64,000 nt of DNA from Candidatus Deferrimicrobiaceae bacterium (lineage in GTDB: Bacteria; Desulfobacterota; Deferrimicrobia; Deferrimicrobiales; Deferrimicrobiaceae), in contig DASXVV010000009.1 in assembly GCA_036504035.1 (NCBI GenBank), positions 62,001-126,000 on the forward strand. The letters run 5' to 3'. Positions within the stretch are counted from its first letter, which is position 1; each line of letters begins with the position of its first letter. A model generated the notes under the pieces. It saw only the letters and a list, made by a program, of their open reading frames with translations, ran no database searches and was not told where the DNA came from. The position numbers and the translations under genes were made by a program. Below, piece by piece: positions 1 to 64,000 of this stretch.

Positions 1-1638
1 AACGCCCCGGCTCATCCGTTCGACGATCCCCTTCTCGACGGCGGGGATGAAGTTGCGTGGAATGGACCCGCCGACGATCGCGTCGACGTATTCGAATCCC
101 TTGCCCCGGTTCGGTTCGATCCGGATCCAGCAGTCGCCATACTGTCCGCGCCCGCCCGACTGCTTCTTGTGCTTGCCTTGCGACTCGGCCTTTCCCTTGA
201 TCGTCTCGAAATACGGGATCTTCGGGGTGCGCAGCTCGACCTCGACGCCGTACTGGCGCTTGAGCTTCTCGACGGCGACCTCGAGGTGGGTCTCGCCCAT
301 ACCGGCCAGGATGAACTCGTTGGTCTGGGCATCCTTGCGGAAATTGAGCGTGGGGTCTTCCTCGATCATGCGCGTCAGGGAGGAGCCCAGCTTGTCCTCG
401 TCGTTGCGTGTCTTGGGCCGGACGGCGAACGAGATGACCGGGTCGATACGGGCGGGTGGCTCGAAAAGGATCGGCGCCTTCGGATCGCACAGGGTGTCGC
501 CGGTGGCCGTGTCCTTGAACTTTGCTACGGCGACGATCTCCCCCGCGGAAGCCGACCCGATCGCCTTCTGCTTCTTGCCTTCGAGCCGAAGGATCTGCCC
601 GATGCGCTCCTGCACCCCCTTGCCGGGGTTGAGCGGCGACAGTTCGGGCGTCAACGTCCCGGAGTAGATTTTGAAGATCGACAGCTTTCCCGCGTAGGGG
701 TCCGCCAGCGTCTTGAAGACCTGTGCGGAAAACGGAGCGGAATCAGAGATGGGCCTGGCCTCGTCGGCACCGGTTTTCGGATTCTTGCCATAGACCTCGC
801 CGCGATAGGAGGGATCGGGCAGCGCGAAGTTCACGATGTCGAGCAGCAGGTGAATGCCGGCGCACCGGGGGGAGGCGCCGCACAGGACCGGGAGGAACTT
901 CATGGCGCGAACCCCGGCCTGGAACCCCTTCCGGATCTCCTCCTCGCTCAGCTCGTTGCCTTCGAGGTATTTCTCGATCAGCTCGTCATCGGACTCGGCG
1001 GAAGCCTCGACCAGCTTTTCGCGACCTCGGGCGGCCTCGGACGACATTTCGGGCGGGATGTCGGTGATCGTGAATTCGCCGCTTTCGCCCTTGTAGACCA
1101 TGGCCTTCATCCGGAGCAGGTCGATAACACCGGTAAAGCCGGCCTCCTTCCCGATGGGAAGCGCAACGGGAACGGCGTTGACCTTGAGGATACTGCCGAT
1201 CTCTTCGACCGCCTTCTCGAAGTCGGCGCGTTCGCGATCCATCTTGGAGACGTAGGCGATCACCGGGACGTCGGACGCGCGTGCGAACGTCCACATTTTT
1301 TCGGTCTGGACCTCGACGCCCGCCACCGCGTTGACCACCAGGATGGCGCCGTCGAGCATGGTGAGGCAGGCGCGCGTGTCTGCTTCGAAATTGATGTAGC
1401 CGGGCGTGTCCGCCAGGACGACCTCGACCTTGTTCCAGTTATAGTGATGAAATGTCGTGCTGATGGTGATATTTCGCCGGATCTCCTCGGCGTCGTAATC
1501 GAAGTTGGAGCTTCCGTCGTCGACCTTGCCCATCCGGTCTGTCGCCTTCGCGCCGAAAAGAAGCGCCTCGGCCAGCGTCGTCTTGCCCGCGCCGCCATGA
1601 GCGATGATCCCGACATTTCTTAGCTGCTTGATGTCCAC
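1..1638 (-). CDS. Elongation factor G-like GTPase (EF-G2 type), C-terminus outside window
   Basis: Translational GTPase related to EF-G. Its first 546 residues lie in the window and the C-terminus runs off the left edge. The start is GTG at 1638 with GGAGGGAG just upstream. G1 is GGAGKTT (residues 15-21), G3 is DTPGY (77-81) and G4 is SKMD (131-134). The visible part runs through the GTPase domain and domains II-III into domain IV, where IPRNFIPAVEKG is typical of EF-G. Canonical EF-G has DTPGH and NKMD, so this is the EF-G paralogue subfamily, whose role (recycling, stress or other) is poorly defined. The Tyr in place of the G3 His may alter GTP hydrolysis. It lies 54 nt downstream of coaX in the same direction. 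Confidence 0.88.
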   Translation of the reverse strand, partial: MDIKQLRNVGIIAHGGAGKTTLAEALLFGAKATDRMGKVDDGSSNFDYDAEEIRRNITISTTFHHYNWNKVEVVLADTPGYINFEADTRACLTMLDGAILVVNAVAGVEVQTEKMWTFARASDVPVIAYVSKMDRERADFEKAVEEIGSILKVNAVPVALPIGKEAGFTGVIDLLRMKAMVYKGESGEFTITDIPPEMSSEAARGREKLVEASAESDDELIEKYLEGNELSEEEIRKGFQAGVRAMKFLPVLCGASPRCAGIHLLLDIVNFALPDPSYRGEVYGKNPKTGADEARPISDSAPFSAQVFKTLADPYAGKLSIFKIYSGTLTPELSPLNPGKGVQERIGQILRLEGKKQKAIGSASAGEIVAVAKFKDTATGDTLCDPKAPILFEPPARIDPVISFAVRPKTRNDEDKLGSSLTRMIEEDPTLNFRKDAQTNEFILAGMGETHLEVAVEKLKRQYGVEVELRTPKIPYFETIKGKAESQGKHKKQSGGRGQYGDCWIRIEPNRGKGFEYVDAIVGGSIPRNFIPAVEKGIVERMSRGV

Positions 1639-1692
1639 GTCCGTTTCTCCCTCCTGGAATTGGGGATGCGTTGCATAAGGCAGCAGGGCGCT

Positions 1693-2460
1693 TCAGACCG
1701 CGTTCTTTTCGTATATTATACGCAGTCCTTCAAGAGTCAAATTCTCATCGATGATCTGGATTCGCGTCGTTTCGCCCGAAAATACGCGGGCCAGTCCCCC
1801 GGTGGCGACGACGATCGGATCGACTTTCAGCTCTTTCTTCATGCGGTCGACGATCCCCTCTACGAGCGAGACGTACCCGAAGAAAAGCCCCGATTGCATC
1901 GCGGTCACGGTGTTCTTCCCGACGACCGCGGCCGGCTTGACCACTTCGATCCGGGGCAGCTTCGAAGCCTGGCGGAATAGCGCCTCGGCGGAGATGTTCA
2001 CGCCCGGGGCGATCACGCCCCCCATGTAGTCGCCTGCCGCGGACACGTAATCGAACGTGGTCGCGGTGCCGAAATCGACGATGATGCAGTGGGTCTTGTA
2101 TTTGACGTGTGCGGCCGCGGCGTTGACGATGCGGTCCGCGCCCACTTCCTTGGGATTGTCCATCTTGATCGAGACGCCCGTCTTGATCCCCGGTCCTACG
2201 ACGACCGGTGTGATGCCGAAGTAGCTGGAGCACAGCTCCACGAAGATCGGCGTGATGGGCGGAACAACGGACGAAATGATGATCGCGGTGATCTCGCGAG
2301 AGGAAAAATGACTGGCCGCGTAGAGGTTGCGGATAAGGATTCCGTACTCGTCGCTCGTCTTCTCGCGGTTCGTGAAGATTCGCCAATGGTGGATCAGCGA
2401 CTCGCCGTCGAAGACGCCGAGGACGGTATTGGTATTCCCGATATCGATGACGAGCAGCAT
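1693..2460 (-). CDS. coaX: Type III pantothenate kinase
   Basis: Phosphorylates pantothenate in the first committed step of coenzyme A synthesis; cytosolic. The protein has 255 residues, the usual CoaX length. It starts with the phosphate-binding [10 protein letters not shown] motif (residues 6-15). It also has the [12 protein letters not shown] segment with a catalytic Asp, and DFGTATTFD, both hallmarks of the type III acetate/sugar kinase-fold enzyme. I chose ATG at 2460 because MLLVIDIGN is the normal N-terminus and GAGGGG, inside the end of birA, serves as ribosome binding site. An upstream in-frame ATG at 2529 would place non-homologous residues inside birA. birA ends 10 nt upstream, so the two are probably co-transcribed, as in many bacteria. 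Confidence 0.95.
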
Positions 2461-2470
2461 GCGCGTTCGG

Positions 2471-3448
2471 TTACCCCTCGAATTCGATGATTTCGCCGCT
2501 GTATATTTTACCGATCGACGCGTCTCCATCCTTTCGGAACATCAGCACGCCTTCCTCGTCGACCCCGAGCGCCGTGCCCCATTCGGCATCGCCCCGCTGT
2601 CTCAGGAGCACCCGCTTCCCGTCGATCAGCGCCCGCCGGGTCCACTCGGGGCGAAGCGCCGCGAAACCGCCTGCCAAGAAGGTGTGGTAGGCCTCGGAAA
2701 GACGGGTTAGGAATTCAGCCAAAATGTCGACCCGGGCAAACGACCTGCCGGCCTGGATGCGGAGCGAAGTCGCCTTCCCGCGAATCTCTTCCGGGAAGTC
2801 CTTTTCCAGCCCGTTGACGTTGAGCCCGATCCCGACGGCCACATGCCGGAGCCGGTCGGGATCGGCCGCCATCTCGGCCAGGATGCCGGCGGCTTTCCTG
2901 CCGCCGATGTAGAGGTCGTTCGGCCACTTGAGGGCGCAGGCAAGGCCGGTCGTCTCCTCGACGGCTTGCGCCAGGGCGATTGCGGTCATCAGAGTCAGCT
3001 GCGGCGCGCGGTAAGGCTCGATCGGGGGCCGTAAGATCACCGTGAGATAGAGATTGATTCCGGGGGGCGATTCCCACTTGCGCCCGAGACGACCGCGCCC
3101 GCTGGTCTGCGCGTCGGCGCAAACGATCGTGGCGTGCGGAGCGCCCTTTTCGGCCAGCTCCATCGCGCGGGCATTGGTGCTGTCGGTCACCGGAAAATAT
3201 TCGAATGCGGTCCAGATCGGCTTGCGGCCGAACCGCGCTTCCAGCGCCTCCGCATTGATCAGGTCCGGACGACGCAGGAGGCGGTACCCTTCCCCTCGCG
3301 TGCCTACGATTTCGTAACCCTTGGCGCGCAATGACTGCACCTGTTTCCAGACGGCCGCCCGAGTCGTGCCCAACCGGCGACTGATCTCTTCGCCCGAGAT
3401 CGAGGCCCCTGGACATTCCTCGAGAATCTGAGAGAGCCTGCTGGCCAT
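2471..3448 (-). CDS. birA: Bifunctional biotin-[acyl-CoA-carboxylase] ligase / biotin operon repressor
   Basis: Activates biotin to biotinyl-5'-AMP and attaches it to the Lys of biotin carboxyl carrier domains. The 325-residue protein has an N-terminal winged-helix domain (about 1-60, with [14 protein letters not shown]). This marks the class II ligase that can also act as a biotin-responsive repressor. The catalytic domain carries GRGRLGRKW (117-125) and KWPNDLY (174-180), the biotin/ATP-binding signatures. Start ATG at 3448 follows AGGAG. A likely substrate is the VMKM biotin site of the carboxylase encoded at 6816-9704, though other biotin enzymes will exist elsewhere. It heads the birA-coaX-EF-G run. 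Confidence 0.95.
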
Positions 3449-3571
3449 TCCGCTCCTGCGATATAAGATCTTTTTCCGGTAAACGCAAAACAGACGGTCC
3501 TATCATTTAGCCAGTCAAATAGTTGAAATGCAAGCGATACCTGACCTCGTCAACCGGATTCCGGGCAAAAG

Positions 3572-3605
3572 AAAGGGGCAACCGCCGGGAAGCGGTTGCC
3601 CCTTT
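3572..3605 (-). terminator. Rho-independent terminator of the PEP-CTERM gene
   Basis: Perfect 14-bp inverted repeat (3572-3585 against 3592-3605) around a 6-nt loop. On the minus strand the stem ends in TTT and continues CTTTT. It begins 21 nt after the PEP-CTERM stop codon and insulates birA from it. Confidence 0.88.
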
Positions 3606-3625
3606 GGGCAGCGAGAAAATTCGGA

Positions 3626-4402
3626 TTATTTCCGTCGCTGTCGACGCCTCATCACGGCCAGACCGACAAGGCCCGTGGTGAGCAGCATCATGCTGGCGGG
3701 TTCGGGAACGAGAGTCCTCGGAGGCGACGAACCGTTTGCATCATGGGAGAACGGGGCGAAATTGTCGCGATCGATGTCGGTGACGACTCCTCTGCATTTA
3801 ACTATTATTTCGTCATAGAGATCGAAATGGACGACGAGGTCGGGATTAAGCCCGGTAAGATCGACATCAAACGGGACATAGTACATCTTGCTATCTTTTG
3901 GGTTGTAGATCTGGGGACCGGAGCCGGTCGCATCTTGGGTATTGTAGAGCTTGGATAGGTCGGTCGTATCGAACTTGAACGGGGTCTCGCTGAACCAGGT
4001 CGGGAACACCCCGTGCGGCCCGAGATCGTGGGAGTCGAACGCCAGGTTCGACTCGAGAGGGGGTACGCCATAGAACATGTCCTTCGTCACGTTGATCGTC
4101 TTCCCGTTGATGGTGAAGAAGCCAAGGTCGTCCGATGCCATGCCCGGATTAGGAAGGATTGCCGCAGAGATGTAATAGTTCGAGTTGATATTGAGGCCGT
4201 ACATGTAAGCATAGAGGTTGAACTTGGACGCGCCCGCAACGATGCTCTCCCCATCCGGGTTGGCGGCCGTGGTGTCCTTGACATAGTGCCCGCCTCCGAT
4301 GTCGAGTTGCAACTTTGGACAGCCCATCGCCCCTGAGGCGGCAACGAGAAGCATGATCGATGCAGCGGCTGTGACCCAAAAACCCTTTCCGAAGTCGCGC
4401 AT
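3626..4402 (-). CDS. PEP-CTERM sorting domain protein (possible choice-of-anchor N family)
   Basis: Secreted protein of 258 residues with an N-terminal signal sequence (about 1-27, hydrophobic TAAASIMLLVAASGAMG). The C-terminal PEP-CTERM sorting signal has VPEPAS near residue 232, a hydrophobic helix and the basic tail MRRRQRRK. Such proteins are processed by an exosortase/archaeosortase-type enzyme and linked to the extracellular polysaccharide matrix; no exosortase is in this window. The body begins CPKLQLDIGGG and alternates loops and strands, resembling what I remember of choice-of-anchor N proteins; this assignment is tentative. GAGGAG precedes the ATG at 4402. The gene stands alone, with its own terminator downstream and a 250-nt upstream spacer. 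Confidence 0.85.
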   Translation of the reverse strand: MRDFGKGFWVTAAASIMLLVAASGAMGCPKLQLDIGGGHYVKDTTAANPDGESIVAGASKFNLYAYMYGLNINSNYYISAAILPNPGMASDDLGFFTINGKTINVTKDMFYGVPPLESNLAFDSHDLGPHGVFPTWFSETPFKFDTTDLSKLYNTQDATGSGPQIYNPKDSKMYYVPFDVDLTGLNPDLVVHFDLYDEIIVKCRGVVTDIDRDNFAPFSHDANGSSPPRTLVPEPASMMLLTTGLVGLAVMRRRQRRK

Positions 4403-4433
4403 GTTGTCTCCTCGCCTGATTTAATAGAACGCG

Positions 4434-4462
4434 AATAAAGTAATCAGCAATATGCGAGCCAA
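4434..4462 (-). promoter_or_regulatory. Possible sigma-70 promoter of the PEP-CTERM gene
   Basis: On the minus strand TTGGCT (4457-4462) is 17 nt from TTTATT (4434-4439), each matching four of six consensus positions. The -10 lies about 30 nt before the ATG. Apart from this I saw nothing functional in the 250-nt spacer 4403-4652. Confidence 0.35.
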
Positions 4463-4652
4463 AGGTGCATGGCAATCGGTAGCACTCGGATATGCATTAT
4501 TATTCGCCAATTTGGCATGACGTCCCCCAGAGTTGCCGACGGAAGGGCAGCGATATAAATCACAGAGTGCACACTATAGGCAATTCCATTCCTAATAGTG
4601 GAATAATCCGAGGAGTCATTCCGCTCTATCGCGTAGCACCCCGGACCTGCAT

Positions 4653-6359
<1,707 letters not shown>

Positions 6360-6391
6360 GCGCGTCGATTCCTCCGTTTCCTGTTCATGTC

Positions 6392-6409
6392 GGGGAACCC
6401 GGGTTCCCC
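6392..6409. repeat. 18-bp perfect palindrome in the mutase leader
   Basis: GGGGAACCCGGGTTCCCC reads identically on both strands and lies 33 nt upstream of the mutase ATG, in the divergent spacer shared with the zinc-ribbon gene. It has no loop, so a protein-binding site is more likely than an RNA hairpin. The regulator is unknown. Confidence 0.5.
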
Positions 6410-6497
6410 TTCTTAGGATTCCGATTGCAGCGTTCTTTCGCATCTCTTAGACTGTTGCCAGGATGTTCCCATTACCTTCGAGACAAGGAGCGCTTCC

Positions 6498-6716
6498 ATG
6501 AAATGCCCCGTCTGCTCGAGCCGCGATTCGATCGACATCGGCCTGCATGTCGAAGGGTTCAGCGAAGAGATCATCCGGTGCAAGGTTTGCGGCACGACCT
6601 GGTCGATCAACCACGGCCTGACCAAGATCGTCGACGATCCCCAGGAAAAGTCGTTCCTCGAAGCGGAGTCCGAATGCGTCGACGGCGAGGACTACAGCAG
6701 CACGATCAAGAAGTGA
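6498..6716 (+). CDS. Small double-CxxC zinc-ribbon protein, function unknown
   Basis: A 72-residue protein starting MKCPVCSSRDSIDIG, with CPVC at residues 3-6 and CKVCGTTW at 28-35. The two CxxC knuckles predict one structural zinc ribbon; the C-terminal half is acidic and probably flexible. AAGGAG precedes the ATG at 6498. It is a monocistronic plus-strand gene between two minus-strand metabolic genes and has its own terminator. I do not recognise a family with known function. Small zinc ribbons of this kind can bind nucleic acids or partner proteins, but nothing here shows which. Confidence 0.8.
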   Translation: MKCPVCSSRDSIDIGLHVEGFSEEIIRCKVCGTTWSINHGLTKIVDDPQEKSFLEAESECVDGEDYSSTIKK

Positions 6717-6754
6717 TCTCCCGCCGGCCGGCACGGCCGGCCCCATAATCGCGA

Positions 6755-6787
6755 GGGCTCCGCCCGGCATCGGACGGAGCCCTTTTT
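6755..6787 (+). terminator. Rho-independent terminator after the zinc-ribbon gene
   Basis: GGGCTCCG (6755-6762) pairs perfectly with CGGAGCCC (6775-6782), followed by TTTTT (6783-6787). It lies 38 nt after the stop codon and separates this gene from the convergent carboxylase. Confidence 0.9.
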
Positions 6788-6815
6788 CGTTTCCCGAACG
6801 GATGCCGCCGACCGT

Positions 6816-9704
6816 CTAGAGGACCGCCTTCAGGTACTCGGCCGTCCGCTTCCTTCTTCCGCGCTCGACCTCTTCGGGGTCGACTTCGACGAACATCTCG
6901 TCGGGCGTGATCTTGAACAACGGCTGGCCCTTCTGCACGATGGTCCCGTCAGCGCCCTGCATCAGGATCTTGTCGATCGTCCCCGAGAACGGCGCGCGGA
7001 TCGTGTTGAACATCTTCATGACCTCGACGATATAGAGCGGCTGCCCCTTGTCGAAGTGCATGTTTTCGGTCACGAAGGACGCCATGCCGGGCGCCTCCTG
7101 CCCGTAGTACATCCCGCCGCAGACGGCTACGATCTCGTCGGCTTTCGTCTGCGGCGGAGGAACCAGGATCTTCTTCATCCGCAGCTGAAGCTCGGGATCG
7201 GACAGGTAGTTCGGGATCGTGACCTCGAGGTTGTCCTCGACGCGGAAGTCCCAGAAGTTCGTCTTGTTGGCGAGAAGGAAAAGCATCCCGAGCAGCTCTA
7301 TACCGGACTCGAACCCGAAGTGAGCCGAGCGGACCTGCTCCCACATCGCCGCATCGAGGCCGCCCTGCGGCTTGTCCTTCTGAAGCATCTCGTTCAGCTT
7401 GAAGTAGTCCTCGGTTCCGAGCCCGAGCTTCCCGCACAGGTCCGTGTAGAACCGGAGCGCATTCTGGAGCAGATCGTTGTCGTGCCCCCAGATGATCTCG
7501 GCCGCAGGGACATCGGGCTTCCAGGACATGTTGAGATAGGCGTAGGTCTCGTCGAGCACCAGCAGCGGGTTGCGGAGCCAGACGACCTTCGCGTCCTCGA
7601 TCCGGAAATTTCCGCGGTTGACGCTCAGCCAGCCGGATAGCATGTGGGGATCCTCGAGCAACCGTTCGATCGGGCGGGTGATCAGCGTGCCCTTCCGGTC
7701 GAGCGCCTGCGACATCGCCTTTCCGATCGACGGGTCGTCGGGATAGTGCTCGGACATCCGCTTGGCATAATGTTTCTTCATCTGGAGGAATGCATAGACG
7801 GGGTCGATCTTGTTGGCCTCGTCCTTGATCATCCCGACCAGCGTCAGGTAGGGCACGACGAAGCGCGTCGTCGGCTTGGCCATCACGTTCTGGCCGATGA
7901 ACCAGTTGACCAGCCCGTAGTGGAACGTGAGGTTGGTCGCAAGGTCGGTGCCGGTGATGTTCGTGGCGCACAGGACGCGGCTCATGTGCTGATAGCAGTC
8001 GAGCCGGTTTTCGCCCTTGGTCAGCAGCAGCGCGATGTTGGAGTCGTAGGCGCCCGCAACCTTGTAGCGCATGAACATGTTCGAGTCGGGATTGGGCAGG
8101 CAAATGCCCTGATCGTCCCGAATCTCGCCTTCGATCGGGTCGGACCAGAAGCGGATCATGCCACCGGCGTGCGGGGAGAGGGAGCTGTCGGTCGCGTTGA
8201 GGCGCGCCTCGACCGCCGCGTTGAAGCGGGGAACGCGCACGGGACGGGGGAGACGCTCCTTGTGGCGGGCAAGGAGCGCCATCGCTTCGACAAGCGACTC
8301 GACGATGAAGGAATCGTTCTTGTCCTTCGGGTTCGTGAACTTGAGCGAGTAGCACAGCTCGGTGACCCGGTGCTCGACCTGGATCCGGGTGTTCACTTCC
8401 ATGAAATAGTAGCGGTCGCGGTCGACGATGCATTCGAACGTCGACGCGGAATCGAGGCCGACCGCCTGTCCGAACCGCTCGGCTTCGACCTCCATGCCCG
8501 CGAGCACCTTGAGATCGCTTTCGAGCGCCTTTGCCTCCCCCTTCCGGCCTTCGGCCTTCGCGCGCTCGATGGCCGTGACCAGGCCATCCTGGGAGACGGA
8601 GACCTCTAGCAGTTTCTGCTCGTGCATCTGGAGGGAGCAGTCACGGGCGCCCAGCGCGATGCACCATTCCCCATTCCCGACGAGCTGGATCTCGTTATGG
8701 CGCGTCTGCTCGATATTGAGCTCGATGAGGAGATTCTTGTTGTCGCCGATCCCGTTCGCCTTGACCTCGTTGAGCACTTCGCGGACCATCGCAGGCGCCT
8801 CGGCGGCCGCCTTTTCGATGTCTTTCTCGGTCGGCTTCTTGAGATCGAGCAGCGATCCTCCCAGAATGCGCTGCCCTTTCCCGCCGCCGCCGCCGATCGC
8901 CTTCAGGCGGAAGCGGCTCTGCGGATGCTTCCGGAAGAGCTCCGCGACCTCGGCCCGCACCTGCGCGCACAGCTCCTCGATGGAAAACAGGTCGATCCCC
9001 TTGGCGTAGGACGCCATGAGAATGTGATCGGCCAGCGTCTCGATCGGAAGTTTGGCGTCGGAAAGCACCTTCGGATCGACGTTGAGTCCCTCGGCCTCGA
9101 CCAGCATGAGCAATGTCTTCCGAATGGGATGCTTCCGGACCAGCGTGCGTGCCGTGACGTTGTCGATGCCGGGCGTGACGCTGACGTTGACTGCGACCGC
9201 GGTGCGCTTGGCCTCGTCCTTCTTGCCCGCGCGCGCCTGGGTCGACGCGCAGGGACCGATAAAGCGCAGCCCCGCCTGCTCGACCGTGGCGACGAACTCC
9301 TCGTCCTCGGCCATGAAGCCGTAGCCCGCGAAGATGGATGCGTAGCCGTTGTCCTTCGCGATCGAGACGATCTGGTGCATCCGCTCGAGACGCTCTTCCT
9401 TGGTCGCCCCGGTGTAGTCGGGGACTCTGTGGACACGGCGCGAGTCGGTCAGCTGCCGCAACTCGGGCGCCAGCGCGTTGGGATAGACGATCGAGTCTTT
9501 CTCGGACAGGAGGATGCCGTAATGGGATATTCCCATCTCCTCGAAGACGTCCATCGCCTCCTTCCGGATCGGCCCCCGGCAAACGATGAGCGGGTTAAGA
9601 TCTTCGCAGGAGAAGGAGCGGACCCACTCGGATGGGGACTGGCCAAGCCGCCGGCCCCGGTGGACCAGCGGATTGTTCTTATATAAATCGACGGTCTGGG
9701 TCAT
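6816..9704 (-). CDS. Long biotin carboxylase-biotin carrier fusion (acyl-CoA carboxylase alpha subunit)
   Basis: ATP-dependent carboxylation of biotin and carrier function of an acyl-CoA carboxylase, 962 residues. The N-terminal biotin-carboxylase part holds a glycine-rich ATP-grasp loop (GGGGGKGQR, near 270) and the EVNTRIQVEH active-site segment near 438. The C-terminus is a biotinyl domain with EVMKM near 896; the Lys is the biotinylation site. About 320 residues between the two modules are longer than the linker of ordinary PccA-type subunits and I cannot assign them. Start ATG at 9704 has GGAG upstream. The carboxyltransferase gene ends 47 nt upstream, so the two form an operon. Propionyl-CoA is the likely substrate because of the mutase next door; acetyl-CoA or another acyl-CoA is possible. 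Confidence 0.85.
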   Translation of the reverse strand: MTQTVDLYKNNPLVHRGRRLGQSPSEWVRSFSCEDLNPLIVCRGPIRKEAMDVFEEMGISHYGILLSEKDSIVYPNALAPELRQLTDSRRVHRVPDYTGATKEERLERMHQIVSIAKDNGYASIFAGYGFMAEDEEFVATVEQAGLRFIGPCASTQARAGKKDEAKRTAVAVNVSVTPGIDNVTARTLVRKHPIRKTLLMLVEAEGLNVDPKVLSDAKLPIETLADHILMASYAKGIDLFSIEELCAQVRAEVAELFRKHPQSRFRLKAIGGGGGKGQRILGGSLLDLKKPTEKDIEKAAAEAPAMVREVLNEVKANGIGDNKNLLIELNIEQTRHNEIQLVGNGEWCIALGARDCSLQMHEQKLLEVSVSQDGLVTAIERAKAEGRKGEAKALESDLKVLAGMEVEAERFGQAVGLDSASTFECIVDRDRYYFMEVNTRIQVEHRVTELCYSLKFTNPKDKNDSFIVESLVEAMALLARHKERLPRPVRVPRFNAAVEARLNATDSSLSPHAGGMIRFWSDPIEGEIRDDQGICLPNPDSNMFMRYKVAGAYDSNIALLLTKGENRLDCYQHMSRVLCATNITGTDLATNLTFHYGLVNWFIGQNVMAKPTTRFVVPYLTLVGMIKDEANKIDPVYAFLQMKKHYAKRMSEHYPDDPSIGKAMSQALDRKGTLITRPIERLLEDPHMLSGWLSVNRGNFRIEDAKVVWLRNPLLVLDETYAYLNMSWKPDVPAAEIIWGHDNDLLQNALRFYTDLCGKLGLGTEDYFKLNEMLQKDKPQGGLDAAMWEQVRSAHFGFESGIELLGMLFLLANKTNFWDFRVEDNLEVTIPNYLSDPELQLRMKKILVPPPQTKADEIVAVCGGMYYGQEAPGMASFVTENMHFDKGQPLYIVEVMKMFNTIRAPFSGTIDKILMQGADGTIVQKGQPLFKITPDEMFVEVDPEEVERGRRKRTAEYLKAVL

Positions 9705-9751
9705 CGGTCATCGTCTCCAATCTCGTCCTTGGTTTTTCCGGGTCGGGGCGC

Positions 9752-11470
9752 TCAATGGAATTCGCGCTGGACGCCGCCCATCGGGGAAGGCTTGTAGTGC
9801 CGGAGCAGGAAGGCCATGTTCTCGCCAAGCACCCTCCGGAGGTTGGTCGGCATGACGATCGAGGAGATGGAGCCGAGCGCAAGCCCTTCCTTGGGGTTCA
9901 TCAGCTCCTTTTCGTAGCGGAGGTTGAGTGCCCCCTCCTGCGCCTTCAGCCACTCGGCGGCTTCCCGCTCGGCTTCGATCTTCGCGTCGCCGACGTTGAC
10001 TCCGGCGTCGGTCTTGGTCTTGATCCCTTGCGTGATGAGTTCGGTCACAGCCCCGCGGATCTTGCGGAGCTCGTCCTTGTAGACGAACTCCTTGCCGGCG
10101 GGCCCCATGACCGCGAGCCGCGTCGTGGGAAGCGCCAGGACGAGATCGGCGCCGGTGGGATAGTTGTTGTAGGAGGCATAGGCGCCGCCGTAGGCGTTGC
10201 GGAGGATCAGAAGGATCCGGGGGGTGCGAACGTCGACGATCGAGTCGAGCATCGACCGGCCCGCCTGGACGATGCCGCGCGATTCCTGCTCGCGGCCGGG
10301 AAGGAAACCGGTCGTGTCCTCCATGAAGATGATCGGGATGTTATAGATGTTGCAGAAGCGGACGAAGCGGGCGATCTTGACGGCGGAATCGCAATCGATT
10401 TGTCCCGAGGACACCGCGCTGTTGTTCGCGACGAAGCCGACGACGTGCCCACCGAGCCGGCCGAACGCCGTGACGACTTCCCTGGCGCGCTTGGGCTGGA
10501 TCTCGAAGTAGTCGCCGTGGTCGCAGACCTGCTGGATGATGATCGAAACGTCGAAGGGCGTGTTGAACCCGGTCGGCGAGTTGAAGGCCTTCTTGAGGAG
10601 CGTGTTGATCTCCCACGTCTTGCGGGTGATCGGGTCGCTCGTGGTCTGGAACGGGGGGCTGGCGCTGTTGTTGTCGGGCACATATCCCAGCAACCGCACC
10701 GCGGTGCGGAGCGCCGTGACTTCGTCCTCGACGGTCAGGTCTGCGACGCCGGTGCGGCTGTGCACCTTGGGCCCGCCCAGCTCCTCGGGGGTGATGTCCT
10801 CGCCCAGGACCGACTTGACGACGCCGGGGCCGGTGAGACCGAAGAAGGTGTCGCTGGGCTGGATGACGAAGCTGCCCTGGCGCGGAAGATAGCTTCCGCC
10901 GCCCGCATTGAATCCGAACATGCACATGATGGTCGGGACGACGCCGCTGATCTTCCGAAGCGCCGTGAAGGCCTCCGCATAGCCGTCGAGGCCCCCGACG
11001 CCCGCGGGGACGAAAGCGCCCGCGCTGTCGTTCATCCCGATCAGGGGGATCCCCTTCTCGCCCGCCAGCTTGAAGATGTTGGCCAGCTTGGTCCCGTTGG
11101 TCGCGTCGATGGAACCGGCGCGGACGGTGAAGTCGTGGCCGTAGACCGCCACGTCGCGTCCGCCGATGTCGACGACGGCGGTTACGAGCGAAGCCCCGTC
11201 GAGGTTCTTCCCCCAGTTCTGGTAAAGGACATTGGGTTCCTTGTCGGTCAGGACGCGGAGGCGCTCCCAGACGGTCATGCGCTTCTTGAAGTGCTGCTTC
11301 TCGACCTGGTCGATGCTGACCGACCGGACCGGGCGACGGATCAGGTCGTGCCCTTCCTTCATCGCCTCTTCGTAGCCGCCGGTTTTGCGCGAGATCTCGC
11401 CGGGAATATTGAATTCGACTTTCTCGATCGGGTCGAACGGATTGGTCAGCAAGGGCTTGGTGGCTTTCAT
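9752..11470 (-). CDS. Acyl-CoA carboxylase carboxyltransferase (beta) subunit
   Basis: Transfers the carboxyl group from biotin to an acyl-CoA, probably propionyl-CoA. The 572-residue protein has two crotonase-like carboxyltransferase domains. The N-terminal one includes [11 protein letters not shown] and [13 protein letters not shown], the C-terminal one [14 protein letters not shown] and [12 protein letters not shown]; their glycines form the oxyanion holes. Two in-frame ATGs are close. I prefer 11470 (MKATKPLL) because GGAGA lies 7 nt upstream, while 11485 lacks a binding site. Length and architecture fit the decarboxylase/PccB family. It is the first gene of the two-gene carboxylase operon. 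Confidence 0.92.
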
Positions 11471-11509
11471 GAAACTCTCCGTCATCCATCGGGGTTGGTG
11501 GAACACGAA

Positions 11510-11538
11510 TGTATAACATAGTTTCGGGGCACAGTGAA
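11510..11538 (-). promoter_or_regulatory. Putative sigma-70 promoter of the carboxylase operon
   Basis: On the minus strand TTCACT (11533-11538) is 17 nt from TATACA (11510-11515), each matching four of six consensus positions. The predicted transcript would start about 30 nt before the ATG at 11470. Confidence 0.5.
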
Positions 11539-11615
11539 CCCCGGTTCCGTGTTTCAAACAGCAATCTATAATTTGTCATGAGGGCGCAGCACCCCCCGAA
11601 AGAGGGGTTTAACGA

Positions 11616-12914
11616 TCAAGCAGGCAACAAGCCGCGGACGACTTGCGCAAGGTGTCGAACCCGTGTTTGACGGGAGACGCGTGCGGCCATGTCGCGCAAC
11701 TGGAGGATGCAGCCGGAGCATGCGGTCACGATAGTCGAGGTGCCGCCCTGGATGGCAAGGGAGATCTTGTTTTCACCGATGCGTGCCGAAGTCGGATAAT
11801 CCCGGGCGTTGAAGGTTCCGCCGTAGCCGCAGCAACGGTCGGTTCCCTTCATTTCGCCGAAGCCCCTGCCTACAGCGCGTTCGAGCAGCTCGCGGCCGGC
11901 TTCCCCGCGGCCGAGCGTCCCGGACAGGTGACAGGGGTCGTGCCAGCCGACGCTGCCCGCGCCGAATGCGGCGGGAGCAGGCACGAGGATTCGCACGAGC
12001 GGAGAATCGAGGATGGAGGTCGCGTAGTCCACGCAACGTTCGGCGACCCACTCGGCCGCATCCCGGAGGGGATGGTCCGTGGGGATCACGTTCAGGAGGT
12101 CGCGCCGGAACATCTTTAGGCAGGAGCCGCACGGAAAGACGATCGACCGCGGAGCCGCTGCGCGCATCGCGACGAGATTTTTCGAGATCGCCTTCATGGC
12201 CCCGGCGCGATCGCCGGAGGCGAGCGCCGGCAGGCCGCAGCAGGCGGCATCGCGCGATACCGTGACCTCCCCCCATGCGGCTTTCAGCGTCTCGTAGGAA
12301 TCCCGGCCGATTTCGGGCATGACGAGGTCGAAGACGCACCCGGGGAACAACATGACCTCGCCGGCCCGGGCCTCGTCCTTGCCGAGCGAAGCGACGAAAC
12401 CAATGGGCGGAAGCGCCGGCAACGTCCGGCCGTGAAGACCGGCGACGTCGGGAAAGCGGTAGTGCAGGCCGCTCTCGGTAGGCATCTTCCGCAACAGGTG
12501 CTGGGCGGCGTTTCCGGCGGCGCGGACAGCGTTCAGTGCCCTCGCCGAAGGAAGTACCTCGTCGAACAGGATGCGCTTCCAGACCGGCAGCCCGAGCTTG
12601 TCGGCGAATCGGGTGCGGCCGGCGACGAGGATCTCCTCGACCGCGACCTGGTTCGGGCAGTTCCGCTCGCACCGGCCGCAAAGCAGGCAGTCGGCGAGCG
12701 CTTCCCGCACCGCGGCATCCCGTTCTTCGCCCAGCGGGATGGCGCCGCATGCCGGCAATCCAACCTCCCCCGCCATCGCGGATTCTAGCAGCGCGATCTT
12801 GCCGCGCGCCACGTTGACCTCGGTCCGGCGCTCGGGATAGAGGGTGCAGACCGCGCGACAGCTGCCGCACTTCACGCACGCCGCGATCTTCTCGGCAAGC
12901 TCCCGGTCGATCAT
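11616..12914 (-). CDS. glcF: Glycolate/lactate oxidase iron-sulfur subunit (GlcF-like)
   Basis: Electron-transfer subunit partnering the FAD protein encoded just upstream. The 432-residue protein has two [4Fe-4S] ferredoxin motifs, CVKCGSCRAVC (13-23) and CLLCGRCERNC (76-86). Two CCG-type cysteine-rich domains follow (CCGLPALASG with FPCGSCLKMF, and DRCCGYGGTF with ACSGCILQL). This matches GlcF-like and lactate-utilisation iron-sulfur subunits. The ATG at 12914 overlaps the stop codon of the upstream gene as ATGA, so translation is coupled. No membrane segment is visible, so electrons probably go to a membrane acceptor. The CCG protein at 14384 is a candidate. Confidence 0.88.
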   Translation of the reverse strand: MIDRELAEKIAACVKCGSCRAVCTLYPERRTEVNVARGKIALLESAMAGEVGLPACGAIPLGEERDAAVREALADCLLCGRCERNCPNQVAVEEILVAGRTRFADKLGLPVWKRILFDEVLPSARALNAVRAAGNAAQHLLRKMPTESGLHYRFPDVAGLHGRTLPALPPIGFVASLGKDEARAGEVMLFPGCVFDLVMPEIGRDSYETLKAAWGEVTVSRDAACCGLPALASGDRAGAMKAISKNLVAMRAAAPRSIVFPCGSCLKMFRRDLLNVIPTDHPLRDAAEWVAERCVDYATSILDSPLVRILVPAPAAFGAGSVGWHDPCHLSGTLGRGEAGRELLERAVGRGFGEMKGTDRCCGYGGTFNARDYPTSARIGENKISLAIQGGTSTIVTACSGCILQLRDMAARVSRQTRVRHLAQVVRGLLPA

Positions 12915-14302
12915 CGGGTAACCGCGCTTTCTTCCAGCCAGATCTTCCCCGGATTCAGGATGCCGTTGGGGTCGAACGCCGCCTTCAGCCGCTTCATGAC
13001 GGAAACCCCCAGTGGGCCGACTTCCATCTCGAAAAATGGCGCTTTCGAGATCCCGACGCCATGCTCGCCTGAAATGGTCCCCCCCAGGTCAACCGTCTTG
13101 CGGAAGATCGTCTCGACCGCCGCATCGGCCCGGCGGCGCTCGTCGGAATCGGTCCCGGAGATCATCACGTTGACGTGGATGTTGCCGTCGCCCGCGTGGC
13201 CGAAGTTGACGATCGTGAGTCGCTCGCGGGCGGCCAGCTCCGACAGAAACGCCATCATCTCGGGAAGGGCGCTGCGCGGGACGACGATGTCCTCGTTGAG
13301 CTTGACCGGTGCGATCTTCCGGAGGGCCGGCGAGATCGACCGCCGCAGCTTCCAGAGACGTTCCCGACCCGGCCCGTCGGTTGCGCGACGCACTTCTATG
13401 GCGCCGTAGGCGCGAAGCGCCATTTCGACTCCCTCGAGCTCCGATGCGACCGATGGGGGGGCGCCGTCGACTTCGACGAGCAGCGCGCACCCGGTTTCCT
13501 CGGGAAGATCGAGTGCAACGACGCGGCGGACGCAGTCGATCGCCGAGCGGTCCATCAGCTCCATGGCGCTTGGGGTGATGCGTGCTTCGACGATGCCGGC
13601 GACCGCGCGGGAGGCCTCGCCGTTGTCCCGGAACAGGGCAAGCAGCGTGCCGGTCGATTCCGGAAGCGGCAAAAGCCGGAGCGTTGCCCGCGTGACGAAG
13701 CCGAGCGTCCCTTCGGAGCCCACGAGCATGCGGGTCAGGTCGTACCCGACGACGCCCTTGGCGGTGGACACGCCCGTGCGGATCATCTCGCCGCTGCCGA
13801 GGACGGCTTCGAGCCCGAGAACGTAATCGCGCGTCACCCCGTATTTGACGGCAGACATCCCGCCCGCGCACTCGGCGATGTTGCCGCCGATCGTGCCGAA
13901 TTTCATGGAAGCGGGGTCGGGTGGGTAGAACAGGGAGAACCGGCGTGCTTCTTCCTTGAGCGTTTCTGTCACGACGCCCGGTTCCACGACCGCGAGCAGG
14001 TTTGCGGGATCGATCGACAGGACGCGGTTCATCCGTTCGGTCGAGAGCACCAGCCCGCCCCGGACCGGGAGGCAGCCGCCGGAGAAGCCGGACCCGGCGC
14101 CCCGCGGGATCACGGGAAAACGGCGCTCGTTGGCCAGGAGGATCGCCTGCCGGACCTCTTCCGCATCGACGGGATATGCGACGGCGTCGGGAAGGAACTC
14201 TTTCCCCGTGGCGTCATAGGCGTAGCACAACCGGTCTTCGGGGGAATCCTTGAAACGATCGCCGAAAATGTCTTTCAGGCAGGTACGTGACGTTGCTTCC
14301 AT
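12911..14302 (-). CDS. glcD: FAD-linked glycolate/D-lactate oxidase subunit (GlcD-like)
   Basis: Flavoprotein of the vanillyl-alcohol-oxidase superfamily oxidising a 2-hydroxy acid (glycolate or D-lactate; the sequence does not decide). The 463-residue protein has the FAD_binding_4 domain (about 38-175), with PRGAGSGFSGG as pyrophosphate loop and GGNIAECAGG, TRDYVLGLEAVL and GSEGTLG. The FAD-oxidase C-terminal domain has NFGHAGDGNIHVN and ends SGEHGVGISK and NPGKIW, all typical. Start ATG at 14302 has only a weak TAGGA upstream. It is the first gene of a coupled glcD-glcF operon, divergent from the membrane Fe-S protein across a short promoter region. Confidence 0.88.
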   Translation of the reverse strand: MEATSRTCLKDIFGDRFKDSPEDRLCYAYDATGKEFLPDAVAYPVDAEEVRQAILLANERRFPVIPRGAGSGFSGGCLPVRGGLVLSTERMNRVLSIDPANLLAVVEPGVVTETLKEEARRFSLFYPPDPASMKFGTIGGNIAECAGGMSAVKYGVTRDYVLGLEAVLGSGEMIRTGVSTAKGVVGYDLTRMLVGSEGTLGFVTRATLRLLPLPESTGTLLALFRDNGEASRAVAGIVEARITPSAMELMDRSAIDCVRRVVALDLPEETGCALLVEVDGAPPSVASELEGVEMALRAYGAIEVRRATDGPGRERLWKLRRSISPALRKIAPVKLNEDIVVPRSALPEMMAFLSELAARERLTIVNFGHAGDGNIHVNVMISGTDSDERRRADAAVETIFRKTVDLGGTISGEHGVGISKAPFFEMEVGPLGVSVMKRLKAAFDPNGILNPGKIWLEESAVTR

Positions 14303-14314
14303 CGTCCTACGATT

Positions 14315-14343
14315 TTAGCATGCCGTGCGGGTCCGGATATAAT
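14315..14343 (+). promoter_or_regulatory. Sigma-70-type promoter of the membrane Fe-S gene
   Basis: TTAGCA (14315-14320), a 17-nt spacer and a perfect TATAAT (14338-14343). The -10 overlaps an upstream in-frame ATG at 14342, so that ATG cannot be the translation start and the downstream ATG at 14384 is preferred. Confidence 0.6.
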
Positions 14344-14383
14344 GGCGATCGGTACGCCGGATTCCTCGAGAGGCGGTGCGGAC

Positions 14384-16438
14384 ATGACGGGAATCGGACG
14401 CGAGATTTTCTGGGGCGTATCCGCTTGGGCGCCAGGCGTCATGTATGCCCTGTTCGGGATCGTCCTGCTTCTGTCCGGATGGGGGATGACGCGGCGCGGC
14501 CGTGCCTGGCGCTCCGGGCGCCCCGAACGGGAGAACCGCTTCGACGACATTCCCGGAAGGCTGCTTTCGCTTTTCCGGGACGCCTTCTGCCAGGCGAGGA
14601 CGCTCGAGCGATTTCCCGGCGGCCTGTTTCATTTCCTGATCTACGCCGGCTTCCTGGTGTTGACGATCGCTACGCTCCTGGTTGCGGTCCAGCACGACCT
14701 GGGCTATCGGATCCTGGACGGGCCGTTCTATGTCGGGTTCAAGATCTTCGCGGACGGCTTCGGCCTTCTGATGCTGCTCGGCTGCGGCGCGGCGCTTTCC
14801 AGGCGCATTTTCGCACCATCTCCCGGACAGCTTCACGGAGTCGGCGAGTATGCTCCACTGGTCTTCCTGATCGCGGTCGGCGCCACAGGGTTTCTGGTCG
14901 AGGGACTCCGTCTTTCCGCGACGCAGCCGGCGTATGCCGGCGCATCCTTCGTTGCCTGCCGGGTCTCCCCTCTCCTGTCCTTTCTCGGCGACTTCGAAAT
15001 GCAGACTGCCGCGCACAATGCCGCCTGGTGGGCGCATCTCCTGCTGGCATTCGCCTTCCTGGCCTCTCTCCCGTTTTCGAAAATGACGCACGTGGCCACG
15101 GGCCCCTTTTCGATCTTCCTGCGCACCGCGCGTCCGGCCGGCGCACTCCAGTCCGTTCCGAAGATCGAGGAGGAAGAAAGGCCCGGCGTGCTGGCAGTCC
15201 GGGATTTCTCCTGGAAGCAGCTGCTTTCCGCCGATGCCTGCACGCGCTGCGGGCGTTGCCAGGACGAATGTCCGGCATTCGCCGCAGACATGCCCCTGTC
15301 CCCGCGCGATGTCGTGCTGAAGACCGCCGCCTCCCTGCACGGCGGCCGGTTCGCATCCCCGCTTCCCGAATCGGGTGTCCCCGTGTCCGGGGGCAACGCT
15401 TTCGCCCATGACGTGCTTACTCCCCCGACGATCTGGTCCTGCACCACCTGCCGTGCCTGCGTCCGCGCCTGCCCGGTCTCGATCGAGCATGTCGATATGA
15501 TCGTCGATGTCCGCCGCGGATTCGTCTCCGAATCGAAGATTCCCGACAGCGTCCGTGTCGCCCTGCGAAAGACAACGGACAGCGGAAACCCCTGGGGGTT
15601 GCCCCAGGCCGACCGTATGGCCTGGGCCGACGGGCTTGACGTGCGGCTGGCTTCCGACGGAAAACCGTTCGAATTCCTTTACTGGGTCGGATGCGCGGCG
15701 GCCTACGATCCGCGGAACAGGAAGGTTGCCCGCTCGATCGCCACCCTGCTGGCACGCGCAGGCGTCGATTTTGCCGTTCTCGGGACCGAAGAAACCTGTT
15801 GCGGCGAGGCAGCGCGACGCTTGGGTGATGAGGGGCTCTTCCAACTCGGGACCGTCGAGGCTGTCCGGGAGGTCTTCGCGAAGTACGGGGTTCGCAAGAT
15901 CGTTACCGGATGCCCCCATTGCTTCAACACGTTTCGTAACGAATACCCGGCGCTCGGCGTCCAGGTCGAGGTCGTCCACCATTCGCAGCTTCTCGCGACC
16001 CTCCTGGCATCGGGGAGACTCGCCCCCCGGCTCCCGCAGCCGGGCACGGTCGCGTTCCACGACAGCTGCTACCTCGGACGCTGCAACGGCCTGTTCGATG
16101 AACCGCGGACGTCGCTGGCCTCCATTCCAGGACTTTCGGTCGCCGAAACCGAAAAACGGCGGGAACGTTCCTTTTGCTGCGGGGCCGGCGGCGGGGCGAT
16201 GTGGCTCGACCTTCCGGGACGGCGAATCAATCACCTGAGATTCGACCAGCTTCGGGCGACCGGGGCCCGGGCATTCGCCACGGCCTGCCCCTACTGCCTG
16301 ACCATGCTGGAGGATGCGGTCAGTTTTCACGCCCTGGAGAAAACGTTCGATGTTCGGGACATTTCGGAATACCTGGCGGAATCCATGATCCCGGCATCGG
16401 AAAGAAACGGACTCGGAGCCATATTACAAATGCCGTAG
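14384..16438 (+). CDS. Membrane-bound CCG-domain Fe-S oxidoreductase with NarI-like cytochrome b domain
   Basis: Predicted membrane electron-transfer protein (684 residues) that passes electrons from soluble dehydrogenases or ETF to the quinone pool. The N-terminal ~230 residues form several hydrophobic helices resembling the nitrate reductase gamma (haem b) domain. Two [4Fe-4S] motifs follow, CTRCGRCQDEC near 285 and CTTCRACVRAC near 352. Then come two CCG domains: WVGCAAAY with ETCCGEAA and CPHC, then HDSCYLGRC with SFCCGAGGG and CPYC. This architecture is known for proteins called ETF:menaquinone oxidoreductases or HdrD-like proteins in deltaproteobacteria. Start 14384 is chosen because AGGCGG precedes it and a promoter covers the alternative ATG at 14342. 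Divergent from glcDF, its likely electron donors. Confidence 0.85.
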   Translation: MTGIGREIFWGVSAWAPGVMYALFGIVLLLSGWGMTRRGRAWRSGRPERENRFDDIPGRLLSLFRDAFCQARTLERFPGGLFHFLIYAGFLVLTIATLLVAVQHDLGYRILDGPFYVGFKIFADGFGLLMLLGCGAALSRRIFAPSPGQLHGVGEYAPLVFLIAVGATGFLVEGLRLSATQPAYAGASFVACRVSPLLSFLGDFEMQTAAHNAAWWAHLLLAFAFLASLPFSKMTHVATGPFSIFLRTARPAGALQSVPKIEEEERPGVLAVRDFSWKQLLSADACTRCGRCQDECPAFAADMPLSPRDVVLKTAASLHGGRFASPLPESGVPVSGGNAFAHDVLTPPTIWSCTTCRACVRACPVSIEHVDMIVDVRRGFVSESKIPDSVRVALRKTTDSGNPWGLPQADRMAWADGLDVRLASDGKPFEFLYWVGCAAAYDPRNRKVARSIATLLARAGVDFAVLGTEETCCGEAARRLGDEGLFQLGTVEAVREVFAKYGVRKIVTGCPHCFNTFRNEYPALGVQVEVVHHSQLLATLLASGRLAPRLPQPGTVAFHDSCYLGRCNGLFDEPRTSLASIPGLSVAETEKRRERSFCCGAGGGAMWLDLPGRRINHLRFDQLRATGARAFATACPYCLTMLEDAVSFHALEKTFDVRDISEYLAESMIPASERNGLGAILQMP

Positions 16439-16453
16439 CATTACCGCATGGCA

Positions 16454-16494
16454 TAGTTGTAATAATTGCGATAATGCTTGCATTATTACAACTA
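16454..16494. promoter_or_regulatory. 41-bp palindromic operator-like element
   Basis: TAGTTGTAATAAT (16454-16466) is perfectly inverted as ATTATTACAACTA (16482-16494) around a 15-nt spacer. The spacer itself contributes a smaller, overlapping inverted pair, ATAATGC and GCATTAT. It is far more A+T-rich than the flanking genes and lies immediately before an HTH-protein gene, so it is probably an operator, perhaps autoregulatory. The ATG at 16474 sits in its centre. Confidence 0.6.
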
Positions 16495-18078
16495 CTCACG
16501 CAACAATGGATCCAGGAACACCGATCGGGGGACCCATTGTCTGAGCATATAGAGTCTATCCTTTCGAATATCCTCGATAAAAAGATTCGAGAACTCGGGT
16601 TCGACTCGCTTCGGAAATTCCATCTTGCACACAAGGAATCCATCGGGGTCAGTTACGAGTTGCTCCGGCAAATCATGCGGTCGGGCCGGATCCCACGAAT
16701 CGAATCGCTCGTTCCCATCCTCCGGGCCGTCAACCTGTCCCAGGTCGCCACGGATTCCCTGCTCTCCCGACTCTACCCGCATTATCGCGGCACACGATCC
16801 TCCCTTTCGGCAGCGTCTACGGATTTAACGGAATTTTCCGGTTCCCTCTTGCCTGAAACTGCCGAATCCCCGGAATCCGACCTCCCTCGCAGGCTGTTCG
16901 ATGCGTTGCGCCGGATTCCCGTGCGGGGAAACGAAGATCTTTGGGAGATGACGACTCGCCTGGCCGAGATCGCCGAGCGCAAGGTTCGGGATCGGGCAAG
17001 GGGTCGCATCGACCAGCCCTCTCTTTTCGGGGAAGAGCCTGAATCGATCTACCAGTTCCTGGTTCGATGCGGGAAGGCCGTTCCCTTCATGTCCAGGGGT
17101 GAGGATTGCCACCTGGAATTCTGTCGGGAAATCGATTATGAAGATCGCTATCGAGGGGTGTTGCTCGGACAGGCGATCGGCGCCGCAATGGGACGCATTA
17201 CCCAAGGATTATCCGCCAAGGACATCGAGGGGCTTTACGGCCGCGTGCTCATGCCCCCCATCCCCACCGGGAATGCCCCCCCCTATAATCTCGCGATCGC
17301 CGAATATCTCGTGGAGGAGAAGCAATCGTCCCAGGAAGCGTACGCCACGGTCGTGGCCACAGAAATCCGCCTGCAGGAAGCGAGCGAGTGGGAGGCCGCG
17401 TATTCCGAAAACCTGTTGGACCGTCGCTATCCGTGGTTCGAATCGGGAGAGCCGTTCCCGGAAAGTGCGGCCGCCGCGCGTTGCATCCCGCTGGCCTTGC
17501 GACACGGAGGCGATTTCCGTCGGTTGAAGCTCGAATGCGGCCTGGGTGCCGCAACCACGCATCCCCACCCAGCTGCCATCGCCGGCGCAATCCTGCTGGC
17601 CGGATCGATTGCCCGCCTTCTCCACACCGTTCCCGGTTCCCTGGACGCCATCCCGTTTTTACGCACGGCCGCGCCGTTCATCGGCGGGATCGAGACCGAT
17701 AGGTCCGGTGGTCGCAACCGTACCCTTTCCACCTTCGTTCGTCGGGTCGGTACGGAACTTCCGGCCCTTTTATTGAGACGGGCGCCGATCGACGAGATCG
17801 CGAAATCGGTCGGTAACGGAGAACTCCCGACCGAAGGGATCCCGTTCGCGCTCGGCTGCGTCTTGTCGTATCCGACCGATTTTCGTGAGGGGGTTTTGGC
17901 GGCGGTCAACGCCGGCCAGGATGCGATCAGGACCGGTGCGATGGCGGGCGCGCTCGCCGGAGCGCTGCTTGGGGCGTCGTCGATCCCCGAGGGTTGGATT
18001 TCACGTCTTCCTGCCCGCCAGAGGCTCGAATCCGCCGCGGAAGGCCTGCTGCGCCTGGCACGCCAGGCCCGAAATTAG
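16474..18078 (+). CDS. HTH-ADP-ribosylglycohydrolase fusion with degenerate metal site
   Basis: A protein of up to 534 residues. The N-terminal ~110 residues look like a Cro/C1-type helix-turn-helix (around ELLRQIMRSGRIPRIESL). The C-terminal ~350 residues are an ADP-ribosylglycohydrolase (DraG/ADPRH) fold: YRGVLLGQAIGAAMG, then THPHPAAIAGAILLAGS, then AGALAGALLGASSIPEGW. Known active members bind two Mg ions through a (S/T)DDT motif and a DTDT motif. Here the first is replaced by APPYN and the second by DAIR (NAGQDAIRTG). It is therefore probably catalytically dead or altered, perhaps a ligand-sensing regulator. The start is uncertain: ATG 16474 lies inside a palindrome, and TTG 16537 (MSEHIESILS) after GGGGGA is an attractive alternative. 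It may be co-transcribed with the Fe-S protein 35 nt upstream. Confidence 0.75.
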   Translation: MLALLQLLTQQWIQEHRSGDPLSEHIESILSNILDKKIRELGFDSLRKFHLAHKESIGVSYELLRQIMRSGRIPRIESLVPILRAVNLSQVATDSLLSRLYPHYRGTRSSLSAASTDLTEFSGSLLPETAESPESDLPRRLFDALRRIPVRGNEDLWEMTTRLAEIAERKVRDRARGRIDQPSLFGEEPESIYQFLVRCGKAVPFMSRGEDCHLEFCREIDYEDRYRGVLLGQAIGAAMGRITQGLSAKDIEGLYGRVLMPPIPTGNAPPYNLAIAEYLVEEKQSSQEAYATVVATEIRLQEASEWEAAYSENLLDRRYPWFESGEPFPESAAAARCIPLALRHGGDFRRLKLECGLGAATTHPHPAAIAGAILLAGSIARLLHTVPGSLDAIPFLRTAAPFIGGIETDRSGGRNRTLSTFVRRVGTELPALLLRRAPIDEIAKSVGNGELPTEGIPFALGCVLSYPTDFREGVLAAVNAGQDAIRTGAMAGALAGALLGASSIPEGWISRLPARQRLESAAEGLLRLARQARN

Positions 18079-18197
18079 TGCCACTCCACTTAAACAACCG
18101 CAGTTAAGCGGAACATATAAAGCACAGTGGAACTGAACAAGCGCAAGGATATTCGGGGAACGAGAGGCGGAGGGTTTCAGGTCGGAGCGAAGCGGCG

Positions 18198-18350
18198 TTA
18201 GGTCACATTCTCGATCCAGAGGAGGTGCCCTGCCGCCGGTGTCCCGGCCAGAGCATCGAAGGACTTCCGGTCGTCCGTTACCATGCACGCCTTCTCGACC
18301 ATGGCCACGGCAAGATACAGGCTGTCGTAGCCGCTCAAGGGAAGTGGCGG
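18198..18350 (-). pseudogene. Remnant of a VapC-like PIN-domain toxin
   Basis: The minus frame ending TAA at 18198-18200 encodes SGYDSLYLAVAMVEKACMV, then TDDRKSFDAL and WIENVT. This is the C-terminal part of a PIN-domain ribonuclease (the YDxLYLA helix, the TDDRKF acidic segment and a terminal W-I-E/D). Similarity stops near 18350, so the N-terminal half is missing. It is a decayed type II toxin. Confidence 0.6.
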
Positions 18351-18354
18351 GCCG

Positions 18355-18474
18355 AAAGGGAAGCTTCAGAAGATTTTCGAAGAAACGGCGACCCTCCCCC
18401 GCAGGCAGCAGGAGAAGATCGCCGAGCTCGTGTCAGCGTTCGTCAATCAGTACAGGCAGGAACAGATGAGATAG
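18355..18474 (+). pseudogene. Remnant of a transcriptional regulator/antitoxin C-terminus
   Basis: Frame ending TAG at 18472 encodes KLQKIFEETATLPRRQQEKI followed by AELVSAFVNQYRQEQMR. This matches the tail commonly found on small XRE-type regulators (LPRRQQEKI followed by a terminal helix). The HTH part is absent and a stop codon lies at 18328. It abuts the PIN remnant on the opposite strand, so two unrelated fragments were joined. The rest of the 18079-18576 spacer holds nothing I can assign. Confidence 0.5.
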
Positions 18475-18576
18475 ACAAATTGCGGTTATTAGAAGGCAAG
18501 GTCCCGCTCAACTCATAATGCCGTCGAGCATTACATAAACCTATCTTACAAGCCCCACACCCAAAGCAACAGAATT

Positions 18577-18936
18577 TTACAATGACTTATTAACTTTGTG
18601 CGCCACAAACTTATTCCTGTACTCCTTTGCTGACCTAATATTTGAATACACTTCTGCATCATTGCCCAGCATAAATATATCCCTATGCACCCCCATGTCG
18701 GACAGCTCCAAATCTCCTAAATTTTCAATTAACTCAATACCTTTGGCAGTATTGTCAGCGCGCAATTCCATTAAAGCCTTCGTATGTACTGCGAGTAGAC
18801 TTGATGACAATCCTACTAATTCAATTTGAGATGAGTCACTATGAATATAAAGGGTCCTGCCCCCCCACCTATAACCGACACCTACCGAAACCGCAATAAT
18901 AGCCACACAACATAATCTTACATATATTTTGTTCAA
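18577..18936 (-). CDS. Small membrane-anchored protein after RHS tip C; candidate immunity protein
   Basis: A protein of 119 residues beginning MNKIYVRLCCVAIIAVSVGV, one hydrophobic segment (about 4-21) serving as signal anchor or signal peptide. About 95 polar residues without a recognised domain follow. TTG at 18936 is chosen because CGAGGTG lies 8 nt upstream; a longer frame opens at 18978 without a binding site. It directly follows orphan tip C, the position immunity genes occupy in polymorphic-toxin loci. It is A+T-rich compared with the chromosome around it. Function is inferred from position only. Confidence 0.55.
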   Translation of the reverse strand: MNKIYVRLCCVAIIAVSVGVGYRWGGRTLYIHSDSSQIELVGLSSSLLAVHTKALMELRADNTAKGIELIENLGDLELSDMGVHRDIFMLGNDAEVYSNIRSAKEYRNKFVAHKVNKSL

Positions 18937-19013
18937 AGTTATGCACCTCGCCTCGCGAAAAACTCCTCTTAACAACAAAACAATTCACCAACAACAATCC
19001 GCACCGCAAATTA

Positions 19014-19430
19014 CTATTTACACGGAAATCTCCTCTTTATTAAAAGTCGGTAGGCCTCTCCTGGATGATCATGCGCCCATTGTGCATCTATCATGTTATC
19101 GACATTGTCGTTAGCAAGTTGTTTCAAATTATAACTCTTAATAAATACATCATATTCCCCTTTAGCAATGTCTGGACTTGCTAATGAGTAGGCTGTTCCA
19201 ACAACAGTACCGGCAAACGATCCCGCAAATCCACTTTTAAATGTAGTGCCTATCAGGTTTTCCCCCACGCTTTTAACGAAATTGCCAACAGACGTAAGTC
19301 CTTTTCCAACGTCACGACCAAAATCACGAAATGAATATAGGCCATTTTGATCTATATAGTTTATAGGGTCGTTCCCAACGTAAACGTAGAGATTCAGCCC
19401 GCCCTTGTGAAAAATCGGGTCCTTTGCGGC
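19014..19430 (-). CDS. Orphan RHS C-terminal tip, cassette C
   Basis: Open frame of 138 residues that starts inside the RHS core (AAKDPIFHKGGLNLY, then YVGNDPINYIDQNG) and has no normal start codon. An in-frame TAA lies just upstream, so it is a displaced tip that needs recombination with the main rhs gene to be expressed. The tip proper (about residues 31-138) begins LYSFRDFGRDVGKG. Its central part is Gly/Ala/Ser-rich and hydrophobic (FAGSFAGTVVGTAYSLAS), and a polar segment with WAHDHPGEAYRLL follows. I see no nuclease or deaminase motif. It lies 5 nt after the preceding membrane-protein gene and is followed by the candidate immunity gene at 18577. Confidence 0.7.
   Translation of the reverse strand, partial: AAKDPIFHKGGLNLYVYVGNDPINYIDQNGLYSFRDFGRDVGKGLTSVGNFVKSVGENLIGTTFKSGFAGSFAGTVVGTAYSLASPDIAKGEYDVFIKSYNLKQLANDNVDNMIDAQWAHDHPGEAYRLLIKRRFPCK
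19341..19430 (-). repeat. RHS-core recombination repeat, copy C
   Basis: Begins GCCGCAAAGGACCCGAT, identical to the same site in the main rhs gene, and encodes AAKDPIFHKGGLNLY through DQNG. Homology to the other copies ends at the tip boundary. Confidence 0.8.
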
Positions 19431-19435
19431 AAGTA

Positions 19436-19762
19436 TCAGCGTTTATTATCCAAATTCTTCCTCAAGTTTCTTTTATTGATGATTTTAAGCATCTCAGCCC
19501 AAATTATTACTAAAAAACCCACTATAGCAATTGGTATTCCCAACAAATAAACGCATAATTTGTTAATTCTAAAAAGGGAAAATAAAACCTGCAACGATAT
19601 AAAAGTTGTTCCAACCAGAATCAACAAAAAGCCTTTCCAGAAATAGGCATAGTATGGCCTGTGTCTGTTTTTATAATTATACACAACCAGTATCGCTACC
19701 AATAATTCCCGTGCCACAACGATGCTATTTATATTATCGAAGTATATATCATGGAATGTCAT
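19436..19762 (-). CDS. Small multi-spanning membrane protein after RHS tip B; candidate immunity protein
   Basis: A protein of 108 residues, strongly hydrophobic, with about three membrane segments (around 15-30, 43-65 and 70-92) and a basic C-terminal tail (KIINKRNLRKNLDNKR). Start ATG at 19762 lies 12 nt after the tip B stop codon and has only a weak GAGA upstream. It has no recognised domain and a strongly A+T-rich composition. Its position right behind a tip matches immunity genes of RHS systems, and a membrane location would suit a toxin acting in the membrane. That role is inferred. Confidence 0.6.
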   Translation of the reverse strand: MTFHDIYFDNINSIVVARELLVAILVVYNYKNRHRPYYAYFWKGFLLILVGTTFISLQVLFSLFRINKLCVYLLGIPIAIVGFLVIIWAEMLKIINKRNLRKNLDNKR

Positions 19763-19774
19763 AAGCTATTCTCA

Positions 19775-20074
19775 CTACCTTACGGGTGGCATACGGCCTG
19801 GAAGCGTCCTGGGTGGGGGTGGAAACCTCCCAACAGGGGGGGCGTTTCTAGGATTAAATGGTTCGATTGGTTCTCCTTCAATATGAGGCTGCTGTTCTTC
19901 TCCATGCCTAGCTGATTCCCATGCCTCGTATATTAATGCCGCTATTACAGCAGCCGCTATTATAACCTGTATGGTACATTCACCCGTAGGGTCTTTGTAG
20001 TTTATTGGGTCGTTAGCGACGTACTGGTAAAGATTCAACCCACCCCGGTGGAAGATGGGGTCCTTTGCGGCCCA
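19775..20074 (-). CDS. Orphan RHS C-terminal tip, cassette B
   Basis: Open frame of 99 residues (W, then AAKDPIFHRGGLNLY, YVANDPINYKDPTG) directly abutting the stop codon of the preceding CPBP-protease gene, with no start codon of its own. The tip after the core has a short hydrophobic segment (VIIAAAVIAALIYEAW) and a proline-rich tail ending PPPPRTLPGRMPPVR. This is the same layout as the tip of the intact main protein (hydrophobic stretch then Pro/Gly-rich tail, GEC at the junction), so the two may belong to one toxin class. The canonical DPxG core ending is kept. Followed by the membrane protein at 19436. Confidence 0.72.
   Translation of the reverse strand, partial: WAAKDPIFHRGGLNLYQYVANDPINYKDPTGECTIQVIIAAAVIAALIYEAWESARHGEEQQPHIEGEPIEPFNPRNAPPVGRFPPPPRTLPGRMPPVR
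19982..20071 (-). repeat. RHS-core recombination repeat, copy B
   Basis: Begins GCCGCAAAGGACCCCAT; identity with the main gene extends upstream to include GATGG, giving GATGGGCCGCAAAGGACCC in both. Encodes AAKDPIFHRGGLNLY through DPTG. Confidence 0.82.
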
Positions 20075-20728
20075 TCACCCAAACACCGAATTGGTTATAT
20101 AGAACGTAATATTCATAACCGCATGAGAAACTATACTTGCCCCGAGACATCCTGAGTGTTCATAAATAATAGTCAAGGCAACAGAATATATAATGGCGGC
20201 TGGACTCAAATGAATAAGCCCGTAACATAAAGAAACAACAGCAATAGAAACAAGAAAACCGTATCTATTCTTTATAATATTAAACGCATATCCCCGATAA
20301 AACACTTCTTCAATAATTGGGAAAATAATACAGATAAGCAATATGTATGGAATGTAAAATATTTGTTTGTTATCTAAACCAATAAACCCAGTAGGTTTTC
20401 CCCATTCCCCCCCACGAATAATGGCGCCTAAAGGCAAATTCAAAAAGGATAACAATAGCCCACCCGCCAATCCGTACAGAAGCATTTTTAATTTCTTTTC
20501 CTTAGTAAATCCATATTCTTCAGGTTTAATTATTTTATTACTGGAAAGATATACTATCGAAAGCGCGAGTGAGCCTGCCAGCAAATAATATTCTTTCAAT
20601 ACTTTTGGCACATATAAATTAAGGATTTCCAATCCAAGCCTATACAGAAAGTGAAATATAGCAAACGAGAACACCAGTACGAAAAATGATATTATTAATT
20701 CGCGTAAACCAAGTCTATCGCCACTCAC
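20075..20728 (-). CDS. CPBP-family (CAAX-type) intramembrane protease; candidate immunity protein of cassette A
   Basis: Integral membrane protein of 217 residues with about six hydrophobic segments. It carries all three motifs of the CPBP/Abi glutamic intramembrane protease family: EEVFYRGYAF, GLIHLS and SHAVMN. Relatives include eukaryotic CAAX prenyl endopeptidases and, in Gram-positive bacteria, Abi proteins giving self-immunity to bacteriocins. It starts at GTG 20728 after GAGGG and stops directly against cassette B. Because it follows orphan tip A, I infer it protects against tip A or otherwise modifies it. Strongly A+T-rich, so acquired with the cassette. Confidence 0.85.
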   Translation of the reverse strand: MSGDRLGLRELIISFFVLVFSFAIFHFLYRLGLEILNLYVPKVLKEYYLLAGSLALSIVYLSSNKIIKPEEYGFTKEKKLKMLLYGLAGGLLLSFLNLPLGAIIRGGEWGKPTGFIGLDNKQIFYIPYILLICIIFPIIEEVFYRGYAFNIIKNRYGFLVSIAVVSLCYGLIHLSPAAIIYSVALTIIYEHSGCLGASIVSHAVMNITFYITNSVFG

Positions 20729-20780
20729 AATTAGCCCTCAATAAAATGACATTCGAAACATCTGTGTATAATCAGTTATT

Positions 20781-21200
20781 CTATTTTTTCCTTTTTCTGT
20801 TTACCTTACAGGCCTGGATCAGTGTGTCTTCAAGATCACTCAGGGCATCCATTGTTGCGCCAAACAGATTAACTCCAACCTGAACGTTATTCGTAGGATC
20901 CGGAGGCCCAGTGATAAGCCCTTGAACGACGTCATAAACATATTTTGCACCCACAGCAAGTTCTGGAGCATATGCATAAACATAGGGCGTAATTATTTCA
21001 GCCGCCGCGGCAACAGCCGATCCCGCACCGATTGTGCCCACGCTTATTTGTGCTGCGACTCTTTGTTGTGGAGTAACAGGAGAACTATTCGGTATCTGAA
21101 TTACTGCTAAGCCATAATGATCGATAAGGTTAACCGGATCATTCCCAACGTACTGGTAAAGATTCAACCCTCCCCTGTGAAAAATCGGGTCCTTTGCGGC
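20781..21200 (-). CDS. Orphan RHS C-terminal tip, cassette A
   Basis: Open frame of 139 residues beginning AAKDPIFHRGGLNLY, YVGNDPVNLIDHYG, preceded immediately by an in-frame TGA and lacking a start codon. The tip begins LAVIQIPNSSPVTPQQRVAA. A long Ala/Gly/Val-rich stretch (GTIGAGSAVAAAAEIITPY) and a second amphipathic part follow, ending in the basic KVNRKRKK. The glycine/alanine-rich hydrophobic core resembles pore-forming or membrane-inserting segments more than an enzyme; no catalytic motif is evident. Followed by the CPBP protease gene 52 nt downstream. Confidence 0.7.
   Translation of the reverse strand, partial: AAKDPIFHRGGLNLYQYVGNDPVNLIDHYGLAVIQIPNSSPVTPQQRVAAQISVGTIGAGSAVAAAAEIITPYVYAYAPELAVGAKYVYDVVQGLITGPPDPTNNVQVGVNLFGATMDALSDLEDTLIQACKVNRKRKK
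21111..21200 (-). repeat. RHS-core recombination repeat, copy A
   Basis: Begins GCCGCAAAGGACCCGAT and encodes AAKDPIFHRGGLNLY through DHYG. A TGA codon lies directly upstream (21201-21203). Confidence 0.82.
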
Positions 21201-21244
21201 TCAAACCACAAAACATTGGCCATGGTCGTACCTGTACATCGCAT

Positions 21245-21697
21245 TTATTGGCCGAGTAAGCCCTTGATAATCCTTACACTTTCATCATAATCCTTTGCAG
21301 GGGTCATTATTCTCATCTCAACACCTGGAAGAAATTGTAACATTTGCGCAGAATTTCGGTCTAGAACAACACTATCCACATTATTCTGCTTAAGTGCATC
21401 TACTATCGCTTTGACTTTAATACTGTCCTTTAGCGATAGAACCGTTACATATTCATTTTTGTTTGCACCGTGCTTTATACGTTCATGGAATATCACGGCA
21501 TCCGTATATTTATATACTAATTCTTTTTTATGGTTTCCTTTTGATAAAATTTCCCACAATAAAAAGAATATCAAGCACGAAGTAATAATAGCCCACCCGA
21601 CAGATGAGTGATATTTTGCTTCGAAATACAATCTAATTGTTAGATAAAAACTAGCAACTACGATAGCAACGGATAGAACTATTGATTTATCTTTCAT
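21245..21697 (-). CDS. Membrane protein after the main RHS tip; candidate immunity protein (DUF2007-like C-terminus)
   Basis: A protein of 150 residues with two N-terminal membrane segments (about 5-22 and 30-48) and a cytosolic C-terminal domain. The end (DSVVLDRNSAQMLQFLPGVE, then MRIMTPAKDYDESVRIIKGLL) resembles the small DUF2007/putative signal-transducing fold; this is my pattern match only. ATG at 21697 has AGGTG upstream, located inside the last codons of rhs, and the gene starts 7 nt after the rhs stop. That tight coupling is what is expected for a toxin-immunity pair. Clearly lower in G+C than rhs. Confidence 0.65.
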   Translation of the reverse strand: MKDKSIVLSVAIVVASFYLTIRLYFEAKYHSSVGWAIITSCLIFFLLWEILSKGNHKKELVYKYTDAVIFHERIKHGANKNEYVTVLSLKDSIKVKAIVDALKQNNVDSVVLDRNSAQMLQFLPGVEMRIMTPAKDYDESVRIIKGLLGQ

Positions 21698-21704
21698 TTA
21701 GCAT

Positions 21705-24700
21705 TCACCTCCCCGGCATCCCGGGAGGAACACCTGGAGGAGGCCTGCTTATGGGAGGCCTATCCCCCCCTGGAGGAAATTTTGGAGGTGACAGTGGACC
21801 GGGGGAACCTGGTCGTGTAGTTCCTGGAGGAGAACCTGGGGGCAATCTCGGAACTTGAGGATCGTGTAACCAGAATGGGGCAATCTCTTGGGCAGTAATT
21901 ATTGGGATAAGAATTCTTGCAACCCAAATTACCCAAATCGGACATTCACCAGAAATATCTGTATAGTTCACGGGATCATTCCAAACGTAACTATACAGGT
22001 TCAACCCTCCCTCGTGGAATATCGGGTCCTTTGCGGCCCATCTTCCTGACTCTGGTTCGTAGTCCCTAAATCCGAATCGGACCATGGTTGAGACGTTATC
22101 AACCAGCCCGCCGGCAAATCCAATAGGTAAATTAAATCCTGAACCCATCTCATTTATCTTGATCCCCCAGGCGTCGTACTCCATCGACTTTCGTATGGCT
22201 CCAGAAGTATCTATAACCATCCTCGGCGATCCCAAACAGTCGGATGCGACATAGAACCTTTCGCCTCCTCGTTCAATGGCAAACAACGCCCCAAATACAT
22301 CGTAATAGTAGGTTGAAAACGTATTGTCCGTCGCCCGGGAAGCTGTTACCTGGAACGGTTGACTCGGATTCCCGTACAAGTACTGGGTGGTCTCATTGCC
22401 AACCGTACTTGCGACGCGCCGATTCATCCCGTCATACGCGTAACGGATCAACGTCAAGCCGGTCGTATTGTCGATGACTTCAAGCAGTTCCCCGCGGCTA
22501 CTGTATCGATAATTCCGCATACCTCTCCGGCCCAGGAAACCATCAACATCGAACACGGCCGACCCCGTCTCGCGGTCCTGGTCATCGTAGGCAACCGGCC
22601 CGCGAACCCCGATTGGACTGTTCGCATGGGTCCGATTCCCATTCAGGTCGTAAACGTATTTTTCATAGAGCGTCGAACCATCCCGGATGACGTTGTCCAA
22701 TTGACCATCGAGATCGTAGGAATACTTGAAAATAATTGGAGCAACCCCGAGTTTCCGCTCGGTTTTCCTGCTGATTCTTCCAGGAAGGTCCCGCTCCATG
22801 GTTTCTTCGTAGAAAATCGTAGCATGGTTATCCGAAACGGTTTTCCGGTTCATTCGGCCGACGTTGTCATATCCGTACGAAACAATCAGCCATCCAGGAA
22901 GGCAATTGATTGGCTGTTCCGTTTGATCCAATCCGCATTCCCGGGTTGCAAGGTCGGACACATTGTCGGGTGCCCCACCTGGTCCCCCGCGTGAAATCGT
23001 GAACGGCCCGGTTCCGGTCAGCAATCCGTCGGGGTCCATAGAAAGCAGATTCCAGACGTTGTCCAGGGCGATTCTCGTGACGAAGAAGTTGTTGTCATAT
23101 GCGTAGCGGTATTCCCCAACCGATGCACCGGAGGCCGAGGCCCGCCTGACGAGGAAGGCATCGTATGCAAAAGCATTTGATTGGGTGCCGCCCATATCGC
23201 TTCTGGAAACCGAGTCGACCCGGTCGTCGTTGTCCAGATACCCAAAGGAAATCGACGCCTCAGGGTAGGAAACGGAAGACAATCTGCCCTTCGTCGGTTC
23301 GTACTCCGCCGTGATCGTCCGGCCGCCCGGCAGGCGCGTGGACTCCCATTCCCTGTCGAGCGAATATCCGTGCGTGTAGTACGGATTGCCAGGCGGGGAA
23401 TAACTGTTATCCATATTGACCGGGGAATAGTCGCTGATGTGCGACATTAATTTCGGCATGACGATCTTCTTCCTGTTGCCCTCGCCGTCGTACTCGAATC
23501 CGTAAATTCGCGTCGATGGCAATTTCACCGATTTCACCCGATCGACATCGTCGTACCCGTATTCGATCACACGCTGATACGGATCGGTTACGGTCCAAAG
23601 CCGGTTCAGGTTGTCGTAGGCGTAAACCCATGCGTTGATAAATTCATTATCGTAGCCGGTTTTCCAAAGACGCCCGTGATTGTCGTAGGCGAGCCAGGTC
23701 GAAAGAAGTTCCGGAAATGTCAGGTCCCCCTTGTAGGAGGAGACTCTTCCTCTCGCGTCCAGCCAGGTTGCGGACTGGCGCTGCGCAGGGGAAACCGTGA
23801 GAATCTGGTGCGTCGCTTTGTCGTATGATTTTGAATACGTGCGATTGTTGATCTTGGTCGTTTGCAGAGTGCTCCGCACGCTCCAAGGGTCTCCCAGGAG
23901 ATCAAGCGAGACGGATTTGTTGGTGCTCGAGACGTAGCTCAACCCTTCAGGCGTCCCGATCGTCGTCTTGCCGATAAAGGGGGACTGCATACCGAACCGC
24001 GGATCGGGCAATTCTTTCACCGTGGTAAAGGTACCATCCGGCAGCGACGCATTTCGTGTTCCGTAAGGAAAGACTTCCTGACGGCGGACCGAACCCGAGG
24101 GGTATTTGCCCACGACGATCGAATTTCGCGTCGAAAGTTGTTCCACTGTGTGATGGGTGACACGCCCCCGGGCGGTCGACTTGGTGATGTCCAGGAATGA
24201 ACTGTTGTCAGTGGTCGTCAAGGTTCGTTCCAGATTCAGAAACCCGCCGGCCGGATCAGTATCCCGCTTTATGCGGCCTTGATCATCATAGATGAATTCG
24301 TGCGGGAAGCCCCGGAAGTCCCAATACTTTCGAAGCAACCCATTCGGCTCATAGGTCATCGAGACATTGTCGCCGCCAGGTCGAACCAGGGATTGGAGGT
24401 ATCCATTCATCAAGGGACCAAAGACCGTCCTCTGCCCGCCTGTGCCGCTGATCACCCGCGGGATTCCACCCGATGGGCGCTCGATCTGAACCGAGTTGTT
24501 GTCGGAGTCCCGAATCGAAGCAAGGTATCCATCCTGATCGTAATCAAATTCGATCAAGAGATCACCTGTCAGGGCATTCCGGGTTTGCAAATGGCGACCC
24601 GCCCCGCTGAAGACGTGGACTAAATCTCCGTCGTCCGAACCAATGGCAACCTCACCATCCCCCAATCCGGGGAAACGGGCGCTCACCTTCCGGATGCGCC

Positions 24701-27700
24701 GGTCAGATCCATCGGCCATGTAACCGCTTCCATCCGGACCGAATCCGATCGACGATATCTCCTGGAACGTGGCGCCGGTTGCGGGCCCCCCGTCTCCTCC
24801 ATATCCGAACAAGCCATTTCCGACAAACAGGTTGATGGTCCCGTCGGGTCGGATGACGCGAACCCGGCCGTACCAAGCATCGCTGAGATAGATCGTGTCG
24901 CCTTTCCCCTTCCCCATCGCCAGACCTTCCACGGCTCCGATATACGCATTCAGGGCTGGGCCACCATCCCCGTTTCCCGGATAACTTCCCGGGGCGCCAC
25001 CGGCGATTGTGCGGATCAAACCATTCTCGACGGATCGTACGGTACGCTTAATTACATCGTAAAAATAGACCGCACCGGACATTCCGACCGCCAACCCTTG
25101 GGGCGACAGATAAGCATTGATCGCCGGGATATTCTCCCCGTAAGTTCCTCCTCCGCCCGCCCAACGCCGGACGATGTTGTCGGCTCCCATCCTGAAGACC
25201 ACATTCCCGTCGATGAAATAGAGAGAGTCATCGGGGCCGATCGCCAGATAGGTCGGTGCAAATAATGGGAACTGAGTCCCGTTGACGTTGTTCCGGTAGG
25301 AACCGTACAACTGCGCTCCGGTTCCCACTACCGTCGAGATGATGCCGCTCGGATCGATTTTTCGAATTCGATAATCGGAATAGTCGGCCAGATAGATGCT
25401 GTCATCACTTGCGATCGCGATGTCTCTCACCCACCGAACAGATCCCTGGCTTGCCGGGCCTCCGTCTCCCTCGGAATCGCCCGGTGGCTGGTAGCGAATC
25501 AGGGTGGAGGCGATGCCATCCTTGTCGATTTTTCTGACCTTCGTCCCTTCCGAAAAATAGACATTCCCGTCACTATCGGCGGCAACCCCCGATGCCCCAC
25601 CGATTCTTCCGCTGGCACCCGGCATCCCATCTTCCAGCCATGGCGTATTGTAGCTAGTCCCCGCGCCGGCAATCGTCGTGACGATGTTTTCCATTCCTCC
25701 GATCGCGGCGAGCGTGGCACCATCGCCCAGATACATAGCTCGGTTGGACGGGTCGAAGACATGGTGGGGGCTTAGAGTCCATCCCCCAAGATTTACCGCT
25801 CGCGCATCGAACGTTCCGACAGTCGTTTCCCAATTGGATTCCAGGATCACGGTCCTGTCCGGGGCAAGAACTAGATTGACGTTGTCAGTCGAGGAGTTCG
25901 CAAACGCAAGTTCCTGTTCCATGGGAATCTGGTAATACCCCGGAAAGACGTATCCGATCCGGACCAGCGCCTTCTGGGGCGTGTTCATCAATACGTTGTC
26001 GAATCGCAGGCCGTCCCAATCGAACTCATATTTCAGGTTGGGAGTCGGAGGGTCATAGTTCAGATGGATATGGCGCCCCGCGATGATAATATCCACAACA
26101 GCCCGGATCAAATCCGGATGGATGGATTCACCTGTGATCGGGATGCTCAGCTTGCTGGCATCCTTCCGGCCGGGGACCCGATTGCTGCGGTAGTTCAGGG
26201 AAAAAGGCGTGCCGATAATTGGAATGCTCTCCCCAAGGATCTGTTGCTGGCACTCGATGGTAGACCGCCCCGAGTCGGTTGTGGATGTGCAAGGGGGTGG
26301 TTCCGGTCCGTCGGGCGTCGTTGGAACCCCCGTCGATGGTTCGGCCCCCGTCGGAGGCCCTATGGTGAAGTTCATGTCGACGGTCGAGAAATGGGGAATC
26401 GGAGCCCGCCAAAGGGAACTGCCGGCGGAATATAGCGTTGCCAACTGCCGCCGTTCGTCGTCCGTGATACCGAGCCATTCCAACCGGGCATTGTTGTCCG
26501 GCGTTCCGCTGCCGGTCGAATCGATCACGGCAATGCCTCCGTTAACGCTTAATATCCGGATGACCCTGCCATTTTTCGCCGGAACCCACTGCTTCGCCTT
26601 CTTGTTATAGAACCCGACGGGAACCGGGGTGCCGACCGGAAATCCCAGGAAATTTTCCACATAATGAAAGAGCGGACGATCTAATCGCACACTCTCCGCC
26701 CCGGCTGCGAGTGCCTCGTCCGCGGTCAACTCGGCACAGTAGGTGTACCCGGTTGTGGGCGGAAGCGGGGCGGGCATGGCTTTCGGGCCGTTGGGACCTA
26801 CCGTGTATTCGGTTGCCCGAATGCTTAGGGACGGCAGCGACCGGGAACTGCCATCCGGGAAAACCATTTCCGCCGTCGTGCCGGCCACGACGATAAGTGT
26901 CGCTTGCCGGGTCCCGGCATCATCGGTCACGACGTTACCTCGAGCAACTTGAACCGGTTGCGATGGCGCAATGAGGTCGACGGTCGTCACTGCATTGTCG
27001 AGCGGGATCATCGCGACGTCGGGAACGACCCCGTACTCCTGCCACATCGTGTCCGCATGGCGCTTGGCCGGCAAATAACCCGTCCGGGAATAACTCAGCA
27101 CAGTCCGGCCCCCGCCGTTGACAATCATATCGAAGATCCCGTCGAGACGGCTGACGGTCTGTCCAAGCTCTGGATGCGAATCGACCGTGATGGTGACTCC
27201 GGAAAGTGGAAGTCCGTCGCGCGTGAGAACTTTTCCACGAATCACAGCAGCCCGCCGGGTCTCGATCGTTCCCGGGCTCACCCCGGTCTGAATCGGGTTG
27301 TCTCCCGAATAGATGTATCGGGTCGAGGAAGCGATGTTGGTGGCAATCGTCGGTTCCGGTGGTGGCGCTATCGTCGCCGGATCCGGCGGGATCGTTATTG
27401 ACTCCGGGCCTTGGGACAGCACATACGAGATCTGAGCCCCTTGCAGCAGTTGGGTCCCCGGGGTCGGATCCTGGGTAATGATCCGGCCCGATGCCACCCG
27501 CCCGGAATATGCGTTCGTTACCGTTCCCGACGATAGCTGCAGGGCGACGAGCGCGCTTTGTGCCTCGGGCTGAGTCATCCCGAGAATCACGGGTGCGCTG
27601 ATCATCGCGGGTCCTGTCGACACGGTCAGATCGACCGCCGCCCCTTCCGGCAAGACCGTGCCTGCGACCGGGAATTGGCCGATGACGTTCCCTGGGGGTA

Positions 27701-28154
27701 CGGAAGCGCTGCTTGCCTGCGTGATGGTCCCGGTAACGAGGCCTGCACCGGCAATCCCGGACTGGGCTACCGATTGAGACATCCCGGTCACGCTCGGAAC
27801 CGTCGTCGCCGGGATGTAGGCCATCAGGTTGATCGTCGACGGAGCGCTATTGAGCGCGTTGTCATTGACCACCAAGGAGACCGTGTAGCTTCCCGCGACA
27901 TCCAGCGTGATCATCGCGTGGGTTGAAGTGGCATTGCTCACGGTTGCGGCGCTTCCTGCGGGTGCCGATACGACGCTCCACTGATAGGTCAGCGGATCCC
28001 CGTTGATGTCATAGCTGCCCGAGCCATCCAGGGAGACAATCGTGGATCTTGGCACATCGATCGAGGCCGCAGTCGCGACAGCGACCGGCATGGTATTGAC
28101 CGCTGTTGCGATCACCGTATCGGGCGGGCTGTCCTGGACGCCGTCGTTGACCAC
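21705..28154 (-). CDS. Giant secreted RHS/YD-repeat protein, C-terminal 2149 residues (frameshifted from its N-terminus)
   Basis: Main part of a teneurin-like polymorphic toxin. In order: a PKD domain (about 22-110), two PASTA-like repeats (about 117-245), a carboxypeptidase-regulatory-like domain (about 300-390), and an RHS entry segment near 635 (IIGTPFSLNYRSNR). NHL-type repeats follow (about 820-1160, with repeated GVAADSDGNVYFSE-like blades), then a long YD-repeat shell (about 1185-2000). The RHS core ends AAKDPIFHEGGLNLY, SYVWNDPVNYTDISG (2039-2068), which in characterised proteins includes the Asp protease motif that releases the tip. The ~80-residue tip has a hydrophobic stretch (WVARILIPIITAQEIAPFWL) and then a Pro/Gly-rich tail. 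The true start is upstream in another frame, in the reading frame that begins at 29611. Confidence 0.85.
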   Translation of the reverse strand: MVNDGVQDSPPDTVIATAVNTMPVAVATAASIDVPRSTIVSLDGSGSYDINGDPLTYQWSVVSAPAGSAATVSNATSTHAMITLDVAGSYTVSLVVNDNALNSAPSTINLMAYIPATTVPSVTGMSQSVAQSGIAGAGLVTGTITQASSASVPPGNVIGQFPVAGTVLPEGAAVDLTVSTGPAMISAPVILGMTQPEAQSALVALQLSSGTVTNAYSGRVASGRIITQDPTPGTQLLQGAQISYVLSQGPESITIPPDPATIAPPPEPTIATNIASSTRYIYSGDNPIQTGVSPGTIETRRAAVIRGKVLTRDGLPLSGVTITVDSHPELGQTVSRLDGIFDMIVNGGGRTVLSYSRTGYLPAKRHADTMWQEYGVVPDVAMIPLDNAVTTVDLIAPSQPVQVARGNVVTDDAGTRQATLIVVAGTTAEMVFPDGSSRSLPSLSIRATEYTVGPNGPKAMPAPLPPTTGYTYCAELTADEALAAGAESVRLDRPLFHYVENFLGFPVGTPVPVGFYNKKAKQWVPAKNGRVIRILSVNGGIAVIDSTGSGTPDNNARLEWLGITDDERRQLATLYSAGSSLWRAPIPHFSTVDMNFTIGPPTGAEPSTGVPTTPDGPEPPPCTSTTDSGRSTIECQQQILGESIPIIGTPFSLNYRSNRVPGRKDASKLSIPITGESIHPDLIRAVVDIIIAGRHIHLNYDPPTPNLKYEFDWDGLRFDNVLMNTPQKALVRIGYVFPGYYQIPMEQELAFANSSTDNVNLVLAPDRTVILESNWETTVGTFDARAVNLGGWTLSPHHVFDPSNRAMYLGDGATLAAIGGMENIVTTIAGAGTSYNTPWLEDGMPGASGRIGGASGVAADSDGNVYFSEGTKVRKIDKDGIASTLIRYQPPGDSEGDGGPASQGSVRWVRDIAIASDDSIYLADYSDYRIRKIDPSGIISTVVGTGAQLYGSYRNNVNGTQFPLFAPTYLAIGPDDSLYFIDGNVVFRMGADNIVRRWAGGGGTYGENIPAINAYLSPQGLAVGMSGAVYFYDVIKRTVRSVENGLIRTIAGGAPGSYPGNGDGGPALNAYIGAVEGLAMGKGKGDTIYLSDAWYGRVRVIRPDGTINLFVGNGLFGYGGDGGPATGATFQEISSIGFGPDGSGYMADGSDRRIRKVSARFPGLGDGEVAIGSDDGDLVHVFSGAGRHLQTRNALTGDLLIEFDYDQDGYLASIRDSDNNSVQIERPSGGIPRVISGTGGQRTVFGPLMNGYLQSLVRPGGDNVSMTYEPNGLLRKYWDFRGFPHEFIYDDQGRIKRDTDPAGGFLNLERTLTTTDNSSFLDITKSTARGRVTHHTVEQLSTRNSIVVGKYPSGSVRRQEVFPYGTRNASLPDGTFTTVKELPDPRFGMQSPFIGKTTIGTPEGLSYVSSTNKSVSLDLLGDPWSVRSTLQTTKINNRTYSKSYDKATHQILTVSPAQRQSATWLDARGRVSSYKGDLTFPELLSTWLAYDNHGRLWKTGYDNEFINAWVYAYDNLNRLWTVTDPYQRVIEYGYDDVDRVKSVKLPSTRIYGFEYDGEGNRKKIVMPKLMSHISDYSPVNMDNSYSPPGNPYYTHGYSLDREWESTRLPGGRTITAEYEPTKGRLSSVSYPEASISFGYLDNDDRVDSVSRSDMGGTQSNAFAYDAFLVRRASASGASVGEYRYAYDNNFFVTRIALDNVWNLLSMDPDGLLTGTGPFTISRGGPGGAPDNVSDLATRECGLDQTEQPINCLPGWLIVSYGYDNVGRMNRKTVSDNHATIFYEETMERDLPGRISRKTERKLGVAPIIFKYSYDLDGQLDNVIRDGSTLYEKYVYDLNGNRTHANSPIGVRGPVAYDDQDRETGSAVFDVDGFLGRRGMRNYRYSSRGELLEVIDNTTGLTLIRYAYDGMNRRVASTVGNETTQYLYGNPSQPFQVTASRATDNTFSTYYYDVFGALFAIERGGERFYVASDCLGSPRMVIDTSGAIRKSMEYDAWGIKINEMGSGFNLPIGFAGGLVDNVSTMVRFGFRDYEPESGRWAAKDPIFHEGGLNLYSYVWNDPVNYTDISGECPIWVIWVARILIPIITAQEIAPFWLHDPQVPRLPPGSPPGTTRPGSPGPLSPPKFPPGGDRPPISRPPPGVPPGMPGR
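21948..22037 (-). repeat. RHS-core recombination repeat, copy in the main gene
   Basis: Encodes AAKDPIFHEGGLNLY through DISG at the core-tip junction. It begins GCCGCAAAGGACCCGAT, shared with the three orphan cassettes downstream; homologous recombination here would exchange tips. Confidence 0.85.
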
Positions 28155-29611
28155 GAGACGCAGGACGTAATCCCCGAGCTTGTCGGCCAGAAGGCTAGGC
28201 GTGGGAGATGTCGCATTGTCGAGATTGGTCGTGCTGGATGCTGGTCGAGATACGAAACTCCACCTAAACCAAAGCGCATGATACTCGGGGTCGAAAGAAC
28301 CGGTCCGTAGAAATGGATGAGGGTGTTTCTCGGAACTGTCTGGTCCGAACCGGCATTCGCAGTCGGCGGCGCGTTCGGCGTGATTGCCGTGACTTGGACT
28401 TTATCCGGCGTCGAATCGACCAATCCGTCGTTGACTGTCAGGGAAGCTATGTAGGCGCCGTCGATGTCGGGAAGAAACGACGGATGCGATGTCGTGGCGT
28501 TGTCCAGCACCACAAGGCTGCCCTGGGGTATCGCAATAAAGACCCAAGAGAAGGTGATCGAATCGCCGTCGGCATCGTAACTGGTGGACCCGTCCAGCGT
28601 AACGCGCGCCCCGGTATTCACGCTTATGCCGTTACCGGCGATCGCTGTTGGCGGAGAATTGGGATGAGATGCCGTCACCGTCACGTTGTCGGGCGTGCTG
28701 TCCTGGACGCCGTCGTTGACGACCAACTGGGCAAGGTAGCTGCCGAGAATGTCCGGGATGAACCACGGACTAACCGTGGTGTTGTCGTGCAAAATGGAAA
28801 GGCTTTCGGCCGGCTGCGTGGAAAGCGACCAACGCCATGTCATCTGCACATTTTCCGGGTCGGAACTTGCCCTCCCATCCAGCACGACCGTATCGCCCGT
28901 CCGGGCGGATTGGGGCGAACCGGCCCGAGCGATCGGGGGCTGATTGTCGTTGATCGTGACGTTGTCCAGGTCCACCAGGTTGTCGGATGTGGTGATCGTT
29001 GCCAGGAGCGTGTTGCTTCCGGAAACCAGCGGGACGTTTGCTGCCGTAAAGGTTCCGCTGGATGCGGTCGCGGCCGTATTGTTGACTTTGACCGTGTTGT
29101 TGCCGGAATAAGAAACGTAGTTCCCGGAAACATTCGTGGAGGGCGTGTGGATCTGGGCACCGGCCAGAGGCGACGAGATGTGGACGTCAAGCGTATAGAC
29201 GCCGGAGATGCTGACGGTGAGGCAGCTCGACGGAGAACTCGTGTTGATCTTGACCGTAAACGTGTTGCTGCCCTGGACAAGGTTGCCAACCGTCTTGTTG
29301 ATTTGAGTCGTGTGGGTGTTGAAATCGTTGGTTCCCACGATCTGCGTGGTGTTGATCTTGATGACCGCCGAAGAGACGGTATTGTTGCCGTTGCCGTCCC
29401 CATCAATGACCGTCAGCGTGAAGCTGCCTTGCGTGGACGGGCAGGAAAAGGTCCGAGTGTAGGTACTGGACAAGTAGTTGAAACGCTCGGGACCGTAAAG
29501 CTTCTCGGTGATCGTGCTCCCGGCATAGGATGCGTCTGGAATAGGAAGAAGGAGCGAGAGCAGGAGGAGGGTGCAGGAAAAACGGTTGAGGACCCTGGAG
29601 GCGAGATGCAT
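28112..29611 (-). CDS. N-terminal part of the RHS protein (signal peptide, PKD repeats), frameshifted
   Basis: The frame encodes 499 residues. It has a signal peptide (about 1-30, CTLLLLSLLLPIP, ending ASYAG), a beta-rich region (about 31-220), and two full PKD repeats (PPIARAGSPQSARTGDTVVL and PPTAIAGNGISVNTGARVTL). A third PKD repeat breaks off after TLIHFYG. From there (near 28302-28308) the PKD sequence continues in another frame as GSFDPEYHALWFRWSF into the next frame. A single missing base explains it. The last ~65 residues of this frame are therefore spurious. ATG at 29611 follows AAAGGA. Restored, the gene would encode about 2.6 thousand residues and be secreted across the inner membrane by Sec. 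Confidence 0.82.
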   Translation of the reverse strand: MHLASRVLNRFSCTLLLLSLLLPIPDASYAGSTITEKLYGPERFNYLSSTYTRTFSCPSTQGSFTLTVIDGDGNGNNTVSSAVIKINTTQIVGTNDFNTHTTQINKTVGNLVQGSNTFTVKINTSSPSSCLTVSISGVYTLDVHISSPLAGAQIHTPSTNVSGNYVSYSGNNTVKVNNTAATASSGTFTAANVPLVSGSNTLLATITTSDNLVDLDNVTINDNQPPIARAGSPQSARTGDTVVLDGRASSDPENVQMTWRWSLSTQPAESLSILHDNTTVSPWFIPDILGSYLAQLVVNDGVQDSTPDNVTVTASHPNSPPTAIAGNGISVNTGARVTLDGSTSYDADGDSITFSWVFIAIPQGSLVVLDNATTSHPSFLPDIDGAYIASLTVNDGLVDSTPDKVQVTAITPNAPPTANAGSDQTVPRNTLIHFYGPVLSTPSIMRFGLGGVSYLDQHPARPISTMRHLPRLAFWPTSSGITSCVSWSTTASRTARPIR

Positions 29612-29718
29612 CGGCGTCCTTTCGAAAGGTACCTGTAAGCGGCGAAAGGAAGAGACTCGATGGTTGCATCATAGCCGCCAATAACGGAGGACTATACACG
29701 GGATGCAGATTAATGTCA

Positions 29719-29756
29719 CCATTCCTTGTCGATCGCACTCGACCACCAAGGAATGG
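29719..29756. repeat. 10-bp inverted repeat between iclR and rhs
   Basis: CCATTCCTTG (29719-29728) and CAAGGAATGG (29747-29756) around 18 nt. No T-tract follows on either strand, so it is more likely an operator or weak attenuator than a terminator. The rest of 29612-29848 shows nothing I can assign. Confidence 0.4.
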
Positions 29757-29848
29757 ATCCTGTTTTCAGCTAATCGGTGCCGGTGGGCGGGATTATTGAG
29801 TGCGACCCGTCAGGACAATAGATCAAACCCGGTCGAGGACAGCCAGTC

Positions 29849-30628
29849 CTAGTCGTGGTAGCCGAGCCGGTTCGAAAGTCCTTGGGCAGCCGCGACCACT
29901 GCGGGCCCGATCAAATTCTCGATCTTTTCGTCACTCAGGCGGTTCTCGGGGCCCGAGACGCTGAGCGACCCGACCACCTTCCTTGTGTAGTCGCGGATGG
30001 GAGCGGCGACGCACCGTAACCCCTCCTCGAATTCCTCGAGGTCGGCGGCCCAGCCCCGCTCACGAACGACGGCCATGTCGGCGACGAACTTGTCTGCGGT
30101 CGTCAAGGTGTACTTCGTAAACTTGGCCAAGGGTCCTTCGAAGCGCCTGCGCAGCTCTTCTTCGGACTCGTGGGCCACCAGAGCCTTGCCCGCCGCCGTT
30201 GCATGCAGCGGCATGTGGAGGCCGACGCGGGAAACGACGCGGACCGTGGAGGACGCCTCGACGGCATCGAGGTAGACGACCTCGTTGCCTCGAAGGATGG
30301 AGAGATAGCTGGTCTCGCCGGTCTGTTCGGCAAGCTCGTGGAGAACGGGGTTTGCCTGCTGCAGCAATCCGCGCTGACGGATGAATATCTGGCCGAGCTC
30401 GAGGCACTTGATCCCGAGACGATAGTTGTCGTTGGACTTGTTCTGCTCGATGTAGTTGCGGGACTGTAACGTGGCAAGGACCCGGAACACGTTGTTTTTG
30501 TGAAGCTTCAGCTTCTTGCTGAGCTCGGTGACGCCGAGCTCGTCGACCTCGCCGTGAAATTCTTCAAGCACGTCGAGGGCATGCGCCACCGACTGGATGA
30601 TGTAATTGGACTTGTCTCGCCGAACCAT
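29849..30628 (-). CDS. IclR-family transcriptional regulator
   Basis: DNA-binding regulator of 259 residues. The N-terminal winged helix (about 8-65) contains LGVTELSKKLKLHKNNVFRV, and the C-terminal IclR effector-binding domain (about 85-250) contains HATAAGKALVA and RGWAADLEEFEEGLRCVAAP, both family signatures. GGAGG sits ideally before the ATG at 30628. IclR proteins usually sense small aromatic or carboxylic metabolites and act on a neighbouring operon; here no catabolic operon is adjacent, so the target is unknown. It lies between the rhs island and the TPR lipoprotein gene, all on the minus strand. In the 210-nt spacer upstream (30629-30838) I see no clear promoter or terminator. Confidence 0.93.
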   Translation of the reverse strand: MVRRDKSNYIIQSVAHALDVLEEFHGEVDELGVTELSKKLKLHKNNVFRVLATLQSRNYIEQNKSNDNYRLGIKCLELGQIFIRQRGLLQQANPVLHELAEQTGETSYLSILRGNEVVYLDAVEASSTVRVVSRVGLHMPLHATAAGKALVAHESEEELRRRFEGPLAKFTKYTLTTADKFVADMAVVRERGWAADLEEFEEGLRCVAAPIRDYTRKVVGSLSVSGPENRLSDEKIENLIGPAVVAAAQGLSNRLGYHD

Positions 30629-30838
30629 CTTTTCCTCCGTCCCGACTTCGGGGCCTGATGATAACAGAACAACGTTCCAGCAAAATCAGTTGTGACCTCT
30701 TCGCCCAACACCGTGCAACGCCATGATTAGCAAGAGGATTATTGTTAAAGATAGCGATAACGGTCGCACGGGCGGCGTATTGGGCCCGACGATGTATCGC
30801 GACAGAATGATACGATTATATCAAATAATAAACAAGGT

Positions 30839-31414
30839 TTATTTCTGCTGTCCCTGCCCTGAGGCCCCCCCGGACGACTTGAGCCGATCGATGTCGGCTT
30901 TGAGGCGTTCGCGGTCGGGGAAGTCGGGGACGTTTTCGAGCAGCCCCTCCCACGCCTTGATGCCGCCCGCGACGTCCTTCTTGTCGTTGATCAGGATGAC
31001 CCCCAGGTTATAGCGTGCCTGGGCATGGCGAGGATTGACGGAGATCGCCTTCTTGAGCTCTTCGATGGCGCCATCCGGGTCGTTCATGCGACGCAGCGAC
31101 ACGGCCATGTCGACCCGGACGTTGGCGTTGGCCGAATCGATGGAAAGCGCATGTTTGTAGGCCTCGACGGCCAGGCGGTCCTGTCCGGAATCGAAGTAGA
31201 GATTCCCGATATTGATGAGGGCCTGGAGGTTGTTCGGATCCTTCTTGAGGATCTCCTTGTAGCTGTTGATCTCGGTCATGTCGCTCAGGCGAACGGCATC
31301 GCCGCCCTGCGGAGCCGAGATGGGAGGCTCGGTTTTGCGACAGGCAGAGGTCGCACAGACGGAAAGCAGCAGCACGGCAACGGGTACGATCTTTCGGGCA
31401 CGGTTCGTTTTCAT
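30839..31414 (-). CDS. Tetratricopeptide-repeat lipoprotein
   Basis: Predicted lipoprotein of 191 residues. A signal sequence with lipobox-like CATSAC precedes the modified Cys near residue 25. Three to four TPR units follow (for example NNLQALINIGNLYFDSGQ, then VRVDMAVSLRRMNDPDGAI and HAQARYNLGVILINDKKD). TPRs mediate protein-protein contacts; the partner is unknown. ATG at 31414 overlaps the folK stop as ATGA and is preceded by GAGGTG, so it is translationally coupled to folK. It is the last gene of the long minus-strand run that begins at pilB. Confidence 0.82.
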   Translation of the reverse strand: MKTNRARKIVPVAVLLLSVCATSACRKTEPPISAPQGGDAVRLSDMTEINSYKEILKKDPNNLQALINIGNLYFDSGQDRLAVEAYKHALSIDSANANVRVDMAVSLRRMNDPDGAIEELKKAISVNPRHAQARYNLGVILINDKKDVAGGIKAWEGLLENVPDFPDRERLKADIDRLKSSGGASGQGQQK

Positions 31415-31902
31415 ATCGGAAACACCTCGAGATTGTCTTTGCATCGTTCGAGCAGCTCGGAAACGGTCAAACCATCGGGTGGAACGATCATATCCGGTGC
31501 GATCTCGGACACCGGCAACAGGCAAAAACGCCGTTGGGACATCGATGCGTGCGGGATCGTCAGCTCGGCGCTTCGCATGACCAGCGAGCCCACCAGGATG
31601 ATGTCGATATCCAGCGGCCTGGGTCCCCAGCGGACGCCCGCATCATCGCGTCCCTCGGACTTCTCGATGGCCTTGACGCAATGCAGGAGCTCGACCGGAC
31701 CGAATCCCGTCTCGCCACGAACGGCGACGTTAAGGAACCAAGGCTGATCCGTAACCCCGTGAGGCGCGCTTGCATAGATCCGGGAGACGGACTCCACGGA
31801 AATCCGGGCGGACAGCGACTCGATGCCGTTCCGGAGGTGGCGTTCCCGGTCGCCCAGGTTGCTGCCGAGCAGCAGGACGATGCCGGCAGAGGGAGATACC
31901 AA
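31411..31902 (-). CDS. folK: 2-amino-4-hydroxy-6-hydroxymethyldihydropteridine pyrophosphokinase
   Basis: Transfers pyrophosphate from ATP to 6-hydroxymethyl-7,8-dihydropterin in folate synthesis. The 163-residue protein has LLLGSNLGDRERHL at the N-terminus, the signature RWGPRPLDIDIIL with its two Mg-binding Asp residues, and PHASMSQRRFCLLPVSEIAP. Length and motif spacing are normal for HPPK. No ATG suits; TTG at 31902, six nucleotides after the preceding gene, gives a normal N-terminus but the exact start is tentative. The stop overlaps the next gene. No other folate gene is adjacent. Confidence 0.9.
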   Translation of the reverse strand: MVSPSAGIVLLLGSNLGDRERHLRNGIESLSARISVESVSRIYASAPHGVTDQPWFLNVAVRGETGFGPVELLHCVKAIEKSEGRDDAGVRWGPRPLDIDIILVGSLVMRSAELTIPHASMSQRRFCLLPVSEIAPDMIVPPDGLTVSELLERCKDNLEVFPI

Positions 31903-31907
31903 GCGGT

Positions 31908-32672
31908 TTACTGCGCCACCACGCGGTTTCGCAGCACTCCGATCCCCTCGATTTCGACTTCGACGGTATCGCCGGGGTGAAGCGGCCCGACGCCGGGCGG
32001 CGTGCCGGTTGCGATGACGTCGCCCGGATAAAGTGTCATGACGTGCGAGATGAACTCGACGAGGGTGAACGGGTTGGCTCCCATCTCGCGCGTGTTGCCG
32101 TCCTGTTTCACGACTCCGTTTACCCGGCACCGGATGAAGAGCGAGGAGGTGTCGAGGTCGGTCTCGACCCACGGCCCGATCGGCGCGAAAGTGTCGAACC
32201 CCTTCGCACGGGTGTACTGGACATCCTTTGCCTGAAGATCGCGTGCGGTCACATCGTTGATGCAGGTATATCCGAGAATATGAGAGCGCGCATCGGCGGC
32301 CTTTACCCGGCACGTCTCGCGGCCGATGACCACGCCCAGCTCAGCCTCGTGATCGACCCGACGCGATGCCTCGGGATAGACGATCTCGCCGTCCGGCGCG
32401 AGGACCGCGGACGAGGGCTTGATGAACATCATCGGCTCTTCGGGAATCTTCTTCCCCATTTCGAAAGCGTGGTCCTTGTAGTTGAGCCCGATGGCGACGA
32501 TCTTGCTCGGCGAGACGGGAGGCAAGATGGTCACCCCGGTGCGCGTGAATTCCCGTCCGGTCAGGATGACGCCGTCGAAGGGATTCCCCTCGATCTCCCG
32601 GACGACGCCGTGGACCGGGTCGGCCACCCCATATCGGATGTTCCCTGCATATTCGTAACGACAGATTTTCAA
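31908..32672 (-). CDS. Fumarylacetoacetate hydrolase (FAH) family protein
   Basis: Member of the FAH fold, which includes acylpyruvases, oxaloacetate decarboxylases and 2-hydroxyhepta-2,4-diene-1,7-dioate isomerases. The 254-residue protein has IGLNYKDHAFEMGKKIPEEP, FIKPSSAVLAPDGEIVYP and DHEAELGVVIGRETCRV, the Mg-binding Glu region. TPPGVGPLHPGDTVEVEIEG is typical of the C-terminus. TTG at 32672 (MKICRYEYAG) is preferred because it follows GGGGG and gives the usual N-terminus; a start at 32762 would run far into dapB. It begins 4 nt after the dapB stop. Specific substrate unknown; its place after dapB may be only transcriptional. Confidence 0.88.
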   Translation of the reverse strand: MKICRYEYAGNIRYGVADPVHGVVREIEGNPFDGVILTGREFTRTGVTILPPVSPSKIVAIGLNYKDHAFEMGKKIPEEPMMFIKPSSAVLAPDGEIVYPEASRRVDHEAELGVVIGRETCRVKAADARSHILGYTCINDVTARDLQAKDVQYTRAKGFDTFAPIGPWVETDLDTSSLFIRCRVNGVVKQDGNTREMGANPFTLVEFISHVMTLYPGDVIATGTPPGVGPLHPGDTVEVEIEGIGVLRNRVVAQ

Positions 32673-32676
32673 GTTT

Positions 32677-33480
32677 TCAAACCCCCAGGACGGCTTGCAT
32701 ATCGTATAGCCCGGCCGGTTTCGTAACCAGCCACCCGGCGGCCCGGACAGCTCCACGGGCAAAGGTGTCGCGGCTGTGGGCCCGATGGGTGATCTCGAGG
32801 CGCTCGCCGATGCCGCCGAACGTCAGCGTGTGCTCGCCGACGACGTCGCCGGCCCGCACCGCGAAGACGCCGATCTCTTTCCGCGGGCGCTCGCCGACGA
32901 TGCCTTCCCGGCCGTAGACGCCGACTTCCTTCATGTCGCGTCCCAGCGCGGATGCCACCGCCTCCGCAAGCCGGACTGCGGTGCCCGAAGGCGCGTCTTT
33001 CTTGAAGCGGTGGTGCACCTCGACGATCTCGACGTCGTAATCGTCGCCGAGGACGCGAGCCACATCGGCCGCCACCTTGAACATCAGGTTGACGCCAACG
33101 CTCATGTTGGGCGAAAGGACGACCGGAATCTGCCGGGCGACCTCGCCAACGGCGGCCTTTTGCTCGTCGGAGAAGCCGGTGCTGCCGATGACGATCGACT
33201 TCCCGGCAGCCCCCGCGATCCGGGCATGGACGACGGACGACGCAGCAGCGGTGAAATCGATCGCGACATCGGCAAAGGAAATAGCCGAAGCGAAATCGGA
33301 TGTCACGGGCACTCCTGCCCTTCCGATTCCGGCCGCCTCGAACGCATCGATCCCGATCAGGGGATTGCCCGGCGTCTCGACGGCGCCCGACAGCACGAGT
33401 CCGTATGGCTGTTCCTTGAGGATGGTCAGGATGGCACGGCCCATCCGCCCCATCGCCCCGCAGACAACGACTTTTGCCAT
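32677..33480 (-). CDS. dapB: 4-hydroxy-tetrahydrodipicolinate reductase
   Basis: NAD(P)H-dependent second step of the diaminopimelate/lysine branch after DapA. The 267-residue protein has the nucleotide-binding CGAMGRMGRAI near the N-terminus, GSTGFSDEQ, and the catalytic EVHHRFKKDAPSGTA, where the second His and the Lys act in catalysis. ATG at 33480 lies 4 nt after the dapA stop; a longer frame from 33522 would overlap dapA. Length is normal. Part of the lysA-dapF-dapA-dapB cluster supplying lysine and peptidoglycan precursors. Confidence 0.96.
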   Translation of the reverse strand: MAKVVVCGAMGRMGRAILTILKEQPYGLVLSGAVETPGNPLIGIDAFEAAGIGRAGVPVTSDFASAISFADVAIDFTAAASSVVHARIAGAAGKSIVIGSTGFSDEQKAAVGEVARQIPVVLSPNMSVGVNLMFKVAADVARVLGDDYDVEIVEVHHRFKKDAPSGTAVRLAEAVASALGRDMKEVGVYGREGIVGERPRKEIGVFAVRAGDVVGEHTLTFGGIGERLEITHRAHSRDTFARGAVRAAGWLVTKPAGLYDMQAVLGV

Positions 33481-33484
33481 GACG

Positions 33485-34360
33485 CTACTTGACCAGCTTG
33501 AGTCCGGCGAGGACCTTGGCAAGTTTCTTCCGGTTGTCGGCGCCCATCGGGGAAAGCGGCAGCCGGAACTCTTCGGCCACCATCCCCATGAGGGCCACGG
33601 CGGTCTTCACCGGGATCGGATTGGTTTCGACGAACAGGACGTCGAAAAGGGGCCACAGTTTGTAATGGATCGCGCGTGCCTTCTCGACGTCGCCGGCGAC
33701 CCATGCATCGTACAGGTCGCTCATCAGGCGAGGGGCAACGTTCGAAGCGACGGAGATGACCCCCTTGGCGCCGAGCGCCATCATCGGGAAGAAGAGCCCG
33801 TCATCCCCGGAAAGCACGGTAAAATCCCGGGGGACGGAGCGGATGATCTCGCAAACCTGCCCCAGGTTGCCGGAAGCTTCCTTGACGGCAACGATATTCT
33901 TGATAGCCGCAAGCCGGGCGACCGTGCCGGGAAGCAGGTTGACGCCGGTCCGGCCGGGTACGTTGTAAAGGATCAACGGAAGGTCGACCGCATCGGTCAA
34001 GGCCTTGTAATGGCGAAACAGCCCGTCCTGGGTGGGCTTGTTGTAGTAGGGCGTGACGACCAGCGCGGCGTCGGCGCCTGCCTTCTTCGCATATTTCGTG
34101 AGCTCGATCGCCTCGCTCGTGTTGTTGGAACCGGTGCCGGCGATGACGGGAATGCGCCCCTTGGCCGTCTCGATGACAATGTCGATGACCGCCTCGTGCT
34201 CTTCGTAGGAAAGCGTGGACGCCTCGCCGGTCGTCCCGCACGGGACGATCGCTTTCGTGCCGTTCCCGATCTGGAATTCGACCAGTTTCTTGAGCGCTTT
34301 CTTGTCGAGCTTTCCGTTCTTGAACGGCGTGACGAGCGCGACGATAGTCCCCTCGAACAT
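33485..34360 (-). CDS. dapA: 4-hydroxy-tetrahydrodipicolinate synthase
   Basis: Condenses pyruvate with aspartate semialdehyde. TIM-barrel enzyme of 291 residues with CGTTGEAST (41-49), the catalytic Tyr in LYNVPGRTG, and the Schiff-base Lys in VKEASGN near residue 160. ATG at 34360 (MFEGTIVALVTPF) follows GGGGGG and matches the family start; longer open frame upstream overlaps dapF. It lies 16 nt from dapF and 4 nt from dapB, so these are one transcriptional unit. Confidence 0.97.
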   Translation of the reverse strand: MFEGTIVALVTPFKNGKLDKKALKKLVEFQIGNGTKAIVPCGTTGEASTLSYEEHEAVIDIVIETAKGRIPVIAGTGSNNTSEAIELTKYAKKAGADAALVVTPYYNKPTQDGLFRHYKALTDAVDLPLILYNVPGRTGVNLLPGTVARLAAIKNIVAVKEASGNLGQVCEIIRSVPRDFTVLSGDDGLFFPMMALGAKGVISVASNVAPRLMSDLYDAWVAGDVEKARAIHYKLWPLFDVLFVETNPIPVKTAVALMGMVAEEFRLPLSPMGADNRKKLAKVLAGLKLVK

Positions 34361-34376
34361 CGGTGTTTCCCCCCTG

Positions 34377-35204
34377 TTAATAGCGGTACGCTTCGGGATA
34401 GATCTTGCCGTCGCACACCCACGAGGTGTCACCCTCGAGATAGACGCGGCCGAAGTCTTTCTTGGACGGATCGAAATGGATCGTAAGCGTCTCACCGCCC
34501 GTCGTGACGACCGACACGGGCGGCTTGACCATCCCTTGCAGCGACGCCAGGATGCCGGTGGCGACGGCGCCCGTGCCACAGGCGAGCGTCTCGCCTTCGA
34601 CGCCGCGCTCGTAAGTGCGCAACCTGATCACGTCCCCGTCCGGCTTGGCGAAGTTGACGTTGGTCCCCTTTGGTGCGAACGCCTTGTGGAAGCGGATGCC
34701 GCTGCCCATCGCCTGGATGTCGACGCCGTCGAGGTCGCGGACGAACAGCACCGCGTGCGGAACGCCGGTGTTGAGGAACGAGTAGGGAATCTTCTTGCCG
34801 CCCAACGTCAGCGTGGCGTTTTCGATGAGCCCGTGCGGCTTGGTCATCTGGAGCTTGACGCGCCGCTTGTCGACCTCGGCCCGTATGACCCCGGCCGCCG
34901 TCTCGAAGGCGAGCGACTTCCCGGCGATCTTCCGCTCGGCGACGAATCGCGCGGCGCAACGCCCCCCGTTGCCGCACATCTCGGCCCGGGAGCCGTCGGC
35001 ATTATAGAAATCCCACTTGAAATCGACCTTCTTCGACGGCTCGATGAGGATCACACCATCGGCGCCGATCGAGCGCGCGCGGTCGCAGACCTTGCTCACG
35101 AAGGCGGGCCGGTCGACCTCTCCGAGCGCGTCCTGGCGATTGTCGATCAGCAGGAAATCGTTGCCGCTGCCGTTGAGCTTGGAGAACGGGATCGCCTTTT
35201 TCAT
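34377..35204 (-). CDS. dapF: Diaminopimelate epimerase
   Basis: Converts LL- to meso-diaminopimelate using two cysteines. Protein of 275 residues; the catalytic Cys are in MCGNGGRC (Cys77) and ACGTGAVA (about 208). KLNGSGNDFLLID at the N-terminus and GADGVILIEPS are also family marks. ATG at 35204 has GAGG upstream, whereas the open frame from 35243 adds non-homologous residues. Located between lysA and dapA. Confidence 0.96.
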   Translation of the reverse strand: MKKAIPFSKLNGSGNDFLLIDNRQDALGEVDRPAFVSKVCDRARSIGADGVILIEPSKKVDFKWDFYNADGSRAEMCGNGGRCAARFVAERKIAGKSLAFETAAGVIRAEVDKRRVKLQMTKPHGLIENATLTLGGKKIPYSFLNTGVPHAVLFVRDLDGVDIQAMGSGIRFHKAFAPKGTNVNFAKPDGDVIRLRTYERGVEGETLACGTGAVATGILASLQGMVKPPVSVVTTGGETLTIHFDPSKKDFGRVYLEGDTSWVCDGKIYPEAYRY

Positions 35205-35259
35205 CCGGAACCTCAGCCTTAAATTATCTCTACATCGTAACAAATAATCGGGACCGTGT

Positions 35260-36552
35260 TTACTTCCGGCCCCCGGATTTGCGAAGGAACGACGCCGTTT
35301 TTTCGCCGCGGACCAGGTCCTTCAGCGTCTCCCGCTCGCGTACGATCTCGTAGCGGGCTCCGGAGACCATGACCTCGGATGCGCGCGGCCTGGAATTGTA
35401 GTTCGACGACATCGAGTATCCGTAGGCGCCGGCGCTCATCGCGGCGATGTAATCGCCCGACTTGAACGCGGGCATCGTCCGGTCCTTCGCGAGGAAATCG
35501 CCCGACTCGCAGATGGGACCGACGACGTCGGCCTCGACCTTCCCGCGCGGCGCTTTCCCGACCGGCACGATGGCGTGGTAGGAGCCGTAGAGCGAAGGCC
35601 GGGCCAGGTCGTTCATTCCCGCATCGACGATGAAGAACTTCTTGCTCCCCTTCCCCTTGGGCGACGGAATCTCCTTGGTGTAGCGCACCTGGGTGACGAG
35701 GACGCCGGCATTGCCTACCATGACGCGCCCGGGCTCGAGCACCAGCGTGACGTCGAGTCCTGAAAACGCCCGGACGATCGCGTCGGCGTAGATCTTCGGC
35801 TCGGGGGGGAGCTCGTCGTTGTAGGTGATCCCCAGCCCGCCGCCGACGTCGACGTAGCGGATGTCCATCCCCTTCTTGAGCAGCTTCTCGACGAGCACAC
35901 GGACGCGCGCGGCGGCATCGACGAAGGGCGAGACCTCGGTCAGCTGGGACCCGATGTGGCAATCGACGCCCACGACCTCGATGTGCTTGCGCTTCGCTGC
36001 CCATTCGTAATCCTTGAGCGCCTGCTCGATCCGGATCCCGAACTTGTTTTTCTTGAGTCCCGTCGAGATATACGGGTGGGTCTTGGGATCGACGTCGGGA
36101 TTGATGCGGATGGAGATGGGCGCCCGTTTTTTCATCTTGGCGGCGATGGCGTCGATCAGCTCGAGCTCTTCCCGCGACTCGATGTTGAACATGAGAATGT
36201 TGCGCCGAAGCGCCTCTTCGATCTCCCATGGCTGCTTGCCGACGCCGGAATAGACGATCTTCGAGGGAGGGGCGCCTGCCGCCAGCGCCCGCATCAGCTC
36301 GCCCCCGGAGACGATGTCGACACCGCTTCCGAGGTTGGTGAAGGTCTTGATGACCGAACCGTTGGAGTTGGCCTTCATCGAGTAGCAGATGATGTGGGGC
36401 ACGGCAGCGAACGCATCGTCGAAGACGCGATAATGGTGGGCAAGCGTCTCGTGGCTGTAAACGTAGACCGGCGTGCCGACGGCCTTGGCGATGCGCGTCA
36501 GGGGAACGCCCTCGCAATAGAGCTCGCCTTTACGCTGGCTGAAATGGTGCAT
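35260..36552 (-). CDS. lysA: Diaminopimelate decarboxylase
   Basis: PLP enzyme making lysine from meso-diaminopimelate. The 430-residue fold-type III decarboxylase has its PLP Lys at residue 60 in YSMKANSN. It also shows GVDCHIGSQLTE, the glycine loop DVGGGLGITY, EPGRVMVGNAG, and the second active site CESGDFLAKDR with GAYGYSMSSNYN. ATG at 36552 follows GAGGTG. Preceded by the small lipoprotein gene and followed by dapF; the lipoprotein-lysA-dapF order is common in proteobacteria. Confidence 0.97.
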   Translation of the reverse strand: MHHFSQRKGELYCEGVPLTRIAKAVGTPVYVYSHETLAHHYRVFDDAFAAVPHIICYSMKANSNGSVIKTFTNLGSGVDIVSGGELMRALAAGAPPSKIVYSGVGKQPWEIEEALRRNILMFNIESREELELIDAIAAKMKKRAPISIRINPDVDPKTHPYISTGLKKNKFGIRIEQALKDYEWAAKRKHIEVVGVDCHIGSQLTEVSPFVDAAARVRVLVEKLLKKGMDIRYVDVGGGLGITYNDELPPEPKIYADAIVRAFSGLDVTLVLEPGRVMVGNAGVLVTQVRYTKEIPSPKGKGSKKFFIVDAGMNDLARPSLYGSYHAIVPVGKAPRGKVEADVVGPICESGDFLAKDRTMPAFKSGDYIAAMSAGAYGYSMSSNYNSRPRASEVMVSGARYEIVRERETLKDLVRGEKTASFLRKSGGRK

Positions 36553-36565
36553 CGGATCACCTCGT

Positions 36566-36715
36566 TCAGGTTGTGGTATTGACAATTCCGTTCGCGCCGG
36601 ACCGGGGCTCGGGGGGCGCCTTCCGGCCGCATCCTGCGCAGGACATCAGCAGGGCGACCGCCAGGCAAAGCGCCGCAAGCCCCCGCCGGGTGGAGTTGGA
36701 TGATTCCCTTGTCAC
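36566..36715 (-). CDS. Small lipoprotein (LptM/YifL-like) upstream of lysA
   Basis: A 49-residue lipoprotein. GTG at 36715 overlaps the argH stop as GTGA. A short basic start (TRESSNSTRRG) leads into a hydrophobic stretch and the lipobox LMSCAGC, whose terminal Cys would be lipidated. The mature part GRKAPPEPRSG is very short, with the G-x-K-x-P pattern of LptM-type lipoproteins. In E. coli LptM (YifL) is also encoded next to dapF and helps assemble the LPS translocon; the matching position supports this call, but similarity is short. Confidence 0.7.
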   Translation of the reverse strand: MTRESSNSTRRGLAALCLAVALLMSCAGCGRKAPPEPRSGANGIVNTTT

Positions 36716-38085
36716 TTGCGTTTCAACGTCTCGAGACGCTTCCGGACGGCATCGGGGCCCGTCCCCCCACGGGTGTTTCGCTGCTTGATGGAATGGGTCA
36801 GCGAGATCGCGTCCCTGACGTCTTCCGCGACCTTCGGGGAGAACTTCTTCAGCTCGGCGAGCGTCAGGTCCTTGAGCCGCTTGCCCTCGGCTTCGCAGTA
36901 GCGGACGACCTTCCCCGTGATCTCGTGCGCCTTCCGGAAAGGGATTCCCTTTTTCGCAAGGTAATCGGCCAGGTCGGTCGCGGTCAGGAAGCCGTCGTCG
37001 CAGGCCGAACGCATGCGCTCCTCGTTCGGCGTCATTCCCTCGACCAGCATCGTCGCGCCGATCAGGCAATCCTTGACCGTTTTTGCGGAATCGAAGACCG
37101 GTTCCTTGTCTTCCTGCATGTCGCGGTTGTAGGCGAGCGGGAGTCCCTTCATGGTGGTCATCAGGTTGAACAGGTTCCCGTAGGCGCGGCCGGCCTTTCC
37201 CCGGATCAGTTCGGCCACATCTGGATTCTTCTTCTGGGGCATGATGCTGCTCCCGGTGCAGAGCGCATCGGGGAGCGACAGGAAGCCGAACTCGGTCGAG
37301 GACCAGTAGACCATCTCCTCGGCGAAGCGCGACAGGTGCATCATGGTCACGGCCGCGGCGTGAAGGAAATCGAGCGCGAAGTCGCGGTCGGACACCGCGT
37401 CGATGCTGTTTTCGCAGACCCCGTCCATCCCGAGGGATCGGGCCGTGAAGTCGCGGTCGAGGGGAAACGTGGTGCCCGCCAGCGCGCCTGCGCCGAGCGG
37501 AGACACGTTGGTGCGGCGGCGCGCGTCACGGAACCGGTCCGAATCGCGCGTGAACATCTCGTAATATGCCAGGAGGTGATGTGAAAACAGGATCGGCTGC
37601 GCCCGCTGGACGTGGGTGTACCCGGGCATCACGATACCGAAATACTTTTCCGCCGCCTCGGCCAGCTTCCCGCGCAGCGTCCCGAGCAGCGTCAGCGTTT
37701 CGTCGATCGCGTCGCGCAGGAAGAGCCGCAGGTCGAGCGCCACCTGGTCGTTCCGGCTGCGGCCCGTGTGCAGCTTGCCTCCGGCCGGCCCTACCTTCTG
37801 GGTCATCCGGCTCTCGACCGCCATGTGGATGTCCTCGTCGGCCAGGTCGAACGTCACCTTGCCCCTGGCGATCTCCTCGAGCACGGCCAGCAGCCCTTTT
37901 TCGATCGCGACGGCCTCTTCGGCCGGGATGATCTTCTGCTTCGCCAGCATCCGGACATGGGCGATGCTGCCGGCGATATCCTGCCGATAGAGCTGGAGAT
38001 CGTACTGGATGGATGCCGTGAACGATTCGACGAAGCGGTCGGTTCCCCCTTCGAACCGACCGCCCCACGCTTTTTTCTTAGCCAT
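36712..38085 (-). CDS. argH: Argininosuccinate lyase
   Basis: Splits argininosuccinate into arginine and fumarate, the last step of arginine synthesis. Protein of 457 residues of the fumarase/aspartase superfamily with the signature GSSIMPQKKNPD (active-site Ser loop), LHTGRSRNDQVALD, and GYTHVQRAQPI. Length normal. ATG at 38085 lies one nucleotide beyond the argG stop, with AAGAAGG in the argG end as binding site. The 3' end overlaps the small lipoprotein gene. Confidence 0.97.
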   Translation of the reverse strand: MAKKKAWGGRFEGGTDRFVESFTASIQYDLQLYRQDIAGSIAHVRMLAKQKIIPAEEAVAIEKGLLAVLEEIARGKVTFDLADEDIHMAVESRMTQKVGPAGGKLHTGRSRNDQVALDLRLFLRDAIDETLTLLGTLRGKLAEAAEKYFGIVMPGYTHVQRAQPILFSHHLLAYYEMFTRDSDRFRDARRRTNVSPLGAGALAGTTFPLDRDFTARSLGMDGVCENSIDAVSDRDFALDFLHAAAVTMMHLSRFAEEMVYWSSTEFGFLSLPDALCTGSSIMPQKKNPDVAELIRGKAGRAYGNLFNLMTTMKGLPLAYNRDMQEDKEPVFDSAKTVKDCLIGATMLVEGMTPNEERMRSACDDGFLTATDLADYLAKKGIPFRKAHEITGKVVRYCEAEGKRLKDLTLAELKKFSPKVAEDVRDAISLTHSIKQRNTRGGTGPDAVRKRLETLKRK

Positions 38086-38086
38086 G

Positions 38087-39295
38087 TCAGCCCTTCTTGG
38101 CCGCCAGCATCGAACGGATGCGGAGACGCAGCGCGTTGATCTTGATGAAGCCGGTGGCGTCGGCCTGGTTGTAGACCGACTCCTTCTCGAAAGTGGCGAA
38201 GTCGGCGCGATAGAGCGACAGCGGGCTCTTGCGCCCTGCGACCGAGCAGTTGCCCTTGTAGAGCTTGAGGCGGACCGTGCCGGTGACGTTTTCCTGGCTC
38301 TTGACGATCATGGTCTTGAGCAGATCCATCTCGGGCGTGTACCAGTAGCCGTTGTAGACGAGCTCGGCGAACTTGGGGATGAGCGAATCCCGGAAATGCA
38401 TGACCTCGCGGTCGAGCGTAATCGACTCAATGCCGCGATGCGCCGCATGGAGGATCGTGCCGCCGGGGGTCTCGTACACGCCGCGAGACTTCATGCCTAC
38501 GTAGCGGTTTTCTACCAGGTCGAGGCGGCCGATGCCGTTGGCGCCGCCCAGCGCGTTGAGCGCGGAAAGCAGCTTCGCTGGCCCCATCTTCTTGCCGTTG
38601 ACGGCGGTGGGGATGCCGTCGACGAAGGAGACCTCGACGTAGGTCGGCTTGTCGGGCGCCTTCTGGGGCGAAACGGTCAGCGTGAACATGCTTTCGGGGG
38701 GCTCTGCCCAGACGTCCTCGAGGATGCCGCCTTCGTAGCTGATGTGCATCAGGTTGCGGTCGCTCGAATACGGCTTCTCGACCGTGACGGGCGTGGGAAT
38801 GCCCCACTTCTTGGCGTAGTTGACGAGGTCGGTGCGGGAACGCATGTCCCACTCGCGCCAGGGCGCGACGATGGTGACGTCGGGCATCAGGGAGAAATAG
38901 GTCAGCTCGAAGCGGACCTGGTCGTTCCCCTTGCCGGTGGCCCCGTGGGAAACCGCCTTGCAGTTTTCCTTGCGGGCGATCTCGATCTGCTTCTTGGCGA
39001 TCAGCGGCCGCGCAATGGATGTCCCCAGAAGGTAGGCGCCTTCGTAGACCGCGTTGGCCTGCAGCGACGGGAAGATGAAGTCGCGGACGAATTCATCCTG
39101 GACGTTCTCGACGTAAACCTTGGAGGCCCCGGTCTTCTTTGCCTTGACCTTGACGGGGGCAAGCTCGTCGCCCTGCCCGAGATCCGCCACGAATGCGATG
39201 ACTTCGCAGCCATAGGTCTCGATCAGCCAACGCAGGATGACGGAGGTGTCGAGCCCTCCGGAATAGGCGAGCACGACCTTGTCGAGTTTCTTCAT
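38087..39295 (-). CDS. argG: Argininosuccinate synthase
   Basis: ATP-dependent condensation of citrulline and aspartate. Protein of 402 residues with the PP-loop AYSGGLDTS (10-18), the citrulline/aspartate region [13 protein letters not shown], and [18 protein letters not shown] at 39295 follows GGGAGG; the open frame from 39319 adds eight residues without support. Sits between argF and argH in the arginine operon. Confidence 0.97.
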
Positions 39296-39315
39296 TGCGC
39301 GTTCCTCCCGTGAAT

Positions 39316-40230
39316 TCAATGTGCGATGAGCGTGTCGAGAATGGCCATCTGCGCGTGGAGGCGGTTTTCGGCCTCGTCGAACACGGCGGACTGCGGCCCC
39401 TCGATCACCTCATCGGTGATTTCCTCCCCGCGATGGGCGGGAAGGCAATGCATGACGATCGCGTTCTTCTTCGCAGCGAAAAGCAGGCCGGCATCGATGC
39501 AATAGCCCTTGAAGGCCTTGATGCGACGCTTCTGCTCCGATTCCTGCCCCATGCTGGTCCACACGTCGGTGTAGAGCAGGTCGGCCCCGATGGCCGCCTC
39601 GGCCGGATCGCGCACGATACGCACGTCGCCGCGCCCGATCGTCTCGGCTTCGGCGATCACCTCGGCGTTGGGCTCGAATCCCTTGGGGCAGGCGACCCGA
39701 AGCCTGAATCCGAGCAGGTGCGCCGCCTCGACCCAGGAGTTGGCGACGTTGTTCCCGTCGCCGATGAAGGCGACCGTCATTTTCCGGATGTCCTTGCCGC
39801 GCTCGCGGGCCGTCTGGAGGTCGGCGAGTATCTGGCAAGGGTGGTGGTCGTCGGTCAGGCCGTTGATCACCGGAACGCGCGAATGGGCCGCGATCTCCTC
39901 GATGACGACGTGCGCGAAGGTCCGGACCATGATGGCGTCGGCGTAGCGCGCCAGCACCCGGGCGGTGTCCTTCACCGGCTCCCCTCGCCCGATCTGGCTG
40001 TCGTTCGGGGACAGGAAGACCGCGTGCCCTCCCAGCCGCGCCATCCCGACTTCGAAGGAAACCCGGGTCCGGGTGGACGATTTCTGGAAGACCATGACCA
40101 GCGTCTTTCCCTTGAGCGGTGTCGGGACGCGTCGACCGCTGCCCCGCTTTTTCCATGCGTCGGCAAGGTCGAGCAGACCCAGCAGCTCCCGGTCGGTCAG
40201 GTCGAGTATCCGGAGAAAATCCTTTTTCAA
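39316..40230 (-). CDS. argF: Ornithine carbamoyltransferase
   Basis: Makes citrulline from ornithine and carbamoyl phosphate. Protein of 304 residues with the carbamoyl-phosphate loop SSTRTR (51-56), [11 protein letters not shown], and [11 protein letters not shown] near 259 (ornithine-binding Cys). No ATG fits: TTG at 40230 ([10 protein letters not shown]) overlaps the argD stop as TTGA and has GGGAGGGA 6 nt upstream, so translation is coupled. The open frame from 40527 overlaps argD and is not homologous. Confidence 0.95.
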
Positions 40231-41423
40231 CGGCGTCCCTCCCCGGGCAGCGACTGCTCGAGCAGAACCAGCGCCCGGTCGATCTCGGCGTCGGTCACGG
40301 TCAGCGCCGGCAGGAAACGGAGCACGTTGCCCGTGGCGTTGACGATGAAGCCGTTCTCGAGGCAGCGATTCGAGATCGGCTTCGCCTCGCCGGTCATGAC
40401 GGCGGCGATCATGAGCCCCATCCCGCGGACTTCGACGATGTCGGTCCGGCGGGAGGCAAGCGACCGGAGGCCGTCGGATAGCCGCACGCCCTTTCGCCGG
40501 ACCTCGTCGAGGAATTCGGGGGCGCAAACCGTCTCGAGGACGACTTTTGCGGCCGAGCAGCAGACCGGGTTCCCGCCGAACGTGCTTCCGTGGCTGCCGG
40601 GGCCGAAGGACGCGGCGACCTCGTCGCGGGCGACGACGGCGCCGAGCGGAAGGCCGTTGGCGATTCCCTTGGCCAGCGTGACGATGTCGGGCGTCACTCC
40701 GAAGTGCTTCGATGCGAGAAAATCACCCGTGCGCCCGATCCCCGTCTGGATCTCGTCGGCGATGAGCAGGATGCCCCGCTCGCGGCAAAGGCGCGCGGCG
40801 GCTTCGTACCAACCCGCCGGATGCATCCGGACGCCGATCTCGCCTTGCATCGGCTCGACCATGAGGGCACACGTCTTGTCTGTGAGCGCGGCCTCGAGCG
40901 CGGCCAGGTCGCCAAACGGGACGACGCGGAAGCCGGGCAGCATCGGGGTGAACCCCTCGTGGAACTTGGGCTGGCCGGTGGCGGAAAGGCTGCCGTAGGT
41001 GCGCCCGTGGAAAGAGCCGTCGATGGCGACGATCTCGAAGGCGTCGGTCCGGCCGCGGTCGACGGACCATTTGCGCGACAGTTTGATCGCGGCCTCGTTC
41101 GCCTCGCTTCCGCTGTTGCAGAAGAAGACCTTCCCGCCGGTCGTCGCCCTGGATAGCAGCGCGGCGGCCTCGGATTGGGCCGGGACGTGAAACAGATTGG
41201 ACACGTGCACCAGGGAGGCGGCTTGCGTGGAGATCGCCCGCGCCACCTCCGGGTTGGCATGGCCCAGCACCGTGACCGCGATGCCTCCGAGGAAATCGAG
41301 GTATTCCCGGCCGTCGGCGTCGAAAAGACGGACGCCGTCTCCCCGCATGATCGCAATGGGAAAGCGGGAATAGTTGGACATCTGGTATCTGGCGGTCAGT
41401 TCGACGATCGACGCGTTGCTCAT
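40227..41423 (-). CDS. argD: Acetylornithine aminotransferase
   Basis: PLP-dependent transamination of N-acetylglutamate semialdehyde to N-acetylornithine; such enzymes often also serve as succinyl-DAP aminotransferase, which is relevant because dap genes share the operon. Protein of 398 residues with FCNSGSEANEAAIKLSRKW, ADEIQTGIGRTG (PLP Asp) and the PLP Lys in TLAKGIANGLPLGAV near 249. ATG at 41423 has AGGAG upstream. Lies 20 nt after argB. Confidence 0.96.
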   Translation of the reverse strand: MSNASIVELTARYQMSNYSRFPIAIMRGDGVRLFDADGREYLDFLGGIAVTVLGHANPEVARAISTQAASLVHVSNLFHVPAQSEAAALLSRATTGGKVFFCNSGSEANEAAIKLSRKWSVDRGRTDAFEIVAIDGSFHGRTYGSLSATGQPKFHEGFTPMLPGFRVVPFGDLAALEAALTDKTCALMVEPMQGEIGVRMHPAGWYEAAARLCRERGILLIADEIQTGIGRTGDFLASKHFGVTPDIVTLAKGIANGLPLGAVVARDEVAASFGPGSHGSTFGGNPVCCSAAKVVLETVCAPEFLDEVRRKGVRLSDGLRSLASRRTDIVEVRGMGLMIAAVMTGEAKPISNRCLENGFIVNATGNVLRFLPALTVTDAEIDRALVLLEQSLPGEGRR

Positions 41424-41443
41424 CTTTGGTGCTCCTGTGCCTT

Positions 41444-42334
41444 TCACGAACGGGTGATCTCGGTGCCGATGCCGGCATCGGTGAAGATTTCGAGCAGGAC
41501 GCTGTGGGGGACGCGCCCGTCGATGATGTGGACCTTGTTGACGCCGTCGGCCAGCGCATCGAGCCCGCACTCGACCTTGGGGATCATGCCGCCGTGGATG
41601 ATCCCTTCGGCAATCATCGCACGCGCCGCGCTTTCGGTCATCGTGGAAACCAGCTCTTTATTCCCGTCGAGGACACCCGGGACGTCGGTCAACAGGATGA
41701 ACTTCTCGGCCTTGAGTGCTCCGGCGATACCGGCCGCCGCCGTGTCGCCGTTGATGTTGTAGGCCTGCCCTTCCGGCCCCACGCCGATGGGCGCGATGAC
41801 GGGCATGAAGCCGCCCCCCTCGAGCGTGGAGATCACCGAGACGTCGACCGATTCGACGAGCCCGACTTCGCCCAGGTCGAGCGGCTTTCCCTCGGCGTCA
41901 GGCAGGTCGTACCGGCATGCCCGGATCAGGGAGGCATCCTTCCCCGAAAGACCGACGGCGCGCCCGCCGAACCGGTTGATCAGCGCGGTGATCTGCTTGT
42001 TGACGATGCCCCCGAGCACCATCTCGACCACTTCCATGGCTTCGGGGGTCGTGACGCGCAGTCCCGCGCGGCGTTCGGTCGGGATTGACAGGCGCTCGAG
42101 CAGCCGGTCGATCTGGGGGCCGCCGCCGTGGACGATGACGGGCCGGATTCCGACGAACTGAAGCAGCACGATATCTTCGGCGAACGAGGCGATGCGCGCC
42201 TCGTCCTTCATCGCCGCCCCGCCGTACTTGACCACCACGGTCTTGCCCGCGAACTCGCGAATGTACGGAAGCGCCTCGATCAGCGTTTCGGCCTTCTGGA
42301 TATATCCCCGCAACTCTCCTCCAGTCTCCCCCAC
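41444..42334 (-). CDS. argB: Acetylglutamate kinase
   Basis: Phosphorylates N-acetylglutamate. Protein of up to 296 residues with [20 protein letters not shown] and, near the C-terminus, [15 protein letters not shown] and [10 protein letters not shown], the amino-acid kinase signatures. Two starts compete: GTG 42334 only 3 nt after hslU without a clear binding site, and TTG 42313 preceded by GGAGGAG. The shorter form (about 289 residues) may be the real one. First of the arg genes behind hslVU. Confidence 0.95.
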
Positions 42335-42337
42335 CGG

Positions 42338-43720
42338 TTAAAGGATATACCGGCTGAGGTCGACATCCCGGACGATGTCGGAAAGCTTCTCGTCGACATA
42401 GGGCCGCTGGATGACGATCTCCTGCCCCTTGATTTCGGACGCGCTGAACAGCAGTTCCTCGAGCAGCTTTTCCATGATCGTGTGGAGCCGCCGGGCGCCG
42501 ATGTTCTCGGTCCGGTCGTTGACCTCGCATGCCATGTCGGCGATCCGCTCGATCGATTCGGGCGTGAAGGTCAGACGTACCCCTTCGGTCGCGAGCATCG
42601 CCTCGTACTGGCGCGTCAGCGCTCCGTCGGGCTCGGTCAGGATGCGGATGAAATCTTCTTTAACGAGCGTGTCGAGCTCGACCCGGATCGGGAAACGCCC
42701 CTGGAGCTCGGGGATCAGGTCGGACGGTTTGCTCATGTGGAATGCGCCGGCCGCCACGAAGAGGATGTGATCGGTGCGGACCATGCCGTGCTTCGTGTTG
42801 ACGTTGCTGCCCTCGACGATCGGGAGCAGGTCCCTCTGGACCCCCTGGCGCGAAACGTCGGGACCTTGCCCCGATTCGCGCCCGGCGATCTTGTCGATCT
42901 CGTCGAGGAACACGATGCCGCTCTGCTCGGTACGCTCGATCGCCCGCTTCCGGACCTGGTCCATGTCGACCATGCGAGCGGCCTCTTCGGCTTCGAGCAG
43001 CGAGAGAGCCTCCGGAACACGAACCTTCCGTCGGTGCGTCTTCCGGGGGAAGAGGTTGCCCAGCATCTCCTGGATGTTGCCTTCGAGCCCCTCGACGCTC
43101 CCGCCGCCCGTGACGCCGATGATGTCGATCGTCGACGCGGCGCCCTCGCGCACATCGACCTCGACCATCCGTTCGGACAGTTTCCCCGCTCGAAGCATTT
43201 CCCGCATGCGTTCGCGGGAATCGGAAGGGGCAGGAACGGGAGGCGTCCCGGCTTCCCCGGGCGTGACGACAGCCGGGCCCGGAGGCAGCAGCAGGTCGAG
43301 CAATCGATCTTCGGCGTGCTCGTGCGCCTTGCCGGATACGGCCTCCATCGCTTCGGCCCGGACCATGTGGACAGCGATCTCGACCAGGTCGCGGATGATC
43401 GACTCGACGTCGCGCCCGACGTAGCCGACCTCGGTGAACTTGGAGGCCTCGACCTTGAGGAAGGGCGCCTGGGCAAGCCGCGCGAGCCTGCGGGCGATCT
43501 CGGTCTTCCCGACGCCGGTCGGCCCCACCATGATGATGTTCTTCGGCGCGATCTCGTCGCGCAACGGCTCGGGTACCTGCTGACGCCGCCATCGGTTCCG
43601 AAGGGCGATGGCCACGGCGCGCTTGGCGTTGCGCTGGCCGACGATGTAGCGGTCGAGCTCGGTCACGATCTCGCGAGGGGACAGCGGAGCCGGCACAGGC
43701 ATTTTCGGCTCGGTTGTCAC
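42338..43720 (-). CDS. hslU: ATP-dependent protease HslVU, ATPase subunit
   Basis: AAA+ unfoldase that feeds substrates to HslV. Protein of 460 residues with Walker [10 protein letters not shown], Walker [12 protein letters not shown], the pore-loop GYVGRDVE, an I-domain of about 120 residues between them, and [16 protein letters not shown] with the sensor-2 Arg. The C-terminus ends SRYIL, which docks into HslV. GTG at 43720 overlaps the hslV stop as GTGA and is preferred; ATG at 43702 is an alternative without a binding site. Confidence 0.96.
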
Positions 43721-44259
43721 TTCGACGCGATCTCTTCGCACACGATGTGGCCGTTGGTGTAGATGCAGATTTCGGACGCGATCCGGAGCCCCTCGCGGGC
43801 GATCTCGGATGCCCCCAGCGAACTGTGCGCCAGCATCGCCCGTGCGGCCGAAAGCGCATACGGCCCGCCGGAGCCGACCGCGGCCACTCCGTCGTCCGGC
43901 TCGACGACGTCGCCGCTGCCGGAGATCAGCATGATGTCGGTTCCGTCCGTGACCAGGAGGAATGCCTCAAGCCTTCGGAGAACCCGGTCGGTCCGCCAAT
44001 CCTTCGCCAGCTCGACCGCCGCCCGGCGGAGGTTGCCCCGGAACTCGTCGAGCTTGGCCTCGAACTTCTCGAACAGCGTGAACGCGTCGGCCGTCGACCC
44101 GGCGAATCCGGCGAGCACCTTGTCCTGGTGCAGCCGGCGAATTTTGCGCGCGGTATGCTTGAGCACCGTGTTGCCGAGCGTCACCTGCCCGTCGCCGGCA
44201 ATGGCGACGACGCCCTCGCGCGCGACGGCAAGGATGGTGGTACCGCGGATGTCAGCCAT
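43717..44259 (-). CDS. hslV: ATP-dependent protease HslVU, peptidase subunit
   Basis: Threonine peptidase forming double hexameric rings with HslU. Protein of 180 residues; the active-site Thr follows the short propeptide MADIRG (TTILAV at 7-12) and [11 protein letters not shown] follows. ATG at 44259 has GGGGGAGGGGA before it, and the start overlaps the 3' end of xerC by 8 nt. The genes xerC-hslV-hslU are a frequent trio in deltaproteobacteria. Confidence 0.97.
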
Positions 44260-45160
44260 TCCCCTCCCCCTTTGCCATCGGATGCGCGGCCTCGTAGGAC
44301 TTGAGCAGATGCCCCACGTTGACCCGGGCATATCGCTGCGTCGTGGAAAGCGATGCGTGCCCCAGCATTTCCTGGATGGCACGAAGATCGGCCCCCGATT
44401 CGAGCAGATGGGTCGCGAACGAGTGGCGCATCCCGTGCGGAGACAGGTGCCTGCCGAGGCCCGCCCTGAAAACGGCGGCGTCGAGAATCCGGGCGACGCT
44501 GCGTGTCGTCAGCCTGCCGCCGCGCGCATTGAGGAAAAGGGGCGCATCGACGGAGGCCTCAAGCGCGTCCCGAGCCGCCAGATAATCCCGGATGGCGCCG
44601 GCCGCAACGGATCCCAACGGCACCACCCGAACCTTTCGCCCTTTCCCCAGCACGCGCACGGTAGACGCCTCGAGCGACAGGTCGCCGCAGCGGAGCGATG
44701 CGAGCTCGCCCACGCGGATTCCCGAACCGTAGAGCAGCTCGAGGATCGCCGCATTCCGCTTGTCGATCGAGGTCGACGTCGGGAGAGAACGGAGCAGCGC
44801 CAGCATCTCGTCGACCGGCAGGAATTCGGGAAGGGACATCCGCCGCTTCGGCGAGAGCAGCCCCGTGGCCGGGTTTGCTTCCACGTCTCCCTGGCCCGCC
44901 AGGAACGCAAAAAAGGTGCGAAGCGCCGAAACGGTGCGGGCCAGCGTCGCCCCCTGACGTCCCGGGTGACGCGAGGCGATATACCGGCGCAGGTCGTTGA
45001 CGCCGACCCCCGCCCAGCCCCCCGCGAGCGGCACGCCGTCGCCGCCGCAAAGAAACAACCGGAAATCTTCGACTTCACGCAGGTAAGCCCGCGAGGTTTC
45101 CCCCGAAGCGTTGCGCTCCGAATGGAGAAACTGCCCGAAACGGGCGATGGCGGACTCCAA
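44252..45160 (-). CDS. xerC: Tyrosine recombinase XerC
   Basis: Site-specific recombinase resolving chromosome dimers at dif with XerD. Protein of 302 residues: N-terminal SAM-like core-binding domain (about 1-90) and catalytic domain. The catalytic Arg is in [12 protein letters not shown], the HxxR pair in [13 protein letters not shown], the His in [12 protein letters not shown], whose Tyr is the nucleophile. TTG at 45160 after GGGGGGATCAGG is the best start. No dif site recognised in the window. Confidence 0.92.
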
Positions 45161-45191
45161 CCTGATCCCCCCGGACGACCTTTAAAAGGTT

Positions 45192-46526
45192 TTATTTAAC
45201 ACACAACGGGTCAAAGGAAAAGGATTCGCTGCGGTAACGGACGATCGATTCCAGCGCCCGCGCAGTCTGGCGGCCCCTGCGTTCCTTTTTCTTTCCGGCG
45301 GGCGGCTCGGGAAGCAGGCCGAAATTGGCATTCATCGGCTGGAACGATCCCTCGGCAGGGGTCGTCACGAACCGGAGCAGGGCGCCGGTCATGGATTCGG
45401 ACGGGAACGGCGGCGCGTCTTCGCCACGCAGCCGCCGGGCGACCGAAAGCCCGGCCGCGAATCCCGATGCGATCGACTCGACATATCCCTCGACCCCGGT
45501 CACCTGCCCGGCGAAATACAGGCCCGGCCTTTCCCGGCTCTCGAGCGTGGGAAGGAGGTGATGGCGGGAGTCGATGTAGCTGTTCCGGTGCATGGACCCG
45601 TACCGCAGGAACTCAACGTTACGGAGGGCGGGGATCATCCGGAATACGCGCGCCTGCTCGGGCCAGGCGAGCTTCGTCTGGAACCCGACGAGGTTGAACA
45701 TGGTGCCTTGCACGTTCTCCTTGCGGAGCTGGACCACCGCATGCGGGCGCAAGCCGGTCCGGGGGTCGCGAAGCCCGACCGGCTTGAACGGCCCGAACAG
45801 AAGCGTTTCGGCCCCCCTCGCCCCGAGCGCCTCGATCGGCATGCAGCCCTCGAAGTGGCGTTCCTCCTCGAAGGTGCGGGCGGGGACCGTGCGGGCAGAC
45901 ATCAGCTCGGCATAGAACGCATCGAATTCGTCCTTGGACATCGGGAGGTTCAGGTAATCCCCGACGCCGTCCCCGTACCGGTCGCCGATGAAGCTGCATG
46001 CGGGATCGATCGTCGTCGCGTCGACGATCGGCGAGATCGCGTCGTAGAAATAGAAGCCCTTGCCCCCGAGAAGCGCTTCGATCGACTTCCCGAGCGCCTC
46101 GGAAGGAAGCGGTCCGCAGGCCACAATGACCAGGGGATCACCCGGAATGGACTGCTGCTCGGCTCCGGTCACATGGATCCCGCGCCGATCCCGGATCGCC
46201 TTGGTCACCTGCGAGCCGAAACGTTCCCGGTCGACGGCCAGCGCCATCCCTGCGGGTACCCGCACGGTCTCGGCGATCGCGAGCAGGTTGCAGCCCATGT
46301 GCCGCAGCTCGGCCTTGAGCAGCCCCTTCCCGGTTTCGACCTTTTCGGACCCGAGCGAATTGCTGCAGACGAGCTCGGCGAACGACGACCCGGTATGGGC
46401 GGGCGAGGACCGGAGCGGTCGCATCTCGACCAGCTCCACCGGGATGCCGGCGGCGGAGAGGACGAGGGCGGCCTCGGAACCGGCGAGCCCGGCCCCGATT
46501 ACCTTGACCGGAACGGGCTTATTCAT
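45192..46526 (-). CDS. trmFO: Folate/FAD-dependent tRNA (uracil-54-C5)-methyltransferase
   Basis: Makes ribothymidine at position 54 of tRNA with methylene-tetrahydrofolate and FADH2. Protein of 444 residues with the dinucleotide motif VIGAGLAGSEAALVL at the N-terminus, CSNSLGSEKVETGKGLLKAE, and GQVTGVEGYVESIASG near the C-terminus, typical of TrmFO/Gid. ATG at 46526 overlaps the kinase stop by eight nucleotides (ATGAATAA), so translation is coupled. Confidence 0.95.
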   Translation of the reverse strand: MNKPVPVKVIGAGLAGSEAALVLSAAGIPVELVEMRPLRSSPAHTGSSFAELVCSNSLGSEKVETGKGLLKAELRHMGCNLLAIAETVRVPAGMALAVDRERFGSQVTKAIRDRRGIHVTGAEQQSIPGDPLVIVACGPLPSEALGKSIEALLGGKGFYFYDAISPIVDATTIDPACSFIGDRYGDGVGDYLNLPMSKDEFDAFYAELMSARTVPARTFEEERHFEGCMPIEALGARGAETLLFGPFKPVGLRDPRTGLRPHAVVQLRKENVQGTMFNLVGFQTKLAWPEQARVFRMIPALRNVEFLRYGSMHRNSYIDSRHHLLPTLESRERPGLYFAGQVTGVEGYVESIASGFAAGLSVARRLRGEDAPPFPSESMTGALLRFVTTPAEGSFQPMNANFGLLPEPPAGKKKERRGRQTARALESIVRYRSESFSFDPLCVK

Positions 46527-48174
46527 CGCGGGTTGCTTCCGGACTTTCGGGGATCAGGACGGAAAAGCACGTGCCTTCCCCGGGCGCGGAACGCGCCTCG
46601 AGAAATCCACGGTGCATGATCACGATTCGTTGGGAAATCGCCAGGCCGAGGCCGGTCCCTCCTTCCTTGGTCGTGAAAAAAGGGTTGTAGATCTTTTCGA
46701 GAACGCCGGGGGCGATGCCCGTTCCCGTGTCGGAGACGGTCAGCACCGCAAAACGCTCGCCATGGCGAACCTGCGGGAACAGGACGACGGAAACGGCCCC
46801 TCCCCGGGGCGTCGCCTGGATCGCGTTGCAGATCAGGTTCCATAACACCTGGCTTAACTGCTCCCGGTCGCCCTCGACGGACAACGCGCCCTGCCCCTTC
46901 CGCTCGACCGTCACGCCTTTCTTGCGCCCTTCTCCGGCGCAGACAGCGGCGATGACGGCATCGACCAGCTTCCCGAGGTCGACCGGCTTGACATCCCTCG
47001 GCCGGGGCCCGGCAAACTCGAGGAACTCGGTGATCAGGGCATTCAGCCGCGTGCTTTCCTTGTCGATGATGTCGAGCAGCGTGTGGGACTCCGCCGGCAA
47101 GTCTCCCGCCTCGTGCAGCATCTGGGATGCGCCCGCGATGGAGGCCAGCGGATTCCTGATCTCGTGTGCAAGGCCGGCGGACAACTCCCCCACCCCCGCC
47201 AGGCGGTCGGCGATGCGCACCCGTTCCTCCATGCGCTTGATCGGCGTCAAATCCTGGAAGATGACGACATGCCCGATGACCGCATTTCCCGAATCCTTGA
47301 GCAAAGAAGAGGAAAAGCCGAGGAAGATCTCGGTCCCGTCCTTCCGGTGGAAGGAAATCTCCGGCCGAGACACGCGAAGATCCTCCCGGCGCATCGGGGT
47401 GGCGTCTTCGGTAAAAAGCGTCTCGATCGGCATGCCGGCGACCTCGTTCCGGGTGACACCGAGAATCCCGCACGCGGCGTCGTTGATCTGGCTGATCTTT
47501 CCGTCCGTATCCGAGGTGATGATCCCCGAAGGGATGTTCTCGACCACGCAAGTGTTGAAGCGGTCGAGCTTCTCGAGATCCTCTTCCCTGTCCTGGACCC
47601 GCTCCCGCGTCTTGCGGATGTCGCGGCCGAGCAATCCCGCGAGCAGGCCGATCAGCATGAATCCGATGGTGTTGGTCGAAACGGAGCGGACGTAAGCGTC
47701 CCAGTCGATCGATACGGGATCCCATCCCGGCGGAGAGAGGACTCCTTCCTTCTGGAGGTAGAGCAGGCCTGCCCAGGCGGCGGAGGAGAGCAGAGCCCAG
47801 GCAACGGCGCCCTGCATGTAGAATTCGAGGCAGCCGAACAGGATCACGACGACGAACATGAAGGTGAAGACGCTGTCGTAAAGACCTGTCGCGAGGACGA
47901 TGATCGAGACGAAGCCAACGTCTACAAGCGCCTGGACAATTGCAGCCGGAATCGGCAGCGAGCAGCGGCTCCAGAACGCGTACCGAACCAGGAGCCATCC
48001 GTAGGACAGGACGACCGCGGCGTAGAGGAACCGGAACGCCGGGGTCAGCAGCAGCTCGGGCTCCTGAAAATGAACGGAGACCACCGACGCCAGGAGCGCG
48101 AAGGTGATCCCCGTCCGTACAAGGAGCAGGTTTCGTACGCCGAATTCCTCGGCGCCCCGGACCGGCCGGTTCAA
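46519..48174 (-). CDS. PilS-like membrane sensor histidine kinase
   Basis: Histidine kinase of 551 residues. About six membrane helices (20-190) are followed by a coiled linker, a PAS domain (about 205-320) and HisKA with phospho-acceptor LAHEIRNPLASI near 338. The HATPase has N-box QLSQVLWNLICNAIQA and G-boxes DTGTGIAPG and GGTGLGLAIS. Architecture and position behind pilB-pilT-pilC match PilS, which with PilR and sigma-54 controls pilin expression. The usual pilR is not next to it; trmFO follows instead. TTG at 48174, 21 nt after pilC, is the apparent start and lacks a strong binding site. Confidence 0.88.
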   Translation of the reverse strand: MNRPVRGAEEFGVRNLLLVRTGITFALLASVVSVHFQEPELLLTPAFRFLYAAVVLSYGWLLVRYAFWSRCSLPIPAAIVQALVDVGFVSIIVLATGLYDSVFTFMFVVVILFGCLEFYMQGAVAWALLSSAAWAGLLYLQKEGVLSPPGWDPVSIDWDAYVRSVSTNTIGFMLIGLLAGLLGRDIRKTRERVQDREEDLEKLDRFNTCVVENIPSGIITSDTDGKISQINDAACGILGVTRNEVAGMPIETLFTEDATPMRREDLRVSRPEISFHRKDGTEIFLGFSSSLLKDSGNAVIGHVVIFQDLTPIKRMEERVRIADRLAGVGELSAGLAHEIRNPLASIAGASQMLHEAGDLPAESHTLLDIIDKESTRLNALITEFLEFAGPRPRDVKPVDLGKLVDAVIAAVCAGEGRKKGVTVERKGQGALSVEGDREQLSQVLWNLICNAIQATPRGGAVSVVLFPQVRHGERFAVLTVSDTGTGIAPGVLEKIYNPFFTTKEGGTGLGLAISQRIVIMHRGFLEARSAPGEGTCFSVLIPESPEATRDE

Positions 48175-48195
48175 CGGTTGCGGCGTGGGCCGCGC

Positions 48196-49407
48196 TCAGC
48201 CACCGACGGCGCCTGCCAGCTTGAAGATCGGAAGGTACATCGAGATGACCAGCCCGCCGACGACCACGCCGAGAAAAACCATCAACATCGGTTCGAGCAG
48301 CGAGGTGAGCGCATCGACGGCCGTGTCGACCTCCTCGTCGTAAAAATCGGCGATCTTGTTGAGCATGGTGTCGAGCGCGCCGGTAGCCTCGCCGACGCCG
48401 ACCATCTGCGTCACCATCGAGGGAAACACCCCGGACTCGCTAAGCGGGTCGGCAATGGTCTTGCCTTCGCTGATGCTGAGGCGTGCCTTGGCGATCGCCT
48501 CCTCGATGACCTTGTTGCCGGCCGACTTGGCGACGATGTCCATGGCTTCGAGGATCGGTACGCCCGAGCTGACCATGGTGCCGAGCGTGCGGGAGAATCG
48601 TGCGACGGCTATCCGCTGGATCAGGCTTCCGACGACCGGCAGCTTGAGCAGGAGCCCGTCGATGTTCCGGCGGCCGGATTCCTGCCGGTAGTACCACTTG
48701 ATCAGCCAAACGACCGCAATGACGAAAGCCACGAACACAAAGAAATATTTTTGGGCCGCCCCGGAGAGGCCCATGACGAAGGCGGTCGGGGCGGGGAGAT
48801 CGGCGCCGAAATCCTTGAACATGGCGCCGAAGACCGGGATGACCTTGAGGAGAAGGACCATGGTGACTATCAGGGCGATGGCCAGGATGGTCGCCGGGTA
48901 GACCATCGCGCTCTTGATCTTCTTCTGGAGGTTGTTCGCCTTTTCTATGTAGGCGGCGAGACGCGAGAGGATGGTGTCGAGGATACCCCCAACCTCCCCG
49001 GCCGAGACGAGGTTGACGAACAGCTCGTCGAAGAACCTGGGGTGCTTGCCCAGCGCGTCGGCGAAGGTGGAGCCGCCTTCGACATCTTCCTTGACCCTGA
49101 GGACGACCTTCTTGAATGGCAAGTTTTCCTGCTGGTTTCCCAGGATCTCGAGGCACTGGACGAGCGGAAGACCGGCATCGATCATCGTGGCGAACTGGCG
49201 GGTGAAGATGGCCAGTTCCTTTGGCGTGACTTTACCGCCGCCGAAATCGAAATTGAATTTGAATTCCCTGCTTTTCGCCCTGACCTTGATGGGCGCGACC
49301 TGCTGCCTTCGCAACTGTGACAGGACAAACGCCTCGTTCGGAGCTTCCATCTCGCCCGTCACGACGCTGCCGTTCTTGTTTTTCCCTTCCCAGGAAAACT
49401 TGGCCAT
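48196..49407 (-). CDS. pilC: Type IV pilus inner-membrane platform protein
   Basis: Polytopic membrane protein around which the pilus motors PilB and PilT rotate. Protein of 403 residues with two T2SSF domains (about 68-191 and 270-393); each has the conserved FTRQFATMIDAGLPLVQCLE-type start and a hydrophobic helix pair after it. ATG at 49407 follows GGAGG. Immediately downstream of pilT in the cluster. Confidence 0.95.
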   Translation of the reverse strand: MAKFSWEGKNKNGSVVTGEMEAPNEAFVLSQLRRQQVAPIKVRAKSREFKFNFDFGGGKVTPKELAIFTRQFATMIDAGLPLVQCLEILGNQQENLPFKKVVLRVKEDVEGGSTFADALGKHPRFFDELFVNLVSAGEVGGILDTILSRLAAYIEKANNLQKKIKSAMVYPATILAIALIVTMVLLLKVIPVFGAMFKDFGADLPAPTAFVMGLSGAAQKYFFVFVAFVIAVVWLIKWYYRQESGRRNIDGLLLKLPVVGSLIQRIAVARFSRTLGTMVSSGVPILEAMDIVAKSAGNKVIEEAIAKARLSISEGKTIADPLSESGVFPSMVTQMVGVGEATGALDTMLNKIADFYDEEVDTAVDALTSLLEPMLMVFLGVVVGGLVISMYLPIFKLAGAVGG

Positions 49408-49430
49408 CGAATCCTCCGGTTCTTATCGTG

Positions 49431-50528
49431 CTACATGCCGCGGGGTGGACCGGGCGCCCGGTTCTGGGCGGCGCTCAGCAGATTGCGGAATTCGTCGGGG
49501 TCGGAGCTTCGCCCCATGGCATCGTCGAGCGTGATCTCCCGACGCAGGAGAAGCGCGATCAACGACTGGTTCATCGTCTGCATTCCGAATTTGGACTGTC
49601 CGACCTGCATCTGCGAATAGACCTGGTGGACCTTTTCCTCGCGGATGAGATTGCGGATCGCGGGATTGGGGATCATCACCTCGAGCGCCAGCGCGCGACC
49701 CGAGCCGCTGGCTTTCGGGATGAGTATCTGGGACACGACTCCCTCGAGCACGAACGAAAGCTGGGCCCGGACCTGGGGCTGCTGGTAGGGAGGAAACACG
49801 TCAAGGATGCGGTTGATGGTCTGGACGCAGGAATTGGTGTGGAGCGTCGCGAACACGAGGTGGCCGGTCTCGGCGACGGTCAACGCCGCCTCGATCGTCT
49901 CGAGGTCGCGCATCTCTCCGACCAGGACGATGTCGGGGTCCTGCCGGAGGATGTACTTCAGCGCCTTCTTGAAGCTCTGGGTGTCGGCGTTGACCTCGCG
50001 CTGGTTGACCAGGCAGTGCTTGTGCGGGTGCAGATACTCGATCGGATCCTCGATGGTGACGATGTGCTCCTGCCGTTCGTTGTTGATCTTGTCGATCATG
50101 GCGGCGAGCGTCGTGGACTTTCCCGATCCGGTCGGGCCTGTGACGAGCACGAGCCCGCGCGGCTTCTTGCAGAGTTCCTTGAGAGCCGGGGGCAGCCCGA
50201 GTTCTTCGAACGGGCGCACCCGGAACGGGATGGTCCGGAAGGCCCCGGCCACTGCGCCCCGCTGCATGTAGACGTTGGCGCGGAATCGCGACAGCCCCTT
50301 GATGCCGAACGACAGGTCGAGTTCCCACTCTTCCTCGAACCTCTGCTTCTGTACCTCGGTGAGGATGCTGTAGCAAAGGCGCTTGGTGTCGGCGGGTCCC
50401 AGCGTCTCGGTACTCGTGGGAAGAAGCCGGCCGTCGACCCGGATGGTCGGGGAGACACCGGTCGTGATGTGCAGATCCGATGCCCCTTTTTCGTACATCT
50501 GCGTGAGCAGATCCTGCATCGTGATCAT
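49431..50528 (-). CDS. pilT: Pilus retraction ATPase
   Basis: Hexameric ATPase powering pilus retraction and twitching. Protein of 365 residues. Walker A GPTGSGKSTT, Asp box IVTIEDPIEYLH, Walker B ILRQDPDIVLVGEMRD, and His box VFATLHTNSC are all present; the AIRNLIREEK motif near the C-terminus is the PilT-specific AIRNLIRE. ATG at 50528 follows GGGAGG. Between pilB and pilC. Confidence 0.96.
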   Translation of the reverse strand: MITMQDLLTQMYEKGASDLHITTGVSPTIRVDGRLLPTSTETLGPADTKRLCYSILTEVQKQRFEEEWELDLSFGIKGLSRFRANVYMQRGAVAGAFRTIPFRVRPFEELGLPPALKELCKKPRGLVLVTGPTGSGKSTTLAAMIDKINNERQEHIVTIEDPIEYLHPHKHCLVNQREVNADTQSFKKALKYILRQDPDIVLVGEMRDLETIEAALTVAETGHLVFATLHTNSCVQTINRILDVFPPYQQPQVRAQLSFVLEGVVSQILIPKASGSGRALALEVMIPNPAIRNLIREEKVHQVYSQMQVGQSKFGMQTMNQSLIALLLRREITLDDAMGRSSDPDEFRNLLSAAQNRAPGPPRGM

Positions 50529-50553
50529 CGTCGATCCTCCCTGGCCGCGGCGG

Positions 50554-52251
50554 TCAATCCGCCGCGGAAACGCGCAGCACTTCTTCGAGCGTCGTCATGC
50601 CTTCCTCGAGCTTGGAAAGTCCTGCCTGCCGGAGCGTCTTCATGCCGAGCCGGGCGGCTTCGCGCTTGATCTCCATGGCGGATCCGCCGCGCAGGATAAG
50701 CTCCTTCAACTCTTCCTTGCAGGGCATGACTTCGTAGAGCGCGACACGACCACGATAGCCACTGCCAAGGCAATTGTCACACCCCTTGCCCTTCATCGGG
50801 TGCGCGAACTTGATCCTTTCGGGCTTCATCCCCGCTTCGACCAACGCCTTGGGAACGACGGTCACCGGCTCCCCGCACTCCTTGCAGACGCGCCTGGCTA
50901 ACCGCTGGGCGACGATCAAGTTGAGGGAGGACGCCACAAGGAACGGCTCGATGCCCATGTTGAGAAGCCTCGTGACGGTGCTGGGGGCATCGTTCGTGTG
51001 AAGCGTCGAAAGGACCAGGTGCCCGGTGAGCGCGGCCTTGACGCCGATCTCGGCCGTCTCGTAGTCCCGGATTTCGCCGACCATGATGATGTCGGGGTCC
51101 TGCCGCAGGAAGGAGCGGAGCGCCGCGGCGAACGTCAGCCCGATCTCTTCCTTCATCTGGACCTGGTTGATGCCCGCGAAGTTGAATTCGACCGGGTCTT
51201 CGGCGGTGCAGATGTTGTCGGCCGTCTTGTTGAGATCGGAAAGCGCGGAGTAGAGCGTCGTCGTCTTGCCGGACCCCGTAGGACCGGTGACCAGCACCAT
51301 GCCGAAGGGCCTGTGGATCGCCTCCATGAAGTCCTTGAGCTGGTCGGGCTCGAAGCCCAGCTTGGTCATGTCGAGCTGCAGGTTGCTCTTGTCGAGAAGC
51401 CGCATGACGATTTTTTCGCCGTAGATCGTGGGCAGGACGGAGACGCGATAGTCCATCTCCTGGCCCTTGCCCATCTTCAGCTTGATCCGGCCGTCCTGCG
51501 GAAGCCGCCGCTCGGCGATATCGAGGCTGGCCATGATCTTGAGTCGCGACGCGAGCGGCGTGCGCAGCTTGAGCGGCGGGCGCATGACCTCGTAAAGCAC
51601 GCCGTCAACCCGGAAGCGGACGCGGAACTCCTTCTCGTACGGCTCGATGTGAATATCGGAGGCACGCCGCTTGATGGCGTCGGTCAGCAGGAAGTTGGCC
51701 AGCTTGACGACGGGGGCGTCGTCGACGCCGCGTTCGAGGTCGGTGGTGTCGAGCTCCTCCTCGCGGACGATCTCGAGGTCTTCGTCCTGGTCGAAGTTGA
51801 ATTCCTGGATGCCCATCGACTGGTCGAAAAACTTGTTGATGGCGTCGGTGATCGCCTTCTCGGAGGCGAGCACGAGCTCGACCGAGTAGCCGGTCTTGAA
51901 GCCGATGCCGTCGATGATGGCCATGTTGGACGGATCGGCGACCGCGACGATCAGCTTGGTGCCGACGCGGTTTATAGGCAACGCGAGGTTTTTCTGGACC
52001 ATGTCCTCGGGCAGCAGCCGGACGACGTCGGGATTGATCTCGTACTGGGCCAGATCGACGACGGGCAGGTTGAACTGCCGGCCGAGGAATGCGAGGAGCT
52101 CGGGCTCCTTGACGAAACCGGCCTTGACGAGAACGGTGCCGATTCGCTCCTTGCTGCTCTTCTGGCTTTCGAGCGCGCTGCGAAGTTGATCGGGGGTGAT
52201 GAGGTTCCCCTTGAGGAGCATCTCGCCGATCTTGGTGGCCATGACGGACAT
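50554..52251 (-). CDS. pilB: Type IV pilus assembly ATPase
   Basis: Extension motor of the type IV pilus. Protein of 565 residues: N-terminal MshEN/GspE-N domain (about 8-150), then the GspE ATPase domain with Walker A GPTGSGKTTT, Asp box TAEDPVEF, Walker B RQDPDIIMVGEIRD and the tetracysteine zinc motif CKEC ... CDNC in the C-terminal region. ATG at 52251 has no good Shine-Dalgarno; a second ATG three codons on is possible. First gene of the pil cluster and of the long run below it. Confidence 0.95.
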   Translation of the reverse strand: MSVMATKIGEMLLKGNLITPDQLRSALESQKSSKERIGTVLVKAGFVKEPELLAFLGRQFNLPVVDLAQYEINPDVVRLLPEDMVQKNLALPINRVGTKLIVAVADPSNMAIIDGIGFKTGYSVELVLASEKAITDAINKFFDQSMGIQEFNFDQDEDLEIVREEELDTTDLERGVDDAPVVKLANFLLTDAIKRRASDIHIEPYEKEFRVRFRVDGVLYEVMRPPLKLRTPLASRLKIMASLDIAERRLPQDGRIKLKMGKGQEMDYRVSVLPTIYGEKIVMRLLDKSNLQLDMTKLGFEPDQLKDFMEAIHRPFGMVLVTGPTGSGKTTTLYSALSDLNKTADNICTAEDPVEFNFAGINQVQMKEEIGLTFAAALRSFLRQDPDIIMVGEIRDYETAEIGVKAALTGHLVLSTLHTNDAPSTVTRLLNMGIEPFLVASSLNLIVAQRLARRVCKECGEPVTVVPKALVEAGMKPERIKFAHPMKGKGCDNCLGSGYRGRVALYEVMPCKEELKELILRGGSAMEIKREAARLGMKTLRQAGLSKLEEGMTTLEEVLRVSAAD

Positions 52252-52287
52252 GGAGGGGTCTTCGGATTCCTTTCGTCTGATTACATT

Positions 52288-53160
52288 TCAGTAATTGGAC
52301 TGTCGCTTTTGTCGAAGCGCTCGCCTGGCCGCAGCCAGATATTCGTTCCCGGGGACGGCGATGCCGGTCCAGATGGCAAAGCTGCGCGCTGCCTGATTGG
52401 CCAGCATCGGAAGGCCGTCGATCGTGTCGACGCCGCGCCGCCTGAGGTCACGGACCAGGGCGGTCCCTCCCGGGACATACACTATATCGGCAAATCGTGT
52501 CGTTTTCTCTATTGCTTTTACGGGGAAGTCGTCCCATTCCCCCACGAGCCCGAGCGAAGTGCATTGGACGACCAGATCCGCCCCCGGAAAACCCTGCAAC
52601 ATCGAGGCCGTGCCAAGCTCACCGTTCTTGATCCGGGCCTCCCCCGCACCTCCGGCCAGATCGGACGCCATCCGGTCCGCCTTTCCGGGATCCCGGTTCA
52701 GGATGAGCAACTCGCGCGTCCCCTCCTTCAGCAGAGCGTGCGCGATCCCGCGCGCCGCGCCCCCGGCGCCGAGGATCACCACACGCGGAAATTTCCGCCC
52801 CCATCCGGCCCCGGACGCCGCGTCGAGGAATCCATCGCCGTCGGTGTTGTCGGCGGCCAGGCGTCCGTCCCGGACGGACAACACGTTGGCCGCGCCGCAG
52901 ACGAGGACGGCTTCGCTCCGGACGTCGGCGGCCTCGGCCGCCTGTCGTTTGTAGGGGATCGTCACGTTCCCGCCCAGGAAGTTGGCCGAACGGACCACGC
53001 GGATGAAATCATCGAACCGTTCCGGCGGCACGTCGATGCCGACGTATCGGAGCGGAAGGCCCCGCCTGCGAATCACCGATCCGTGCATCGCTGGACTCAG
53101 CGAGTGGGAGAGCGGGTGACCGACCACGAACAGAAGCGATTCGAGAAACGACGGGGTCAT
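52288..53160 (-). CDS. aroE: Shikimate dehydrogenase
   Basis: NADPH-dependent reduction of 3-dehydroshikimate in aromatic amino acid synthesis. Protein of 290 residues with HSLSPAMHGSVI (substrate loop), GGNVTIPYK (catalytic Lys) and DNTDGDGF, then the Rossmann loop ILGAGGAARGIAHAL and NRDPGKA. ATG at 53160 lies 7 nt after the selA stop; the open frame from 53232 would overlap selA. Followed by pilB after 36 nt. Confidence 0.94.
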   Translation of the reverse strand: MTPSFLESLLFVVGHPLSHSLSPAMHGSVIRRRGLPLRYVGIDVPPERFDDFIRVVRSANFLGGNVTIPYKRQAAEAADVRSEAVLVCGAANVLSVRDGRLAADNTDGDGFLDAASGAGWGRKFPRVVILGAGGAARGIAHALLKEGTRELLILNRDPGKADRMASDLAGGAGEARIKNGELGTASMLQGFPGADLVVQCTSLGLVGEWDDFPVKAIEKTTRFADIVYVPGGTALVRDLRRRGVDTIDGLPMLANQAARSFAIWTGIAVPGNEYLAAARRALRQKRQSNY

Positions 53161-53167
53161 GCCGATG

Positions 53168-54601
53168 TCATACCACTCCGGACGCGGCGCGCGCAATCGC
53201 CTCCGACAAAGAACCGATCTCGGAATCGGCAACCGTGCGAAGGTCGATCAGCAGCTTCCCCCGGCCGATGCGCGCAACCACCGGGGGGTCTCCCTTGCGC
53301 AGGCGGGATTCGAGTGCGTCCGGGGCAAGCGTGGGGTGGGAGAGCGCGACGCACGACGTCGGGATCTCGATCCCCGGCATCGCGCCCCCGCCGGGGGAAG
53401 AAAGCTCCGAAACGACGGCCATGGAAATCGCGGCTGCCGCATCGGAAAACCGGCTTTGCAGCCCCCTCGTCTTGCGGACGAGGCGGAGGGCTCGGGCGCG
53501 GACGACCTCGGGGCTTTCAGTCAACATGCGCAGCGTCGGGATCTCGCGGGCCGCGTTGACGGGATCGGCATAGAGAGCGAGCGTGGCTGCGAGCGCCGCG
53601 AGGCACAGTTTGTCGATGCGCAGCGCCCGCGAAAGCGGATGCCGGCGGAGCGGCTCGACGAGATCGCGGCGTCCGGCGATGATGCCCGCCTGGGGCCCCC
53701 CGAGCAACTTGTCGCCGCTGACGGTGACGACGTCGGCCCCGGCTTCCAGCGCCTCGCGGACGGTCGGCGTGCCGGGGATGCCGACGGTCGAGAAGGGGAA
53801 AAAGGCCCCTGAGCCGAGGTCTTCGAGCACAGGGATGCCGTGCGGCCGTCCGAGCGCCGCGAGCTCGGAGGCGGAGACCTCGCCGGTGAATCCGCTGATC
53901 GTGAAGTTGGACCGGTGGACCTTGAGCAGCAGCGCGGTGTCGCCGGTGATCGCCATCTCGTAATCCCGGAGATGCGTGCAATTGGTCGTGCCGACCTCGA
54001 CCAGCCGTGCGCCGCTTTCGGCCATCACGTCCGGAATTCGAAAAGAGCCGCCGATCTCGACGAGCTCTCCCCGGCTGACGATCACTTCGCGACCTCGGGC
54101 AAGCCCGGCCAGCGCCAGCATGAGCGCCGCGGCATTGTTGTTGACGACGTGCGCCGACTCGGCGCCCGTGAGCGAAATCAACCGCCTTTCGACGTGTTGC
54201 ATGCGGGAGGAGCGCTCGCCCTTCGCCAGGTCGTATTCGAGGTTGGAATATCCGCCCGCAATCCCGGTGATCGCGTCGATCGCGGCGGCCGGGAGCGGCG
54301 ACCGGCCGAGGTTGGTATGGACGACCACGCCGGTGGCGTTGATGACGCGCGAAAGCGTGATCGATTCGAGGCGGGAGATCGCACCGGGCAGGGCGGCGAG
54401 AACGGAGGACACCAGACGCGCGCGTTCGGGAAGCTCGCCTCCCTCGGCGATCTCGGGGAGGGTGCGGCAATCGTCGACCAGGGAACGGAGCGCGGAAAGC
54501 ACGACCTCGCGGGGATGAAGACGGAGCAGATCCCGAACCGGCCCTGACTGCAGGAAGGACGAAACGGAAGGAATGGCGCTGAGCCGGTCGTGGGAAGGCA
54601 T
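53168..54601 (-). CDS. selA: L-seryl-tRNA(Sec) selenium transferase
   Basis: PLP enzyme that converts Ser-tRNA(Sec) to Sec-tRNA(Sec) using selenophosphate. Protein of 477 residues with INATGVVVHTNLGRSPL, GGYSNLEYDLAKGERSSR, VNNNAAALMLAL and the PLP Lys in SGDKLLGGPQAG. Length normal. Its presence implies selenoproteins in this organism; selB, selC and selD are not in the window. ATG at 54601 lies 13 nt after the gntR-type gene. Confidence 0.96.
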   Translation of the reverse strand: MPSHDRLSAIPSVSSFLQSGPVRDLLRLHPREVVLSALRSLVDDCRTLPEIAEGGELPERARLVSSVLAALPGAISRLESITLSRVINATGVVVHTNLGRSPLPAAAIDAITGIAGGYSNLEYDLAKGERSSRMQHVERRLISLTGAESAHVVNNNAAALMLALAGLARGREVIVSRGELVEIGGSFRIPDVMAESGARLVEVGTTNCTHLRDYEMAITGDTALLLKVHRSNFTISGFTGEVSASELAALGRPHGIPVLEDLGSGAFFPFSTVGIPGTPTVREALEAGADVVTVSGDKLLGGPQAGIIAGRRDLVEPLRRHPLSRALRIDKLCLAALAATLALYADPVNAAREIPTLRMLTESPEVVRARALRLVRKTRGLQSRFSDAAAAISMAVVSELSSPGGGAMPGIEIPTSCVALSHPTLAPDALESRLRKGDPPVVARIGRGKLLIDLRTVADSEIGSLSEAIARAASGVV

Positions 54602-54614
54602 CGATATCGGACGC

Positions 54615-55280
54615 TCAGGCGGCGGCCAGCTCTTTGAGCAGCAGCTTCTTCCCGTAGGCCGCGTTCTTGCGAACGAGCGATTCGGCCAACTCGGCGTCGC
54701 GGGTGCGAAAAGCCTCGATGATCTCCCGATGCTGCCTCGCGGACCCTTCGGTACTGCCGTGCATGGCCAGAATCAGGCGAAATCGCTGGAACTGCAGGAC
54801 CAGGTTCCGGTCGATCGCAGCCAGCCGCTCGTTGCCTGAAGCGGTCACGAAGATCATGTGGAACTCGTTGTGCAGCTCGATCGCCTTGCGCCAGTCCTGG
54901 GCGACGTTGGCGGCCAGCATCGCATCGTTTATCTTGGCCATGAGGTCGATGTCGGCATCGGTCAGCAGATGGGTTGCCTGTCGCGCCGCGAACCCCTCGA
55001 GCACCATCTTGAGATCGTAGAAATCGGAAATATCCTTGGCCGACATCGAGGCGACGATCGCTCCCTTGCGCGGGACGACGACGATGAACCCTTCGGACTC
55101 GAGCTGCCGGAGCGCCTCCCGGACCGGCGTTCGGCTGATGCCGAACCGTTCTGCGAGCTCGGGCTCGGCCATGTGGGAACCGGAAGGAATGGTGCCGTTG
55201 ACGATGGCATTCCGGATTCCGTCGGCGATCCGCTCTCGAAGCGTCGTCTTGGTGTCGATGTGAAGATCGAGCTTGTTCAA
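54615..55280 (-). CDS. GntR-family (FadR/FCD) transcriptional regulator
   Basis: Regulator of 221 residues. N-terminal winged helix (about 10-75: LRERIADGIRNAIVNGTIPS and AERFGISRTPVREALRQLES) and an all-helical FCD effector domain (about 85-215), in which EFHMIF and the later His of GSARQHREIIEA belong to the metal/ligand pocket. TTG at 55280 (MNKLDLHIDTK) after GGGGGGCGG is preferred; the open frame extends to 55493 without homology. Its promoter contains a palindrome probably bound by the protein itself. Effector unknown; it is upstream of selA. Confidence 0.9.
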   Translation of the reverse strand: MNKLDLHIDTKTTLRERIADGIRNAIVNGTIPSGSHMAEPELAERFGISRTPVREALRQLESEGFIVVVPRKGAIVASMSAKDISDFYDLKMVLEGFAARQATHLLTDADIDLMAKINDAMLAANVAQDWRKAIELHNEFHMIFVTASGNERLAAIDRNLVLQFQRFRLILAMHGSTEGSARQHREIIEAFRTRDAELAESLVRKNAAYGKKLLLKELAAA

Positions 55281-55318
55281 CCGCCCCCCTTCACGTCCCG
55301 TTCCCCGGGCACGTCGGA

Positions 55319-55333
55319 GGTATACAGTATACC
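55319..55333. promoter_or_regulatory. Operator palindrome upstream of the gntR-type gene
   Basis: GGTATAC-A-GTATACC is a perfect inverted repeat, the shape of FadR/FCD-type GntR sites. On the minus strand it contains TATACT, a good -10 (five of six), so binding would block transcription of the regulator gene 39 nt downstream. Confidence 0.65.
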
Positions 55334-55357
55334 TTCCGGAAACCGAAACGGTGATGA

Positions 55358-55717
55358 TCATTCTTGCGCATCGAACCAGGCCAGCGCCTCGGACTCGCTC
55401 TCGAACAGCCTGACGCCGCGCGTCGCCCCCATCGTCACGAAGATCTCGGCGCTCATCCCCGCAAGGGAGCAGAAAGCCGCGCGGCCTTCGCATCCTGCCA
55501 CCTTTTCGACCATCGCGGTGATCGAGGAGATGCCGACGCTGTTCATCATCTTCGTCCGCTCGAAGTTGAGCAGCAGGCGGCGCCCCCCGGAATCGAGCAG
55601 CGCATCGACAGCCTCTCCGACGTTGGATCCGGTCCGGCTGTTGAGGTAGCCGAACACCCGGATCACGAGGGTCCGGCCGACCTGTTCCGACTCGATCTCG
55701 GCGTGCCCCTGCATCAT
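55358..55717 (-). CDS. STAS-domain anti-sigma-factor antagonist
   Basis: A single STAS domain of 119 residues of the SpoIIAA/RsbV type. A beta strand with TLVIRVFGYLNSRTGSNV leads to the phosphorylation-site region LNFERTKMMNSVGISSITAM, where a Ser in NSVGI is the usual site. It begins 4 nt after the stop of the ATPase-kinase gene, so it is the likely substrate of that kinase domain in a partner-switching pair. ATG at 55717 is chosen; TTG 55720 and ATG 55714 are adjacent alternatives. Confidence 0.85.
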   Translation of the reverse strand: MMQGHAEIESEQVGRTLVIRVFGYLNSRTGSNVGEAVDALLDSGGRRLLLNFERTKMMNSVGISSITAMVEKVAGCEGRAAFCSLAGMSAEIFVTMGATRGVRLFESESEALAWFDAQE

Positions 55718-55721
55718 CAAT

Positions 55722-58046
55722 TCAACCCGCGTCTACGGATTCGGCGGCAACGGGAGCGGGCCGGTCGAAATACTTGACCAGCCGGACGACGGTTCCCCGT
55801 TCGCCGGTATCGATCTCGACGTCATCGACCAGCTCGCGCATCAGCTTGAGCCCCCAACCGCGATGATTTCCCGCCGCCCGGGACGCCCCCGGACGGAACC
55901 CCTTCCCCTCGTCCTGCACGAAGATCTCGATCTTGGACGGAGAGAGGATGTAACGGAGCTGGACGCGACCCGACTCGGAGCCGCTGTGCTCGAAGGCGTT
56001 GATGCACGCTTCGATGATCGCCATCTTGAGCCGGTCGATCGCATCGGCGTCGAGCGACGCCCATCCCGCGACCTCTTCGACGACGCGCGCGGCAACGATC
56101 TCGGTGTCGGCCTTCATCGGCAGCACCAGCGTGAATTCCACCGTGTCATCGGATGCCCCTTGGCGGGGGGGGGGACCGGCCGGCGTCGCGGCGGGCTGGG
56201 GTGGATTCGGCGGAGCGGACGCGCCCGGCTGCCGCGATTCGTCCATGCCGAAAAGGTTCAGAAAGAGTCGAAGTTGCGATTGGTGCGTGAGCAGGATGCC
56301 TGAGGCGGCCGCCAGCTCGACGGCGCCGGGTTCGACGTGCTCACCGAACAGGAGCCATTTCCTGACCCGGTCGGAGGGGAGCGCCTTCTCGAGCGCCAGC
56401 AGCCGGCACCGGTTTTCGAAATGCGCGACGGCGTCGCGCGTCAGCGTCCTGCCCGGCGAAACGTCGACCGCCCACGCGACCATCTTTTCTTCGGAGTATT
56501 CCCCGTCCTGGAAGCCGTAACCGACGAGGTCGAAGTCGAAGCGGGAACCCGCTCCCTCCGTCCGATACCCCCTGGACACGGCGCTGATCCTGGGCAGCCG
56601 GATCCGATCGGACGCTTCCTCGAGGCCCACCATGATCTCGAGCAGCCCCTTGCCGCCATAGCGATCGCGAAAGCTTTCGAAGTCGAACAGCATCGCGGGC
56701 ACTTCCCGACAATCCCAGCGCCGCATGAGGAGCTTGACCGTGTCCTTGATCGCCTCGCGCTCGTTGCCGGGCAACGTCATCGCGGCATCTGAAAGCCGCG
56801 ACTGGACGATGCCGGAGGCTACCTGGGACGCGCTGCGCCCCATGACGCCCCGTTCGACGCCCCAAAGCAGGAAGTCTTCCAGGACCGGGTCATGACGGAA
56901 TTCGATGTGCTCGAGCTCGGTGCGGACGAGCCCCTTTAGTTCGAGCGCGGCCAGCGCCTCTTCGCCCTCGGCGGGAACCCCTCCGTACAACGTGAGCGCA
57001 CCCTCGACCGAATCGAGCGGGAAACCGTCGCAAAGGACTCTCTTGAGGAACCGGACCGCCCGGGCACGGCGGGTGCGATCCGGCAGCACGCTTTCGAACA
57101 GCGCCTTCCAGTAGCGGTTCAGCCCGCCTTCGGTCACCGATGCGGCGTAAACATTCTCGAAAGCAATCTCGTCGGGGACGGCGCTTCCGTCGAATGCAAG
57201 CTCTTCGGCGAACAACCTGAGGTAGGCAGGAATGCCGCCGAGACGCGAGACGATTCTTGTCCGCACCGCTGTCGGAACCGAAAGCCCGCGACGCTCGCAT
57301 TGCGAATCCCACATCCGGCCGGCGGCCTCGGGGCCGAGCGGGCCGGTTTCCATTATCCGGAAAGTACCGTACAATCCTTCCCTCTTGATCCCTGCGAGGA
57401 TCCGCCCCGGCGTCGAGCCCGAAAGGACGATCGGGAAACGGCCCGATTTGATGAACGGCCGCAAGATGGACAGCAGGGCCCCGTCCGGCACCCCTTCGAT
57501 TTTCGATGCGAACTGGAAGTCGTCGAACAGGATCACGGGGTATACTGTATCGACCGGCCCCGAAAAGGGCGCACCGAACGCGTTGATCAGCGCCGAAAGC
57601 CCGTCACCTGACGAAACGTATCGGCGATGCGCGGCAAGCCGTTCCCGGCAGGACGTGAAACCGAGCGCATCCAGCCGGTCGCACGCGTTTTCCTCGCTGG
57701 ACGCATCGGAGGGGGCGGCCTTGTGGAACGCCAGGAGTTGCCCGAGATATTCGCGCAGGAAATGATCCGCCAGCGCGATCGGCTGAGTCAGGATCTTGCT
57801 GAAGGCGAAATAGAGCGGAAAGGGGCGGGGAGGCGCAGCCGTCGACAGGTCTCGCAGCGCCGATCCGAGCTTGAGGAGCAGCGAAGTCTTCCCGGCTTCC
57901 GGGGGCCCGTAGAGCATCACGGCCGCCCCGATGCCGCGGCTTCCGTCCAGGCAGGTCCGAAGAAGCACCGACAACTCCGCCTCGCGTCCGAAAAAGAGCT
58001 CGGGCGCGGAATAGCTCGCGGGGCCATGGTGGCGGAACAGGTTCAA
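55722..58046 (-). CDS. STAND-like AAA ATPase fused to an RsbW-type serine kinase
   Basis: Protein of 774 residues with two unrelated modules. The N-terminal AAA/STAND ATPase has Walker A YGPPEAGKTS near 47, Walker B VILFDDFQ near 170, and LSGSTPGRI after it; a helical region with winged-helix character and LELKGLVRTELEHIEFRHDP follows. After a proline-rich linker (around 605-635) comes a GHKL kinase of the RsbW/SpoIIAB class (about 640-765: AIIEACINAFEHSGS, VQDEGKGFRP, GWGLKLMRELVDD). RsbW kinases phosphorylate STAS antagonists and bind sigma factors; the STAS gene follows immediately. TTG at 58046 after GGAAGGGGA is the apparent start. Output unknown. Confidence 0.85.
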   Translation of the reverse strand: MNLFRHHGPASYSAPELFFGREAELSVLLRTCLDGSRGIGAAVMLYGPPEAGKTSLLLKLGSALRDLSTAAPPRPFPLYFAFSKILTQPIALADHFLREYLGQLLAFHKAAPSDASSEENACDRLDALGFTSCRERLAAHRRYVSSGDGLSALINAFGAPFSGPVDTVYPVILFDDFQFASKIEGVPDGALLSILRPFIKSGRFPIVLSGSTPGRILAGIKREGLYGTFRIMETGPLGPEAAGRMWDSQCERRGLSVPTAVRTRIVSRLGGIPAYLRLFAEELAFDGSAVPDEIAFENVYAASVTEGGLNRYWKALFESVLPDRTRRARAVRFLKRVLCDGFPLDSVEGALTLYGGVPAEGEEALAALELKGLVRTELEHIEFRHDPVLEDFLLWGVERGVMGRSASQVASGIVQSRLSDAAMTLPGNEREAIKDTVKLLMRRWDCREVPAMLFDFESFRDRYGGKGLLEIMVGLEEASDRIRLPRISAVSRGYRTEGAGSRFDFDLVGYGFQDGEYSEEKMVAWAVDVSPGRTLTRDAVAHFENRCRLLALEKALPSDRVRKWLLFGEHVEPGAVELAAASGILLTHQSQLRLFLNLFGMDESRQPGASAPPNPPQPAATPAGPPPRQGASDDTVEFTLVLPMKADTEIVAARVVEEVAGWASLDADAIDRLKMAIIEACINAFEHSGSESGRVQLRYILSPSKIEIFVQDEGKGFRPGASRAAGNHRGWGLKLMRELVDDVEIDTGERGTVVRLVKYFDRPAPVAAESVDAG

Positions 58047-58071
58047 GACGGCGATCGTCCCCTTCCCGTTC

Positions 58072-58105
58072 TTCTGGTCATACCGTTATTCTGGTCATGC
58101 CGTTC
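58072..58105. repeat. Two tandem 17-bp direct repeats in a divergent promoter region
   Basis: TTCTGGTCATACCGTTA (58072-58088) is followed directly by TTCTGGTCATGCCGTTC (58089-58105), 15 of 17 bases identical. Located between the ATPase-kinase gene (minus) and the radical SAM gene (plus), where an activator or repressor would bind. Confidence 0.55.
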
Positions 58106-58173
58106 GTCAACGCAATGTATCTCTTTATGCAACGGATTACAAAATCATTCCATGCAAGGTGCCCTTGAAAACG

Positions 58174-60690
58174 ATGAATCGCATTCCCCCTTCCGTCCAG
58201 AAGCCGTCCCGATACAGCGGGTGCGAGGTCCGTCGCTCCCTGCTCTCTCCCGACGCGGCGCAAACCCGCGTCCTGCTGGCGTTTCCCGACGTCTACGAGA
58301 TCGGGATGTCGCACCTCGGAATCCAGCTTTTATACGACATTCTCAACGACCGCCCGGGCACGCTGGCCGAACGGGTCTTCGCACCATGGAACGACATGGA
58401 GTCGCAGCTCCGGGAGAGCGGCGCCCTGCTTGCCTCGCTCGAATCCGGCACCCCGGCGCGCGCCTTTGATATCGTCGGCTTCTCGCTCTGCTACGAGCTG
58501 ACCTACACGAACGTGCTGATGATGCTCGATCTCTCGGGAATCCCCCTGCGCAGCGAAGCGCGAGGCGAAGGCGACCCGCTGGTGATCGGCGGGGGCGTCT
58601 GCACGCTGAACCCCGCGCCGATCGCCCCCTTCTTCGACGCGCTCCTCGTCGGTGACGGCGAGGAGGCGGTGATCGAGATCGTCTCGGCCCACGAAGCCTG
58701 GAAATCGGAGGGCGGCCCGCGCGAAGCGCTCCTTCGCCGCCTGGCCGCCATCGACGGGGTCTACGTCCCGGGGATCTCCGGAAAGGTCACCCGCCGGATC
58801 CTGCCCGACATGTCGCGGTCCCCGCTGCTCCCGTCTCCCATCCTGCCCGCCATGCGCGTGGTGCACGACCGCCTGAGCATCGAGATCTCGCGCGGTTGCA
58901 CGCGCGGATGCCGCTTCTGCCAGGCCGGCTATGTCTACCGCCCCGTCCGCGAGCGCGATCCGCAGACGCTGCTTCGCTACCTGCAGGAAGTCGCCACGCG
59001 GACCGGGTATGACGAAGTCGGACTCCTTTCGCTCTCCGCCGCGGACTACGGCTGCATCGACCGCCTCATCACCGAGGCCATGGAAACGCTTTCCGCAGCG
59101 CGGATCTCCGTCTCGCTCCCCTCGATCCGTCTCGACGCCCTCCGGGAAAACACGGTCCGCCAGATCCGGAAAGTGCGGAAGACCGGCTTCACGCTTGCCC
59201 CGGAGGCCGGCACCGACCGGCTTCGCCGCGCCATCAACAAGGGGATCACCGACGACGAGCTGCTGCGCGTCGCGGACACGATCTACGGGAACGGGTGGCA
59301 GACGATCAAGCTCTACTTCATGCTCGGATTGCCCGGGGAAACGGCCGAGGACGTCCAGGCGATCGGCGAGCTGGTCAAGCGCGTCGCCGCCGTCGCCCGC
59401 AAGCACGGCAAGCGCAACAACGTCACCGCCAGCCTCTCGACCTTCATCCCGAAGCCCCACACCCCGTTCCAGTGGGAGCCGCAGATCAGTCCCGCCGAAT
59501 CCCAGCGGCGCGTGGCGGTCGTCAAGGGAACGGTCGGGCGCGACCGGAACGCCGAGGTCAAATACAATTCACCCGAGGTGTCCGAGCTCGAGGGGGTCTT
59601 CTCCCGGGGCGATGCCCGCCTGGCCGACGCCATCGAGCGCGCGTATCGTGACGGCGCCCGGTTCGACGCCTGGACCGAGCGGTTCTCGGTCCAGCGCTGG
59701 CGCGACGCCTTCGCCGCTTGCGGCATCGACCACCTGCGCTACCTGGAGGGGCGCGACCCGGACGGGGCGCCGCTACCGTGGGATTTCGTCGAGGCGGGGC
59801 TGAACCGCGCATTCCTGATTTCGGAGCGGGCAAAGTCGCTGACCGGCGAGTCGACGCCCGATTGCCGGAACGACGCCTGCTCGGCCTGCGGCGTCTGCGG
59901 GGGGGACATCGCCAATGTCACCTACCGTTCCTCGTCGCAAGACCCCGAGCCCCCGGTCCCATCCGGATCCGACGATGACCGGCAAGCGCCCGATGCGGGG
60001 CCCGTCCTTCCCCCCGAGCAGCGCTACATCGTCCGGATCCGCTTCGCGAAAGAGGGCCCGGCGCGTTACATCAGCGGCCTCGAACTGCAGTCGATCTGGG
60101 CGCGCGTCCTTCGACGCGCCGGCATTCCCGTCGCCTACAGCCGAGGCTTCCATCCGCAGCCCCGCCTGTCGTTCTCGCCTGCACTGCCGGTCGGCACCGA
60201 AAGCACGGCCGAGTTCGTCGAGGCCGAATTCCCGCAACCAGTCCCCATCGAGCGCATCACGGAGGCGCTGTCCTCCGGGCTCCCCGAAGGGATCTCGATC
60301 ATCGAGGCAAGTCGCGTGCCCCCGCTCGGACCCTTTCTTTCCGACTTCGACCTCGTCTGCGAATACCGGATCATCCCCGACGCCGGCCTCCCCCCTTATC
60401 CGGGGACCGACGAACCCTCTGTGGAGCGCGCAAGGAGCGCGTTCCACGCCGCCGACGTCTTCCCGCTGGTCCTTGAAAAGGAAGGCAAGCGCTCCGAGGT
60501 CGACCTGCGGAAGCTCGTGGCCGATTTCCGGATGATCGGCGGCGAACTCTCCATTACAATCGTCCATGGAACAGGCAAGGGCGTCCGCCCGCTCGACGCG
60601 GTCTCCGCACTGCTCGGCGCCGGCTTGTCCCCAGCGAACCACTCCATCAGGAAGGTGTCCGCGGAGCCCCGCCCGCGGCTGATAAATTAA
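58174..60690 (+). CDS. Radical SAM protein (TIGR03960 type) fused to TIGR03936/DUF2344 domain
   Basis: Protein of 838 residues. An N-terminal B12-binding-like domain comes first, then a radical SAM domain whose cluster motif is CTRGCRFC near 242 (CxxxCxxC). The C-terminal ~230 residues (from about 610, with RIRFAKEGPARYISGLELQS and YSRGFHPQPRLSFSPALPVG) are the DUF2344/TIGR03936 domain often encoded separately. The family precedes ribonuclease G/E genes in many bacteria; its substrate is not established as far as I know. It carries an extra Cys cluster near 570-585 (CRNDACSACGVCGG). ATG 58174 is chosen; GTG 58159 and TTG 58165 are alternatives near AAGGTG. Followed by rng after one nucleotide. 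Confidence 0.9.
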   Translation: MNRIPPSVQKPSRYSGCEVRRSLLSPDAAQTRVLLAFPDVYEIGMSHLGIQLLYDILNDRPGTLAERVFAPWNDMESQLRESGALLASLESGTPARAFDIVGFSLCYELTYTNVLMMLDLSGIPLRSEARGEGDPLVIGGGVCTLNPAPIAPFFDALLVGDGEEAVIEIVSAHEAWKSEGGPREALLRRLAAIDGVYVPGISGKVTRRILPDMSRSPLLPSPILPAMRVVHDRLSIEISRGCTRGCRFCQAGYVYRPVRERDPQTLLRYLQEVATRTGYDEVGLLSLSAADYGCIDRLITEAMETLSAARISVSLPSIRLDALRENTVRQIRKVRKTGFTLAPEAGTDRLRRAINKGITDDELLRVADTIYGNGWQTIKLYFMLGLPGETAEDVQAIGELVKRVAAVARKHGKRNNVTASLSTFIPKPHTPFQWEPQISPAESQRRVAVVKGTVGRDRNAEVKYNSPEVSELEGVFSRGDARLADAIERAYRDGARFDAWTERFSVQRWRDAFAACGIDHLRYLEGRDPDGAPLPWDFVEAGLNRAFLISERAKSLTGESTPDCRNDACSACGVCGGDIANVTYRSSSQDPEPPVPSGSDDDRQAPDAGPVLPPEQRYIVRIRFAKEGPARYISGLELQSIWARVLRRAGIPVAYSRGFHPQPRLSFSPALPVGTESTAEFVEAEFPQPVPIERITEALSSGLPEGISIIEASRVPPLGPFLSDFDLVCEYRIIPDAGLPPYPGTDEPSVERARSAFHAADVFPLVLEKEGKRSEVDLRKLVADFRMIGGELSITIVHGTGKGVRPLDAVSALLGAGLSPANHSIRKVSAEPRPRLIN

Positions 60691-60691
60691 C

Positions 60692-62221
60692 GTGCAGAAG
60701 ACCAACAAGCTCATCGTCATCAACGCCGCCTCCTACGAGACGCGCGTGGCCACGCTCGAGTCCGGCATTCTCGTCGATCTGCTGGTCGAGCGGGGCGACG
60801 ACCGGAATCTCGTCGGCAACATATACAAGGGAAAGGTGATCCGGGTGCTCCCCGGGATGCAGGCCGCGTTCGTCGACATCGGGATGGAAAAGGCCGGCTT
60901 CCTGTTCGCGGGCGATTTCGTCACGCCGCACTTCGAGTTCGAGAACGAGACGCCCGAAGACCCCGTGTTGGGCGACGATCTCGGCATACGGCAGGCACGA
61001 TACCCGCAAGACCATTTCCTGCCGCCGATCGAAGGACTGATCCGGGAGGGCCAGCACCTGCTCGTGCAGGTGTCCAAGGAACCGCTGGGGACGAAGGGCG
61101 CGCGGATCACCAGCCACATCACGCTGGCCGGCCGCTACCTCGTGCTTCTCACCTGGTCCGACCACGTGGGGATCTCGCGCCGGATCGAAGACGCCGTCGA
61201 GCGCGACCGCCTCAACCACCTGGTCGAGCGGATCCACCCCGAAGGGATGGGCGCCATCGTCCGCACGGCGGCCGAGGGAAAGACCGAGGCCGAGCTCAAG
61301 GCCGACATCGACTACCTCGCCTGCCTTTGGGATGCGATCCAGAAGAAGACCGACAGCTCGAGCGCCCCGGCGCTCATCCATCGCGACCTGTCGCTGTCGC
61401 TCCGCGCGGTCCGCGATCTTTTCACCGACGACATGGACCGGATCGTCGTCGACGACGAGGAGGAGTACCGGCGCGTCTGCAACTTCGCGGCGCAGTTCTT
61501 CCCGCGCATCCAGGACCGGATCGAGCTTTACTCCGGCACGCAGCCGATCTTCGAGCACTACGGCATCGAGATCGAGCTGGCGCGCGCGCTCGACAAGAAG
61601 GTATGGCTGAAGAGCGGCGGCTACATCGTCATCGAGCAGACCGAGGCGCTCACGGTCATCGACGTCAACACGGGAAAATACGTCGGGCGAACCTCGCTCG
61701 AGGAGACGACGGTCAAGATCAACCTCGAGGCGGTCCGCGAGATCGTCTACCAGCTCCGGCTGCGCAACATCGGCGGGATCATCATCATCGACTTCATCGA
61801 CATGAAGAGCGAAGAAAACCGGGACAAGGTCTACCAGGCCTTGATCGAGGCGCTGCGGGCGGACAAGAGCAAGACGACCATCTGCAAGATCTCCGAGCTG
61901 GGCCTGGTCGAGATGACGCGCAAGCGGGTGCGCGAGAGCCTCTCCCGCTCGACCTCCGAAGCGTGCCCCTATTGCTCGGGCGAAGGCGTCATCAAGTCGC
62001 GCAAGACGATCTGCTACGAGATCTTCCGGGCGATCGAGCGCCAGGGCCCCTCGCTGTCGGGAAAGCAGCTCTCGCTGCAAGTGCACCCTGCGCTCGCCGA
62101 GGAGCTGTTCGGCGACGACCGGAAATACATCGAGACGCTCGAACAGCGCTTCCGGATGACCGTCAACATCTCGGCTTCCGACAAGCTGCACATGGAACAG
62201 TACCGGATGGAGCCGAGCTGA
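60692..62221 (+). CDS. rng: Ribonuclease G/E family endoribonuclease
   Basis: Endoribonuclease for rRNA maturation and mRNA decay. Protein of 509 residues, RNase G length: an S1 RNA-binding domain (about 37-130, GNIYKGKVIRVLPGMQAAFV), a DNase I-like catalytic core with Mg-binding Asp in VIDVNTGKYVG near 321 and IDFIDM near 365, and the Zn-link CPYC near 425. The long RNase E C-terminal scaffold is absent. GTG at 60692 begins one nucleotide after the radical SAM stop, so the pair is co-transcribed. Confidence 0.95.
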   Translation: MQKTNKLIVINAASYETRVATLESGILVDLLVERGDDRNLVGNIYKGKVIRVLPGMQAAFVDIGMEKAGFLFAGDFVTPHFEFENETPEDPVLGDDLGIRQARYPQDHFLPPIEGLIREGQHLLVQVSKEPLGTKGARITSHITLAGRYLVLLTWSDHVGISRRIEDAVERDRLNHLVERIHPEGMGAIVRTAAEGKTEAELKADIDYLACLWDAIQKKTDSSSAPALIHRDLSLSLRAVRDLFTDDMDRIVVDDEEEYRRVCNFAAQFFPRIQDRIELYSGTQPIFEHYGIEIELARALDKKVWLKSGGYIVIEQTEALTVIDVNTGKYVGRTSLEETTVKINLEAVREIVYQLRLRNIGGIIIIDFIDMKSEENRDKVYQALIEALRADKSKTTICKISELGLVEMTRKRVRESLSRSTSEACPYCSGEGVIKSRKTICYEIFRAIERQGPSLSGKQLSLQVHPALAEELFGDDRKYIETLEQRFRMTVNISASDKLHMEQYRMEPS

Positions 62222-62225
62222 TCGC

Positions 62226-62933
62226 CTACCGCTTCTCGAGCAGCTTCCCTTCCTTGTGCATGCCGTACCAGTTCGCCAGGTTGAAGCGGGCCGTCTTGAC
62301 CCGCTCCAGCGGGACGTGAAAGAACGCGGCGGCCTTCCTTTCGACCGACTCGTCCGGCGCGCCTCCGCCGGGCGGCAATCCGGGCGTCGCCTCCGATGAC
62401 GACGCGGTGCCCGCAAGTTCCAGCACCTTCTGTGCAATGTTGAAATCTTCCTCGCGCGGCTGGGCGAACGGCCCGAGCTTCCCGCCCGCGGGTCGACCCG
62501 AGTTGAGCGCCGTCACCTCGGCCTCTGTGGGAAGCCCCCCCGTGATCGAGACCGACCCGGCCCGATAGTCCGCATTCGCGACCGTCAACCCCAGCGGGAT
62601 GGCCCGCTCGTCGTCGTAGATCGACACCGTCACCTTCGCGGCGTCGGGATATTTTTCCTTCATCCGCCGCAGGAGGGTCAGCCCGGTCGGCTTGAGCTGC
62701 TCCGTCTTCGGATTTTCGGGGATGATCGCGTTCGCGGCGATCTCCTGCCCCTTGGCCCCCTTCGATGCGATGACGTCCCGCACGGTCGCCCGCGCCACGG
62801 CCCCGCTCAGGGCCGATTCGGGAAAGAGCCGCTCCATCTCGGACAGGTCCGAAAGCTTCAGGCACCCGGACGCCAGGCACGCAACGGCCAGAACGGCCGC
62901 GAGCGACAGGACCCGGTTCAGTCGATTCCGCAT
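62226..62933 (-). CDS. Predicted lipoprotein of unknown function
   Basis: A 235-residue protein with a lipoprotein signal peptide: basic start MRNRLNRVLS, hydrophobic core, lipobox LASGC with Cys24. The mature part contains no domain I recognise. A central stretch reads VTVSIYDDERAIPLGLTVAN, which looks like a strand-rich fold, and the C-terminal ~35 residues (ERVKTARFNLANWYGMHKEG) look like a helix. ATG at 62933 follows GGAGGAG. Convergent with rng (4-nt gap) and 28 nt after the CCA-adding enzyme. Confidence 0.8.
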   Translation of the reverse strand: MRNRLNRVLSLAAVLAVACLASGCLKLSDLSEMERLFPESALSGAVARATVRDVIASKGAKGQEIAANAIIPENPKTEQLKPTGLTLLRRMKEKYPDAAKVTVSIYDDERAIPLGLTVANADYRAGSVSITGGLPTEAEVTALNSGRPAGGKLGPFAQPREEDFNIAQKVLELAGTASSSEATPGLPPGGGAPDESVERKAAAFFHVPLERVKTARFNLANWYGMHKEGKLLEKR

Positions 62934-62961
62934 GAATCTCCTCCGGAAATGATGATTTGCT

Positions 62962-64000
62962 TCAGGTCGCCGGACGCGTCTGTCGCAGCGCCTCGACGCG
63001 TCGTTGCAGGATGAAGGGCCCACGATCGGCCGGCGCCAGAGACTCGATCTGTTCGGGCGGGATGCCCAATTCGGCCGCTCCCATGCGGGCGACGCGCAGC
63101 GCATCGGACCAGCCTGCCATCGCGCTTTCCCCGTCCCGGTCCGCATCGCACACCAGCGGCAGGATCGATTCCGCCCCCGCGGCGAGGGCCTGTTGGGCGA
63201 TCGTCACCCGGGTCGCGTCGCGCAGCTCGCGCCATCGATGACCGCTGCCGTGGTGCCGGCACACCGCCAAAAGGGCGCGCCGCCACTCCGCGGGAAGCCT
63301 CAGTCGGTTGCAAAAGCGAATGGAGGCTTCCGCGCCGGCCTCTTCGTGGCCATGGTGCTTCGGGTGAAGCATCGGGTCGGTGGAAAGTTTTCCGAGGTCG
63401 TGAAAAAAGGCGCAGAAACGGGCGAGGGGGTCGGACGAGCGGCCGGCCATCCGTTGCAGAACCTGGCTCGAATGGGTGAACAGGTCGCCTTCGGGATGGT
63501 GAGTGAGCGATCCCGCCGGGACCCGAGGCATGCGGAACAGCTCCGGCAAAAACTCGGTGCCGGCGCCGAACGCGACCATTTGCAGGAAAAAACGCGCCGG
63601 GTCGGCGGCGCCGAGCGCCTTGACCATCTCGCGCGAAAACCGCTCGTTGGGGATGCCGGAAAAGACATCGGGCACGGCCTGCACGCTCTCGCGAAGGAGC
63701 GCCTCGGTTTCCGGCATCATCCGCCAGCCGGAAGCCTCGAACCGGAAAGCCCGGAACACGCGGACCGAATCGTCGAGAAAGGCGCCGGGAGAACAGGCGC
63801 GCAGCCTTAGGGCCAGCGCGTCGGGCTTGCCGCCGAGCGGATCGATGAGCGTGCCGCAGAGATCCATCGCCATCGCGTTGGCGGTGAAGTCGCGGCGGCG
63901 AAGGTCGACGGGAATCGAATCGGGAGAGTCGAGCGGCGCGACCTCGATCTTTCCGATCGGCGGGAGATGGCGAAAGTAGATGGGCGTCGCGCTTTTCGCC
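62962..64000 (-). CDS. tRNA nucleotidyltransferase (CCA-adding) / poly(A) polymerase family, N-terminus outside window
   Basis: Nucleotidyltransferase whose first part lies beyond the right edge; about 345 C-terminal residues are here. Visible are DLRRRDFTANAMA, the class II motif, then RVFRAFRFEASGW and FSGIPNERFSREM of the neck and body domains. A C-terminal HD domain has FCAFFHDLGKLSTDP and the His-rich HPKHHGHEEAGA. HD-containing forms can also have phosphatase or phosphodiesterase activity. Family assignment is firm; CCA addition versus poly(A) synthesis cannot be decided from the visible part. Confidence 0.88.
   Translation of the reverse strand, partial: AKSATPIYFRHLPPIGKIEVAPLDSPDSIPVDLRRRDFTANAMAMDLCGTLIDPLGGKPDALALRLRACSPGAFLDDSVRVFRAFRFEASGWRMMPETEALLRESVQAVPDVFSGIPNERFSREMVKALGAADPARFFLQMVAFGAGTEFLPELFRMPRVPAGSLTHHPEGDLFTHSSQVLQRMAGRSSDPLARFCAFFHDLGKLSTDPMLHPKHHGHEEAGAEASIRFCNRLRLPAEWRRALLAVCRHHGSGHRWRELRDATRVTIAQQALAAGAESILPLVCDADRDGESAMAGWSDALRVARMGAAELGIPPEQIESLAPADRGPFILQRRVEALRQTRPAT

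Follow-up and report, generated by a model that had tools for sequence, protein, structure and literature searches.

The window (the whole 64-kb stretch of DNA that was analyzed) contains, directly downstream of an EtfD homolog, a gene that probably encodes a one-component transcription regulator controlling its own expression, with an ADP-ribosylglycohydrolase (ARH) domain that would no longer catalyze and would act instead as a sensing or docking module. According to the mechanism that we propose, the N-terminal XRE-type HTH would bind the arrayed TTGT/ACAA half-sites that overlie its promoter and, once bound, would control its own gene, most likely by repression, while the ARH module, devoid of metal sites, would set DNA binding by a signal tied to acyl-CoA oxidation through EtfD and to the transfer of electrons to menaquinone. 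That the protein itself reads the array is suggested by its own HTH and by the restriction of the sites to one gene, and that a signal passes through the ARH domain is suggested by the continued selection on a dead enzyme. A more specific version, in which a dead ARH/DraG effector senses a metabolite or partner of the EtfD pathway through a phased multi-half-site operator wrapping its own promoter, is offered tentatively and could easily turn out to be wrong. The coordinates are collected in Table 1.

Table 1. Features of the HTH-pseudo-ARH gene and its surroundings (positions in the window; residues in the 534-aa frame)
Feature	Position	Strand	Basis or remark
EtfD homolog, membrane Fe-S/CCG protein, ETF:menaquinone oxidoreductase type	14342..16438	+	phmmer, Pfam, synteny
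Candidate operator, half-sites ACAA 16426-16429, TTGT 16457-16460 and ACAA 16488-16491 in 31-bp steps	16426..16491	+	phased-chain search
Palindrome TAGTTGTAATAAT-N15-ATTATTACAACTA, perfect, 13-bp arms	16454..16494	.	contains ATG 16474
Coding sequence, likely start TTG 16537, 513 aa	16537..18078	+	same-genus ATG, homology onset
Divergent XRE/Cro-CI-type HTH, aa 22-106	16537..16791	+	profile comparison; recognition-helix region SYELLRQ
Conserved middle region GNEDxWE...QPxLFGxEPExIYxFxVR...SxGE	16888..17139	+	ortholog alignment; no known family
Pseudo-ADP-ribosylglycohydrolase domain, aa 223-530	17140..18063	+	Pfam, AF2, Foldseek, family alignment
Lost metal site 1, GNAP in place of TDDT	17269..17280	+	family alignment; orthologs vary freely
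Degenerate metal site 2, D-A-I-R in place of D-x-D-T	17920..17931	+	family alignment

The gene is present as a single copy in its own genome. The first-pass annotation had described an open reading frame at 16474-18078; the frame, which lies on the forward strand and has 534 aa counted from the ATG at 16474, and its motifs are as described, but translation probably starts at the TTG at 16537. The upstream ATG is an unlikely start because it lies inside a perfect palindrome, because homology among the relatives begins at about residue 22 of the 534-aa frame, and because two relatives from the same genus have an ATG at the position of the TTG. A Shine-Dalgarno-like GGGGGA (16527-16532) precedes the TTG.

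PF03747 was the sole Pfam model to score above its cut-off in the product of 16474-18078, matching aa 228 to 506 with an E value of 3.4e-30 and 106.1 bits against a family cut-off of 26.2. The motifs YRGVLLGQAIGAAMG, THPHPAAIAGA, AGALAGALLG, APPYN, and QDAIR were all found in the translation. The ARH fold had been recognized at first pass, with structure prediction proposed as a check, and the AF2 model of the ARH part (10-residue block means of 57 to 97, the majority above 80) bore it out. The best PDB matches of this model in Foldseek were ARH enzymes, namely, MJ1187 (1t5j; E=4.8e-11, TM 0.81 by target length), DraG (TM 0.74 to 0.78), and ARH3 (TM 0.72 to 0.79), and the same three proteins were the closest solved chains by sequence search. 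As a matter of fold family, the protein thus is a member of the ADP-ribosylglycohydrolase family PF03747, by both its sequence and its modeled structure. The middle region, which lies between the HTH and this domain, belongs to the best-conserved stretches of the family and matched no Pfam family; its PDB matches consisted of designed repeat proteins only, which we judged to be chance.

The active site of the domain is broken, and the damage is inherited. At the positions of ARH3 residues E41, T76, D77, D78, D314, D316, and T317 (list taken from PMC9738213), the family alignment places Q244, G266, N267, A268, D483, I485, and R486 of the window protein. The catalytic E41 is replaced by Gln in 20 of the 21 orthologs, the TDD motif is absent from all 21 and its three columns are free to vary, and the D316 position holds E, R, I, or D, with T317 lost. 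Within the GNGxxMR motif, the GNG loop is lost across the family; the TH motif is retained. Thus, the binuclear metal site (TDD...DxDT) and the catalytic Glu are gone, and the D314 position alone stays D or E (20/21 orthologs). Canonical ARHs from the same phylum retain every metal and catalytic residue on the list. The earlier claim of a broken metal centre therefore holds for the whole family, and its reading of the second site as D-A-I-R agrees with the alignment of D483, I485, and R486 and with the loss of D316 and T317 in the orthologs; the first site, which had been read as APPYN, is indeed lost, but it is GNAP that occupies the TDDT columns. Given that the same residue losses are found in all 21 orthologs, the domain is, on alignment, an inherited pseudoenzyme, and dN/dS values of 0.05 to 0.26 in the seven pairs computed indicate that it remains under purifying selection. 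The corresponding range for the middle region was 0.04 to 0.60, and one HTH value was disregarded, as only 6 codons lay behind it. The same genome also encodes a distant DraG-like ARH paralog (L002; G000:C6:202783-202968, minus strand) with intact TDDT and DADT motifs, so that it has a conventional ARH in addition to the pseudoenzyme.

These substitutions also bear on whether the protein could still be an enzyme, with E330, D483, and position 485 rebuilding a metal site and an ADP-ribose-like bond being hydrolyzed. The E330 position, which is Gly in canonical ARHs, is E or D in 20 of 21 orthologs, and this conservation, together with that at the D314 position, the E or D found at position 485 in 14 of 21 orthologs, and the retained TH, would fit such a site. 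However, the remaining seven have R or I at position 485 (the window protein has I), the columns of T76, D77, and D78 show no constraint, the catalytic Glu has become Gln, and neither T317 nor the GNG loop survives, so that we consider residual catalysis extremely improbable. The first-pass annotation had proposed a regulator rather than an enzyme, sensing ADP-ribose or NAD-related ligands. The pseudoenzyme, the HTH, the gene-specific array, and the pairing with EtfD all speak for the regulator, whereas the ligand found no support: ADP-ribose or NAD is possible but not favored, because the TH motif alone is kept; both metal sites have gone, as have the catalytic Glu and the GNG loop, and residues with which ARHs contact ADP-ribose are among the losses.

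The N-terminal DNA-binding region, also part of the earlier description, was upheld as an XRE-type HTH by profile comparison, although no Pfam HTH model scored above its cut-off in any member scanned, including the window protein and the L032 domain, and DNA binding is predicted from the sequence. The family profile found two 406-aa proteins of another family (L044 and L045; E values of about 5e-5), which combine an HTH_3-like domain with Peptidase_S24 and thus are CI/LexA-like repressors. In hhalign, the N-terminal domain aligned with the XRE-S24 protein at P=6e-6 and with a set of genuine HTH_3 domains at P=2e-4 (2.5e-5 once L044 was added to the query); the HTH_3 alignment was in register (GVSYELLRQIMRSGRIPRIESL with GVSRVYLSQIENSKREPSLTFL), and the controls were negative (0.39 for a TetR set and 0.52 for the middle region). 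Comparison of the HTH profile with PDB sequences gave nothing convincing, and L044 had no matches in phages. AF2 modeling of the HTH alone from a two-sequence alignment gave five helices with a mean pLDDT of 72 and no PDB matches. By way of this bridge to a related XRE-S24 repressor, we take the N terminus to be a divergent XRE HTH.

The redox gene that had been noticed next to the open reading frame encodes the EtfD homolog, which matched the EtfD structure 9ojn_A (PMC13083937) in phmmer with E=1.4e-96, carries the Pfam domains CCG, Fer4, and Nitrate_red_gam, and lies directly upstream on the same strand in every locus examined. It is mostly divergent from a gene for a GlcD-like FAD oxidase, beyond which genes for an Fe-S CCG protein and a biotin-dependent carboxylase are found. 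Downstream, in most loci, there are convergent genes for an acyl-CoA dehydrogenase, a TetR protein with a YsiA-like C-terminal region, and an IclR regulator. In the window, a Rhs/YD-repeat-like gene (21705-28154, 2,149 aa) and short open reading frames, spanning 18500-28154 on the minus strand, take the place of the relatives' acyl-CoA dehydrogenase and TetR genes. The local acyl-CoA dehydrogenase ortholog seems to have been lost from this genome, in which the best match elsewhere is just 36% identical.

Of the 24 genomes of the bacterial family, 21 have an ortholog, one of them (L032) in a Deltaproteobacteria MAG, and the two sister-family genomes have none. When 297 genomes drawn from the phylum were searched, the sole matches beyond the family were two weak ones to the HTH only, and viral contigs and plasmids yielded no relatives of the full protein. 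The sister-family locus shows the same genes and gene order, with the ends of the acyl-CoA dehydrogenase and EtfD genes 69 bp apart and nothing between them; most simply, then, the gene would have been acquired by the ancestor of a single family and then kept in place. Three family genomes have no copy: G003 and G018, in which an EtfD ortholog is likewise missing, and G014, in which the contig ends inside EtfD. The joint absence of both genes from G003 and G018 is suggestive and, as the assemblies of all three genomes are incomplete, is to be read as no stronger than that.

TTGT/ACAA half-sites are present in the DNA between the upstream gene and the HTH-pseudo-ARH gene. Their spacings cluster at 10, 31, and 51 bp on opposite strands and at 20, 41, and 61 bp on the same strand, which places them on one face of the helix. 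Pairs at 10 bp exceeded dinucleotide shuffles in every ortholog (a fraction of 0 to 0.027 of 1,000 shuffles reached the observed value) but the window copy, which has none and carries two 31-bp steps instead. The pattern TTGT-N6-ACAA-N6-TTGT had 14 exact matches in 19 genomes (about 45 Mb), all of them just before the HTH-pseudo-ARH gene, and a reversed control pattern had none in the same genomes. With one mismatch allowed, more clusters appeared before this gene, often as two triads 51 bp apart, and the matches elsewhere in the genomes (about 11) did not exceed the control (29). The form found in the window, ACAA-N27-TTGT-N27-ACAA, occurs once in its own genome; as this pattern was chosen after the site had been seen, its uniqueness shows merely that it is not common. 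Chains of at least three phased half-sites were confined to this array in the 64-kb window and in the ortholog neighborhoods examined, with the exception of one intragenic chain in L049; L054 has no chain.

The best promoter-like match in the majority of orthologs is TTGACA-N16-TACAAT or a near variant, with a half-site covering the -10 element, and this overlap favors repression; among the three genomes from the genus of the window, such promoters are weaker or absent. A conserved site array at the gene's own promoter is one mark of the class of autoregulated one-component regulators, and it is present here. In L009 and L010 (also in L011), a hairpin that, with its T-run, resembles a terminator (e.g., AAGGGGAGTTGCC-TCTC-GGCAACTCCCCTTTTTT) lies between EtfD and the HTH-pseudo-ARH gene, which in these loci probably depends on its own promoter. 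The array itself is a ready candidate operator for bench testing.

The array could instead be read by another regulator, e.g., the product of the nearby TetR or IclR gene, with an N-terminal domain that does not bind DNA. The presence of these two genes near most loci and the distant homology of the HTH are consistent with such a reader. However, the sites are absent before the TetR and IclR genes and elsewhere in the locus, the array persists in the window genome, where the local acyl-CoA dehydrogenase and TetR genes are gone from the gene order, and the recognition-helix residues S60, Y61, E62, R65, and Q66 are invariant in 19 of 19 aligned orthologs, which together make a different reader very unlikely.

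A point that is odd for a regulator is that no targets beyond its own promoter were found in the one-mismatch genome searches, and that neither the 64-kb window nor the flanks of the gene in the relatives (about 9 kb each way) contained another operator that looked real. For this reason, the main rival to autoregulated sensing is a docking or assembly factor with self-limited expression, in which the HTH only holds its own level constant and the pseudo-ARH domain and middle region bind a putative partner, such as EtfD, ETF, or a PII-like protein. The sole detectable operator being the gene's own would agree with this, as would the tie to EtfD and the matches to ARH-fold proteins in other roles, namely, 3o5t (the DraG-GlnZ complex) and 8xqw_G (one chain of the Ycf2-FtsHi motor) in Foldseek and mt-SAF23 in the sequence search. 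Weak targets elsewhere in the genome may nevertheless exist, and we regard a pure docking role as rather unlikely. If the autoregulated sensor is the true reading, a regulator would be linked to EtfD, which joins beta-oxidation to menaquinone.

Searches of the open-licence literature found no regulator with an ARH effector domain and no ARH-HTH fusion, and the parts consulted of a survey of viral NAD/ADP-ribose systems, which name Nudix and WYL sensors fused to an HTH, describe no such fusion (PMC9503650). The PF03747 enzymes MJ1187, DraG, and ARH3 share the fold, the sequence family, and the TH motif with the window protein, but their TDDT and DxDT metal sites are present, as are the catalytic Glu and the GNG loop, and an N-terminal HTH is found in none of them. 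Animals have ARH pseudoenzymes, and ARH2/ADPRHL1 is likewise a catalytically dead ARH fold under selection; however, it is a muscle protein without an HTH or operator, and its motifs are changed only in part (PMC9738213). The XRE-S24 repressors L044 and L045 have a homologous N-terminal HTH, whereas their effector is an S24 peptidase-like domain rather than an ARH domain. The closest system in working principle, by analogy, is NrtR, the Nudix-related regulator of NAD synthesis, an auto-repressor that combines a degenerate Nudix domain with an HTH (PMC6800001). In both, an HTH is joined to a hydrolase domain that has lost catalysis, and a site lies at the gene's own promoter; NrtR differs in its Nudix fold, its ADP-ribose ligand, and its NAD biosynthesis targets, while the window protein has the ARH fold and does not class as a Nudix protein. 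If our reading is true, the ARH fold would join the enzyme domains, such as Nudix in NrtR, that have been turned into sensors of transcription factors.
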